The position numbers and the translations under genes are program-made. Of a DNA stretch of 64,000 bases, positions 1-64,000 are shown one piece after another (the first letter of the stretch is position 1; every line of letters begins with the position of its first letter). Below the pieces are notes generated by a model, which saw only the letters and a list, made by a program, of their open reading frames with translations, made no database searches and had not been told where the DNA came from. The DNA comes from Dermatophagoides farinae (Eukaryota > Arthropoda > Arachnida > Sarcoptiformes > Pyroglyphidae): positions 6,453,001 through 6,517,000 of the forward strand of contig NC_134679.1 of the NCBI RefSeq assembly GCF_024713945.1, given 5' to 3'.

Positions 1-1294
1 ATCGTCCTGATCACGTTGATCTTGCCCATTTAATCATAAAAAATAGTGGTCTATTAATTTGTGGAAATATTGTAACCGATCCAATATCGGCCCGAACACA
101 AATCAAATTACAAAATGATTCAAATCAATGGCTAACAAAACAGAACATAAAAGCCTTTGTCGACATTATACAAGAAGATGATTTTCACAAAGGTGCTCGT
201 GCCTTGATACAACTGACTGGAATTGGAAAATTACGGCCAAATATCATCATGTTGGGATTTAAAACCGATTGGAACAATTGTGAATCGAAATGTTTGCTTG
301 ATTATTTCAACACTATTCAGTATGTGTGATCCATATATGGCCATGATCTAATAATTTAATATCTTTTCTATCATCCAATTTAGCACTATTTTTGATCATC
401 ATTTATCGGTAGTAATTTTTCGTCATAATCAACAGATACAACAACAAAACGGAACTGACAATAATAAAACAAATGCTGATGATCCTATAACTGATGATAT
501 GAATAGTTCATCAACAAATGTCGATTCGGAAAATCCTAAATTGGAACCGGAAATTTTGGAACCAAAGACTGAAAGACTATTTCTGACCAAACAATCAAAA
601 GGTGTTTGTATTGATGTTTGGTGGCTATATGATGATGGTGGCCTTACTCTTCTATTACCATATTTAATACGTTCGAATCCACAATGGAATGGCTGTAAAC
701 TTCGTGTTTTTGCTTTAGCAAACAAACAATCAGAATTGGATATCGAACAACGAAACATGGCTGCATTATTGTCGAAATTTCGTATCGATTTCTCTTCCGT
801 TACATTAATCACCGATATATTGAAACCACCGAAAGAAGAATCGAAAGCTGAATTTCAAAATTTAATTGCAAAATATTTACAACGAGATGATGAACAACAA
901 GAAAATGAAGGAAATTTTCCAATCACACAAGATGATTTAGAACAATTTAAAGACAAGGTAATAGGATAGTGTTATAATGAATTTGTTTTTTTTCTAATAG
1001 CACAAATTTAATCATAATACAGAGTAATCGAAATATACGTTTGCGGGAATTATTGTTGCAACATTCGAAAGATTCTCGATTGATTGTAATGTACGTAATC
1101 GAATTTGTTTGTTTTTTTTACAAAAAAAAATTCTGATGTCATTTTTTCCACATTTCAGGACATTACCGATGCCACGAAAAGATACCTGTCCACCATCATT
1201 GTATATGGCATGGTTGGATACATTGACCCGTGATATGCCACCAATAATGTTGATGCGTGGTAATCAAACCAATGTATTGACATTTTATTCATAA
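1..1294 (+). CDS. NKCC: Na-K-Cl cotransporter (SLC12 family), C-terminal part, 5' truncated by window
   Basis: About 364 C-terminal residues are visible in four exons: 3-319 (continuing upstream), 384-957, 1023-1090 and 1159-1294. Introns have GTATGT, GTAATA and GTACGT donors and AG acceptors and keep frame. This is the cytosolic C-terminal domain of cation-chloride cotransporters. Recognisable stretches are [67 protein letters not shown] and [20 protein letters not shown], and the protein ends in VLTFYS, the classical NKCC1/2 terminus (KCCs end differently). In the family this domain regulates coupled electroneutral Na+, K+ and 2Cl- import at the plasma membrane. The 12-TM transporter core must lie left of the window. 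An insert of about 40 residues rich in Asn, Asp and Glu follows [19 protein letters not shown] overlaps the stop (1294-1299). The gene converges on the next one, 132 bp away. Confidence 0.93.
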
Positions 1295-1426
1295 ATAAAA
1301 CAAAAACAAAAACAACGACGATATGGCCTTTCCAATATATCATATTTTTATTCAAATCTATCTTTATCACTCATTTTTAAAAATTTTTTGACATTGACGA
1401 ATTTTCAATTCAAATTTTTTTTTTTA

Positions 1427-2732
1427 CTAAACAAATGCACATTCAAGTAATGCAAATATCGATACAGTCATAAACATTAATATGAAAAATATGATACAAG
1501 GTACCCAATTAATACGATCTAATGCCAGATAATGGAATGTATTGTTTATTTTCCATCCACCAACATCATTATCAATATTTTTCGATTGATTAATCCTAGG
1601 TTGTTTGGTCATTGATTTGATTTGATTTCCATTAATCATTGTTGTTGTTATTACGGTTGCTATTGCAGTTGTTGTTGTGTAGATTGGAATTTCTTCAGTC
1701 TGTGTTGTTATAGCCATAAATGAATTTGGCTCAATATAAAGTGGTTTTTTAACTTTTTCATTGATCCATTTTTGAAAATTTAACAACTTTGAACTTATAA
1801 ACAGATTTTCAGTTTCAAATGATATACCAGTTAATGTTGAACATTTTTCAATAACAAATGAAGTAATCGATAATGTAATATTAATTTTAAACGAATGGCT
1901 TTCTATTGAACATATTAATGGGCCATAAAAATGACCATTACGAATCTTACAATCATTATTTATTTGTAGACAATACATTGTTTTTGGATTAAAATCTTTG
2001 AAATATTTTTGACAATCATCATATTTATTTATAATTGTTGCATCGATTGTTATGAATTTTGTATCATTATCCATCCAGCCAATATATTTACAATCATGTA
2101 ACACGTCAATAGTGTCCACCGATAATAATAATGCACGTGAAATTAATTTTTTTCTACCACTGGAACTGATAATTTTCACTATAGCTATATCATCCATTGG
2201 TCCATAATATTGTTGTTGTGTTCCATTCTCATTGTAATTCATAGGATGTAGTATGATTTCATTTATATCAAATACAGATTCTTTATCCAATGATCCATGT
2301 TCACTCCAGTTTGTGTGGCCAATGTAAATGAAATAATTTGCTTCATTCATAATGATTCTATTTATTATATTCATAATTTCAAGAAAAAAAGAAATGTTCA
2401 AATCATCATTCACTCACTCAATATATTATCACTTACTTTGTGACACAATTTGCTTCGACAAGAATTTCAATATCCTTACCGACAACAACACCTGTACAGA
2501 TGATATATTTTTTATTTCTATGAATAATGGCAGCCAAAAATGGATAATCACAGTGTTTATTATAATAATTCTTATTATTATTATCATTATTACTATTTGT
2601 AATGGATGAAAATCGTTCATTATCTATTGTTGTTGTTGTTGTTGTTGCTGTTGTCTTGTGTATGTTAGCTATAGTTATTAGTGTTGATAATAAAATAAAA
2701 AATGAATTACAAAATAATTTTGTAATACACAT
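1427..2732 (-). CDS. Membrane-anchored trypsin-fold serine protease homologue, catalytically inactive
   Basis: Two exons on the minus strand, 2437-2732 and 1427-2357, joined across a 79-bp intron (GTAAGT donor, TAG acceptor), give 408 residues. The N-terminus is a hydrophobic signal segment followed by a Thr run. A chymotrypsin-like body follows: CDYPFLAAIIHRN, then CTGVVVG where CGGSLI is expected, DDIAIVKI around the catalytic Asp, CKYIGW in the GWG position, several paired Cys, and a closing WI segment. The catalytic His site (usual AAHC) reads EANC and the catalytic Ser site (usual GDSGGPL) reads GHFYGPL, so two of the three catalytic residues are gone. A Thr-rich linker leads to a C-terminal hydrophobic segment (WVPCIIFFILMFMTVSIFAL), suggesting a type I membrane protein. 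Its function is unknown. A binding or decoy role, as proposed for the inactive protease paralogues of scabies mites, is inference. Confidence 0.75.
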
Positions 2733-2860
2733 GTTTTACAATTTTTTCTATTCCATTTTCTAATACATTAATCAATCAATTATATTTATATCCAAAATCA
2801 ACAAAATTTAATTAATATTTCAATTTCGAATTTGCCGCCAATTTTTAATCACATGCATGA

Positions 2861-2893
2861 ACACAGAGAGGAAAGTGAGCAGGGTAAACTGCA
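2861..2893 (+). repeat. Left terminal inverted repeat
   Basis: It starts ACACAGAGAGGAAAGTGAGC and continues AGGGTAAACTGCA. It pairs with the inverted copy at 6227-6259 with a handful of mismatches over roughly 30 bases. Confidence 0.6.
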
Positions 2894-3001
2894 AGATTGA
2901 GTGCTAAAAACCCTCCAAATTTGCAGGTTACTATCCATGCTCACAGGCTACGCTTCTTATTATGAGGTTACGCTGCTTCGTTGCAATGTAAACTGCATAC
3001 T

Positions 3002-3105
3002 TGCAGGTTATTTTGCAGGCTAAACTGCAAATTTGCGGGTTATTTTGCAGGCTAAACTGCAAAGTTGCGGGTTATTTTGCAGGCTAAACTGCAAAGTTGC
3101 ATATT
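3002..3105. repeat. Subterminal tandem repeat, about 34-bp unit, three copies
   Basis: Three near-identical units each contain TTATTTTGCAGGCTAAACTG followed by CAAA(T/G)TTGC. The same GCAGG..TAAACTGCAAA motif recurs inverted near the right end (6000-6240). Clustered subterminal motifs are typical transposase-binding regions of some DNA transposons. That role is inferred here. Confidence 0.65.
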
Positions 3106-3779
3106 AACCTCCATCAAAGAATGGTAAATACACTTTCTAATTGGAGCTTAACCTCCAATTTTGAATTTCATTTTTAATCAGATTTATAATTTAATTGATA
3201 AATTCTAAAAAATAAATTTTTAAATCATGAAATATCAAAATATCACTTCACAAATGAATAACAAACAACCCATTATGGGAATAATCTTTGATTCATTCAT
3301 TTTCAATGTAATTTTACAATTTTATGATTGTTGTTGTTTTAGTTGCCAAATATTATCGGATATTTTTTGTTTTTTTTTGAGTTTTTATTCGTAATTTTAA
3401 AGTTATGATTTATCTCGTAAAAGAATTCACCTACATCACAATTAATCTTCAAAAAAGAAAAAATAAAAGATCTATCTGGTTGAACAATCGTTTGCAAATG
3501 ATCATGGTAATACACATATAACCATTTTCATAAAAATTCTGATATTTATTGCATCGATGGTGAGCAACTGTTCAATTGGTTATGAAAATGACTTACAAGA
3601 ATGCAAAAAACTATTGAAACGTTGAATGCTGATAATTTTATATGATAATTAAACAAAGATTGCTCTCAAGTAACATCAAGTAATCTATCTTTGGAAACTA
3701 GCTGCGTGGCAGTAAATTACAAATGAGATGACCGAGTACAAAAATCATTTTAAAAAAATTTAATCTATTAGAGAACAAT

Positions 3780-4440
3780 TTTTCCAACATGAAGAGTTTT
3801 CAAAACAAAATCAAAAATGAATTGACAAATCAATTCAACGAATCAATGGATCAATTCAACACTAAGAATCAATTGATGGAAAAAAAATCTTTTGCCACAG
3901 CTTTATTTGAAACTAAAAAATACAATGTTCCAACTGAACATCTTTGTATCATAAAGTCAAATTCGTGAAAAACATTCACCCTATGTTTACCAAAAAAGAT
4001 CTGCCTGATATGATTTTAAACCAAAATGATGAAATTCGTCAAGTAATTGATGATCCAAAGGAATTGTTCAAAATTATATTTGTTAAAAATGATTGAAACA
4101 TGCAATTGCCCTGGCTACACCGAATTGTGGTAATTGTGAATAAGCAATGGAAAAATCTTTATTGATTACAATGTCTATACTATTGCAAATTATGTCTCAG
4201 TTACCCAATGCTATTGATGCCTTTGTTTTGGAAAAAAATGATTTTAAAAATGAACAAGTGTGTGTCAAATGAGTTGGCCCAAATCATTTTAGTGCTAAAT
4301 GTCTTCAATCGTCATTCTCTTGCATAAATTGTAAATGGAAGAATCCATCAAAACTAATGGGTAGCAACGAATCATAATGCATTAAGCAAATCATGTCCAA
4401 CTAATTGTGTTTTAACAAATAATATGAAAAAATGAATCGT
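3780..4440 (+). pseudogene. gag-like retroelement remnant with broken CCHC zinc knuckle
   Basis: Conceptual translation gives protein-like stretches (for example FTKKDLPDMILNQNDEIRQV and DDPKELFKIIFVKND) interrupted by stops and frame changes. At 4258-4302 a zinc-knuckle arrangement of the CX2CX4HX4C type is visible (ending VGPNHFSAKC), but its second Cys codon position is a TGA stop. A further Cys-rich tail (CINC) follows. This is what a dead LTR-type or similar gag looks like. No reverse transcriptase or integrase is recognisable nearby, so the element family cannot be named. Confidence 0.5.
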
Positions 4441-4559
4441 TTATGGAAATAATTTCAAGATTGCTATTTTTCAGATTAAATAATTATTTTTTATTGGTTT
4501 TTCATTGTATATTATCAATAATATAGATAGATAAATGATTAAATAATTCAATAATTTGT

Positions 4560-5940
4560 AACAGTCGTTTTATATAATTCCCGGTCTGGTCGGGTATCCG
4601 GGCTTCTGAAGGGGATATTTTCTGTTTACGAAGTTTATCCATACTAATTAAAAAAGAAAAAATTGTCTAAGTTCGCGCCAACAAATTTTCCAAACTATCA
4701 TGTTTGTCACAACCAAGTTAATATTGTTGGCTCAGTTGCAAGCTAATCGAATGGTCATTATGGCCTCGAGACATTTTACCCTTTCACCTTTCAAAATGTA
4801 AGCTATGCTCCGCCTTGTAAAATGGTTGTTTAACTTTAACAGTGCATTTTGATGGTTATCAAAATGAACAAACATGCTTGCAAGCATTTTGCTTGACGGT
4901 TGGAAAAAATATTTTACATTTGGTCTTTGTGCAAAAATGCTCGTTTTTTTTCTCAAGCTTCGTCACTCTTCTTGTTCATTTTTGATTGCTGATTTTGGAC
5001 AATTTTTGGTCAAATGATCATGAAATTTTATCGGGTTATGATGATTATTTGGTACTGACTTTGTTCCATCACAAATGTTAACCAATATTTCGGGTATGTT
5101 TCATTTTATGATATTCCACTAACTCTCCATTTCTAGTTTTACGGATTTCTCATTGACATGAGAAAAATCCACAGCTATTTGGTAAGTTTGGTTATTTTAC
5201 TTGATAACGTTTTGTTTTTTAGGTTTGTTTCTGAAATTCGATTTTTCATCAAGTTAGTTATTGATTTGGCGGTTTCAGTCTTCAGTGGCATCAGATTCAA
5301 GAAAAGCTCGGTAATGTTCAACTTTAAGTTAGGAATAGGATAGGCTAGGCTAGGTTTAGGAACATGATCTGAGCTTTTTCCTATTGGATTTGATGCTAGT
5401 TGAAGTTTTGAAACCAATGAAGCAATTGACAAACATGATTAATTTTCGAAGATTCACGAAATGAAACACATAGTTGAAAGTGGTAATGGTAAGCAAATGA
5501 ATGAATTGATTGAACGAAAAAACTAATATTTATTTCCATTTAGGTGAACATTTTGGAAATTGAGTCTGGAACAAAGCAAGTTGGAGAAATCAGAGATCAT
5601 GGTATGTAAATTGTTCAATTGATTACCCAAACTAACAACTATTTTCTTGACTCGTTTTCTAGATTCATTTTGGAAAAGGAAAATTGAATGACCATTACGA
5701 TAATTTTTATTTGCATGGTATGCGATTCTTGATTGAAATAACTAACGAATTTCTTTATTTAAGATCGACAACTAGTTTTGGATCATAAAGATTGGATTGG
5801 CGAACATATGCTCATGGTCATTGGTTAATTTATAAATGGATCAATATGGACAAGACGAAAATTGGATCGTATAATTTGGTTTTTTAATTATTGTCATCAT
5901 TGCTTTATTAATTTAATATTAATTTTGAATAAAATTTTTT
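4560..5940. other. Element interior without recognisable gene
   Basis: This AT-rich sequence holds a small GC-richer patch near 4580-4615 and a GGATAGGCTAGGCTAGG motif near 5338. Short exon-like pieces separated by plausible GT..AG introns occur near 5545-5880, but the translation is not conserved enough to name. I see no intact frame above about 85 codons. Confidence 0.5.
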
Positions 5941-6056
5941 AATCCTAATATGGGGGTAAAATTAATGAAGTGAATGGGGGGCAAAATGAATTCAAATTTG
6001 GAGGGTAAACTGCAGGGTTAACAAAACTTCAAATTTGGAGGGTATATATGGTGAAG

Positions 6057-6235
6057 CGTTCATATACAATGTTACATAAGCTGCAAGTTTGCAGGGCAAA
6101 CTTCAGGGTAACCAAAAATGCAAATTTGGAGTGTATATAAACTGCAAATTTGCAGTTTAAGTTACATTGTATATGAACGGCCCCTTCATTGCAGGGTAAA
6201 CTGCAAATTTGCATTTTTGGTTACCCTGCAGGGTA
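6057..6235. repeat. Large imperfect hairpin at right end of the element
   Basis: TTCATATACAATGTTAC (from about 6059) is complementary to GTTACATTGTATATGAA (6161-6177). GGGTAACCAAAAATGCAAATTT (about 6109-6128) is complementary to AAATTTGCATTTTTGGTTACCC (about 6205-6226). Together they form a long foldback of about 175 bp. Confidence 0.7.
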
Positions 6236-6259
6236 CCCTGCTTACTTTTGGCTCTGTGT
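6227..6259 (-). repeat. Right terminal inverted repeat
   Basis: Read on the minus strand it starts ACACAGAGCCAAAAGTAAGC, matching the left end at 2861. The following bases AGGGTACCCTGCA match apart from the two bases before CTGCA. Confidence 0.6.
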
Positions 6260-6499
6260 ACGCCTTTCATTCATTGATTTGTGATTGTGTTATGATTTGC
6301 TCGTCATCATCATAATATTAATCGTTATCGTGATGGCGATTATCATTATTGCAATGGATTTGATAGCCTAGTCTAGACTTTGTTAAACTGACAATGTTTA
6401 ACTTGGCCAATAAATCAATTTTACAAAAAAAAAGAGTTTTATAATCAACCGACGACGCACAAGAATCATCTGATGTAAGAAGAAAAAAAATCTCGAAAA

Positions 6500-9400
6500 A
6501 TGATGGCCAAATCAATGAATAATGTGAAAGAAGAAGAATATGGTGATGAAGATGTGTTTCGAATGGGACCACATGAGCTTCGTGATTATCAGGTATAATG
6601 GAATGATTTTTTTTTTGCTGGTTTTAATTTTGTTCGATTTTTTTTCGCTGTATATAGAAATATCTATTTCTTGAAGCTAAAAAAGGAAACATTATAATAT
6701 GTTTACCAACAGGATCGGGTAAAACATTGATTGCATTATGTTTGATTCGTCATATGTTCAAACAAACAATCGGTCCATATCCATCGGAAGCTAAACGAAC
6801 ATTTTTTCTTGCACCAAATCGTGTTCTTATTACACAGCAACATAAAATAGCTGAAACATTATTACCAGGAAAAATTACATTGATTACTGGTGATCATAAT
6901 CCGGATAATTTTAGCTCAAATGATTGGGAAAAATGTTTGAAAGATTATCAAATATTTTTTCTGACACCAGCAATATTATATGATTTATTGGTTAAAGGAT
7001 ATATCAAAATCAATAATATTAATCTTATTGTATTCGATGAAATGCATTGGGCAACGAAAAAAAAGGGCCGTGATTCTGGCCATTTTTATAATCAAATTAT
7101 GAAATTATATGAAGCAAGTAATGTTGATGATGATAAAAAACCAAAAATTCTAGGCATGAGTGCCACATTAATACCACATAAACCGAAAGAAATTGAAACA
7201 TTCAATAATTCGTTAAAGAAAATCGAACAGCTATATCATTCACGTGTGATGACCAAAAATTTCGAACGTCACATAAATCATTGTCAAGAGATTGTAATTG
7301 TATATAAAAATGAAAACAATTTCAACATTGAAATTGATTTTGATTTTGATGAAATATGTGAAAAATATTTGAATCATTGTTTTTATCGAAATGCTGATCA
7401 GATGGCCATCAATGGTGATTTAAATAATGACGAATCAAGTAATGGCAGCAATGATGATTCAATGATTCAAGAAAAAGATTCACTAAAACAATTTCGATTG
7501 GCATTTAGAAAGATTGAAGAATATTTATATAAAACAATGGGACCATGGTTTGCCATTGAAGTGATCAAATTATATGATCAATCACTGCAATCAATGTCGT
7601 TTGAATTTACTGAACTAATACGAAGATTAATGAATCATATTCGTGTTTTGATTATCAAACGAATTGAAAAGAAATTTGCAATTGAAAATACTGATGATCT
7701 AAAATTATTAACCGACCATCGATTAGTATCGGATCGAATTCGGACACTTTTGATTTTATTCGATCAATTTCGAACGAAAACTAAACTAACCGGAATCATA
7801 TTCGTTAAGGAACGTACCACTGCAAATGTTCTGTATCGTTGGCTACTACAATTATCCAAAATCGAATGAAAATTATTCGTTTATTAAACCAGGATTTATT
7901 TGTGGTGCAATATCAAAAGATTTTATTAAATTTGATCAACCATTTCATTATAGTCAATATTTATCGTTGATGAAATCAAATTTAATTAATCTTATTGTTG
8001 CCACATCTGCCATTGAAGAAGGTTTCGATATTCCGATTTGTAATGTTGTGATTCGTTATGATGAACCACAAACATATCGTGCCTATTCACAATCAAGAGG
8101 ACGTGCACGTGATAAAAATTCTGCATATTTTCTTCTGATACCACAAGATTTGCGCACACAAATGATGAAAACGTTTGCTGATTTTCATGATATGGACAAT
8201 AAAACAAAGAAATTGAAGAATAATGTACAAGAATCTCTTGAAGAAGAAGAAGAAGATGATGAAATTGAATCTGATTGTTTGGATGTTTCCGACTCAATCA
8301 TTAAGAATATGGGAAATTTTAAAAATGGTCCATCAACATTATATCCATTAAATTCATTGAAATTAGTAAATGAATATCTAATGAAATTACCACGGGATTT
8401 ATTTAGCGATCATTTTCTGCCAATGTATCAATTCGTAAAAGATGATAATGATGATAATAATAATAATGATCAAATGAAAAAATATGCCTATGTTTTCGTA
8501 TTTCCAGTAAACAGTTCATTATCGGGTCAATTGATTCCTGGTGGATATTTTTGCACACAAAGAGCTGCAAAAATTCATTGTGCATATCGTACTTGTATCC
8601 ATTTGATACAACAAAATGAAATTGGTGACCGATTAAACATCATTGATCATAAATTTTTGATCAAAAAACATCATGAAGATCTCAATATTCGATTATCCGT
8701 ACAAGAATTACAAACAACTGATTATAAGAAAAAATTTTCCAATTTTTCCAATCAACTATTATTACCATCATCATCATCATCAGGTGAAACTGCAGATTTT
8801 TATCATCTTTATGCATTGGAATTTGATTTATTAACTGAAATAGATGATGAGACAGATTCCATTGGTCAAAATGAACAATATTTTAAACCGAAATTTGTTG
8901 GCACACATAATTCATCGGTTGGAATATTGATTAAAAATCAACAAAAACCATTCAAAGAGTTATGTTCATATTTCTTTTTCAATTTATTTCCAATCAAATT
9001 TCGTCTGATTCCTTGTGGAAAAGTTTCTATTATTGATACAAAATTTGAACTAATCAAACATTTTCATCAATATCATGCATTCGATTTAATATTGGAAAAA
9101 TTTCGTAGTGGACGTTTCGAAACCAGTGCTTTGAATACGGCCATTATGATTGTTTTGGTGAAACGAAAACCATATAGTAAACAATATATCATTGATTTTG
9201 ATCAAATGGAAAAATGTCGTCAATGGATAATGATGATGAAAAATTCTCATAAAGATCATCAGTCAATATCATCGGATTATCAACGAAATATAACTGTTTA
9301 TGATCCATCAACTTTGGATGGTGAATTTGAATTGTATGGTTATTTGTGTCATAAAAAAATTGAACTTTTGTTCAAGAAAACGGATGAAATTCGTTTACCA

Positions 9401-11809
9401 ACGGATGTTATGAATCCAGGCGAATCTGACACAACATTTCAACAATATTTCAGTGATAAACATAAACGAATACTACGCCATATTGATCAATCAATGGTAC
9501 ATTCGAAAATTTTTCGTCGATTTTATGATAGTTTTCGATTAATCCGTTCGATTAAAATGACCACCGAAAAGAAGAAAACATTTTATAATTTTCTTCCACG
9601 AGAATTATTGTGCATCTATCCACTAAATTCAATCCTTTGTCTTCGCATAATGGCCATACCATTGATAATGTATCGATTGGAACAATTTTCATTGAGTGTT
9701 GAATTTATTCAACCACTTTGTCAATATGGAATCGATGTTGATCACTGTGATTATCATGTTAATTATCATGGACAAAAACAATTTGAATCAAATATGAAAA
9801 CCTTGAAACTTGAACAATTAGCAATGATTGATCCGGATAGTATGGATAAAGATGTACCAAGACCAAAAACAATTGGCCATCAAAATCAAATCACGAATAT
9901 GTTGCAACGATTTTTACCTGAAAACGAATCGTCCACAACAGATTCGAGTTCTTCTTCTTGTTCGGAAAATTCATTGAAAAAATTATTTGAAGAACTTTTC
10001 AGTAAGATTAAATCTTTTCTTAGTCATACAAAAAACAAACATAAATCCACTGATCATCATGGACGAGTGATTGCTCAATTCAATCCACATCAAGAAACGA
10101 TTGATTATGGTGAAGTTTCGATATTCAAATTTGAAGGTAATATTCATGAAACAATTGCTAAAGAGGCAATATTTTTCGATACATTCGACATAATACAATG
10201 TCCAAATCCATGGCAAATTTTGTATGGACTTACGCTAGCCAAAGCTCAAGATTTATGGAATATTGAACGTTATGAAACGGTTGGTGATGCATTCATTAAG
10301 ATGACCACATCATTATATTTGTATTGGCAATATCCACAATATGATGAATATCGATTAACCGCATTGAAAATGGCATTGATTAGTAATCATAATCTTTCGT
10401 TGATTGCATTGGAAAAAGGAATTCAAAAATTTATTTTTGGCTCATTAAATGAACAAATTCATGAACTTTTCTTCAAACGTATATCGTTCATGCATAAAGA
10501 TGATGATGATGATTATCTTATTGAATTAAAATCAAAAGATCTGGCTGATTGTATTGAAGCATTGATTGGTGTGTTTCTTATTCATGGATCAGCATCGACA
10601 GCGTTAGCATTTCTAGAATACATTGATTTGAAAGCATTTGATCCAAGAAAAGCTAAAATTGATCTTGAAAAACGAATTCGACAAAATGAAACGGTAATTA
10701 TTACGGATGTTCATGACTACAATAAGAAATCTGTGGAAGAGATTCCATTACCAGAAATTCGAGCAAAACTGTTCGATTTTAATCCAACGAAACCACAGAA
10801 TTATAATGTTTTCGAAAGTTTTTATCGGGAATCTTTGTTGAATGATGTGGAAGAAATTATCGATTATAAATTCAATAATAAATACTATTTATGTAAGTAG
10901 AAAGCAAAAATAATACACGATAATCGATAAAAATTTTAATTAAATTTTTTCTTACCTCAATACTAATAAATAGTGGTAGCATTCACTCATGCAACACATG
11001 ATCGATCTGAAATGCTTCATTCGATTCTGATCCCGAGCTATCAACAGCTGGAATTTTGTGGTGATGCTATTCTTGATCATTTGGTTACAATGTATCTATT
11101 TGTACGTGATGAACAATTAGGTCCACATGAAATTTCAGACATACGATCAGCATTGGTAAACAATATGTTCTATGCACATATAATGGTCAAATTTCAGCTT
11201 TATAAATACATTCGTCATTCATCGGTGGCTATCACTGATTCGATTGCTAAATTTGTCAATAAATTTCGACAAAATTCTGTTGGAACATTATTGGAATTGA
11301 TTAGTGGTGGACAAAATGAATTTCATTCGCAAGATATTGATGAAATAGATGTTCCAAAAGTACTGTCCGATGTATTCGAAGCATTAGTGGCTGCAATCTA
11401 TTTGGATTGTGAATTTAAATTGGATATTGTTTGGCAGGTTGTTTATCGAATGATTATCCGTGAAACTCGTATGTATCTGATTATCATTAATATGAACTAA
11501 ATGAATTCATATGATCATTTATTTATAGATCACTTTTTGAAAAATCGACCAAAAATGCCATTGAGTCGTTTATATAATGAATATCCTATCCATTCATTCA
11601 GTGATGTAACAACCATTGTACAATCAACAAAAATGCAATTGTTAAATCAATCAGAAATGATGGTAACATTGACTGTTGAACCATACGGAACATTTGATGG
11701 TCGTGGCTGTAATCGTCGACAATGTCGTACATCGGCTGCAAAAAAATTCTTTACACATCTTCGAAAAATCAACTTAAAACAAACAACAACTAGTGATGAG
11801 AACATGTGA
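6500..11809 (+). CDS. Dcr: Dicer ribonuclease III (Dicer-2-like helicase type), one internal frameshift
   Basis: Four exons: 6500-6592, 6658-10892, 10974-11468 and 11529-11809. Ignoring one extra base, they encode about 1,700 residues. The order is DExD/H helicase (Walker A LPTGSGKT near residue 50, DEMH near 158, SAT), helicase C (ATSAIEEGFDIP, QSRGRAR near 510), a DUF283-like dimerisation region, a divergent platform/PAZ region, RNase IIIa (ETVGDAFIK and LADCIEALIG), RNase IIIb (LEFCGDAILD and LSDVFEALVAAIYLD) and a C-terminal dsRBD (CNRRQCRTSAAKKFF). Both RNase III centres keep their E..D and D..E acidic residues. Dicers cut long dsRNA or pre-miRNA into small RNAs in the cytoplasm. An intact helicase ATPase motif favours the siRNA-type enzyme, but this is inferred. 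The reading frame shifts by one base within 7826-7867 (see separate entry). The start at 6500 is the first ATG after an in-frame stop at 6476. Confidence 0.92.
7826..7869 (+). other. Frame break inside Dicer helicase C domain
   Basis: The upstream frame ends in LYRWLLQLSKIE followed by TGA (7867-7869). The downstream frame, one base further on, continues NENYSFIKPGFICG. Both sides match helicase C, so no intron fits without deleting conserved sequence. A run of four A at 7858-7861 is the simplest place for a single extra base. It could be an assembly indel, a disabling mutation or, least likely, recoding. Confidence 0.8.
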
Positions 11810-12257
11810 TGAATGAATGGTGATTTTTCTTGGTTTTAATATTTTTTTTTTATTCAAATTCTATTTCTCTGATTTTATAATCCATAATTTCTTTCAAGTT
11901 TTATTAATAACATTCGATACTCTTGGGTACGACAATTTATTCTAAATAATCAATTTTATTTGACAAAAATCAAGAGATTTTTCTTGAATAAGATCGATTA
12001 TTCCGGATAAATGTCAAAAGAATGGCGCGAATTAACCGAGAATTTTTTTTTTCACAGAATGCTAAATGAAAATTTTTACAATAAAAATGTTTCCAGAATT
12101 TTTTAAATTTTTTTTACCGGAAAAGTTTTCGAAAATCTTTTATTCTCATATATTGATTGAGCATGTGATTGTTCCATTCAAGTGAATGAATGAATGAATG
12201 AATATTGAATTTGTCAAATTTTAATAAATTTCTCATCAATTTAAAAATTTGTCAATC
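11810..12257. other. Intergenic region between Dicer and SmD1
   Basis: AT-rich sequence with a GAATGAATGAATGAAT run near 12184-12203. The motif GGCGCGAA (12024-12031), about 230 bp before the SmD1 start, resembles an E2F-type site. Nothing else is recognised. Confidence 0.5.
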
Positions 12258-12781
12258 ATGAAATTAGTAAGGTATGTTATCTGATTTATCATTAGATTTG
12301 TTGTTTTTTGATTTTTAATTTTTTTTTCGTGAAAAGATTTTTGATGAAATTGTCACATGAAACGGTGACTGTTGAATTGAAAAATGGTTCTGTGGTAAGT
12401 TTTTTCAATTGTTTGTTTTTTTCTTTCGTAATTGAATTTTTTTTTGTCATCAATTTTAATGAAAAGGCACATGGAACAATCGCAGGAGTTGATGTGGCCA
12501 TGAATACACATCTTAAAACGGTCAAATTGGTGAATAAAAATGGCGCTCAACAAACACTGGATTCATTGACCGTACGTGGTAATAATATACGTTATTTTAT
12601 ATTACCGGATTCATTACCATTGGAAACATTATTGGTTGATGATACACCTAAAGCTAAGGCAAAGAAACGTGATATGGGTAGAGGTGGTGCCGGTGCAAGT
12701 CGTGGTGGTCGAGGTCGTGGTAGTCGTGGTCGTGGCCGAGGTGGTATTGGTCGTGGTAGTGCACCACCACGGAAACGATAA
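12258..12781 (+). CDS. SNRPD1: Small nuclear ribonucleoprotein Sm D1
   Basis: Three exons (12258-12271, 12337-12394, 12467-12781) give 128 residues. The first exon codes only MKLV and two bases of an Arg codon. The join gives [20 protein letters not shown], essentially identical to animal SmD1. The Sm1 motif ([16 protein letters not shown]) and Sm2 motif ([20 protein letters not shown]) follow. The C-terminal tail is RG-rich ([13 protein letters not shown]), the substrate of symmetric arginine dimethylation in this family. SmD1 pairs with SmD2 in the heptameric Sm ring of the U1, U2, U4 and U5 snRNPs and so acts in pre-mRNA splicing. AATAAA occurs at 12928-12933. The gene is convergent with the chemoreceptor-like gene, 329 bp away. 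Confidence 0.97.
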
Positions 12782-13110
12782 CATAGATAAGATGAATTAT
12801 TATTTGAACCAAATCCATCATCATCATCATAATCAATATGATCATCATCATTTATTATCATTAATGAAATTTGTAATTTTCTCACATTTATAAGGATAAT
12901 AATATAAAGTTTTTTTTTCTGGATCAAAATAAACAAATTTTTTTTTTGCAATGCTTAATCTATTATATCATTCGTGAAATAGTTTTGATTTCGTTCTCTC
13001 TCTCTCTATGGTGAAATAAATAAATCTAATTTTATAATCTAAATAATTGATTAGTGATAAATATTTAGTGTTTGTTTTTGTTTTATAATAAACCGTGGTG
13101 ATGGTGATTT
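12782..13110. other. Convergent intergenic / 3' UTR region
   Basis: Contains the SmD1 3' UTR (ATCATC repeats near 12820, AATAAA at 12928) and a CTCTCTCTCTC run near 12995. No gene seen. Confidence 0.6.
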
Positions 13111-15337
13111 TTAGAATGGTACAAATGAACCATTCGAATGTAATGCTTCCGAAATATGTGTACCGGTCATTTCATCCAATACATCGAGTGTTGAATTAAA
13201 TACGCTACCGGTTAGCATATTAAGATCAGAGAATGATATCTCTTCAAATTCTTTACCAACTTCAGCATATGATCGTACAAAATCGACGATAAGCAAGAAA
13301 TTCTGTCCCAATGCTGCCAATATCTAATGATGATGATGATGATAATAATAATTAATCAACAAAAAGCAAGTAGTGATATTTTTTTCTCATATGATACTTA
13401 CGCTAGCATATGTTGTATAAGTAATTTCGAATACATCCAAACAATAGAATCCAATAGTCGGACCAGATGTTCGTTGAATAAACATTCGAAGTTGAATCTG
13501 TAATTCTACGGGATATTTTTCAAATGTTACACGAATTAATCGGCCATATGGTTCATGTGCCTAAAATTAAAGCGATTTTAAATCAAAGTTTTGACAACAA
13601 TATAAACAACAACAATACCCGATTGGACATGATTGCAGCCGATACAGATATTCGTGTAATAATATAACCGGCCAATAATGCAACGCCAAACATATAAAGC
13701 CGTACAATGACAAGATTGGCTGTGAAAAATGCCTGAAATGAACTGAAACAAATAACAGCCACCAAGAAGAAATATGTAGACATCAAATGTGATGACCAGA
13801 ATTTATTATATTCAGAAACTTTCAAACATAATGAATTATGTTCAACCAGAATATGATGTAATAATGCAACACGTTCATTGGCTTTCAAACGTTTATTAAT
13901 GATAATCTCGATATCTTCATTCACCTATTTGGAAAATTCAAATGTTGAATCAATTAATCAATCAATGGATTGAGAAACAAAAAATTCATACCTTTTCATA
14001 ACGTATACGGAAATAATAACATAAAGAATTGAAAAAAACGACACAAATATATGTATGGGTACAGATCAAAATTGCCCAACCAATCTGTACCATTGTCCAG
14101 AATAGTAACATTATATTATACCAATTATTCGATTGTGGATCATGATAATTATTCCAACGATGTCGTAGCATGCCCAATGTTTGCAATGAAATTACCATGA
14201 ATATTACCAAAGCGAAACCGAAATAGAAACGCCACATTGATATTGAATATTCAAACCAGGAATGTAGCATTGGTTCACTTAGACCAAATGATTTTGGTGT
14301 CGATTCACCACGTAGAACACGGAAAGGTTCTAGCCATGATAATGGTTGTTTACGTAATGGATTCGGACGAAAGTTTCGTAATATGGCCACCATATAAACT
14401 GACCATATGGTCAATACCATAACCAATTGACGATATGGCCGTATACGTTCACCTTCACCAAGCCAGCCACGAAGTTCAATATCTTCAATAAATGCCAACA
14501 TAATATTTCGAGCACAATATAGATAGGCAAAGAATAGTAAAACATTGTCATAAAGAATTTGTTCGGATCCAATTTTGCCACGTACAGTACCCTGTCAACA
14601 ATGAAAACAATGAATCAATGAAATATAAAATAAAACAAAGATGATCAATCAATCAATCAATCAATACATACATCGAACCAATCTTTAATGGCATGTGAAA
14701 CAACGGATGAATAATTGAAATATATTGACATCATCCGTACACGATTTGAATCCAACATTGTGGACATTTCTTTATTTATATTAAAATTTCCAGATGCGGC
14801 CATCGCTTTTTTCGGATCACTATCGGCCATCAAATCATTAACACCGGCATTTGTATTCATTCGTTGTGAATTTTTTTTCATCATATAGTTTGAAACATCA
14901 GAATTAATCATCATAGAATCAGTATTGAATCCGGTCGGTGTCTTTTTTGTTTGTTTTATTTTATGATACGTTGTATTGTAATTTTTCAAATCATCATCAT
15001 CATCATCATCATTAAATTGTTTCGTTTTCATATGATGATCATCAATGATTGGATTAATTTTCGTTGTTATCATTGATTTTTGTGCATTATTATTATTATT
15101 ATTATCATTTAAAATTGACGATGTTGTTGTTGTTGTTGTTGTTTTAGTGATGATATTGTTCATATTATTTGTAATGATCATATGTAATAATTCATCATTC
15201 AATCTTACTTTATCCGATGATGTTTCATCACTTGAATTGGATTTAATTGATGATGTTGGTGATTCGATACGATTCAATGTACTATTACGTATTGAACGTC
15301 CCAAAACATCCACTTTATTATTGGCCGATAGAACCAT
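13111..15337 (-). CDS. Gustatory-receptor-like multi-pass chemoreceptor
   Basis: Five exons on the minus strand (14672-15337, 13992-14591, 13619-13924, 13402-13560, 13111-13323), all split between codons, give 647 residues. The first about 210 residues are hydrophilic and rich in Ser, Asn, Thr and Asp (poly-Asp, poly-Thr, poly-Asn) with no hydrophobic segment. Six or seven hydrophobic segments follow, including RQLVMVLTIWSVYMVAIL, WRFYFGFALVIFMVISLQTL, MLLFWTMVQIGWAILICTHT and STYFFLVAVICFSSFQAFF. The last segment, ITYTTYASILAALGQNFLLI, resembles the conserved TM7 end of insect-type gustatory receptors (TY...QF). These are ligand-gated ion channels or receptors in sensory cells. The long N-terminal extension is unusual for the family. 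Another multi-pass membrane family is possible. Start chosen at the only ATG (15337) before the conserved frame; no ATG lies upstream in the open frame. Confidence 0.55.
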
Positions 15338-17069
15338 TTTGTTTTGTTTTTTGTTTTCTGGTTTCAAATTTGATCTTTCACAAACAAAAAAGAAAAAGTG
15401 AATGAATGTTGATGAAATTTAATCAGTCAAAAAAAAAAAAATATTCAAATGATTGAAAAGTAATCATTTTCTGTTTTTGTTTTTTTTTTTTTTTTGGTGC
15501 ATTTAAAAGTGTTTCATGCATCAAGATATTCATGAATGAATGATGATGACTTACCCTGGGCAAAAGAAATTTTTTTTTTTTTTTTTTTTTTTGGTTCGTC
15601 TACCTAGCACACTGAGAATTGTGTGGATGATGATGATGATGATGATGACATGGACACGGCCAACTATGGCTAGTTTTTTTCTCGGTTATAAAATTGAAAT
15701 ATATTTTATTTTCAGCTACATTTGCTACAAACAAACACACATAAACACACACACACACACAACTACACTTACATTTTGATTGATCGATGATGGTACAGGA
15801 TGATTGAATGAATATTCTTTCTTTTTTGGATCAAAAATTGCCAATGTTTTTTTCTAAAGAAGAAGAAGATGATGATGATGATGATGATGATGAATATAAT
15901 TTGCCAAAAACACAAATTTATTTGTGTGGAGGGCCAAATAAAAAAAAAAACAAGAAATGGAAAAAATATTCTTGATTCTTTCGTTTTTTTTTTAATTTTT
16001 AAATCGTTATGAATAACAACTACGATGACGACGACGACGATGGCAACTGAATTGGAGAATCAGAAGAAAAATAGAATAGAGTCAGACACGATATATTTGT
16101 ATAACCATCATTATTATAATAATCGAATGATAAATAGCAGTTGATTGTTCGTTTGCATGATTTTGAATAATGCACACACACAATGATCGATTTTTGTTGT
16201 TGTTGTTGTTGATTTTTGGATGAATTTTCTACTTTTAATTCTTCTATGGAACCGCCATACAAGAATCTAATTCTTTTTCATTTTCTTATTCTCTGGATCC
16301 TATGATCACTGTCGATAATCAATATTGTGTAAACTAGCTAGTTTCATTTAAATTGTGGAATGTCTGAATATTATCAAAAATTCCAAAAAAAAACTAACAT
16401 GGCTGCTTTTATTTTTTGTTTCAAATGGATCGTTTTCTTTCCATTCGTCGCTTGCCAACCAAAAAAAAACTTGTCGTTTGAATTTTCATTTCAAGTTGAA
16501 GAAGTTTTTAAGAAAAAAGAAAAATTTACAAAAAAAAATAATTCATTCATTCATAAACACACAGTCGCTATGGTTATCATCATTTTAATTTTATGAAAAA
16601 TAATTTTGGCACATATCAAAAAATTTCATTCGAAAAAATAATTCAACTTTTAATCGATTTTGTTGTCGTTGTTGTTGATCATCAGCTATTTTTATTTGTA
16701 CATATATGTAACCATGGTTTCTTATTTTCATCATCGTCATCATCAAAAAAAAATTTCAAACAAACAAACAGAAACAAAAAAAAATTTTTAAATTCAAAAA
16801 CAAAAATTTTTTAGCGCCAATAAATTTTTGTATATATACTGCAGTGGTTTTATTAAAACAATCGATTGTATGCCGAACACAATCGATTGTTCTCATCAGC
16901 TCGATTTATGATTTTGTATTGATTGTATAACACACACACACACACCTGAATTTTTTTTTTTTTATTCTCTAAAAATATTCTGCACAGAATTTTTTTTTGT
17001 TTGCTCATTTTTATAGCCAATTTAATTTCTATAATCAAATTTCATCGATTAATTAATTTTCAATTAATT
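15338..17069. other. Divergent intergenic region (chemoreceptor-like gene / ERH)
   Basis: Simple sequence dominates: long T tracts (15480-15495, 15570-15590), GATGAT runs, ACACACAC (15745-15765) and ACAACAAC. Near the right side AGCGCCAA (16813-16820) and TATATATA (16831-16838) could belong to the ERH promoter, about 250 bp before its ATG. No coding region is supported. Confidence 0.5.
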
Positions 17070-17557
17070 ATGGCTCATACAATTGTTTTGTTTCAACCGG
17101 GAAAAGTGGAAACACGTACATATTGGGATTTTGAATCATTGAATGATGCACTTGAATGTAAGTTTATAATGATTGATGATTTATCTTCATAAATTACAAC
17201 AATTTTGTCGACTTTGTTTCATAAATCATTTTTAGATATTTGTCATCTTTATGAATTACATCTAAAAGAAGATAATCCTGGAATGACATCGATCACTTAT
17301 GATATTTCACAATTATTCGATTATCTTGATTCATTGACCGATCTCAGTTGTTTGGTGTATGTGTGGTATTGTTTAGAATTTGAATGTTTTAAATTTTCTC
17401 TAATTATTTCATTCATAGATTTCAACGTGCAGCCAATCTATATGCACCATTTCCACGTGATTGGATTAAAGAGAAAATATTTATATTTCTAAAACGTGAA
17501 GCAAGTAAAAATTCAAATTCTACAAATAATAATAATAATAGAATGCAATCATCATAA
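17070..17557 (+). CDS. ERH: Enhancer of rudimentary homolog
   Basis: Three exons (17070-17157, 17236-17356, 17419-17557) give 115 residues. The protein begins MAHTIVLFQPGKVETRTYWD and contains ITYDISQLFDYLDSLTDLSC and RDWIKEKIFIFLKREA, which match the small, extremely conserved ERH family (104 residues in human) end to end. ERH is a nuclear dimeric adaptor that binds splicing and RNA-decay partners. In other animals it works with DGCR8/Drosha and with germline small-RNA factors. After the conserved end there is an extra Ser/Asn-rich tail of about 15 residues (STNNNNN). Introns are 78 and 62 bp. Confidence 0.97.
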
Positions 17558-17933
17558 TAATTTTTATATATTGTGTGAAAAAAAAGTACAATTGTAAAAT
17601 ATCGTCTGAACATTAATAATCATCACCACTTCAAATTAGAAAATGATGATGATTTAAACTGATCGATTGATGACTGTATTTAACCACCACCACCACCTAC
17701 ACAAACATAATAATTGAATTTAAAAAAAAATCCAAATTGATAATCCAATCTAATTTATTATCAATTCGATATGGTGATCCACTTGAAAACGGTGGTTTGG
17801 ATTTTTGTTTTTTTTCTATTCTTTGTCTACTCATTATAATCACATTATCATTTTTTTCACTGATTTTTTTTCTCTCTAAATTTTGTAAATGTGAAAAATT
17901 AAAATTCATTTTACAACAAAAAAAAAAAAAATA
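17558..17933. other. Short intergenic region ERH / LACTB-like
   Basis: AT-rich, with CCACCACCACC near 17685 and a 14-A run directly before the next start codon. No gene is seen. Both neighbours are on the plus strand. Confidence 0.5.
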
Positions 17934-19190
17934 ATGCTGTTATTGATTTTAATTTTGTTTTCAACATCAGGTTATGGTTATGGTCATGATCATGATCGTT
18001 ATTCATTTGATTGGAATGCATTACCAAAAGTGAATGATTTGCTGGAAAAATTTACCAACGAAACCAATACACCATGTTTAATTGCTGGCATACGTGTTGG
18101 CCATTTGAATGGATGGGTTGAATGGACAGGTTCGTATGGTATTGGTGCCGATATTGAAAATAATGTCCAATGTTCATCACAAACAATGCTTAAAGTTGCA
18201 TCGGTCAGTAAAGCCATTGGTTCGGCATTAATAGCACGAATGGTTGAACAAGGAAAACTTTCATGGGATTCGAATATCGATCACTATATTGCGGAAAGTT
18301 TATTTCCAGCAAAAAAATATTCGAATAAATTTGTTAATATTACTTTAAGACAATTGATCAGTCATCAAGCTGGTATAAGAAATTCAAAAGAACAAGATTT
18401 TATGCATAATTGGGAATTTCGTATGCATAATTCAACACAATTATTGAATTGGTTTGCCAATGATAAGTTGTTATTCGAACCGGGACATGGTTATCATTAT
18501 TCCAATAATGGTTGGTCATTGATTGGTGCCATTGTTGAATCGGTGGAAAATCGTGCATATCATCTGGTATTGGAAGATTTTATGCGCCAAACAATTGGCA
18601 TGCCCACAGCAACATGTGAATCACGTGAACATCTTATTATGAATCATGGACAACAATATCGAATCGTTAATGGAAAGATTGTGCCACCAGAAATTGTTGA
18701 TATTCTTCGTCCATATCCATATTGGCCTGCCGGTGGTGTGGTAGCACGTGTCGAAGATTTACTCATTTATGGCCAACAAATGTTGGCATCATATTATCAT
18801 CAATCGAATGGACGAGCAACAATTTTAAAAAAATCAACCGTCGAAGAAATGTGGACCTATCATAATCCAAATGTACCGATTATGGAAGAAAGTATTAAAA
18901 TCTTCAATGAAACAATTGATAATGTTAAATTTCGTTATGTAATGGGATGGGAAAGACGAGAATTTCCTGATAAAACATCGAAACATCATTCATCATTATT
19001 GGATAAATTGATCTATTTATCACATACCGGTGGAATTGGTTCTGCAAATGCAAAATTGGCCATATTTCCATCATATAATTTTACATTTGCATTGATCACT
19101 AATCGTGGTTCATTGAATAAACAAATGGATCAATTGGCCGTTGAAACATTTGATTTATTGTTTTCTCATCATAACAAACAAACAGAATGA
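17934..19190 (+). CDS. Secreted serine beta-lactamase-like protein (LACTB family fold)
   Basis: A single uninterrupted frame of 418 residues. The N-terminus MLLLILILFSTSGYGYG is a good signal peptide rather than a mitochondrial presequence. The class C beta-lactamase/DD-peptidase signature is complete: SxxK at S90-V-S-K93 (nucleophile and general base), Y189-S-N191 and H364-T-G366 in the KTG position. Other family blocks are GHGYHYSNNGW and WPAGGVVARVEDLLIYG. Animal LACTB proteins are serine proteases or esterases of this fold, and the substrate here is unknown. Several N-glycosylation sequons (NET, NIT, NST, NFT) fit secretion. The gene lacks introns while its neighbours have them, which could mean retroposition, but codon use looks like that of the neighbours. 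AATAAA at 19195-19200. Confidence 0.88.
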   Translation: MLLLILILFSTSGYGYGHDHDRYSFDWNALPKVNDLLEKFTNETNTPCLIAGIRVGHLNGWVEWTGSYGIGADIENNVQCSSQTMLKVASVSKAIGSALIARMVEQGKLSWDSNIDHYIAESLFPAKKYSNKFVNITLRQLISHQAGIRNSKEQDFMHNWEFRMHNSTQLLNWFANDKLLFEPGHGYHYSNNGWSLIGAIVESVENRAYHLVLEDFMRQTIGMPTATCESREHLIMNHGQQYRIVNGKIVPPEIVDILRPYPYWPAGGVVARVEDLLIYGQQMLASYYHQSNGRATILKKSTVEEMWTYHNPNVPIMEESIKIFNETIDNVKFRYVMGWERREFPDKTSKHHSSLLDKLIYLSHTGGIGSANAKLAIFPSYNFTFALITNRGSLNKQMDQLAVETFDLLFSHHNKQTE

Positions 19191-19636
19191 TTGAAATAAA
19201 ATCTAATCGAGAAATCGGTTTTGTAACCTAGTTGCAAGAATTCAAATGAATGAATTTGGTCAACTATATTCTTTATATATATAGAATGTGTATATAGAAT
19301 TGATGGGCATTATCTACTTTTTTTCGTTGGCGTCCAGAATTTCGTTCCAGTTACCAATACCGTTATATAGAGAATATAGAGAACACAGGAAACATAAATA
19401 GATGAGGAGGAGATGAATTCTTGTTGTTGTTGTCGTTGTTGTTGTTGTTGTCATTCGTTTAATCATTTGTCCTTGCTGTGAAAAAAGTGCATTTTTTTCT
19501 AGGGGGGAAAGTACTATTTTAATTTTTTTTTCTTATTCATTCTAAATTCAAATTTCAATCACCAAAAGTCTTTCAAAATACTTGATTCGGTGATTGATAT
19601 TCGGTTGTTGAACGATGATTCTTGATCAATAAAATC
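19191..19636. other. Intergenic region
   Basis: Contains the LACTB-like polyA signal, TATATATATA near 19275, and GTTGTTGTTGTCGTTGTTGTTG near 19420-19452. No gene seen. Confidence 0.5.
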
Positions 19637-20911
19637 ATGATGGATGACGATGCTCAAAAACAGAAAAATAATGATGATAATTATGGCCAACCCATCATGT
19701 CATCATTAGTGGATCAATGTCAAACGATAAATGTTGAAAATCTTCAAACAATCGCAAATTCTCCTCGTCGTGCAATTCAACAACAGCCCTTGTTTTTTAC
19801 ACGTTCCACGTGTAGCCATACAATATTGAATAGTCCAAGTTCTACATGTAGACTTCATGTTGTCAGTTTAAATCAACGACAATCATTGAATGATGAAATG
19901 ATTTCATCACAAAATCAAAATAACAATCAACCACCACTACCACCACCACCACAGCAACAACAAACTCATCATACAGAATTATCATCAACATCATTATTAT
20001 CATCACCGAAATCACCATGTCAAATTAGTTTTGGCTGTAATGCAAATAATAATAATAATGGCCACCAAATTGATTCCAAAACAATCCGTTGTTTAAGTTA
20101 TCCAAATTCATATTCATTACAATCACCAACAATGTTATCGATGAAAACAACAACGGCAACATCGTCAACATCACGAACATCATCGATACGATCACGTTCG
20201 ATGCAATTTTTTCTTACAAATAATGGTGGTCATGGTGGTGGTGGTGGTGGTGAAAACAATAGCAAATCATTCCATTCAATCGTTGGCTGTTGTTGGTGTT
20301 GGTCGATCGATTGGCTTAAATTTGGTTTTAAATTATTATTATTATTCACCGTATTATTTTGGCTATTTTCAATAATAACATGGATGTCAATAATGCCTCG
20401 TACAATGCCAATAAGTTTAACAATCATTACATCAATGATGACAATAGGATTGATTATTTCATTAGTGATACAATCAGAATGGCCATATTCATTTGAATTT
20501 ATGCCAAATTCGGCTGTTATTGTCGATAATAATAATGATGATGATGATACTAGCGATGACGATGATGATGATGATGATGATGATGGCAATAATATAGTCA
20601 GCGATACTGTAAATTCGATACGATCAAATTGTTTACGAACAAAACGTTTGAATAATAATAAAAATGGTTATTATAAAAATGTTGTCCAAAATGATGATGA
20701 TGATAATGATAATGATATAACCATTATTAATGATAATAAAAGAATTTGTAATCATGAAGAATCATCCGATTCAGGCATTGGTCATAGTTCAATAGGTCAT
20801 CAACAATCCAATCATCATTGTCAACACCAGCATCAACAACAACAACGAAAGCCACAGGAAATAACTGTGATACAGATTGATAATGATCATCAACATCATC
20901 GTCGTCATTGA
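19637..20911 (+). CDS. Low-complexity protein with two predicted membrane segments, unknown function
   Basis: An uninterrupted frame of 424 residues from ATG 19637. I do not recognise the family. The N-terminal half is Ser, Gln, Asn and Pro-rich with a SxTSRTSSIRSRSM basic patch and a Gly run. Two hydrophobic segments follow near the middle (WLKFGFKLLLLFTVLFWLF and PISLTIITSMMTIGLIISLV). The C-terminal part is strongly acidic, with long Asp runs, then SSDSGIGHSS and a His/Gln-rich end. A Cys cluster (GCCWCW) precedes the first segment and could be palmitoylated. The central membrane hairpin is the part most likely to be conserved. Codon use matches the neighbours, and the long uninterrupted frame supports a real gene. 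Confidence 0.6.
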   Translation: MMDDDAQKQKNNDDNYGQPIMSSLVDQCQTINVENLQTIANSPRRAIQQQPLFFTRSTCSHTILNSPSSTCRLHVVSLNQRQSLNDEMISSQNQNNNQPPLPPPPQQQQTHHTELSSTSLLSSPKSPCQISFGCNANNNNNGHQIDSKTIRCLSYPNSYSLQSPTMLSMKTTTATSSTSRTSSIRSRSMQFFLTNNGGHGGGGGGENNSKSFHSIVGCCWCWSIDWLKFGFKLLLLFTVLFWLFSIITWMSIMPRTMPISLTIITSMMTIGLIISLVIQSEWPYSFEFMPNSAVIVDNNNDDDDTSDDDDDDDDDDGNNIVSDTVNSIRSNCLRTKRLNNNKNGYYKNVVQNDDDDNDNDITIINDNKRICNHEESSDSGIGHSSIGHQQSNHHCQHQHQQQQRKPQEITVIQIDNDHQHHRRH

Positions 20912-23659
20912 ATTTTGTATGAATGAATGAAAATACTTGCCAAAATAAAACAAAAAAAAATGGAATGGCCATTATTCAATTTTCCTATTGTCCACTATTG
21001 TGAATTATCGATGATCAAAAAAAAAAAAAAAAAAAACAAAAACAAAAACAAACAATGAACACACACACACACAAACATTCTATTATAGTAGAATAGTGTC
21101 AACCAACAATCAATCAATTTCTAATTTAATCATCATCATCATCTGGTTTGTTATTCTTGATTCATTTTCAACACACACACACACTTGATGTTTGTTTTCT
21201 CAACACATTCTATTCAATTCAATGCTTTTTTTTCGTTCCAAATTTTTTTTTCTATAAAATAAAATAAAATAAATATAAAAACGAATGAATACGAAAAATT
21301 CGCATTCAACAACAACAAAACCAAAAAAAAAAAAAATCCTTTCGATTGACCAATTAATTTGTATACAATAATTGTTCCATGTGTCTGAATAAATCGGTCA
21401 TCATCATCATTATCATCAATTGGTGTGAAAATGGCTCAAATACGATATATGTGAATCTTGAATTTTTTTCTGTGTATGTGTGTGTGTGTGTGTGTGTTTG
21501 TTTTACGAATGATGATGATAATCATCATTCGAATGATGAATGTGAGTAATCCATGATTGTTTGATTTTCTTCTCTCTTTTTTTTGTCATTTGATTATATA
21601 TGTGACTTATGGCTTGCAATGTGAATTTAATTACGAAAGAAAAAAAAATTCAAGTAATTTTATTATCATTGTATGTGTATAACAACAACAACAACAACAA
21701 CGACAACCAAAATGACCAGAACGATACCAATGTGAAAACAAAAATAATGGTAAAGATCAAGACATCAAGTTTTTTTTGTTATTTTTTTTTTTTTGTTTGT
21801 TTGTTGAGAAAATCATGTGCATTATATTCGAAATTAAGATTAAATCAACAACAACAACGAAACAAGGTCACGAATTCATTTAGAGAGATTTTACATTTTT
21901 TGGTTTCTAATCTTTTTTTTCTGGTAATTTTTTTTTTATTTTTAGAAAATTGAATTCTTTTAATAATTTTAAATTTCATTTTTTTTACCTCACATTTCAA
22001 GCTTCCGTTGAGATAATTAATTTGTCTATCTATATACAATTTTTCGCTACTCCACCTTGCAATATTCGCACAAACACACACACACACACAGCTGGATGGC
22101 CGTAATGATGGTCAATTGATAATCGAACGTTTTTCGAAAATGTGATGGTTCCATTTCATTGATCATAACATTCATTCATTCATTCTCTTTTGGATTGATG
22201 AATGATTATGAAAGATGATCGTCGTTTTTTTTTTCTTGGACCACACCAAACCAATGTTCATTTATACCATTTTTTTTTTCTTTTTTTGGTTGTGAAGAAA
22301 AACCAAAAAAAAAAATCGTTTCATTTTTTTTCCATATCTAGAATTAGCACAATCACGAACCAACGAATAGAGTACAATCTCAATTCAATCAACCATATCA
22401 TCATCATATTGACAATATAAATCGAATCGAATCGAATGAAATAATATACATGGGAGAATGAGAGAAAAAAAATTCATGAATATTTATGAATTTCTTTTCT
22501 CTGAAAAAAAATATCATCATCATCATCATCATCGTTGTTGTTGTTTGGAATCGACAAAAACGACAACCGAATGTACTTGATAATCATTGATTGATCAATC
22601 GGAAAAATTCATCTTAACCGATACAAATACAAGGATCCATTGATGATGACTTAATGATAGGATCGAAAATGACAAAAATATACATAATGGTTATTGTTGT
22701 TTTTGTTTGTTTGTTTGTTTTTTTGTCTGTCTGTTGTTGTTGTTGTCGTCGTCGTCGGAAAATAGACGAGAATGGAGCCAAAAACAAAAAAGAGATAAAG
22801 AACATGGAACAGATGGATATTTGGAAAAAAAAATCTAGATTATTGTTGAGTTAAAAAAAATTTCAATTTCAATTTTGTTTTTGTATCATTCATTTAGATA
22901 TAAAATGAAAAAAAAGGTTAAACCTGAAAACCCTAAAAAACTTTCATTATTTTCATCATCGTTGATTGTTTTTCATTGAAAAAAAAAGATTTGATTTTTT
23001 TTCTCTCTCATCCATTTCGACATTATTAATCAATTAAATGTCAATATATAGTCTAATACATATGACTAACGATCCTGTAAATGATCAAAAAAAGATCAAT
23101 CATCTGGTTGTTGTTGTTGGTTGTTCATCCTTATCAATTTTGTGATTGAATTCCAGCATCATTCCAATCGTAAAGAACGACAAGAGAATCAAAGATTTTA
23201 AGCATAAAATTACTCTGGTTCGAATTGAGAAATGATTTCCACAGCCATTTTCATCATCATTGAAATGGTAATTTTTTTCCCACGAATAAAATATATATAT
23301 TTTTTTTTCACTCAAAATTTTGTTCATTTGGTCATTTCGTTTTAGATCACAGAATACAGACATTTGTCGTTGTTTTTCGTCTTTGTCTGTCTACCACCAT
23401 TTCAATTTAACGAAAAAGAAAAAAAAAACATTCCAAATATTATTAATGAATTATTATTACGGTTAAAAGTGGATTTTTTCTGGATGGCCAAATTTTTTTT
23501 TTCTTCTTCTTTACCCATTGATGATTCGTGTGTGTGTGTGTGTGTGTTTATATGTGTGTAACGATGCGTTGCGGGAAAAAAAATCCTGAACGAACGAACA
23601 AACGAAAAAAAACGGTTATTATTATTACCGATCATCATCAAGATCAAAAACGAAATGAA

Positions 23660-23718
<59 letters not shown>

Positions 23719-25774
23719 TTGACTGATTTATAAACTTGGCAATTATAAAAAAAATGTTGTTGTTTTTTTTTTTGGTCCACCAAAGATCAACTGACTGGTA
23801 CAATCTTATAATGATAATGACGATGACGATGTTCATAATACCGAATGGCCCCGAATCGAATAATCGATTTATGATGATGATGATGATGAAGAAAAAGCTA
23901 AAAAAAACAATTGAAATTGAAATCCATGACAACAACAACAACAACAAAGACAAACAGAAAGAAAAAAAAATTCATTTAATTTTTTTTTTGCCGAAATTTA
24001 CTACTCAAAATATGGTTCGAAAATCATTTTTTTTTTTCGTTTTTGTTTTTGGCCTTGTTTTGAATGACCATTTTTTTTTGTTTTTGTTTTCTTCGTTATA
24101 AATATCATCATCATCATCATCGTTCATGTTTCATGTCAATTTTCGGCTTTTTTTTTGGCTCATAATCCATTTTCTTTGTTTTCGTTGGTTGGTCGGTCGG
24201 TCGGTCGGTCGGTTTTTGTGTGAAAAATTGACATTCGTTCGGTAGCTTTTTATTTTTTTGTTTTCTTGCCGATGGTGAATGGTCCATTTCATTGATTGTA
24301 AAGCAAAAAAAAAAACAACAAGAAGAAGACACACACTATTTTTCGTCTATTTATTTTTATTTATATGGATCAAATGTTATTTTTTTTTCCGAAAGAAAAA
24401 CAAACGAAATGAAATGAGAAAAAGAAAATCGAAATTCTTTCTCACAATTTTTTTTTTTTTTTGATTTCTGATTTCTGATTTGAGTAAAGTCGATTTTATT
24501 TTTCTGGTCAAGTAGCTCAATAACACTGACTGACTGACTGACTGGCTGACCGAATAATGATAAATCACACACATGTATTCATTCATGATTTATTATAATG
24601 TGCACACACAGATGAGTGTTTGAAATTCATTTTTTTTGTTGTTTCAACAATGAAATGATGATCTATTCATTTCAATGATTCAAATTCAAATTGATTGTGA
24701 TCTGAAGAGATGAAAAAAAGAGAGAAAAAGATTTTTGTTACCTAGAGAAAGAGAGAGAGAGAGAGACGACAAACAATTCGAATGTTCAACGTGAAAACGT
24801 TTGAACATTCACTTTCGAATCATTAAATAACTAGCCAACAATCGAAATCGACTATTATCGAACATTTTTTTTTTGTATCCTCTCCAAAACTGATTAATCG
24901 TCATCGTGTTTATTATCGATCATCATTAATGGAAATTGATCTAAATAATTGAAATTCTGATGAATTAATGAAATATACGACGACAACAACAACAACAAAA
25001 AATGTCTACAAATAAACAACAGCGACAATAATAACGACGACGACGACGATCATCATTATCGTCGGATCTAGCTGATCATCATCAGGTTGTTGTTGCGAAA
25101 AATCGACATCGACAATCATTTTTATTATATTGACCGGTGTAGATTGGGCATAATGATAATTATTATTATCAATGAAAAAAAGAAAAGAAAAATCATTCTC
25201 TCCGTATTTTAATTCCAATTTTAGCTGCAAAAATAATCCACTGGAAATAATAATAATTTTTTTCTTCAGTTAATGGTTATGTTTTTTTTGTTGTTGTTGG
25301 TTTTCTGGTTTTTTTTTTCTTTCTTGAATGATTTGTTTTTTTTTCTGATGATGATGTTGATGATGATGATTTTGTATTTGAAAAACATCCGGATGATAAT
25401 TTTATGATTTTCTCTTACCTTCTGGACAATTCACCATTGATGATGACGATGATGATGATGATGATTTTATAATTTTCATTTCGACAAAAAAATCGACGAC
25501 TCTTTTTTTTGTGTTACTTTCAATTTTTTTTTTCATTCGTTCGTTTGTTTAACTAATGATCATGATGATGATGATGACGGTGATGATAAAATTGACTTTG
25601 TCTCGATATAGACGACTAACCAGCCGTTAATGTCGTTTTTGTTTGGTCACAATAGTCGAATGAATTGATTTTCTGTTCAACACACAACAAACAAACATTC
25701 GATTATTTGATTCAACAGATTGTTTTAAATGTGATTTTTTTTCGTTTGTTTGTTTGTTTTTTACAACATCAAAA
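20912..25774. other. 4.9-kb simple-sequence intergenic region
   Basis: The region is filled with poly-A/T tracts, CA/TG runs (21061, 21171, 21476, 22070, 23528), CATCAT/GATGAT runs, GTTGTT runs, GGTC repeats (24187-24210) and ACTG repeats (24523-24548). Hydrophobic Phe/Lys-rich open frames on both strands are by-products of this composition. I see no conserved peptide, tRNA or other gene. Confidence 0.6.
23662..23717. repeat. (TG)28 microsatellite
   Basis: A 56-base uninterrupted TG run, the longest dinucleotide repeat in the window. A shorter TG run lies at 23528-23545. Confidence 0.95.
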
Positions 25775-28009
25775 ATGAATCATTTGAATTTTTCAGAATT
25801 TTTTCTATTTTTAATAACATCATTATTTTTGTTGTTTATTATTTTTGATGATGATTATTCTGTTGAATCTACTGCAACAACCATAACAACAACAACAACG
25901 ACGACGACGTCGTCGACGATAAAATCGAAAAATAATTCAAAATTATTCAATCAAAATGCCAGTATTTCTGTTTTACATGATTATCATCCATTTAGAAATT
26001 TATTATTGCCATCATCAACAATAACAAAACGATTTGATCAACCACAACATCAACAATCGAATAATGATCCTGATCGATTGATGAAAATGTTAATGGATCA
26101 TAAACAAGAAATCGATACTCAATATGATTATAAATCGAATCAGAATTTATATAAACCAATTGCTAGCCGTTGGAGTAATCATGATGATGGTATCACTAGC
26201 GATCAAATTGGATCGATAAATTTTGTTCCAAATCAAAATGTTTATTCATTATTTATGCCAGATATAACAACACCAATCATGTCATCATCATCATCATCAT
26301 CATCAGCTATTCATCATGATGAAGACATACTACAAATGTCAGGAACAAATGAAAAATCAAAAGTATCATCATCATCATCAATGAGAATGACAACCGGTAA
26401 TCATTATGTGCCATCATCACCAACATCATCATCGTCATCATCATATCATTCTCAACAATATTCAAAACAATCAAAACAAAAACAGAAGCAGCAGCAGCAA
26501 CAACAACAACAACAATCACCATTAGGAATTATATTGGGCCATCCAATGACCAATGGTTTTGATGGTCATTTATATATTCCTATCTATTAGTAAGTTTTTA
26601 TTTTTGAATTTCAATTAATGAAAATAATTTTTTTTTTCACTCCCTACCAGTCCAAAATCATGGATTGTTCATCCATCAGCAATTCAACAACAACAACAAC
26701 AAGCAATTCGATCAATACCGATGCAATATTCATCATCAAATTCATATCATTCATATCATTATCCATCATCATCATCATCGCCATCACAATCGAAACCACA
26801 TTTCAGAATGAATAATCCAACAATATATCCAACATCGCATTCATCTGCTGCTTTTGAATCATTTGTTGGACAAACATTTACATTACCCAATACGGCCTCA
26901 TCATCATCACCAAAAACAAATATAATGGATCATCGTCATGATCCATCATCAATGTCTTTTGTTCTTCAACAATTAGATCAAACATTAATGCAACAACAAC
27001 AGCAGCAACAGATGAATGTGGAAAATAATTCCAAATCGTCATCGAAAAAAGGTTTAAATAATTTATGGAAAGCATTGGGTAAACTTACATCCAATTTATC
27101 ACCATCATCATCGGAAAATACACGATCATCCAAAGCAATGATTGCCGATGGATCTGAACAAATACAACCATATCATCCTTATCCATTGAAACATATTGGC
27201 GGCCCATATTATGTTGGACCACCTATTCTTGGTATTCATGATCCCGATGTTGAACTTAAATTTGGTAAGCGAACATAGAAAAATTTATTTTTATAGATTA
27301 AATTTTAATCGAAATTTTCTTATTCAAAGCGATGGAAACATCAAATAATCATCTGGATCGAAGTGGAAAAAATCTGGCTACTAACGAATTTATGGGTGAT
27401 TTTTTGATGAATGCTGCTCATCACAATGTAATGGTCAATGATGATCATGATGATGATAATCCTTACTATTATGGAATACAACATGATGAAAATGAACCTA
27501 TCATGATTGTTGATCAAAATCATCATCATCATCATCATTATCAATCAGCACCTGTTCCTACAACAACATCAACAATAACAACAACCGAATCAATTGATAA
27601 ATCAAATCAAACTGTAAACAATTCAATATCTAATCAAAATTCAATGAGAAAAAACCCATTGAAAACTACTACTATAAAACCAAATTATAATTATCATAAA
27701 AAATCGACAATAAATCCAACAATAGTATCAACTGAATCACCATCATCATGGAAAGCGATTATATCAACAACAACAACAACAACTCCAAAACCTTTGATAA
27801 CATCGACGACAACCAAAACAATAATAAATATTGATTCCTCATTATCAAATCATCATCATTATACGACGATAATGGATAAAAATAATGCATCATCGAATAT
27901 TTTTGGCCCACAATCAGAATGGATACCAACATCGGCAGCGGCAGCAGCAGCACGTAAACAAAATTCATTAAAAACATCAAATGTATTCAAATTTCCAATT
28001 AGTTTTTGA
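25775..28009 (+). CDS. Secreted or membrane-targeted low-complexity protein, unknown function
   Basis: Three exons (25775-26589, 26651-27264, 27330-28009) with GTAAGT/GTAAGC donors give 702 residues. The N-terminus has a strongly hydrophobic segment (FFLFLITSLFLLFIIF), likely a signal peptide or anchor, followed by poly-Thr. Most of the protein is Ser, Gln, His, Asn and Thr-rich. Patches that look constrained are LGIILGHPMTNGFDGHLYIP, GLNNLWKALGKLTSNLSP, HIGGPYYVGPPILGIHDPDV and RSGKNLATNEFMGDFLMNAA. No named domain is recognised. Phases agree at both splice junctions (TA/T and G/CG), so the exon chain is well supported although function is not. The gene converges on RnrS with 217 bp between stops. 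Confidence 0.7.
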
Positions 28010-28226
28010 ATTTTAATTTTTATTCAAATTCATTAATGCTATCATGTTTTTTTTTTGATTTCGAAAACAAAACATATTTGTGTAGATATTAATTAGAAAA
28101 AAAAATTTTCAATAAATGAATAAATTAATCGAAAAAATGAATGAAAAAAGAAATGAATGATCCAATTGATTTTTTGTTTGTTTGTCGATAGCAAATCGAT
28201 TAAATTGAATGAAGAATTTTTTCATA
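28010..28226. other. Shared 3' region of convergent genes
   Basis: AATAAA on the plus strand at 28110-28115 serves the left gene. AATAAA on the minus strand (TTTATT at 28018-28023) could serve RnrS, so the two transcripts would overlap antisense at their 3' ends. Confidence 0.45.
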
Positions 28227-29366
28227 TTAAAAATCAGCATCTGTAACAAATATCTGATCTTCAGGCCGTGACATGACACCACTTTTTTGATATTCGGCAA
28301 CACGTTTTTCGAAAAAATTTGATTTACCTTCCAATGAAATTTGTTCCATAAATTCAAATGGATTGGCCGTTTTATAATGTTTTTCACAATTCAATTCTAC
28401 CAATAAACGATCTGCACAATATTCAATATAATCGGACATTAATTTTGAATTCATGCCAATCAATGAAACTGGTAATGCATCGGTCAAGAATTCCTGTTCA
28501 ATCGATACAGCATCGATAATAATATCAACAATTCGTTGTGGTGATGGACGATTACGAATATGGTGAAACAATAAGCATGCAAAATCACAATGTAATCCTT
28601 CATCACGTGAAATCAATTCATTCGAAAATGTAAGACCAGGCATGAGGCCACGTTTTTTAAGCCAAAAAATTGCGGCAAATGAACCAGAAAAAAAGATTCC
28701 TTCAACGGCTGCAAATGCAATCAAACGTTCAGCGAATGTAACTGAATCATCCTGGGTCCAACGTATAGCCCATTTAGCTTTTTTTTCTACACAAGGTAAA
28801 TTACGTATGGCATTGAATAGAAAATCTTGTTCACTACGATCCGATACATATGTATTGATCAATAATGAATACATTTCTGAATGAACATTTTCAATGGCAA
28901 TTTGAAAGCCATAAAAACAACGTGCTTCTGGTATTTGTACATCACGAATAAAACGTTCGGCCAGATTTTCATTGACAATACCATCGCTTGCAGCAAAAAA
29001 TGCCAATACATGTGTAATGAAATGTTTTTCATTTGCATTCAATTGATTCCAATGGGCAATATCACGACTTAGATCCACTTCTTCAACTGTCCAGAATGAT
29101 GCTTCAGCTTTTTTATACATGATCCAAATGTCATGATATTGAATTGGAAACAAAACAAAACGATTTGGATTTTCACGCAATAATGGTTCATCATCATCAT
29201 CATCATCAAAATTCGAATTTTGATCAGATTTCGATTCGTTATCAACGGCATTAGAAATGACTAGTTTCTTTGAAAATTCATCATCATCATTCAATTTAAA
29301 TCCATTTTCAGTATTGGCATTGGTGGCCGTCGAAGAAGAAGTTTCACAATTTAAAACTGGAGGCAT
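28227..29366 (-). CDS. RnrS: Ribonucleoside-diphosphate reductase small subunit (R2)
   Basis: A single exon on the minus strand gives 379 residues. The diiron and radical residues of class Ia R2 are all present: D128 (AASDGIV), E159 and H162 ([11 protein letters not shown]), E222 ([11 protein letters not shown]), and E256 and H259 ([10 protein letters not shown]), with the radical tyrosine Y166. The C-terminal heptad FVTDADF is the tail that docks into the large subunit R1. The enzyme makes dNTPs from NDPs for DNA replication in the cytosol. The N-terminal about 70 residues are acidic and variable, as in other R2 proteins, and I see no KEN box there. The start at 29366 is the first ATG and lies about 65 residues before the conserved core. 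The upstream region carries a TATA box and E2F-like elements. Confidence 0.98.
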
Positions 29367-29516
29367 TTTGGAATTTATTCGGAAAATTATTTTTTTTGTT
29401 CTCAATAACAAAGCCAATTCGAATTGAAAAATTCGTTTAAAGTTGAAGGAGAGTGAGAGTGAAAATCAAAAAAAAAAGAAGAAAATGAGTAAATGAAAGT
29501 GATTCACGTTGAACGA

Positions 29517-29677
29517 TTTATATACTCGTTTTGTATACACACACATTGGTTTTAACCGCCAAAAAAATTTTAGGCGGTAAAATATATTTCATAGTTGATC
29601 ATCATCATCATTCAATTCAATAGTTTAGATTTTGAGCGGTTAACTATAGTGAAACAGAAAAAATTCTAGCGCCAAAA
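29517..29677 (-). promoter_or_regulatory. RnrS promoter: TATA box plus E2F-like sites
   Basis: Read on the minus strand there is TATATAAAT at 29517-29525, about 150 bp before the start codon. Upstream of it lie TTTGGCGG at 29556-29563, which forms an inverted pair with GGCGGT at 29573-29578, and TTTTGGCGCT at 29668-29677. The consensus E2F/DP site is TTTSSCGC. R2 genes are classical S-phase E2F targets in animals, so the match is biologically sensible. Occupancy is inferred. Confidence 0.55.
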
Positions 29678-31308
29678 TTATTGTTGGATAAACAACTGAA
29701 AAACCGATGATTATACAATGTTTGCCATTGGCAATATATATGTATGAAAAATATAAAACGTAGCCAATGTTTTTTATACATGACGAGTTATGATAATGTT
29801 GCCTTTTATGTTACACACACACACACACTGGTTGCATGTGTCGACATCTATTGAATTTTTTTTTCATTTTATTTCGATTCGAATTTTTTATTTAGGTTTT
29901 TTTTTTATTTTTTTTTGTTATCGTTTTGTTGATCATCGAAAAAAAATCCACATTGTTTACAGTGGTGTTATTTTATTTTTATTTTTATTTTTTTTTGTGT
30001 ATGGACAAAAAATCCAAGATCGATAATAATCTATTTTAGTGTGAAATGAAAAGTTATTTGGCAAAAAAATTTTTTCGTTATTGCTAGATTTCCTTGATGA
30101 AAATTTGAAATCTATTTCCTGATCAATGATCCATTATCCATTATTATTATCAAAAATAGTGAACACATGGTATGTCTTGTTACCATTTTAATAATCATCA
30201 TCATCATCAGCATTTTTTTTTGAGACAATTATCTCTCTAATGAATGAGGTTAGTTGGTGGTAACAAACAGAAAAAAAATTGGCTTTTATTTTGTTTTTCT
30301 TGTTTTGTTTTGTTTTTAGAATTGTAAAATGTACAAATCCGGTTCCATCACCACCATCACCATCACCATCAACAACAATAAACAATAAACAACTCACATA
30401 TCGCGAAATAAAGGTAAATCTAATCGATCAATAGAAAAAAAAAATATTTGGACACTTGGAAGATGAACATATATCATTTGGCTGATTATAGCTTTTTTTT
30501 AATTTGCTTTTTTGTGAAATTATTTCCAGGACATTCCGATCCAATCCAACAACAACTCTATAAACACCGGATAGTACACAAATACAGCCAACAACAAAAA
30601 AAAATTGTGTATCTCTTTATGGTGGCCACATTTCAGTTTTTTTTTTGTACATTTAATGTGCTTCGTGGCGTCTGCTCATCATCATCATCATCATCGGCCA
30701 CCACCACCATCACCACCACTACCATCATCATCATCATCATCATCATACTCAAATCATCAAACAAGTAAATAAAAAAAAAGCTACTGTGTCTGCCTGTTTG
30801 TCTGTGTATGTATGTGTATGTGTGGATTGGAAAAACAAGAAACGACGGCGACGACGACGACGATACACGTCAACAAATTCTGGATTTTTTTTTTTAAATA
30901 ATCATTTCATTACATTTCTTCCCCGCTTTTTTTCAATTAATTAATTTTTTTTTTCGTTTTTCTTTTGAATGTTAAGAATTTCGAATTTTTTTTTCTTCTC
31001 TGCCAAAAATTCCAGCAAATCAAATCAACGGTATGTTTTCTCAGTATGAATCATTTTTGTTTTATTAATTTCAAATTTTTGTTTTTTAAATATTGCAGAA
31101 TCAAATTAAAAACAAACAAACAAACAAAAAAAATTCCACAACTGCTGCTGTAGTGTGTGAATTCTGATTCTGATTCCACCACACACCATTATCATTCGAT
31201 ACAGAAAAACAAGTGCAAAAATACATAGTATTAACGATCAAATAATCATAATAATCATAAAGACCAAACAAAACAAAAAAAACAATCAAAGAAATTTACA
31301 GCAAAAAA
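29678..31308. other. Divergent intergenic region RnrS / TRAM1
   Basis: T-rich tracts, ACACACAC (29813-29828), CCACCATCACCATC near 30345, CATCATCATC near 30678-30748 and CGACGACGACG near 30847-30862. No gene seen. A stretch near 30965-31110 with TTGCAG could hold an upstream non-coding TRAM1 exon, but this cannot be shown. Confidence 0.5.
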
Positions 31309-32869
31309 ATGGCAATTAAACGTCGTACCGGTTCGGTGAAATCACCACCAATATTATCACATGAATTTTTCATACAAAATCATGCTGACATTATATCCTG
31401 TCTGGCAATGATTATTGTTGTTTCATTATTATTTCAAGCCACATCACCATATGCTGCCTATTTTGTTGCATTACAACATAATACAACCGAAGGTATCAAT
31501 TTTTTTTTGCCAATATCTACCAATTTCATTTCAAATCATCATCATTTTTTTTTCTTTTGTCAGCATTAGGCAATCCAATGGCATTATATTCGAGTGGACC
31601 AAAAGATTTATGTGTTATATTCTTTTATTTTTTAATCAGTATCGTTATACACGCCGTTGTACAGGAATATATTATCGATGTATGTGTTTGATATTTTATT
31701 AAGATTTGTCCTAACTAGTTGTTCATTTTTTTTGTTTTGTATAGAAAATCAATCGAAAACTTCATCTTTCTAAAACAAAACATTCAAAATTTAATGAAAG
31801 TGGTCAATTGCTTGTATTCTTTTTACTATCAATCGTATGGGCCGGTGAAATATTACGTCGTGAAGGTTTTCTATTACCATTACAAAGACTTTGGCAAGAT
31901 TATCCTGAACGACATGTCGAAATGCCATATATTAATAAATATTATTTTATCGTACAAATTGCCTATTGGTTACATGCATTTCCTGAGCTTTATTTTCAAA
32001 AAGTTAAACGTGATGAACTGGTTCATCGTGCTAGTTATTCATTGTTGTATCTGTTTTTATTTATTGCAGCCTATTATTTGAAGTAATGTATCATATATAT
32101 TGATTGATTGATTTACCATTCATCTAAAATTGATTTTTTTTTCTTCATTCTACTACTAGTTTCACACGAATTGCATTATGCCTGTCATTGATTCATTATC
32201 TATCCGAATCATTTTTTCATCTATCACGGCTTTTATATTTTTCTAACAAGACTAAAATCTCTGGCTATATGTATGTGGTCATGGGTGGTCATTTTTGATT
32301 GATTTTTTAATTTGAATTTTGTTTTTCTTTTCATTTTTAATTTTCAGTTTCAACATTTGGAATGTCATATTCGTATTGGTACGTTTCTTATCCATCAGTG
32401 TTTCAGTGTTAACATTCTGGTATGGTTTTGCCGCCACATCATCACCATCTGTTGATTTTGCAACAGGAAATTTTAATACACCATTGATTCGGTAACACCA
32501 TTGATTTTGATTTTATGAAAAATTTTTAATTTTTTTTTCTTTGAATTTCGTAGTTTGTTTTGTTTGACCACCATTGGTTTTCTTCAAGCATGGATGATGT
32601 TGAATTTCATTACATTCCATTTGCAACGTTTACGTGAACGTGCAGCTGAAATTGCACGACGAAAAAAAAATGTTCATCGTCCACAAAAAATGCTTGATGC
32701 CGATATTAATGATCTGCCCGAAGTTGATCAACAACAATCAACAGTTCAAACAAATCAAATTGCTTCATCGGTTACCGCCACCACCACCACAGCTAATGCT
32801 GCCGTATCCGCTAATTCTTCGAAACAACTTCATTCACCAAAATCTACGGGAAAACTAAAGGTTAAATAA
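31309..32869 (+). CDS. TRAM1: Translocating chain-associated membrane protein 1
   Basis: Six exons (31309-31492, 31564-31679, 31745-32082, 32160-32270, 32348-32491, 32554-32869) give 402 residues. Conserved TRAM blocks are SPPILSHEFFIQNHADI, IHAVVQEYIIDKINRKLHLS, KTKHSKFNESGQL, AYWLHAFPELYFQK, FHLSRLLYFSNKTKISGY and DFATGNFNTPLIR. The protein is a multi-pass ER membrane protein with a TLC-type fold that contacts nascent chains at the Sec61 translocon. The C-terminal cytosolic tail after the last membrane segment is basic, then Ser/Thr/Ala-rich and ends KLKVK, about as long as in vertebrates but not conserved. All junction phases agree. The first exon starts MAIKRRTGSVK, matching the family N-terminus. 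Confidence 0.97.
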
Positions 32870-33629
32870 AGGATTCATATATAATCATGAGAACATGATG
32901 AATGATCATTATCCAAATTATAACCAAAAAAAAAAAAAAAAAAAAAAACGTAAACGTTAAAACCAAAAAAAAAAACAACAAACAATGGACCACAAAAAAA
33001 ATCTGAAATCCTTTCGATCAACAACTACATATATGATACTCTTCCCACCTGTATCCATCAATCAATTAATCAATCATTCAATACCAAACATATAAAGATC
33101 ATTTGGCCGGATTTCGATTTCATAAAAAATAAACCATTCCCCAATATAATCCCCATTTCTTTTTTTTTTTTGCTATTTACCCACCTATTTTTTTCTCTGC
33201 ATCATATTTTATCAATCAATCGATGATTTTGTTGAAATTTTTTTTTTAAAAATAATTATTGCAAACAAACAAAAAAATATATATTGAAATTAAATTGAAA
33301 AAAAATGTTATTTTTCGAAAAAAAAAGAATTTCACATCAAATTTCGATTTCATCGATGACAAATTTAATTATCTTCGATTTGTTTTACCGTAGATTATCA
33401 TCAATTCTCAACATTCATGGCATAATGTTGTACCGTTTAATTTGTTTGGTTATACAAAATGTCATGAGTTGTTTAGTGTTTCAAATTTCTAGATTTTTTT
33501 TTTTTTTTTTGGTTTCATCACATCAATTTGTCGACTATATATAAACGATGGATTTTGGTTCATTTTCAAATCATCATTTTGTACAACCATCAAACCATTT
33601 TAGTTGTTTGTTGTAATCATCGAAACAAA
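32870..33629. other. Intergenic region with poly-A/T tracts
   Basis: Contains a 20-A run near 32930-32948, an AATCAATTAATCAATC run and a poly-T run near 33494-33511. The TATA box of the next gene lies at its right end. No coding region is supported. Confidence 0.5.
33536..33545 (+). promoter_or_regulatory. TATA box of small secreted protein gene
   Basis: TATATATAAA lies 85-94 bp before the ATG at 33630, the expected spacing for a TATA promoter with a short 5' UTR. Confidence 0.55.
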
Positions 33630-34255
33630 ATGAAATTTTCACTTTGTCTTTTCATTATTGTTTCTGGTAAGTTATTCAACAACAATTTTTTTGTTTTGTT
33701 TTGTTTACAATTTAAATATAGACAATTGAAATTATTTTAAATTGAAATTTTTAATGATTAGCATTGATGGAATTTGTTTTGAGTGCACCGAATCCACTTT
33801 TAATAAGACAATCTTTGCTTGATCCAGCCACTGCAATGGCAGCATTTACACCGACTATTAATTCTGCTCAATCATTTCCGACATCTTTATTTTCACTTTA
33901 TAAAAATGGATTATTTGGATTAAATTTTCCATTAATTTCATTAATTACAGCTGGAACAGCAGCAGCACCGGTTTTTTCATTGCCACCACCGCTACCACTA
34001 ACAACAACAACAACAACAACAGCAGCAGAAGCAACAACATTGCCGGTTGATCCAACTCTATTACCAGAAGCTTTATCAGCGGTTGGTTCATTGATTGAAT
34101 CATTGACTGGAAATATATCACCAGTTGATCCATCAACTACAGCTACATCACCAGCTGCTGATCAATCAACACCAGGTGAATTACCGGATTTCAATTTTTT
34201 GCAGATTCTCAACAATTTGTTGCAACTTTATAAAACTTTTCAGAATTATTTTTAG
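33630..34255 (+). CDS. Small secreted Thr/Ala/Pro-rich protein, unknown function
   Basis: Two exons (33630-33666 and 33762-34255) give 176 residues. Exon 1 codes MKFSLCLFIIVS; with exon 2 this makes a clear signal peptide ending near VLSAP, so cleavage is expected after about residue 21. The mature part has no Cys. It contains a poly-Thr/Ala segment (TTTTTTTAAEATTLP) and ends in an amphipathic Leu-rich stretch (FNFLQILNNLLQLYKTFQNY). The phase-1 intron inside the signal peptide is typical of secreted-protein genes. TATA box upstream, AATAAA at 34320-34325. It could be a salivary, cuticular or mucin-like product; nothing in the sequence decides this. Confidence 0.75.
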
Positions 34256-34416
34256 AAATATTATATGGAAAATAATTTTTGACACAATTTGAAATTTGAC
34301 AAAAAAAAATAATATGCCAAATAAAATGGAAAAATTGATTTAATCGAAATGGTTTAAAAACAAATGAAAATGTGGAGAAAAAATTCACATGAATAAATAA
34401 ATAAATATGACAATAT

Positions 34417-36971
34417 TCATTCATCTTTTTCATATGCATATTTCCATATATGACTTAAACAGACTGACGAATGAAATCTATAGAACAACATCATTGGTAA
34501 TGTTGTATGTGATAAAATCATGGTGAAAAATTCACCAAAATATTCATGTGTTGCATGATATTCTTCAACGATTTTCAATTCCAATGTATTCAATATCCAA
34601 AGTGTTACATTTAATATTAACATTAATGTGACTAATTCACGACCAGGTTTACGAAAACGTATACGTATATCATTGGAACAACGACGTATTTTATCCACAA
34701 TAAATGGTGATTGTATGAGAACCTGTATGATGGTAAGCATATCGATACCAATCAATGCTAGATTATTACATTCCAATGAATTATTTATCATCAAACTAGC
34801 AATAGCTGAACAAGTATAGTGGATGAAATAGAATGGCAACGGTATCATATTAGTATATCATCCATCATCATAAATGAATTATTTCGATGTTCACTATTGA
34901 CAACATCCAATTGGCCATGCATTTGATAATAAGCTATTGGTATAATAACGAAACATGATAATGTTAATAGAAGAATCTGCAATGTATAGATGACAACACC
35001 AAAATGTCTGGACACATCTTTATGTATTGTTGAAAAGAATATGATCACCGTAATCAATATGATCAATAGGATGGCTAAACCAATAAAAAGACCTTTATTG
35101 CTTGCATGACAATCAACAGTTAATAATAAACTTGATCGTCTACCATCATTATCATCACCATTATTAGTATTATTATCATCTTCAATTTCTTCATTTTCAT
35201 CTGTCTTAAAAATACGATATTTATGTAATAAATGTTTTTCATATGATTCAGTAAACAATGAACGATCTTTTACTTTGCCTTTGATTAGAACGAAAACAAA
35301 AATGAGAAGAATGTTTACAAAAAAAAAAAAAAAAAATGAAAATCAATTACATGTGTAAAACATACCAATATTTGACCATATCATATACCAGATTGAAGCC
35401 AATATAATATTATATTCAATAGTGAATGGATAAAGATATGGTAATGCACGTAATGATTCATTACTAATAATTGCTTTTCTTGAACAATTTTCTTCGAATA
35501 AAATATGATTTTTAAGGCCATGAAATTCACCATTAATTATTGAATCATCAGCATCATCATCAATAATTATAATGGAATGATTTTGATAATTTGTTTGATT
35601 TAATTTTCTATCAACATAATCAGCAATAGCATCATCGATGATTGTATCAAACCAGAATGAAATACTTGTGCCAATCAAATGCATCAATGCAAATCGGGCT
35701 AGATTTTTATTACGATTTATAATGATCTATATATAATGGAATTTAGAGAAAGAAAGAAAAAAAAACAAAAAACAAAACTAGACATGATTTTCTAATCGAA
35801 AATGAATACATGCATACTTATTTACATTTGAATATTTGAATACAAAATAAAGTTGATAGAATGAAAATATTAATCTCATTGATTCCATTAATAATAATGA
35901 AATACATTGACATTCGATATCATGATTGATGAAAAAATATGTTTGTTTTACCAGATCGATACCGATATGTGTAATACTACCGAAACAAAATACTAAACAA
36001 AACAGAACAGAAAAAAAAATTCGAATGTATACAGAACATGTGTATGATCCCATTTTGTTATTATTTTTTTTTTTTTTTTACAAAAAAAAATCAATATTTT
36101 CAAACTTACCAATCATACCAATTTTTAGATAAAAATCATTTGCATGTCTACCACGAAAATAACGATATGCAATCATTGTATCATCTGATTTTTTGTTGTC
36201 ATCATTTACTGGTCGTATCTCATCATTGGAATTTACACCATTTTCATTGAATTGTTCATCATCATCATCATCAAGATGATTATTTGAATTGGCTTTATCA
36301 TAATAATCAAAAATAACAGCTGTTGTTAATGATAGTGTATCATATGCAGGAACCTGATCATCATTATTATCATCGTCATCATCTTCATTGATTTGGACAT
36401 TATTATTGCCATTTGAAATGATTGCAATATCAGTAGCAGCAGCAGCAGCATTCGATATTTGATTTGTTGATTGTCTTCTACGTTGCTGTCTTCGTTCATT
36501 TTCAATACGTTGTAATGCCCAATGGCGAAATTTTATTATATCATAATGGAAAAAACAAATTACAATTGCGCTGATAATTGAAATAATTATGACAAATATA
36601 TCACGTATTTGATTATTTGGTTTGGATATATTGAAAAATGTACACATTGCACCAATGATTATCAACAATATGGCATATACAATTGACATGAATTGTATTG
36701 TACGTTCATTTACTTGTTTTTGTAAATTTTCTTTCGTTTCATCATCATCATCATCGTCATTATTATTGAATTGAATTGTTCGTCGATTAATAAACGATGA
36801 TGATGATGTGGCTGGATTTAAACGCCATAAATTCAATGTATTTAAATTATCAAGACCAACAAATGCTGCTCCGGTTGACATTTGATTATTACGTTGAACA
36901 TTTTGTAATAATTGTGGAATATTGGACAATTGTCGTGATAATCGTCGTACTTTGGTGGATAATTTTTGCAT
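34417..36971 (-). CDS. Otop: Otopetrin-family proton channel, one frame break
   Basis: Minus-strand exons 36110-36971, 35826-35992, 35366-35726 and 34417-35278 encode about 750 residues if the single frame break near 34845-34857 is ignored. The family signature is strongest at the C-terminus: PGRELVTLMLILNVTLWILN, LELKIVEEYHATHEYFGEFF and LPMMLFYRFHSSVCLSHIWK. Earlier segments (VFCFGSITHIGIDLV, ARFALMHLIGTSISFWF) match the otopetrin N-half. About 12 membrane segments are expected. Otopetrins are acid-activated H+ channels used in sour taste and other acid sensing. The N-terminal about 90 residues and the loop after the second hydrophobic segment are rich in Asp and Asn, longer than usual. Start at 36971 is the first ATG in the open frame. 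Confidence 0.88.
34840..34860 (-). other. Frame break within otopetrin last exon
   Basis: The upstream frame ends FMMMDDILI then TGA at 34847-34845. The downstream frame is open only from 34857 and continues MIPLPFYFIHYTCSAIAS, a membrane segment expected here. One base is missing. An alternative GT (34905)..AG (34806) intron would restore frame but would delete that membrane segment, so an indel is more likely. Confidence 0.7.
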
Positions 36972-38566
36972 GGCTATTTTTTTTTCCTACACTGAAAATC
37001 AATGATCAGAACAGAATGACAATAAACAGCCAATCCAGTCAATAAATGCAGATTGATTGACGGCAAAAAAATTTTTGTTAAAAATAAACATCTCTGGTGA
37101 GATATATAAAAAAAATCATAAATCCCGTAAATTAAATTTTCAGCACACACATCTTATCACAGTGACTGATTATATCGAATTACGACCAAATGATGCAATT
37201 TTTACATTTTTTTTCCATTGTTTGACTGAATTTGTACTTTATTCATCATTTTGTCTACCAATCACATATACAAACGCTAATCGATGATATTAAATCGGAT
37301 ATAAAATTAATATATTGATTAATTAATCCATTTATTATCATAATCCACCAATAATCAGCGACAACAACAACAACAAAAATCAAAAAAAAAAGATTGTAAA
37401 ACATTGCTACACACACACACACCCACACATTGTCTATGAAAATATTCCATTTTTTTTGTTTTTGTTTTTATTTAACCAAAGGCGAAACAAACAACAACAA
37501 CAAAAAAAAAGAAATTCTATACTGCAGAATAATTGCAGCAGCAGCAGCAGTTGCCGCCGTTTGGAATAGGAATTTTTTTTTGCTACCATTTTATTTTTCT
37601 GGTTCCATGATTTCTGAAATTCTTTTATTATACTATTCTTACTACTGAGGTAATGTTTCATCATTATTTTGCTTCGTTTCTTTCTTTTCTTTTTTTTTTT
37701 GCTATTTTTAGACAATGAAAAAGAAATATTAATGCATCCATAATCATAATCAGTATAGAAATGGAGAGAAAAATAATAATATAAGAATATTTAAGTGGAG
37801 ACCGAATTTCTTTTCGTTAGTTCGTTCGTTTATTTATTTATTTATTTGCCCATGAATTCTTGCATTCTGTGTATTCTTTATATCTATGGATAGATTTCAT
37901 CATCATCGTCGTTGTTTCTGTTTTTTGTCATCTTTGATTTTCTTCTTATATATATACATATATAAGATTTATTCTTCATAACCAAAAAAAAAACTTTTTT
38001 TTTCATTTTTTTTCACGATTCAATAGACCAGAATACTTCTCTATCCGATAAGATCCGATTTTTAAATCCGCTTTATAAATTTGCCATCATGGTAATAATA
38101 AAATTCAAGAATCATAACAACCAAGCACCACCACTATAGTTTATTTGATGATAAAGTCTGTGTGTGTGTGTGTTTGATTATCGATTATTGCTGCTGCTAT
38201 TGCTGATTTGAAGGGTATTCAATTAGCTGCTTGTTTTTTTTTGGCGTTTTTAGTGTCTTGTCAGCAAACAACACACGCACACACATACACACACACATAC
38301 GCATATATAGAATGGTAAGCCACTAAGTCGTTATCATCGAATTGGTCTTCATCGTTTGTACCATCATCTGCCATCTCCGATATGTTGATTGTTGCTTTGT
38401 CACATAGGCAAGTGGCATGTTGTCCATTGCACGTGACACAACTAATGCTTGATCTACGCTCGTTGGTCTTGTGTGTCCAAATGTGATATTCCGAGCGTTG
38501 ATAATGTTTTGGATACTGTTGCAAATAGATAGATTATGCTTTATTCTCATTATTATTATTCAAATA
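36972..38566. other. Intergenic region left of the repeat cluster
   Basis: AT-rich with CAGCAGCAGCAG near 37537, TTTATTTATTTATTTATTT near 37826, a TG run at 38159-38174 and ACACACAC near 38270. A minus-strand frame at about 38300-38550 (containing SCVTCNGQHATCLCD or, one frame over, ARNITFGHTRPTSVDQALVV) looks partly protein-like and may be a decayed element piece. I cannot assign it. Confidence 0.4.
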
Positions 38567-38999
38567 CACAATAAGCAAAGGATATGGCTAAGTTCATCAA
38601 TGAAATTGGTTTCCATGTTTTTCCTACAAATTGCCTGCCTTATTTTTGTATATCAAAAATTCATCAGTTTTTTCTAATTTTAATTTCTACAAACGAACCA
38701 CACACTTGATTATTCATTTTTTTCTCTTTTAATTAATTGATACATTTGATTTTTATTTTTCTTCAAAAAAAAAAAAAAAAAAAATAATAAATAAAAAAAA
38801 ATAGAATCGTGTGTGTGGACAGGAAATTTGAAGAAGAAAGAACTCGATTGAAAAATAACGAAAAGAAAATTATTGAAAATAAAAAAAAAAGATAATTAAA
38901 ATGCAAATATTTTAAAAATTTAAATATAAAATACAAATATTTTTATAAATTGATTAGTTTTTAAAATTCAAAAAAATACAAATTGTGTCTCGCGTGTGT
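38567..38999 (+). repeat. Long inverted repeat A, left copy
   Basis: The sequence from CACAATAAGCAAAGGATATG through ACAAATTGTGTCTCGCGTGT is repeated inverted at 40806-41256. Conserved stretches include CATCAATGAAATTGGTTTCC, ACAAACGAACCACACA and GAAAGAACTCGATTGAAAAA. Differences are mainly in A/T tracts. Arms are about 430-450 bp. Confidence 0.85.
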
Positions 39000-39019
39000 G
39001 TAAATCAGAAAATCAATCA

Positions 39020-39490
39020 TGATATAATTAAATTATGCGTCAAATTATGTAACATTTTCAGTAAAAAATTCAAAGTAGAAGCATCATGCAAAGAATATCA
39101 TAAATTATTTGTACAAATTTGGAAAAATAATATGAACAAGATAAAGGGTCCTAAAATTATGATGTTTATATCAAAATGGTCATACACCATTACGGGAAAA
39201 ACGTTCATATCGAAAACCACAACAAAAATCTGTTCAAAGCTTTAAAAAAATTGATGACCAAAAAAATGGCTCAAGTATTGGATCAATTACAACTGACCGA
39301 TGACGACCAATCACAACAAAAAAAATAATAATTCCAGTAGAACCATCGAATGACAATGATGAAGATGATGAGAATAAGATCCTGAAATCAATACAAATGC
39401 AACGGAAGATTTCACTCGTATAACATTCAAACCGGATTTATCGGAATTTAAAATGGATCGTCTTGATAAAGATATTGTGTCATTATTATC
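39020..39490 (+). pseudogene. Topoisomerase II ATPase-domain fragments
   Basis: Two separated pieces match DNA topoisomerase II. At about 39030-39150 the translation reads KLCNIFSKKFKVEASCKEYH then KLFVQIWKNNM. At about 39400-39485 it reads TRITFKPDLSEFKMDRLDKD then IVSLL. In a normal TOP2 these lie about 15 residues apart in the GHKL ATPase domain; here about 250 unrelated bases separate them. After IVSLL the match stops where inverted repeat B begins. There is no start, no remaining gene body and stops in between, so this is a captured or broken gene fragment. The intact TOP2 gene must be elsewhere. Confidence 0.75.
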
Positions 39491-39492
39491 AA

Positions 39493-40105
39493 CCATCCAC
39501 TTGTTGACCATTGTTTCAGGTGCATGTTTCTTCGCTACTCGTATCAGTCCCAGCATGTGCAAGGTAATAAAATCACCTTGTTACATTAACTAGTTGTGAA
39601 CTTTATTTCTGAAAAATGAATGATAAATTTTAGATTATAATGGTTAAAAAAAGGATTACATACAATACGTTGGTATATCACAATCAATCACAATTTTACA
39701 AGGATCAAAAAACAAACGATAAAGAAAAACAAACACACACGTCATATACTACATTGAAAGTTCTAAAAACGTGCTCTCCACTATTCTGCCATGTTCACAT
39801 ATGACGTACCACTACATCACCTTATCACTGTGGAAAGATTTGAAAACAAGCCCATCGATTAATGCCAAGTTTTCTCCATTCTGGATTTTTGCTTGCTGTG
39901 GATTTTCTCTTCCCTGCCAGAAAGGAAGTCGATTAACCATAGAAAAGAAGCCTACGTAAAATTTATGCTTTTGCCTGTTAAAGTATTGTGTAAATAACGT
40001 CATATCTGAATATCAATTAGAATTGTACTCGAACAACGTGTTGTTGTTGTTTTTTTCGTTTTTTTCGAATTTCTTTTCGAACAAAAAGCATAATTTTATC
40101 CAATA
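39493..40105 (+). repeat. Long inverted repeat B, left copy
   Basis: About 610 bases, from TTGACCATTGTTTCAGGTGC to GAACAAAAAGCATAA, recur inverted at 42048-42665 with a few percent mismatch plus small indels. Both copies keep a minus/plus frame of about 60 codons (MTLFTQYFNRQKHKFYVGF...) with mainly conservative differences. Confidence 0.85.
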
Positions 40106-40554
40106 AACACGATCATAACCACATTATTCACGATCATATTTACTTGTTCGTCATTTTCACCATTTTTTTTGCAATTTTTTTTCATTTTTCATTTTTGTTT
40201 GAATTTTTAATTATTAATTTTATTTTATTTTTATATTCCACTAACTTCAAAGTACGTATCCGTTTCCGTAGCTGAAGAAAGCTATGCATAACAAGTATTT
40301 TTTTATTGAATTTTAAAAACTAATCAGTTAAATTTATTTTCTCTTTTATTTATACTCAAATGATATTTATTTTTATATTCAATTTAGAAAAATGGATGAC
40401 AACCAACGACATCAATTGATACAAATGCAACTACAACAATTACAACAAATAACACACACACACGAGACACAATTTGTATTTTTTTTTTTTTTTTTTTTGA
40501 ATTTTAAAAACTAATCAGTTAAATTTATTTTCTCTTTTATTTAACAATTACAAC
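40106..40554. repeat. AT-rich segment with internal direct repeats
   Basis: GAATTTTAAAAACTAATCAG followed by TTAAATTTATTTTCTCTTTT occurs at about 40309 and 40499. The block CACGAGACACAATTTGTATT followed by a T tract occurs at about 40460 and, as CGCGAGACACAATTTGTATT, again at 40813, where it forms the inner end of repeat A right. Local duplication of the inner end of repeat A is the simplest reading. Confidence 0.6.
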
Positions 40555-40800
40555 AATTACAAATACAACAATTACAACAATTATACAAATACAACAATTA
40601 CACAGTTATACAAATACAACAATTACGGTAACTACAAATACAACAATTACAGTAACTACAAATACAACAATTACAGTAACTACAAATACAACAATTACAG
40701 TAACTACAAATACAACAATTACAGTAACTACAAATACAACAATTACAGTAACTACAAATACAACAATTACAGTAACTACAAATACAACAATTACAACAAA
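40555..40800. repeat. 24-bp minisatellite
   Basis: The unit CAACAATTACAGTAACTACA plus AATA is repeated about seven times in 40615-40800, with variants (GGTAACT, missing AGTAACT) at the left edge. A multiple of three keeps frames open on both strands, which produces an apparent Cys-rich CNCCICSY repeat peptide that I regard as non-coding. Confidence 0.9.
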
Positions 40801-40805
40801 TAACA

Positions 40806-41256
40806 CACACACACGCGAGACACAATTTGTATTTTTTTTTTTTTGAATTTTAAAAACTAATCAATTTATAAAAATATTTGTATTTTATATTTCAATTTTT
40901 AAAATATTTGCATTTTAATTATTTTTTTTTTATTTTCAATAATTTTCTTTTCGTTATTTTTCAATCGAGTTCTTTCTTCTTCAAATTTCCTGTCCACACA
41001 CAGGAAAATAAAAATATAAGTCAAAGTTTTTAATGAAAAAAAAAATAATAAAAATCAAATGTATCATTTATTTATATGAGAAAAAAATGAGATTTTTTAA
41101 AAAATGAATTATCAAGGGAATGTGTGGTTCGTTTGTAGAAATTAAAAAAAAAAATTACTGAATCTTTGATAGACAAAAATAAAGCAGGCAATTTGTAGGA
41201 AAAACATGGAAACCAATTTCATTGATGAACTTATCCATATCCTTTCTTTATTGTGC
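40806..41256 (-). repeat. Long inverted repeat A, right copy
   Basis: Reverse complement of 38567-38999 with indels in A/T tracts. The inner end is ACACACACGCGAGACACAAT and the outer end is GGATAAGTTCATCAATGAAA read leftward from about 41241. Confidence 0.85.
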
Positions 41257-41374
41257 GAAAAATGGAATTTTATTATGGTATTATTAAATTTTTTGAAAAA
41301 TATGGATTATGATTAAAGAAAATCATTTTTAAGCATGTGTAATGAAATAACCATGCTAAATTCTTGGTTTAATT

Positions 41375-41640
41375 TTATTTTTTAATTTTTGCATGATTTT
41401 TTTTGTGTTTATATAAACCAGATTTGGATGTAAACTTTTTTCCACAACCATCCACGACACATATCAACTTTTTTTTTTGACGCTTGAAATATTCGTGATG
41501 AATATATTTACACATTTTTTTAAATTTGTCGTGACATTTTCTCCACTGACATTTTTGGCGGTTAATTAACAAACAAGGTACTCGAATCTTATTGATTCGT
41601 GCTCCGTACCCCACTTTATCATTCCAATAGAAGCGAGACT
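41375..41640 (-). pseudogene. C2H2 zinc-finger protein fragment
   Basis: The 79-codon minus-strand frame contains one canonical finger, CVVDGCGKKFTSKSGLYKHK then KNH (C-X4-C-X12-H-X3-H), preceded by a Cys/His-rich stretch (CQWRKCHDKFKKMCKYIHHE). It ends shortly after the finger with a Lys-rich tail. No promoter or further fingers are seen. It may be a truncated host gene, a transposon-encoded DNA-binding protein or a short real gene. Confidence 0.5.
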
Positions 41641-41830
41641 AAAAGTCTTTGAAAAGCGACGAATCTTTGTACCGAAAGGAAATCGGTGTTGCTCCTATCA
41701 CTTGATTGGCAAATGGCTGTACGAAGAACATGTTGGCAATATCGTTATCGTATCAGAACGATGTCAAATGGATGAAAACGAGATGAACATTTGGCCACAC
41801 AAATGGGACTAAGATGAATAAAATAAAGTA
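41641..41830 (+). pseudogene. Protein-like remnant, possibly transposon-derived
   Basis: One plus-strand frame reads IPIEARLKVFEKRRIFVPKG then NRCCSYHLIGKWLYEEHVGN and IVIVSERCQMDENEM. It begins directly beside the zinc-finger fragment on the other strand. The CC..H pattern after a basic stretch resembles N-terminal parts of some DNA-transposon proteins, but I cannot name the family. Confidence 0.35.
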
Positions 41831-42047
41831 AACAAGAACACGGAAGAAGTAATTTATTCATAAGATTTACAGTCAACTTTATATATTATTATTATACAAA
41901 TATAAAGTTCTTAATTATATTAATTATTTCACATTGTTGTTTCATTACTCAACAACATTCAACAATAACCACATGAACGAAATGCGGATTTAACAGTGGA
42001 TAGCCAGATTTTAATATTTGAGCCATTATATTTAACCTTAGAAAGGT

Positions 42048-42665
42048 AACCTACGTAAAATTTATGCTTTTTGTTCGAAAAGAAATTCGAAAAAAACGAA
42101 AAAAACAACAACACGTTGTTCGAGTACAATTATAATTGATATTCAGATATGACGTTATTTACACAATACTTTAACAGGCAAAAGCATAAATTTTACGTAG
42201 GCTTCCTTTCTATGGTTAATCGACTTCCTTTCTGGCAGGGAAGAGAAAATCCACAGCAAGCAAAAATCCAGCATGGAGAAAACGTGGCATTAAGCCATGG
42301 GCTTGTTTTCAAATCTTTCCACCATGCTCGATCAAGGACAGTGATAAGGTGATGTAGCGGTACGTCGTATGTGAACATGGCAGAATAGTGGAGAGCACGT
42401 TTTTAGAACTTTCAATGTAGAATGACGTGTGTGTTTGTTTTTCTTTATCGTTTGTTTTTTGATCCTTGTAAAATTGTGATTGATATACCAACGTATTGTA
42501 TGTAATCCTTTTTTTTAACCATTATATTCTAAAATTTATCATTCATTTTTCAGAAATAAAGTTCACAACTAGTTAATGTAACAAGGTGATTTTATTACCT
42601 TGCACATGCTGGGACTGATACGAGTAGCGAAACATGCACCTGAAACAATGGTCAATAAGCTGATG
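42048..42665 (-). repeat. Long inverted repeat B, right copy
   Basis: Reverse complement of 39493-40105. Within this copy CCTACGTAAAATTTATGCTT at 42050 is itself repeated inverted at about 42184-42203, so the repeat end can fold back. Beyond 42665 the sequence diverges from the left copy. Confidence 0.85.
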
Positions 42666-42973
42666 AGCTGGTTATCAACGTGAGGCGTGGTTTTAATCGA
42701 TCGGCAGTTGGACTGTCCAAGAAATCGTATAAATTTCCAAGACAACGACACATTCATCATCATATATCACTAGTCTTTAGAATTGTCGTCATCATTTTCA
42801 TTGTTTTCAACATTTTTTTTTACATTTAATTTTTTTTAAATTTTTTATTATTATCCAAATTACAAAAATGGATCCATTCCAACTAATACAACAACTGTTG
42901 ATGTTTTGTGATATAAATGACTTGATTATTTTATTGAATTATATTTTAATGAAGAACTTATAATCAATGGAAA
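42666..42973. other. Unassigned spacer right of repeat B
   Basis: A minus-strand frame runs from the spacer into repeat B (SLSWKFIRFLGQSNCRSIKT then TPHVDNQLISLLTIVSGACF) and ends at a possible GTAATA splice donor. In the left copy a different sequence (topoisomerase II-like) is joined to the same LLTIVSGACF exon-like piece. No gene is supported. Confidence 0.4.
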
Positions 42974-42975
42974 TA

Positions 42976-43174
42976 CACTCATACCCCGCTTAACGCTGCC
43001 CCGTTTAGCGCTGATTCGATATAACGCTGTATAATTACCCTACATTGCATTACATTGTTACATTGTATATGAAGGGTAAAAATGCATTATGTAAAGATAG
43101 CCCCGCTTAGCGCTGTTTCGCTTAACGCTCAGAATTTTTGGAACGTAACCCCCGCGTTAAGCGGGGTATTACTG
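42976..43174. mobile_element. 199-bp MITE, Tigger/pogo-like, flanked by TA
   Basis: The left end CACTCATACCCCGCTTAACG and the right end, read inverted, CAGTAATACCCCGCTTAACG are near-perfect terminal inverted repeats. TA dinucleotides lie outside both ends (42974-42975 and 43175-43176), the mariner/pogo target duplication. GCTTA(A/G)CGC motifs recur internally. There is no coding capacity. The CA..ATACC(C/T)CG terminus resembles Tigger elements. Confidence 0.75.
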
Positions 43175-43176
43175 TA

Positions 43177-43512
43177 CATGGATACAAAAAGAAAACGTTG
43201 AAAAAAATTACATGTGTGTAGTGATATCATTAATGACGTTATCACGCCACCACATGTGTTTATTTTTAGAGAACAAGAGACCCAAAATCTGCTCACTTGG
43301 GCAATTCATAAAAGACGTACCAACGTCAAACATTCTGAGAGAAAACCATTTACTCACTAACAACAACAACTACAACAACAGTTTTTAAACATAATACATG
43401 AACTTATACATCAACAACAATTACGAAGACAATTACGACGACAACGAACAGAAAAAGAATCAGAAGTTTCACATAATCTTTGAAACCGTTGATGGGTATC
43501 TTGGCAGTCCTG
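43177..43512. other. Spacer between MITE and minisatellite
   Basis: Ordinary AT-rich sequence with CAACAACAAC runs near 43362-43382. The last 13 bases (43500-43512, CTTGGCAGTCCTG) are already the tail of a 40-bp minisatellite unit. Confidence 0.5.
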
Positions 43513-45450
43513 TGGAAGTCCTGGTTCTCCAAAATTTCACCTCATGTGGAAGCCCCGGGAATCCTGTAAAAATCTTGGCAGTCCTGTGGAAGTCCTGGTT
43601 CTCCAAAATTTCACCTCATGTGGAAGTCCTGGTTCTCCAAAATTTCACCTCATGTGGAAGTCCTGGTTCTCCAAAATTTCACCTCATGTGGAAGCCCCGG
43701 GAATCCTGTAAAAATCTTGGCAGTCCTGTGGAAGTCCTGGTTCTCCAAAATTTCACCTCATGTGGAAGTCCTGGTTCTCCAAAATTTCACCTCATGTGGA
43801 AGCCCCGGGAATCCTGTAAAAATCTTGGCAGTCCTGTGGAAGTCCTGGTTCTCCAAAATTTCACCTCATGTGGAAGCCCCGGGAATCCTGTAAAAATCTT
43901 GGCAGTCCTGTGGAAGTCCTGGTTCTCCAAAATTTCACCTCATGTGGAAGTCCTGGTTCTCCAAAATTTCACCTCATGTGGAAGCCCCGGGAATCCTGTA
44001 AAAATCTTGGCAGTCCTGTGGAAGTCCTGGTTCTCCAAAATTTCACCTCATGTGGAAGTCCTGGTTCTCCAAAATTTCACCTCATGTGGAAGCCCCGGGA
44101 ATCCTGTAAAAATCTTGGCAGTCCTGTGGAAGTCCTGGTTCTCCAAAATTTCACCTCATGTGGAAGCCCCGGGAATCCTGTAAAAATCTTGGCAGTCCTG
44201 TGGAAGTCCTGGTTCTCCAAAATTTCACCTCATGTGGAAGCCCCGGGAATCCTGTAAAAATCTTGGCAGTCCTGTGGAAGTCCTGGTTCTCCAAAATTTC
44301 ACCTCATGTGGAAGTCCTGGTTCTCCAAAATTTCACCTCATGTGGAAGTCCTGGTTCTCCAAAATTTCACCTCATGTGGAAGCCCCGGGAATCCTGTAAA
44401 AATCTTGGCAGTCCTGTGGAAGTCCTGGTTCTCCAAAATTTCACCTCATGTGGAAGTCCTGGTTCTCCAAAATTTCACCTCATGTGGAAGTCCCGGGAAT
44501 CCTGTAAAAATCTTGGCAGTCCTGTGGAAGTCCTGGTTCTCCAAAATTTCACCTCATGTGGAAGTCCTGGTTCTCCAAAATTTCACCTCATGTGGAAGTC
44601 CTGGTTCTCCAAAATTTCACCTCATGTGGAAGTCCTGGTTCTCCAAAATTTCACCTCATGTGGAAGCCCCGGGAATCCTGTAAAAATCTTGGCAGTCCTG
44701 TGGAAGTCCTGGTTCTCCAAAATTTCACCTCATGTGGAAGTCCTGGTTCTCCAAAATTTCACCTCATGTGGAAGTCCTGGTTCTCCAAAATTTCACCTCA
44801 TGTGGAAGCCCCGGGAATCCTGTAAAAATCTTGGCAGTCCTGTGGAAGTCCTGGTTCTCCAAAATTTCACCTCATGTGGAAGTCCTGGTTCTCCAAAATT
44901 TCACCTCATGTGGAAGCCCCGGGAATCCTGTAAAAATCTTGGCAGTCCTGTGGAAGTCCTGGTTCTCCAAAATTTCACCTCATGTGGAAGTCCTGGTTCT
45001 CCAAAATTTCACCTCATGTGGAAGCCCCGGGAATCCTGTAAAAATCTTGGCAGTCCTGTGGAAGTCCTGGTTCTCCAAAATTTCACCTCATGTGGAAGCC
45101 CCGGGAATCCTGTAAAAATCTTGGCAGTCCTGTGGAAGTCCTGGTTCTCCAAAATTTCACCTCATGTGGAAGCCCCGGGAATCCTGTAAAAATCTTGGCA
45201 GTCCTGTGGAAGTCCTGGTTCTCCAAAATTTCACCTCATGTGGAAGTCCTGGTTCTCCAAAATTTCACCTCATGTGGAAGTCCTGGTTCTCCAAAATTTC
45301 ACCTCATGTGGAAGCCCCGGGAATCCTGTAAAAATCTTGGCAGTCCTGTGGAAGTCCTGGTTCTCCAAAATTTCACCTCATGTGGAAGTCCTGGTTCTCC
45401 AAAATTTCACCTCATGTGGAAGTCCTGGTTCTCCAAAATTTCACCTCATG
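43513..45450. repeat. Two-unit minisatellite array, 54 units, 1,938 bp
   Basis: The array parses without remainder into 37 copies of a 34-bp unit (a, starting TGGAAGTCCTGGTTCTCC, ending CACCTCATG) and 17 copies of a 40-bp unit (b, starting TGGAAGCCCCGGGAATCC, ending GGCAGTCCTG). 37x34 + 17x40 = 1,938, exactly the span. Copies are almost identical; the one b variant I noticed starts TGGAAGTCCCGGG at 44485. Runs of a between successive b units are 1,3,2,1,2,2,1,1,3,2,4,3,2,2,1,1,3,3. Both unit lengths are 1 mod 3, so reading frame rotates with every unit; b carries a TAA in one frame. The long forward open frames here are therefore composition by-products. GC content (about 44 and 52 percent) is well above the surroundings. 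Confidence 0.97.
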
Positions 45451-46698
45451 TGGAACTAATGATTGTGATGATAATATTTTCCATAAATTCCAAACATTTA
45501 AACATAACCGATAATTTAGTTATCGGATAATTGATAAACACAAACAACAAACTTTGAGGTGTGATGATCACAACTCATGGTCATCGTATTATCATCACAC
45601 ATCACCTCAATAATCCATGCATTCAATATCGTACTGTTGAAATTATACTGTATGTCTTTATCTTTACCTGATGACTATTTATTGTGAACATTAGTATTTC
45701 ATACTAAGTTTTGTTTTATTTTTTATATAAAAGAAAAATTCATATGTTACTAAATATTGGGAAGTTTATTTTCAATATTAAATTGATAGCAAATTTGGTA
45801 GCAAAGCGTGGTTGATTGTTTAATGATCACCACCCCCTCTGGCTCATCATTATATTTTTTAATTGTTTATTATTGAAAAATATTTTCTTATATCATTGTG
45901 TGATTATCATGGCTACACCATCGTCTACCAGCAGTAGTGACATGGATTTAAAAATTTTTCCATCATAATGAAAAGATTTATTGCACCAAGCTTGGTTGTA
46001 ATATAAATCGTTTTCATCATGACCAGGTATGAAAAAACACATCAAAAATATGTATGATGATGATTGAGCTACATTGCCCATTGTTGTTTGAAACCGGTAC
46101 TAACATTGAAATAAATCAAATGATTTTCTTTGATTCCATGCATGATGATGATGTTTACCTTTTTAGAATGTTGATTTTAAAGATTAATGAGAGAAAATCT
46201 GCTTTTTTGTTGGTACGGGAAAAAAAAGAAGAAAAGAAAATCGATTTTGAAATTTAATTTAAAAAATTTGAAATTTTTTTTTCTTTTTAAATTTTATTTT
46301 CAAATATATAAACAACGAAAAAAATATAATAACAACAACAACAACAACAAATATATTTTCAATTATTGATGATTGACGATATGAATTTGATTGAATGTTT
46401 ATCATCAATATATATGTAATAATGTATATATATGCATAGGGTATAAGTAGTAGTAGTAGTAATAGTGGTAGTAGTGGAATGTATAACAATTTGAACCAAA
46501 AAAAAAAAAAAAAAAATTTGAATTCAAATTCAAATCATTTCGAATGTTTTTTTTTGTTTTGTTTTTGTATATATTTAATTTAATTTCAATATAAGTTCGA
46601 TATGATTTTTTTTTGTACAGAATTTCATCAGAATCAGAATAATAAATAAATGAGAATTATTGATTAGTTTTTTTTGTTTTGTTTGTAGTGTGTTGTTT
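45451..46698. other. Intergenic region right of the minisatellite
   Basis: A hairpin-forming segment lies at 45554-45610 (TTGAGGT...GTGATGAT paired with ATCATCACACATCACCTCAA). Farther right are ACAACAACAAC (about 46335), AGTAGTAGTAGTAG (about 46446) and an A18 tract near 46498. A minus-strand peptide near 45895-46030 (NQAWCNKSFHYDGKIFKSMS) is not recognised. Confidence 0.5.
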
Positions 46699-48705
46699 TT
46701 AAAGCTCGCATGATTTATGTGAACGATAATAACCGGAATAATGTCCGGCTGAATGTGAACCACCACCACCACCACCATGATGGCTACCGAAAAAACCACC
46801 ACCACCACCACCAAATGATGATGATCCATAACCACCTCCACCGCCGGAACGATATGATGTTGATGCTGTTGTATTACTGCCGAAACCGCCGCCGCCGCCG
46901 CCACCACCACTGCTCATTGTTTCTTTACGTTGAGCATAAATATTTAAACCAGGTATAATGTGAACACGTAAACCCATCGATTCATTAGCTACGGTACGAC
47001 GAATTGTAGCACCTTTTCTTGAAAATGTTACATGTGATTTACAGCAACAATAATAGAATAATTTATTGAATGCATCACGAAAATCACGATTTGTTGCCGC
47101 ATACATATAGGAAAATGAACATGAATTCGATATGGCTATATACCATACGGTGTCCAAATAATCTTGTGGCACTGGATTTATTGAATCCACGACCATTGTA
47201 ACAATCTTTGTGGTGGTCAAAAAAAGAAACGTATTAATTAACAGTTTTCATTGTAGAAAGAATTTCATTTTTTTCATACCAATGGTAGCCACATTGCCAA
47301 TGAACAAACATAAACAATCACATTTGATTGTAATAGACAACCATCAGTGAGAATAAAATTTGCCGCTTCAGGTGTTGATTCTAATTGAATTTTATAATTT
47401 TTATACATAAATAATGAATATGTAAAATAGGCCAATGTAATTATTGTACAGATGATTAAAAAACCTGAAACAAAAATGAACATGGTCATTAAAATGGTCA
47501 TCTTTCTTTCATTTTGTTTTTTTTTTGTTTTTGATCAACATACCCAATACATATGGATGATAATCGGTCATTATTTTCCAATGGCGTTTATCTTTACAAA
47601 ATTCTGGACCAAAATGATTTGAATGCTGTAAAAAGGGTATGATAAAAGCGGCTAGCCAGATTAAAATGACCAGAAAACAAATACGACATTTTGTACAACA
47701 AAGTTGATATGTAATCAATGATTTCATTCCAAAATAATTATCAATCGACATGAATAAAAATGATAATATGGACACAATAAAACAGGCCAATGTAATGAGC
47801 CATTGAAAATGACATATGGTCTGATCTTCGGTTATATCGGCCATAATGGCTATTGCTGATGCTGGTAATATTAATATGGTGACCAATAGATGACCAAATG
47901 CCAATGATACTAGAAAACAATTTCCACGTACTTGAAATGTATCAATAACCGTTATAGCGGATACAATGAATATTGCACCCATTGAACCAATGGTAGATAC
48001 AAATGATAATAATATTAATTTGAACACACGATTCCATGAATTCCAATTATCTTCAGGAGGCCACATTATCTGGTTCGGATTATAAGAAAAAGGGTATTGT
48101 GAATATTGTGGTGGTGGTGGTGGTTGTGGTTGTGGTTGTAGTTGCGAAGGTGGGCCCTGTTGTTTCTGTTGTTGTTGTAATGGATGATAATGTTGAGATA
48201 TGATCGGGTGATGTTGTTGTTGTTGTTTTCGTGGTTGTTGATCTGTTGTTTGCGCCAACAGGGATCCATAATGCACTGATGATGATGATGATGATAAACG
48301 AGAAAGATATGGTTGTAAATGATGGATGGATGTCAATTCTGTTGATGATGGTGGCCAACCATTATCATCGTCGTCATCATTATGATCATCAAAACCATTC
48401 ATCAAGGCCATCATTAATATTGATGATGATGTAGAATCATTGTTGTTGTTGTTGTTGTTGTTGTTGGAATTGTCAACATCCATAACAGATGTTTCTGATG
48501 TCATTGATAATGATGATGATGGTAATGATCTAGATGTTGCCGAAACAATAATGGCAGCTGCTACTATAGCCGTAGCTATTGTTGATATTATGTTTATTAG
48601 AAATGAATTTATCGCCACTGTTGACGTCGAAGATGTCAATGATGACGATGTCAACGATGATGGCCATCTATTCGATGGTTTTGATAATGATAATCGATAT
48701 GACAT
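46699..48705 (-). CDS. Atypical class A (rhodopsin-family) GPCR with long low-complexity termini
   Basis: Three minus-strand exons (47544-48705, 47280-47464, 46699-47205) give 617 residues. The first about 225 residues are low complexity (Ser, Thr, Asn, Gln, Pro) with one early hydrophobic segment. The 7TM core starts near KLILLSFVSTIGSMGAIFIV. TM2 is NCFLVSLAFGHLLVTILILP, the TM3 Cys is in TICHFQWLITLA, DRY is replaced by DNY (FMSIDNYFGMKS), TM6 has MWLPL, and TM7 has SCSFSYMYAATNRDFRDAF in place of NPxxY. Helix 8 follows with CCC, a possible palmitoylation site. The C-terminal tail is a Gly-rich repeat (poly-Gly, SFGGGGGGFFG). The overall look is closest to arthropod moody/Tre1 or melatonin-like orphan receptors, but the subfamily is not certain. 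Splice phases all agree. Confidence 0.75.
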
Positions 48706-51700
48706 TTTCTGGTTATATCAAAAAAATTCATTTGGTTTTTGAAAACGGGCAAAAAATCGAATGCGGACCCAACATCAAACTTTTATTTCTGTTTGTTTGT
48801 TTAAAAAAAAAACAGAATTTTATTCCAGATTTTCAGAGGAATCACAATCACAGGGCACTAGAGAAACAAAAAAATAAAGAAAAATTAGACAACGAAACAA
48901 AAATTGAAATTTGAAATTGTCAATACCGATCGGATATATTTACATATCAAATCAATCATATGATGATACATTTTCATACACTGACGTTATGTAAAACAAT
49001 GAAGAGAGAGTGAAAAAACCATTAACGACTACTATTAATATTGATGATGATGATTGGGTGGAAGCCAATTAATAAATTCTGTTACTATAGTCGTGTACAT
49101 GAGTGTGTAAAAACAACCCACTAAGTACACAGTCTACTAGGCCAGATGGAAATTTTTCAATTGAAAATAAATAAATTTCCTATATTAATGTGTATATGGA
49201 ACCAGAATTTGGAACCAAAGCAAGGATTCAAGCTGCTGCTGAGGATCATCATCATTTTTCACAGTCAAACCATAATGATGATGATGATGATGATGATGAT
49301 CAGTGGAAAAAGATTATTTAAAAATAGAATTCAATAAATTTTGTCAATTTCTCGTTCATTCACATATAAAGTTTCAATGAAATTTTCTTATTTATTTTCC
49401 ATTCCATCGTCGTTTATGATTGCTGTTTAGGAATGTTTTCAGTCTTTTCATTCACACACACACACACACACACATTTCATCGCCTGAAGTGATGGCGCCC
49501 AATTTCGTTTTCAATAATGACGAGCCTGAAATTTTTTTTTTTTTTTTTAGCTAAATTTAGCCAAATGATTTTAGCAGATTAGTAAATTTCGTTTTGTATT
49601 TTATTTTTTTTTTCACGAGAAAAAAAATCAATTAGCACGATGATTTTTGTCATCATCATCATCATCATCATCATCATTAATAATGATTGATTGATTTCGA
49701 TCAAAAAAAATTTCAAAATTTCAAAATTTTGAAAAAATGCCCTGAAGCAGATGATGAGAATTTTGTTTTTTTTATATATTAAAAAAAATAAACCGTTTGC
49801 CTTGAACAGAATCAATAAAATGGAATAAGAATTGGAAAAGGAATTTTGTCCAGGTTGAATGAAGAAAAATGAATTTTTTTTTGGTTGCCTTCTCTTTCTT
49901 TAATCTCTTGTTGATTTTTTTTTTGAACGGGGATTACTCATTCAATTCCTGGAACAAACAAGGAATATTCCAAACTTTTTAGATAGTCGAAAACAAACAT
50001 TGAATCTCATGTGTGTGTGTGTGAAAAAAATGGGCGGCAATAATAACTATAATATCGCACATGAAATCATCGATAAAATGTCTTGATCGGTTATTGCTTT
50101 TCATTTCCCGTTTTTGTTGTTGTTGTTGACCCGTTTGTTGTGATCGATCGATAGAAAATAGTATTTCAATTGCTGGGCGTGGTAACCGACAACCATCATC
50201 AAGAATATTTGATACCGAGTAATATAGTCAAAAAGTAAACGGATAATTTTCATTTGAAATGATGATTTTGTCAAAAACAATTTTATATGGCAATGATGGT
50301 GGTGGTGGCGGCGGTGGTGTTGATGCGAAAAAATTTTGCCGCACGAAATTAAAACGAGTTGGTCATGATATTTTGATTTTCAATATATATAATTATTAAC
50401 GGTCAGTGGAGAACATTTCATTTTTTTTTCTCATGCATGTAGTTTATTTCTGGTGTGAATAGAATATTTTCTGGAATCAAAAAAATGACCGATGATGATG
50501 ATGATGATGATGATGATTTTTTTGACAGGAATTGAAATTAAAATTTTTAAAATGAAATATTTTTTTTCACTGGAATTCTTGAAAAAAAAATTTTTCATCT
50601 CATTTTATGAATGGAGAGGAAACAAAAATTAAATTGAATTAATGAACGTCATCGTTGATAAATCAGTACAATGTGAATAATAATCAAACGAAAATGGAGA
50701 GAGTGAGAGAGATTTTTGGTCATTATCGCAAATAATGAATTGTTACCATTACATTATCGTCATCATCATCGCCATTATCATTCGATTCGATTCATTCAAT
50801 TTTTTTTCCATGGACGGATGTTGTAATCTTTTTTGTTTTTTATTTATTAATTTGACCACCAATTTGACTTGATCTTAAATGATCTGGTCACACATTTTTG
50901 ATTCTGTTTTTTTTTGTTTTGTTTTGTTTTTTTTCATTGTCTACAATTAATAATGACCAGAAAATAGAATATTGAAACATGTCCAGATGCCATACAGCAA
51001 CGGAAATAGAATATGGAATTTTTTTGTTTTGTTTTGTTTTGCTGGTTGATGTGTATACGCAACATAACCGATTAATAATTTTTTTTTGTTTTCTGGACTA
51101 AGAAACTGGAAATGGTTTTTTTTTTGGTGAAGCACCAGAACAGAATTTATCTGGATTCTTCGATTCTATTAATAGAATTTTTTTCGTTTTTTTTTCTCTG
51201 ACGAAAACACACCAATCATCATCTCAACCAATTTTGTTGTTGTTGTTGTTGCTAGGTCGTTAAAAGTGTATTATGATCATCATCATTATTGATAGTTTTT
51301 CAGTGTTTGTTTTGATAATCAAGAAAATCTTCAGATTCTAATTAGTGTGTGTGTGTGTGTGTGCAAAAAAAAAAATTTCATAATTCATTTCAATAATGAA
51401 TATTGGTGAATACACACACACACAGTGGTTTGTTTTTAATTTTTTTCATTGAATTTTTTTTCTTTTCGTTGTTTCATTTTCTTTCTCTACCATCTGTCTC
51501 CATGATGATGATGATGATAAAAATCGATTAAAAAATGACTTGTAGGTGTACGTGTGTGCAACAAAAACGAAAAACGAAAAACAAACAAACCAGAAAAACC
51601 AGAATTTTCTCTCATGTGGATTGTTATGAGTTAAGATTTTTTTGTTTTTGTTTTTGTTTTTTTCTATGGAATAGGCCAAATCAACGAAAGAAAATAAAAT

Positions 51701-53052
51701 GAATTACAACCGAAAATAAATGGTTTGTGAATCTGGATTTTTTTTTTTGTTTTGTTTTGTTTTGTTGACTTGAAAATAAAACAATACCGTTTCTGTTTCT
51801 CTCAATTGGTTGGTTGGTTGATTGGCTGTTGTTGTTGGTTCGGTTACTATAGCCGAAATTCAAAAAAAAAAAAAATAAATAAATAAAGACAGGTATCACA
51901 GGAAATTACGTCTTAAATTTCGCACACACCCACACACACACACACGCACACGCACCTGATCTAGTAGTTATCACTCAATCAATATCGATTCAATCGATAA
52001 TTACACAATTTTGAGCAAGTTGAAAAAAAACTTTTTTGTTTTGTTTTGTTTTAACCATAAATCGAGTGTGGAAACATAAAATCGATGATGATCATCATTT
52101 CAATTGATTATCCTAGGCTATTAAATTGATCAAATGTAAACATATCATTATCATTGTATATTAAACAATGAAAAAAAAACAAATTTATTTGTCATCATAT
52201 GTGTCATCGAGATAATGATGACCACTGGACAAGATAAATATTGGAGCCAATTTTCTTTCATCGATTCAGTTAGTCAGTCACATTTTGACATTTGTAATGA
52301 GAGTGAAATAAAATAAAAAAAAACACAAACAAAATTGATATATAAAAACTGAATAATGATGATCGACAATAATCATTATTATTCGGGAAATTATTGTATC
52401 CGTCATACACACACACACACACACACACACGAACAAATAAAATAAAAGACGACAAGTACTGGTTATCCGATCTCAAATATCATCATGATCATCAAACAAA
52501 CATACATACATATTATTTTGCCAGAATATTCTGTGTCTCTGTGTGTGTGTCAACAACACACACACACACTCTTGCACTGTAATTTAAGATGAATGAAATA
52601 ATATAATGATGATGATGATCTTTAGATGATGATGATAGAAAAATTGAATGATCAAAATGTGTCACGTTCAATTTATGAAAACAATTTGATGTGTATGTCT
52701 GCGTGTGTGTGTGTAAATAGCCGAGAAAAAAAATGTTATGAATGAATCGGAATCAGAATGAACAAAAAAAAAATAATTATAGTGAGATTATAGAGTGAAA
52801 TGAAATAAATAGAAAAGAAAAGCAAATAAAAAAAAATAAATCAGAATAAAGTTTCATAAAGTAGAAAAACTAACTAACGAATCGATCGATCGATAGATGA
52901 GAATAGTCCATTATATGGTTGTTGTTGTTGTTGTTGTGGTTCATATTTTTTTTCTAATGTCCGGTTGATCATCATAATCATCCGCATCAGTTGTGTGTGT
53001 GTGTGTGTGTGTTTCGTGACCGAAAATTATTTGATTCATGGAGAACAATGTT

Positions 53053-53085
<33 letters not shown>

Positions 53086-54662
53086 TCATTTATGAGAAAC
53101 AACAACAACAACAGAATAATAAATCTTTCAGTCAAGTGGTACAACTAATATTCTGAGCGAAAAGAAAAAAATTCAATGATCCAGATTTTTTTTTCTTCTT
53201 TTTCAGTAAAACAACAACAGAATATCAACCATCATCATCATCATCGACATCGACGAGATAAATTCCAAGAATAATAATAATTCAGTATATATGGAATGAA
53301 ATTCCTGACGACAACAACAACAACAAAAAAACAATCAGAATTTCTTCTCTCTCTCTCTCTCTCCTTTTTCATATTCTTTTTCCCGCATCAAATTTTTTTT
53401 TCTGACAAAAGATTGTATCGATACTATGCAAATAATGTCGATAAACATGATAATAACAATAACAACAACAACAACAACAACAAGAATAAATAGAAAGTAA
53501 AAGAAAAAAATCAATCTTTGTCGTTGATCAATACCAACAACGTTGGAAGAGAAGATAAATTGGACAGTAATTTGTCCGTTTTCAAAAAAAAAATTATTCC
53601 GATCTAGCCAGTTGAAAAAATAATAAATCAGATGACGACGACGACGACGACGACAAGCTAGAATTTCATACTTGAAAAAAACAAATTTTTTTTCTTCATT
53701 TAAAACAAAAATTTCATGTAATGATCAATCTTTGTTTCTCTGATGATGATGATGAAGAAGAAGAAATTTTCATGTTTCACAATGTGACAAAATAGCAAAA
53801 AAAAAAAAAATGAAAGTACTACCATTCTGTGTGTGAGTGTTCAAACATTTTTTTTTCATATCGGTAAATATAACAGTTTCGTTATTATTATGTTATGTTG
53901 ATGTTTCTCTCTCTTTCTCTTGTTCGTTTATTTTTTTTTTATTTGTCAATTTCGATTCCAATTTCAGAATAAAAATTATTCTGTCGTGTTTCATAATGGA
54001 ATACTAGATATTAATAATGGCAACAACAACAACAACGACAACAAAAAACATGACGGAATCATTTCGCCATTTGTTGTTTGGGAGTGAATTTTGATTTTTT
54101 TTTGCTCCAATTTTATTTTTCACTGATGTCAAAATATTGTTGTCGTTGTTGTTGTTGTTGTGTGCCCAGAATCTCTTGAAATGAAACCAAAATCGATTTG
54201 AATCGAGTGCAAAATCACCGAACAAACAAAAAGAAAAAATTGAAAAATCAATATTCATCATCACAGTGGTATTGAATGTGAATGTGAATATTAAATGAAT
54301 GAAAGAAAACCAAACAAAAAACCTACCTTCATGCAATTTTAATTTTTTTTTTATTGAAGAAAAAAAAAGCTCGATATTCAAAGATATTCGTGGTTGTTAT
54401 GCAGAATTATTGATTTACATGATGTATTTATTTGCGACCAGATAGTGATGGATTGATTGATTGATTGATTTTGAATAAAATTAAAATTTAAAAAAACAAT
54501 TAATTGTCAATGGCAACAACGACAACGATGATGACGACAAACAAACAAACAGTAATGATGGAAAGCTCATTCAGAATATTCCAAGGTATTTTTATTCGGT
54601 TTTGAATAAAAATTCACTTGTTTTTTTTGTTGTTGTTGAATCTGATGATGATAATGGATGGA

Positions 54663-54702
54663 TGGTTGTGGTTGTGGTGGTGGTGGTGGTGGTGGTGGTG
54701 GT
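54663..54702. repeat. Imperfect (GGT)n trinucleotide repeat
   Basis: GGTTGTGGTTGT followed by about nine GGT units. Confidence 0.9.
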
Positions 54703-57700
54703 TGATATATTCATCAAGTGGTGTTCGGTTGTGTGTAATATATAGCTCTGGAAAAAAAAACAGAAAGATCATCTTCCGAGGATTATCTATGATGTAAATT
54801 TTGAAATTTTTTTTTTTGCATCCACCGGCAAACGCACACACATTGAAGTAGATTAGATGTTGATGTTTTCTTTTTGATTCACCGTTGTTCTTGTTGTTGT
54901 TGTTGTTGTTTGTCATCAACATCAGTGAAACAAATGAACACAAAAAAAAAATTCAGAAATGAAATGCCAAACATCAACTACTTCACTACTGAATCATTGA
55001 ATTTCAAATGAAATGTTTTTTTGACTGAAACTTGCACACACGCACACACACACACACACACACATTGATTACGGTGAATGCTACAGTGTCAGTGTGTGTG
55101 TGTGTTGGTGTGTTGGTGTTGTATCGGTGCAATAGGTTCCTTCTGGGTCTTCTCTTTATTTTTTTTTTTTTTTTTTTGAAATTGAAAGAGAGAAAATTGG
55201 TCCCAAATCAAGAAAAAAAACAGGAATCCTTACACACACATTTTCATTGCTTCTTCTGCTATGATGAACGCATGGCGCCCACACCATTAGCAGAGCAATA
55301 ACAACAACAACAACAACAACAACAAAATTATGTACCACTTGTGCAAGAACCCAAACAAGAGAGTGAAAGAGAGAATTTTTTTTCTTTTTAGCTTCTGGAT
55401 TTTCTCTGTCTGCATGAAAAATTCTGTTCCATCCCATAAATTCTTTTTTCCTCTCTCTCTCTCTTTCTCTATTATCATGCGTAGCAAAGAGAAGAAGAGA
55501 GAAAAAAAAATTTCACTCTACACAGAATGACAATTTATATATTGATAGAAAGTTATAAAAAAAACAGAATATTCGCTGCATTTGCTACTACTAGTACACT
55601 AATATGCTATACTGAAGCTATCAGATTCTTCTTCTTCTTCCATCAACTTGTCTATAGTTTTTTTCTTTTCAGAAAAAAAGTGATGAAGAGAAAATTTTTC
55701 AGGCCTTTTTATTATCATTATGCCTGGTCATGTGCTATTTCGTTGATTTTATTTTATTTTTTCTTTTCATTTATTTTTTTTTGTCCAAACAAATAGAATG
55801 GAATCAATGTGAATCAATAGAAAAGTTTCATAAACATACACACACACACACACATGGTGTGTTGTCTCTGGACATTTTTTTTTTGTATCATGAATGAATG
55901 GCTAGCATCATTTCTAACAAGAAAAGAATGACGACGACAACGACAACAACAAAAACACCTTGATTATGATGATGTTGATGGAACATTGAAACACTGAAAA
56001 ACTGAAAAACTAACACTGGAAAATAATGATGATGATGAAATATGCAATGGATGATGACTTAGTGGCTGATTTTTATTTTTTTTTTCACTCTTTTCATCAC
56101 ATCACAAAAGTTTTTACCTAGTCATCCTCATACATCAATGTATATATTATATATAACATGCATGCATGCATGTGTGTGTGTGTGTCAATATTGCTGCTGC
56201 CTAGCCATTGAAAGAGAATGAACGTAAAATTTTTATTTTTAGCATCAATCAATTTTACCTAGATTTTTTTTTTTTTTTTGATTATTTGGCAATTTTTTTT
56301 TCATTATTATCAGTATTGTCCGTTAAAATTCAGGCAAACAATCAGAATTTGTGTGTGTGTGTGTGTGTACCATTCATTTCCTGTGTTTCCTAGGCAATTT
56401 GTATCAATTTATACTGGTGCTGTATTGTTGCTGGTATCCAATAATAGAAAACTGGGGAATAAAAAAAAACATCTCAAAAATTAATGTCACATTCTGTATC
56501 TCTGTTTCTCTCTCTCTCTCTGTGTGTGCGTAAGAATTTTGAAAAAAACCAAGTGACCGAATCTTTCATTTTCGACAACGAAAAACCTATTCTGTCAACC
56601 GTAAAATAAAATAAAGTTTTTCACCATCCATCCATCCAATCATCCATTCATTCATTCATTTGATTTACAATTATAGCTACTACTCCAATGGTGAATGAAT
56701 CAGTAGCATAGAAAAAGAGATTGAAAATCTAATAAAAGAAAGCAAAATAAAAAAATTTTCTGATTTGATTTCTCTCTGTGTAGCAGTAAGGTAAACATCT
56801 ACACACACACCATAACAACAGCCAATCAACTAAACCAAGCAACTATAGATCATCCAGTAATTTTCAAAAATGAAATCAAAATTCTGATGAAATAAATTCA
56901 AATGAAAAATTTCAATTCATTCCAATTAATCTGTTTTCAGTGCACACACACACACACTCGTAAAGGTCAATTCTATGTAAATAAAATTACAAATACAACT
57001 CATTGATTGATTGATTGGGCAATTTTAAATCATCATCAAATGTGTTTAAGACAATTAAATAAATGATCAATCAATTTGTTTCACATACGCAATAAGAATT
57101 TATTATTATTCTTTTTGCCACATCATCATCATCATCATGATCAATGTCCATTTTTTTTCGTGGCTGTTGCTGATATATGGCCCATATATAAAACCGCAAC
57201 GGAAAAAAAGAGGCTGTTCTCAAGAGATTTTAAGAGAGCAAAAAAAAAAATCATTTTCTCAAATCGTTACTTGTGTATCATTAAGATTTCTTTCATTTTT
57301 TTCCGTTATGGATGAATGAATGATGATGATGATGATGATGAAATTTTTTTTTCTGGAATTGAAAAGTTGAATAGCTAGTGTAGAAAATAAACATCATTAA
57401 CAGTTTTGATTAACTTAACAGAGCTAGTCATTCTCGCTCTCTCTTTTTTTTTGGTGAAATGGATTTTTGATAATGATAATCTTCATCATGGCCTAGACTA
57501 GATCCTTATGCTATAAATAGCGTATTGTGCCACCCAAAAAAAAAATCATTCCATTTTTAAAATTCAAGAATTTTATTTTCAATTTTTAGCTAATTTTGTT
57601 CACAATTATTCCACCAAAGGTGTGTGTGTGTGCGGGCGTTTGTGGCAAATTCTGATTATTATAATTTTTATTCAGCACAAAAAAAAACATCATGATAATT

Positions 57701-58980
57701 ATGATCTGGGAGTCTTTTTGTTTTTTTTAATGAAAATTTGTTTCATTTTACTCGTTTATTCTGTTTTTTGCATCCATCGCTTGAATCATCTTTCAAAACA
57801 TTCTGGTTGTATATACAATCTAACTAAACTGTGATTGTAAAAAAAAATGAAAAAACGACGGCGACATTTTACTCGCTTTCCGGAATTTTGCTTTTTTTAT
57901 GTTTATTTTCCGTCTTTGTTGTTGTTGTTGTTTTCACTGGAAAAAAAGAATACAGAATTTCAAAATAAAAAGCAAGCAAAAAACAAATTATTTTTAATGG
58001 CTGTCGATTTTTTTTTCGCTGCTGCATTTCTACACACACACACGGAAAAAAAACAATGTGCGACAGTAAAATTGAGTTAAGACAATCAAGACTGATGAAA
58101 TTTTTTTGCTTTGCTTTCATGATAATCAAACGACAATGGTGCCATTTTGCTTGTTTGAAAAACAATAAAAAAAAACTAGTCTAATCATAATAAAAAAAAT
58201 GAAAAGAAAAAACAATGTCCCAACGGGAGCAAAAAAAAAAGTGACTGTAAATGAAAATGAATAAACGAAACGAAACGAAAATTTTAATGTTGACGAATGA
58301 ATTAAGGCGGTGAAGCCAAGTTTTCCCATGTAGTTTTATTTTAGTTTGAATTCAGATTGTTGAGAAAGTAGAAACAAAAAAAAAATTCTCAATTTCAAGA
58401 ATCTGAAATTCTCTTGTTTTATTTTCACATTTCATTTCATTTCATTTCATTTTTTTTCATCATCATTTTATTAGTATCCACAAGTAATTGTGTGCTTTAA
58501 AAGTTTTTTTTCGATTCCTTTTGTTATTGTTGAACGATTGTTGTTTTTTTTTCTTGTTTCAATGATATTTATTTCATTTTCAAACGGATCACATTTATTT
58601 ATCAATGATGGTTAGAGGTATCGATTTCAACTTTATAATTTATATATCATAGATAGATGGATGATGATGATCAAGTGGAAAGTTTTTTTTTATCTCTAGT
58701 ATCATCAATCCAAAACAAAAAGAAAGAAAGAGAAAAATTCCTAGAAAACAAACTTAAATCAATCATTCATCGTTTATATGGGGAAAAAAAAGAATCCAGA
58801 AACATTTTTTTTTTTTTTGGTTGTTGAATGTTTCAAACGAATGAAAAAAATTCTCTTTAATTACTGTGTGTGTATGGTTTTTTCCCGGTATTTGTCATTT
58901 GCATTTTTGTTATTTCGTTTTTTTTTTTTGTTGTCATTTGATCTGTCATGAACAAATTGGCTATATCATGTCTTGCTGTT

Positions 58981-59037
58981 GCCAACTGACTGACTGACTG
59001 ACTGGTTGGCTGACTGACTGACTGACTGAGTGGCTGA
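58981..59037. repeat. (ACTG)n tetranucleotide repeat
   Basis: Two blocks of ACTG units separated by GTTGGCTG. The same motif occurs at 24523-24548. Confidence 0.9.
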
Positions 59038-59524
59038 TGTGTATGTGAATTTATCATCATTTTAATTAAAATTAATGAATTTACAATTTTCATGTCTGTT
59101 CTGTTTGTTTATTCAATGACATTTTCAGATTTTTTCTTCTTTTTTTTTGATTTGATTTGATTTGATTTGATTTGCTCTCATATTTCATTGCTGCACACTC
59201 ATATATTGTTTGACAATTTTGATTTATGCCTGTCGGTCTGTCAGCGGTGGGTAGGTTTTTTTTTTTTGCTCGTTAAATGTCAATGACAAATTATGATTAT
59301 TACCCCAAAAAAAAAGAAATTCTGGAGTAAAAAATCATCAAAATTAGATGAATGAATGAATACGCCCTGTCGTTTTGTTTTGTTTTGTTTTTTCCCCTAT
59401 ATTCTGTCCTTCATTGTGTCAAAACACGCGATGCGAAAGAATTTTTTTTTATAATTTCAAATTTTTGAATGTATTTTTTTCGCCAGATTCTCTATTATTA
59501 TTCCGGTTCAAATTCCACCACACC

Positions 59525-59525
<1 letters not shown>

Positions 59526-59562
<37 letters not shown>
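59526..59562. repeat. (CA)n microsatellite
   Basis: About 18 uninterrupted CA units. Confidence 0.95.
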
Positions 59563-59564
<2 letters not shown>

Positions 59565-62500
59565 AGGCGCATACTCAAATTTCATAATTTTTTTCTTCCA
59601 AATTCTTAGTTTTATTCTTTGGAAATATAGAGAGAGAGAAAAAAAGGATAATAAACAATCCACAAGCCTGGATGGCCATAAAGTTATCAAAAAAATAACG
59701 TAAAAAAACAATACATGAACAACAACAACAACAACGACGAGGACACAAAAAAAAGTTCCAGAGAAAACAAAATTTATATGGGCGTATAAAATGTAATTTG
59801 ATCAAGTGTGTGTGTGTCGGTGTGTGTGATTTGCCTTTTTTTATATGCTGCCGGAATCATAATGATCTGATGAAATTTGATTATCATCAACATAAAAAAA
59901 AAAAATTTTTTCCACATTGAATTAAACTGAAAAAAAACACTGGCCATTTCATTTCTTGGAAAGTTTCTCACATTGTTTTTTTGTTTGATGATGATGATGA
60001 AAAGTCTTTCAAAAAAATCATAATCAGTATATTTGAATTGTATGAATGATGACAGATTTTTTTTGCCTGTTTTTCTTTTCTCTATGTAAATGTGAATATA
60101 GTAATAATAACTTTGTCATCATCATCATCATCATCATCATTTATTATTATCGTTCACATTCAGAACGGGGCCAAACGAATACAAAATTCCAAATGTTAAT
60201 GATGGCTGGTAGTGGTGGATGGTGGATGCCTTAACATTTTTTTTTCTTCTTCTTCATCTCATTTCTTTTCATCAAATTCACACACAATTTTTGTAGTCAC
60301 TTACTAATAATAATAATAATAATAATGCGGTGGTGACTGTTGACTTACCATTGCATATATATGACATATTTCTGGTTGTCCAGTGGCTGTATATGTAAGG
60401 AGATAGAGAGAGAGCAGAATTGCTGGAATTTGTATTGATAGTGTGAAAATGAAAAAAATAAGAATTTTCATTTACAATTTTTCAACATCGTACATAGCTG
60501 TTTGCTAGCAATATCTAGCCATTTGGATATTGATGTTTTCAATTTGATTTATTATCTCGTTTGTGTGTGTTTGGGCAATGGCCAACATGATGATCAAAAC
60601 ATACGCCCCAATTTTGTTTCAATCAAAATTTTTTTTTTGGCGAAATGGAAAAACGATGAAAAAAAATCACAAATTCCAAGTTTTGATTTTGATTTAATTA
60701 ACTATTTTATTATTGAATATACAAGGTCCCTGTTTCTCTCTCTCTCTCTTTCGTTTTGGTTTTTGAGATTTTTTTTTTGAGATTCACAACCCTAAAACAA
60801 TTTCATTTCTTTCACAGGATTCTTTTTTGTTTTGTTTTGTTTCAAAGAATTTGTCTGGAAGAAAAAAAAATTCGGGTTTCTAGTTTGTTTTGTTTTGTTG
60901 TTTTGTTTTGTTGTTGTTTTTTTTACTGGTTCATAATGGCCACTTTCCATCCAATTAAATTGGAGAATAGGGGCCTGAATGCATGTGAAATGGCTGAAAT
61001 GGCCAGGGCCAAAAAAAAACTGATGGAAATTTTTTTTGTTGTTCGTTTGTTTCTAGGAGTTGAATCAGTATTTCTCCATGGAAAAAAAAATCCGAATCAA
61101 ATCATAATCAATTCAACTGCGTCATATTTTTCCGAGTGTGTGTGTGTGTATTGGTTTAATTAAAATAAATCGGATTTTTCATTTTACCACCGCATTTATT
61201 ATTCCATTTTTTTTCGGCGTTGTTGATGATTACGTATTTTATGGAAAATGTGTGTGTGTGTGTACGGAAAAAAATTACCATTTTACAGCCATTCACTGGC
61301 AATCAGACAAACACACACACACACACACAAAGCAAACACCCAAAGAAATTAAAATCAAAGTTTTGCTTTTTTTTCTTTTCAACAAATACACAAAACAAAC
61401 GTATTAAGATCGATTTGAATTGCGTTCGTTTTTTTTTTTCGTTTGTTTGTTTGTTTGTTTGTTTGTTCCATTTGCAATTTTACTTTACAGACGCACACGC
61501 GCACAAATTGTTTTCGCTTGATTTTTCTTTCTCTCTTCGTCTGTCTGAATAAATAAATTTTCTATTCAAATTGAATGAGAAGAAAAAAAATTCAAAAAAA
61601 TCAAAAATTTAATGGACTTGAATACACATTCATAGTGAATGTAAGAAAAGAAAAAAAAAGCTTTGCAAGCAGAAAAAAAAGAGAAAAAATTTCCCGAAAA
61701 TTCTGCCAGCAGCACAACAGAACAATTGAAAATATTCCAAAAAAAAAAAAAAAAAATGAAAATCGATTTGATTCGATTCGATAAAGATTGAATGGAATGA
61801 AAAAAAAAGTTTAAAATTATTTTCTCTTTCATTTTATCCATCCACCCAATATTTGATGAAATGAAATTTATTGTGGAACTGGAAAATCAAAATCAGAATC
61901 AAAAAAAAAAAAAAAAATTCTGCCCAATTTCAATGTAAATAAGTTCATCATCATTTTTGTTTCAAGAATAATCCAAAATAAATCAAATGGAAAAAAAACA
62001 AGCTTTCCCAGAATATCAAGAATCATGAATATCAAGAACTTTGTTGTTGTCGTTTAGAATTTGTCATATGTGTCAATGTTGTTTTTTTTATGTGCATTTC
62101 GTTTGTGTTTTTTTTTTTTTTGCTTTTAGTAAGTTTTTTTTTTACTCATTCACCGTTTTGATTGTCAGGTTGTTTTCTTCTTAGTTGTTTTTCTCTCTTG
62201 GTTTTATTCGATTGACTATTCTGTAATGGTGTGAATATCTGCAGAGTTTTTTTTTCCATTAAGTAATTGTCGCTGTTGTTACTGTTGCTGCTGCTGCTGT
62301 CAAATATTGACATATTATTATTAGACAAGTGAATTCAAGACGTATGAAAAAAAAGAAGAATTCAAGAATCGAAGAATCAAATCATCATCTAATTGGCAAA
62401 GGGCAAGTATATCTAAAAATATTTCCACTTTTTTTTTAGATATATACCACAGTGTTGTTTATCATTTGTGCATATAATTATTCTCTTTTTTTCAATTCTT

Positions 62501-63090
62501 ATTTCTATTTTTACATTACATAACTGATGTTGATGATGATGATGATGATGATTCTATTACTTGTCAAACTTGTTGTTGTTGTTGTTGTTTTTCGTTCATT
62601 ATTCATCATTCTTGTGTGTTTATCAGTGAAAAACATACAAAACAAACAAACAAAAAAAAGTTCGATGAATTTGACAGCTAGATATCTAATAATTTTGACA
62701 CTTGATTACGTCAACAAACATTTGAATGAATCATACAATCTAAAAAAAATAAAAAAAAAATTGACAACGACCTGTTGTTGTCTATCCAAAATAGGGTTTT
62801 CCAAAATAGTTTTCATATTCATCACCATCATCATATGTAGTTATTGTGTTACATGTCTTATAAAACATGTACGCACACACGTATTTACTAGGTGAATAAA
62901 TGAATGAATTGATGATGATGATGATGATGATAATGATGACGACAATGAAACCTCGAAAACGAAAACGAAAAAAAAAAAATTCAATCGACTTTTTTTTGTT
63001 TTGTTTGTATATTCAGGCTAAATGACGTATGACGTCGTCGTCGTATTCTATATAGAAGAATCAGCTATTTTTGTAGAATATATAGATTCT

Positions 63091-63132
63091 ACATTCGCAC
63101 ACACATGTATTTTTGTGTGTGTGTGCGAATGT
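63091..63132. repeat. Perfect 15-bp-arm inverted repeat
   Basis: ACATTCGCACACACA (63091-63105) is the exact reverse complement of TGTGTGTGCGAATGT (63118-63132), with a 12-base loop. Confidence 0.9.
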
Positions 63133-64000
63133 TTCTATTTTTAACTTTGACCTCAATATTGAAACATCCATCCATCCATTTTTTTTTATAATATAAATAT
63201 ATATCGAAATATGAACCACATTTTTCATTCATTCATTGTATTTCAATCGATTGTGATGATGATGATGATGATGAAATGATGTTTCATTAATAAACCATTT
63301 TCTCTCTCTCTCTCTCTCTTTTTCTATGGGTATAAGCAAGAATAAACAGTTTTTTTTTCGTTTGTATCGAAAAAAAAATATTGTTGACCAATGATGGTGT
63401 TGATGGTGATGGTGATGATGATGATGGATTTGTGTTCCAAAAAATTAAATAAACACCACACACACACACACGTATGATTTTCAATAATAATAAATGATGA
63501 CGTCATTTAATGTGTTTAGTTTAAAATTACACAAACACATTTCGAATCTTTTGTTTTTTGATATTTTGATTAGTTCCCAAATGGATCAGTTTTCTATAGA
63601 AACAAACAGAAAAAAAAATAATGATCATGATCATCATGATCATTACAACTATGATGATGATCTCTTTTAGTCGGGTAGAGTAGTGGTGGCGATGAAATGA
63701 AAATTTTTCGATTTTCATTTTCATTATTTTTTTCAACTTTATTCATTCCCCAAACACACAAAGAGAGAGAGAGAGAAAAGTTTAATTTCTTGATTTCCAC
63801 CACCACTGGTTCATATTCATTGGTTGAAATAGTCCCCCCCCCAACAACAACAACAACAACAACAAAAAATGAAAAATTCTTTATGCAAAAAAATTAGAAT
63901 TCGAGAAAAAAAAATGATTTAAAATGACGATCATTATCGAAAGTTGAAAAAAATCAACTTTTTTTCCAAATAGAGAGAGAAAAAACCATTCATCGAAATC

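Follow-up and report, generated by a model that had tools for sequence, protein, structure and literature searches.

What brought two long inverted repeats to lie interleaved with one another, around fragments of several genes, within about 4 kb of the Dermatophagoides farinae genome? For the stretch of DNA analysed here (64,000 nucleotides; the window), an earlier note had offered two answers: a Pack-TYPE or other long-TIR transposon, possibly of a new mite element family, or a patchwork left by break repair. We consider it highly probable that the locus is a decayed patchwork in a cluster of C2H2 zinc-finger genes, built up by duplication of local segments, by deletion and by templated repair in inverted orientation. 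Its composition, a mosaic of at least 10 pieces with abrupt joins and one filler from another chromosome, supports the second answer. The pieces are as follows (unprefixed positions refer to the window, prefixed ones to contigs, with C3 carrying the window).

38317..38475, +, fragment whose counterpart in a different cluster unit adjoins an aspartyl-protease ORF; 92.6% to C3:6422251-6422412
38475..38764, +, A-left outer part, cluster-type A sequence
38809..39001, +, A-left inner part, close match to inverted A-right, putatively copied from or converted by it
39037..39157, +, topoisomerase II (TOP2) exon, left part; 86.8% to C7:2580793-2580913, 87.3% to cluster TOP2 copies
39158..39377, +, C9 filler inside the TOP2 fragment; C9:1760122-1760438 in three pieces, 77-92%
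39378..39491, +, TOP2 exon, right part, cut where B-left begins; 87.7% to C7:2580903-2581016, 83.3% to cluster copies
39494..40097, +, B-left, probably copied in inverted orientation from B-right, both ends truncated
39579..39816, no strand, solo Pao-type LTR in B-left; TCACCT on each side
39933..40097, no strand, piggyBac-like MITE in B-left, second end truncated; 96% to reversed 42058-42219
40107..40461, +, 5' module with the start (MDDNQRHQ...) of a gene of the cluster family; 40107-40212 76% to C3:6795862-6795968, 40251-40461 79% to C3:6695846-6696071
40543..40795, no strand, 24-bp tandem array, 10.4 copies
40807..41255, -, A-right; nearest relative C3:6702032-6702400
41382..41552, -, C2H2 finger exon fragment; 84% to C3:6696658-6696822, 6426367-6426530 and 6805280-6805444
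41553..41685, -, piece from the finger's own cluster unit; 41553-41636 95% to C3:6693965-6694048, 41654-41685 97% to C3:6693939-6693970
41621..41785, +, "CC..H peptide", residues 160-214 of a DDE_Tnp_4-domain gene; 61.8% to a C1 frame
42032..42219, no strand, piggyBac-like MITE in B-right; TTAA at both ends, ~40-bp terminal inverted repeats
42058..42665, -, B-right, probable source arm; continues unbroken into cluster 5' sequence
42353..42583, no strand, solo Pao-type LTR in B-right; AGGTGA on each side
42604..42876, +, cluster-family 5' module, with MDPFQLIQQ at its end; 15 further rows

Two inverted pairs interleave

Self-comparison places pair A at 38567-39001 and 40807-41255 (82.7% identity over 462 columns) and pair B at 39494-40097 and 42058-42665 (92.6% over 622 columns, gaps included; 14 substitutions in 590 aligned bases, plus 6 gaps), with the arms of each pair inverted and following one another as A-left, B-left, A-right, B-right. 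The pairs score 917 and 482 bits, against a maximum of 52.7 bits for the best inverted match in 100 dinucleotide shuffles of 38001-43200, and two interleaved inverted pairs far beyond chance are thus confirmed. The order described in the earlier note is borne out, as are its arm ends, which lie within 10 bases of the recomputed alignment. Its pair A is indeed inverted but is not homogeneous, being close only over 38809-39001 / 40807-41005 and more diverged over 38567-38764.

Pair A is a local repeat with a mosaic left arm

A genome-wide search (62 Mb) returned 38 rows for A, 13 of which exceed 190 bp and lie, every one, within C3:6414124-6802554; none of the remaining 25 is longer than 92 bp, and 14 fall on an A-rich tract. 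With all 13 long matches in a single 0.4-Mb stretch, A was rejected as a mobile element. We also rejected one simple inverted duplication, because divergence is uneven along the arm: relative to A-right, the outer part of A-left (38567-38764) carries 22 substitutions in 194 positions, and the inner part (38809-39001, against reversed 40807-41005) carries 2 in 191 (Fisher p=2e-5). From 38575 to 38764, all five informative sites agree with other cluster copies and not with A-right; from 38779 onward, 28 of 31 agree with A-right, one with the cluster and two with neither, and the A-rich tract at 38765-38801 sits at this switch. Many of the 28 lie beyond ~38866, where the other cluster copies differ, so agreement there points to a common subtype no less than to recent copying; the 2/191 figure is independent of these sites. 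The same subtype is present at C3:6702032, the closest relative of A-right that was found (91.5%, versus only 82.7% for A-left), and an insertion of ~17 bases is common to the two. On its left side, cluster-type A sequence continues past the arm boundary of A-left.

Pair B is private and carries nested transposons

Only 2 of the 41 rows returned for B genome-wide are full-length, and both lie inside the window. The earlier note had set single-copy arms against its own reading; neither pair proved single-copy, A being multi-copy but local and B a private two-copy duplication. Since both B arms share one solo Pao LTR, with its 6-bp target duplication, and one piggyBac-like MITE, these transposons must have been in the DNA of B before its inverted duplication. 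The LTR has TG..CA ends and a short target duplication, a homologous site free of it lies at C6:4374527-4374534, and a related element with Pao genes is found at C3:4046001-4052500 (250-bp LTR pair; RVT_1 1.5e-9, RVP 2.8e-4, Peptidase_A17 (PF05380) 3e-20). The MITE at 42032-42219 combines a TTAA target and terminal inverted repeats with a length too small for coding. Its end, which we take to resemble the classic piggyBac end, has relatives on nine contigs, and piggyBac transposase frames of 527 and 562 aa are present on C2 and C5. B-left has one end within the MITE, and both B arms have their other end within cluster 5' sequence; neither is an element end. One observation on the opposing side is that B-left alone shows a 5-base repeat, TTATC, near both its ends; in random pairs allowed the same slack, the chance of a 6-base match is 3.2%.

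The enclosed fragments have counterparts in the surrounding cluster

The cluster of C2H2 zinc-finger genes spans C3:6.41-6.81 Mb, and in it lie a palindrome and a tandem duplication of 9 kb. Its inverted and tandem duplications pair 6792474-6799376 with 6799740-6805928 (four pieces, 90-99.9%), 6416427-6425402 with 6426499-6435444 (99.4%) and 6700532-6701683 with 6788001-6789152 (100%). The left half of the patchwork (protease-side fragment, A, TOP2) follows the order of the block C3:6422412-6418393 minus one A copy and the 5' module, and the finger fragment is joined directly to its neighbour at 41553..41685, the two being collinear with C3:6693939-6696822 except for ~2.6 kb that is missing between them. 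All enclosed gene fragments apart from the C9 filler have counterparts in cluster units that lack these arms. The pieces are thus common to neighbouring units, collinear and not dispersed, as in local duplication; the exceptions are the 5' module, which C6 also matches at two places, the C9 filler, which is private, and TOP2 and the DDE_Tnp_4 gene, of which other contigs carry full relatives. Pieces were compared in detail over ~330 kb of the genome and the main ones searched genome-wide, so closer donors may have been missed in cluster parts beyond that ~330 kb (e.g. 6637-6691 and 6727-6788 kb).

The identities of several fragments could be refined. The aspartyl-protease ORF beside C3:6422251-6422412 is of retroelement type (PF13975 3.8e-6, slightly under the cut-off; PF13650 7.8e-6, over it). 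Topoisomerase II, already recognised in the earlier note, is matched by 39039-39161 (E 4.6e-10) and by 39375-39491 (E 1.5e-11, one stop), with a 26-aa TOP2 piece giving no match to Pfam; a retrocopy origin was rejected, as the cluster copies align to C7 straight across the stretch read as intron. The proposed C2H2 finger is upheld in part: minus-strand 41375-41638 hits PF00096 at E 3.3e-4, but its 21.4 bits fall short of the Pfam cut-off of 25.2. The CC..H peptide is present as described and no longer unidentified, since it can now be placed in a family whose C1 member and one C10 frame carry DDE_Tnp_4 (PF13359; 2e-21 and 6.7e-10, respectively). Six further rows for the peptide (42-60%) lie on C1, C4, C8 and C10, the 80-aa and 68-aa CC..H peptides themselves match no Pfam family, and pieces of a later part of the gene (residues 291-378) occur in four other cluster units, near C3:6414.7, 6693.5, 6797.2 and 6801.9 kb. 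Thirteen of the 15 further rows for the 5' module fall in C3:6.41-6.81 Mb, one being the window's own B-left, and two on C6; within the cluster, this module of the zinc-finger family also stands in front of TOP2 exons, whose frames are open. A Mis12 match in a Q-rich cluster protein (6.9e-6; 26.4 bits against a cut-off of 25.7) was distrusted. Nothing convincing emerged as a source for 41256-41381 and 41786-42031, whose matches are all short (best, 73 bp on C10). Elsewhere in the genome, the top homologue of group 2 allergens is similar to Der p 2 (E 3e-30) and Der f 2 (E 1e-29), as expected of an astigmatid mite, though its alignment falls well short of identity; six other members of that family match less strongly.

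The filler derives from a long ORF on C9, in a gene whose protein has no match in Pfam, and is not found in the three intact cluster TOP2 copies. About 11 bases of TOP2 sequence are repeated, with substitutions, on both sides of it, and neither end bears a poly(A) tract. Given such a flanking repeat, simple template switching is a poorer match than an insertion of the staggered-break or transposition type. Of the templated-insertion classes set out in PMC5110952, neither is fully matched: for class 1, the target duplication of at least 5 bp is there (~11 bp with substitutions) and the poly(A) is lacking.

Origin of the patchwork

A long-TIR transposon, whether Pack-TYPE or Foldback/Galileo-like, that had captured host gene fragments would account for long inverted arms around fragments of several genes, in a genome that does contain piggyBac and DDE_Tnp_4 genes. 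We nevertheless regard it as highly improbable. No second copy of the A-B-A'-B' composite was found, long A matches being limited to C3:6.41-6.81 Mb and full-length B to the window; no target-site duplication was detected around A..A, B..B, A-left..B-right or 38475..41255 (4-15 bp exact, or one mismatch from 8 bp, with 3-base slack); and the two pairs interleave. The B arms hold nested older insertions and end within one, and neither pair supplies the TIRs of a mobile unit. Host gene fragments do lie between the arms, but their counterparts sit in cluster units without such arms. The new element family suggested earlier is therefore not upheld. An assembly artefact of a repeat-rich cluster would be conceivable where copies at 99.4-100% identity are hard to assemble, and on sequence grounds we judge it unlikely: the arms are far from near-identical (14/590 plus 6 gaps for B, 22/194 for outer A), and several independent errors in 4 kb would be needed, in addition to the filler within the TOP2 fragment.

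A more plausible alternative, to which we give a minority chance, is a single multi-switch, MMBIR-like replication event that made inner A and B-left together while jumping among a cluster unit, A-right, the TOP2 fragment and B-right. Inner A and B are indistinguishable in divergence (2/191 versus 14/590, p=0.38, a comparison of low power with 2 and 14 differences), both copies lie to the left of their presumed sources and run in the same direction, and the joins are abrupt. Gene conversion between existing inverted A copies, however, accounts for inner A equally well, because the copy at C3:6702032 shows that this A subtype existed elsewhere.

Under the favoured reading of a locally built patchwork, the cluster would have been rearranged repeatedly through tandem and inverted segmental duplication. 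B-right, already bearing its LTR and MITE, would be the source from which templated inverted repair made B-left, possibly by break-induced or microhomology-type template switching or by fold-back, joining the truncated TOP2 fragment at one end, with the MITE left cut short at the other. A-left may have acquired its inner part by copying from A-right or through conversion by it. The interleaved order follows from the prior existence of A, independently of B, as a local repeat with many copies in either orientation. Junction microhomologies are short and partly blurred, so the joins do not specify the repair pathway.

Vertebrate KRAB zinc-finger clusters evolve by local segmental duplication within a multigene cluster. 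The mite locus is like them in its tandem and inverted copies, pseudogene fragments and apparent conversion, all confined to one cluster, and differs in that its genes are small and Q-rich with few C2H2 fingers and that the 5' module also precedes TOP2 exons. Inverted copies and distant coding filler at abrupt joins recall the templated insertions and inverted duplications of break repair (PMC11724301, PMC3907307, PMC5110952); arms of ~600 bp set nearly 2 kb apart are a point of difference. Gene fragments flanked by inverted sequences are shared with Pack-TYPE transposons (PMC8903248), but element ends, target duplication and dispersed copies were not found here. Likewise, the arms are long and inverted as in Foldback/Galileo elements (PMC3573991), yet they are neither dispersed nor element termini. 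Among the papers listed by literature searches, none was seen to describe this locus, and we make no wider claim from that.

We assign no function to the patchwork itself. A speculative and rather doubtful extension is that the cluster acts as a self-sustaining inverted-duplication hotspot that manufactures chimeric genes, its duplication-spread 5' module being put repeatedly before differing coding sequence (zinc fingers, TOP2 ATPase exons), with the patchwork as one failed product of a single multi-switch repair event. The locus illustrates that an apparently novel long-inverted-repeat element can arise from ordinary events that accumulate, and that nested transposons with target duplications can give the order of events, here LTR and MITE first and inverted copy second. 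With its palindrome, near-identical tandem copies and open TOP2 frames behind the 5' module, the cluster would be a useful site for watching gene birth and loss in a small animal genome.

The inverted pairs and their surroundings

Self-comparison and shuffles confirmed the two inverted pairs, A and B, that an earlier note had described, both in position and in their interleaved order; the pairs score 917 and 482 bits, against a best of 52.7 bits in 100 dinucleotide shuffles. The genome compared comprises 62.4 Mb in 22 contigs, labelled C1, C2 and so on; the main pieces were searched against all of it, and about 330 kb of its sequence was examined. Bare coordinates are positions within the window (C3:6453001-6517000).

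Arms, nested transposons and enclosed gene pieces
38567-39001: A-left (outer part 38567-38764; A-inner 38809-39001)
39494-40097: B-left, with a truncated piggyBac-like MITE
39579-39816: solo LTR in B-left, TCACCT on both sides
40107-40461: 5' part of a cluster gene
40807-41255: A-right
41382-41552: finger exon piece, collinear with C3:6696658-6696822
41553-41685: piece beside the finger exon, collinear with C3:6693939-6694048
42032-42219: piggyBac-like MITE in B-right, TTAA at both ends
42058-42665: B-right
42353-42583: solo LTR in B-right, the same LTR as in B-left, AGGTGA on both sides
42604-42876: 5' part of a cluster gene

The surrounding cluster (C3:6.41-6.81 Mb) contains small genes that begin with a Q-rich part, continue through an acidic, serine-rich middle and carry C2H2 fingers; of 21 rows from a finger search, 10 fall within it. 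A contiguous 264 kb was surveyed for inverted pairs (200 bp or longer, no more than 10 kb apart). These turned up in cluster units (6413-6431 kb), the structure in the window and satellite-like sequence (6566-6578 kb). The cluster also holds a 9-kb tandem duplication (99.4%) and a palindrome, in which 6792474-6799376 matches 6799740-6805928 in four pieces at 90-99.9%; across C3:6792474-6805928 its arms measure about 6-7 kb and its centre 363 bp. Near the palindrome, C3:6788001-6789152 recurs inverted at 6700532-6701683, about 86 kb away, and is identical there over no less than 1152 bp. CUB-like repeats in very long frames, presumably cubilin-like, occupy C3:6433185-6443982, partly inside the tandem duplication.

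Set beside the defining features of Pack-TYPE elements drawn from PMC8903248, the structure is alike in the gene fragments that it contains and differs in ends, target duplication and dispersal. The suggestion of a Pack-TYPE or long-TIR element failed on all three, with only the gene fragments present. The target-duplication test found none at the arm pairs; within B-left by itself, 5 bases recur close to the two ends, a match uncalibrated for chance.

Origin of the arms

Searched against the whole genome, A-left gave at least 38 rows, at least 13 of them longer than 190 bp (two being the window's own). The long matches listed all lie within C3:6414124 to C3:6802554, and the remaining rows (at least 25) span at most 92 bp each, at least 14 of them on an A-rich tract. 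Closest to A-right is the C3:6702032 copy (91.5%, sharing an insertion of ~17 bases), with A-left at 82.7% identity. Within A-left, all five informative sites in 38575-38764 side with other cluster copies; starting at 38779, A-right is matched at 28 of 31 sites, the cluster at one and neither at two, the switch falling at the A-rich tract 38765-38801. Because the other cluster copies have different sequence past ~38866, the sites there mark a subtype common to A-left, A-right and, to ~38943, the C3:6702032 copy. Substitutions between the arms, counted independently of these subtype-marking sites, number 22/194 in the outer part versus 2/191 in the inner (Fisher p=2e-5). The switch in affinity and the uneven divergence together point to A-inner as a close inverted copy or conversion tract adjoining older paralogous sequence. 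Elsewhere, a 478-aa open frame at C3:6720459-6721892, which we take to be a Copia-type polymerase, abuts an A copy.

Pair B at full length accounts for 2 of 41 genome-search rows, both inside the window, with 14/590 substitutions and 6 gaps separating its arms. Both arms carry the same LTR and MITE, and the transposons therefore came earlier and the inverted copy later: pair B is an inverted duplication, private to this locus, of DNA already carrying transposons. A relative of the solo LTR is found in an element at C3:4046001-4052500, which carries an identical pair of 250-bp LTRs and yields matches to reverse transcriptase, retroviral protease and Pao peptidase A17; at a homologous site on C6 the LTR is missing, and the two flanks join with AGGTGA present once. 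Since B-right continues into the cluster 5' module (42604-42876) and B-left stops abruptly against a TOP2 fragment at 39491, we infer that B-right was the source arm. Beyond B-right lie a ~200-bp stretch (42974-43177) with ATACCCCGCTTAACGC at both ends in inverted orientation, presumably pogo/Tigger-like, and a G+C-rich tandem array (43511-45455) of ~27 copies of a 74-bp unit, with longer periods of 108, 142 and 290 bp.

Pieces enclosed by the arms

The TOP2 fragment and C2H2 finger reported between the arms were both recovered; the CC..H peptide, previously left unassigned, proved to be a piece of a DDE_Tnp_4 gene. The left half (38317-39491) follows the order of the C3:6422412-6418393 block (protease-side fragment, A, A, 5' module, TOP2), minus one A and the 5' module. 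Identity of its TOP2 fragment is 87-88% with the C7 gene and 83-87% with the three cluster copies. Sequence from a long C9 open frame, ~220 bases in all, splits the fragment, and ~11 bases of TOP2 are repeated at both joins. This C9 filler is absent from the three intact cluster TOP2 copies, and no poly(A) was found at its joins. Between the finger exon piece and its neighbour, ~2.6 kb is missing relative to the cluster counterpart. The counterpart of the CC..H peptide (41621-41785) is the stretch of residues 160-214 in a C1 frame that bears a DDE_Tnp_4 domain. Four other cluster units hold pieces from further along this gene (residues 291-378), which makes the relic a cluster component. A genome search found no convincing source for 41256-41381 and 41786-42031.

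The DDE_Tnp_4 gene family has six further rows, on C1, C4 (two), C8 and C10 (two), with frames of 279-791 aa, and is possibly domesticated or recently mobile. Open frames lie at C1:3959416-3960999, C10:1252121-1253722, C10:1249778-1251400, C8:3218831 and C4:655837; the domain was matched in both frames scanned, the first two of these.

Three copies of one open frame (C3:6417829-6418830, 6427871-6428872 and 6725139-6726140), identical across 1002 bases, place the zinc-finger family's 5' module before TOP2 ATPase-region exon sequence, and are possibly a young chimeric gene. The frame aligns with C7 through a presumed intron, then skips ~3.9 kb and resumes further along the gene (dN 0.12 and dS 0.31 against the C7 gene). 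Other topoisomerase II-like frames, at 33-77% identity, lie at C7:2580597, C2:506798, C2:1612505, C6:1131363, C14:401044, C4:3748973 and C3:6579460; two are long (1587 and 1312 aa), and these frames suggest TOP2 paralogues in this genome.

Proposed mechanism

The data show the order of events in B and the uneven divergence of A, as well as the collinear blocks with their deletions and the lack of target duplication at the arm pairs. Beyond them, B-left would have been produced by templated inverted repair, and A-inner by such repair or by gene conversion. A single complex event may have made both close copies, since the divergences of A-inner and of the B arms show no detectable difference (p=0.38). 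The junction microhomologies of the patchwork are short and do not discriminate between pathways. The C9 filler resembles the templated insertions described, in two classes, in PMC5110952, but because it combines a target-like duplication with a lack of poly(A) it matches neither class, as described there, in full. Apart from this filler, local segmental duplication and decay of the ordinary kind seen in multigene clusters account for the structure.
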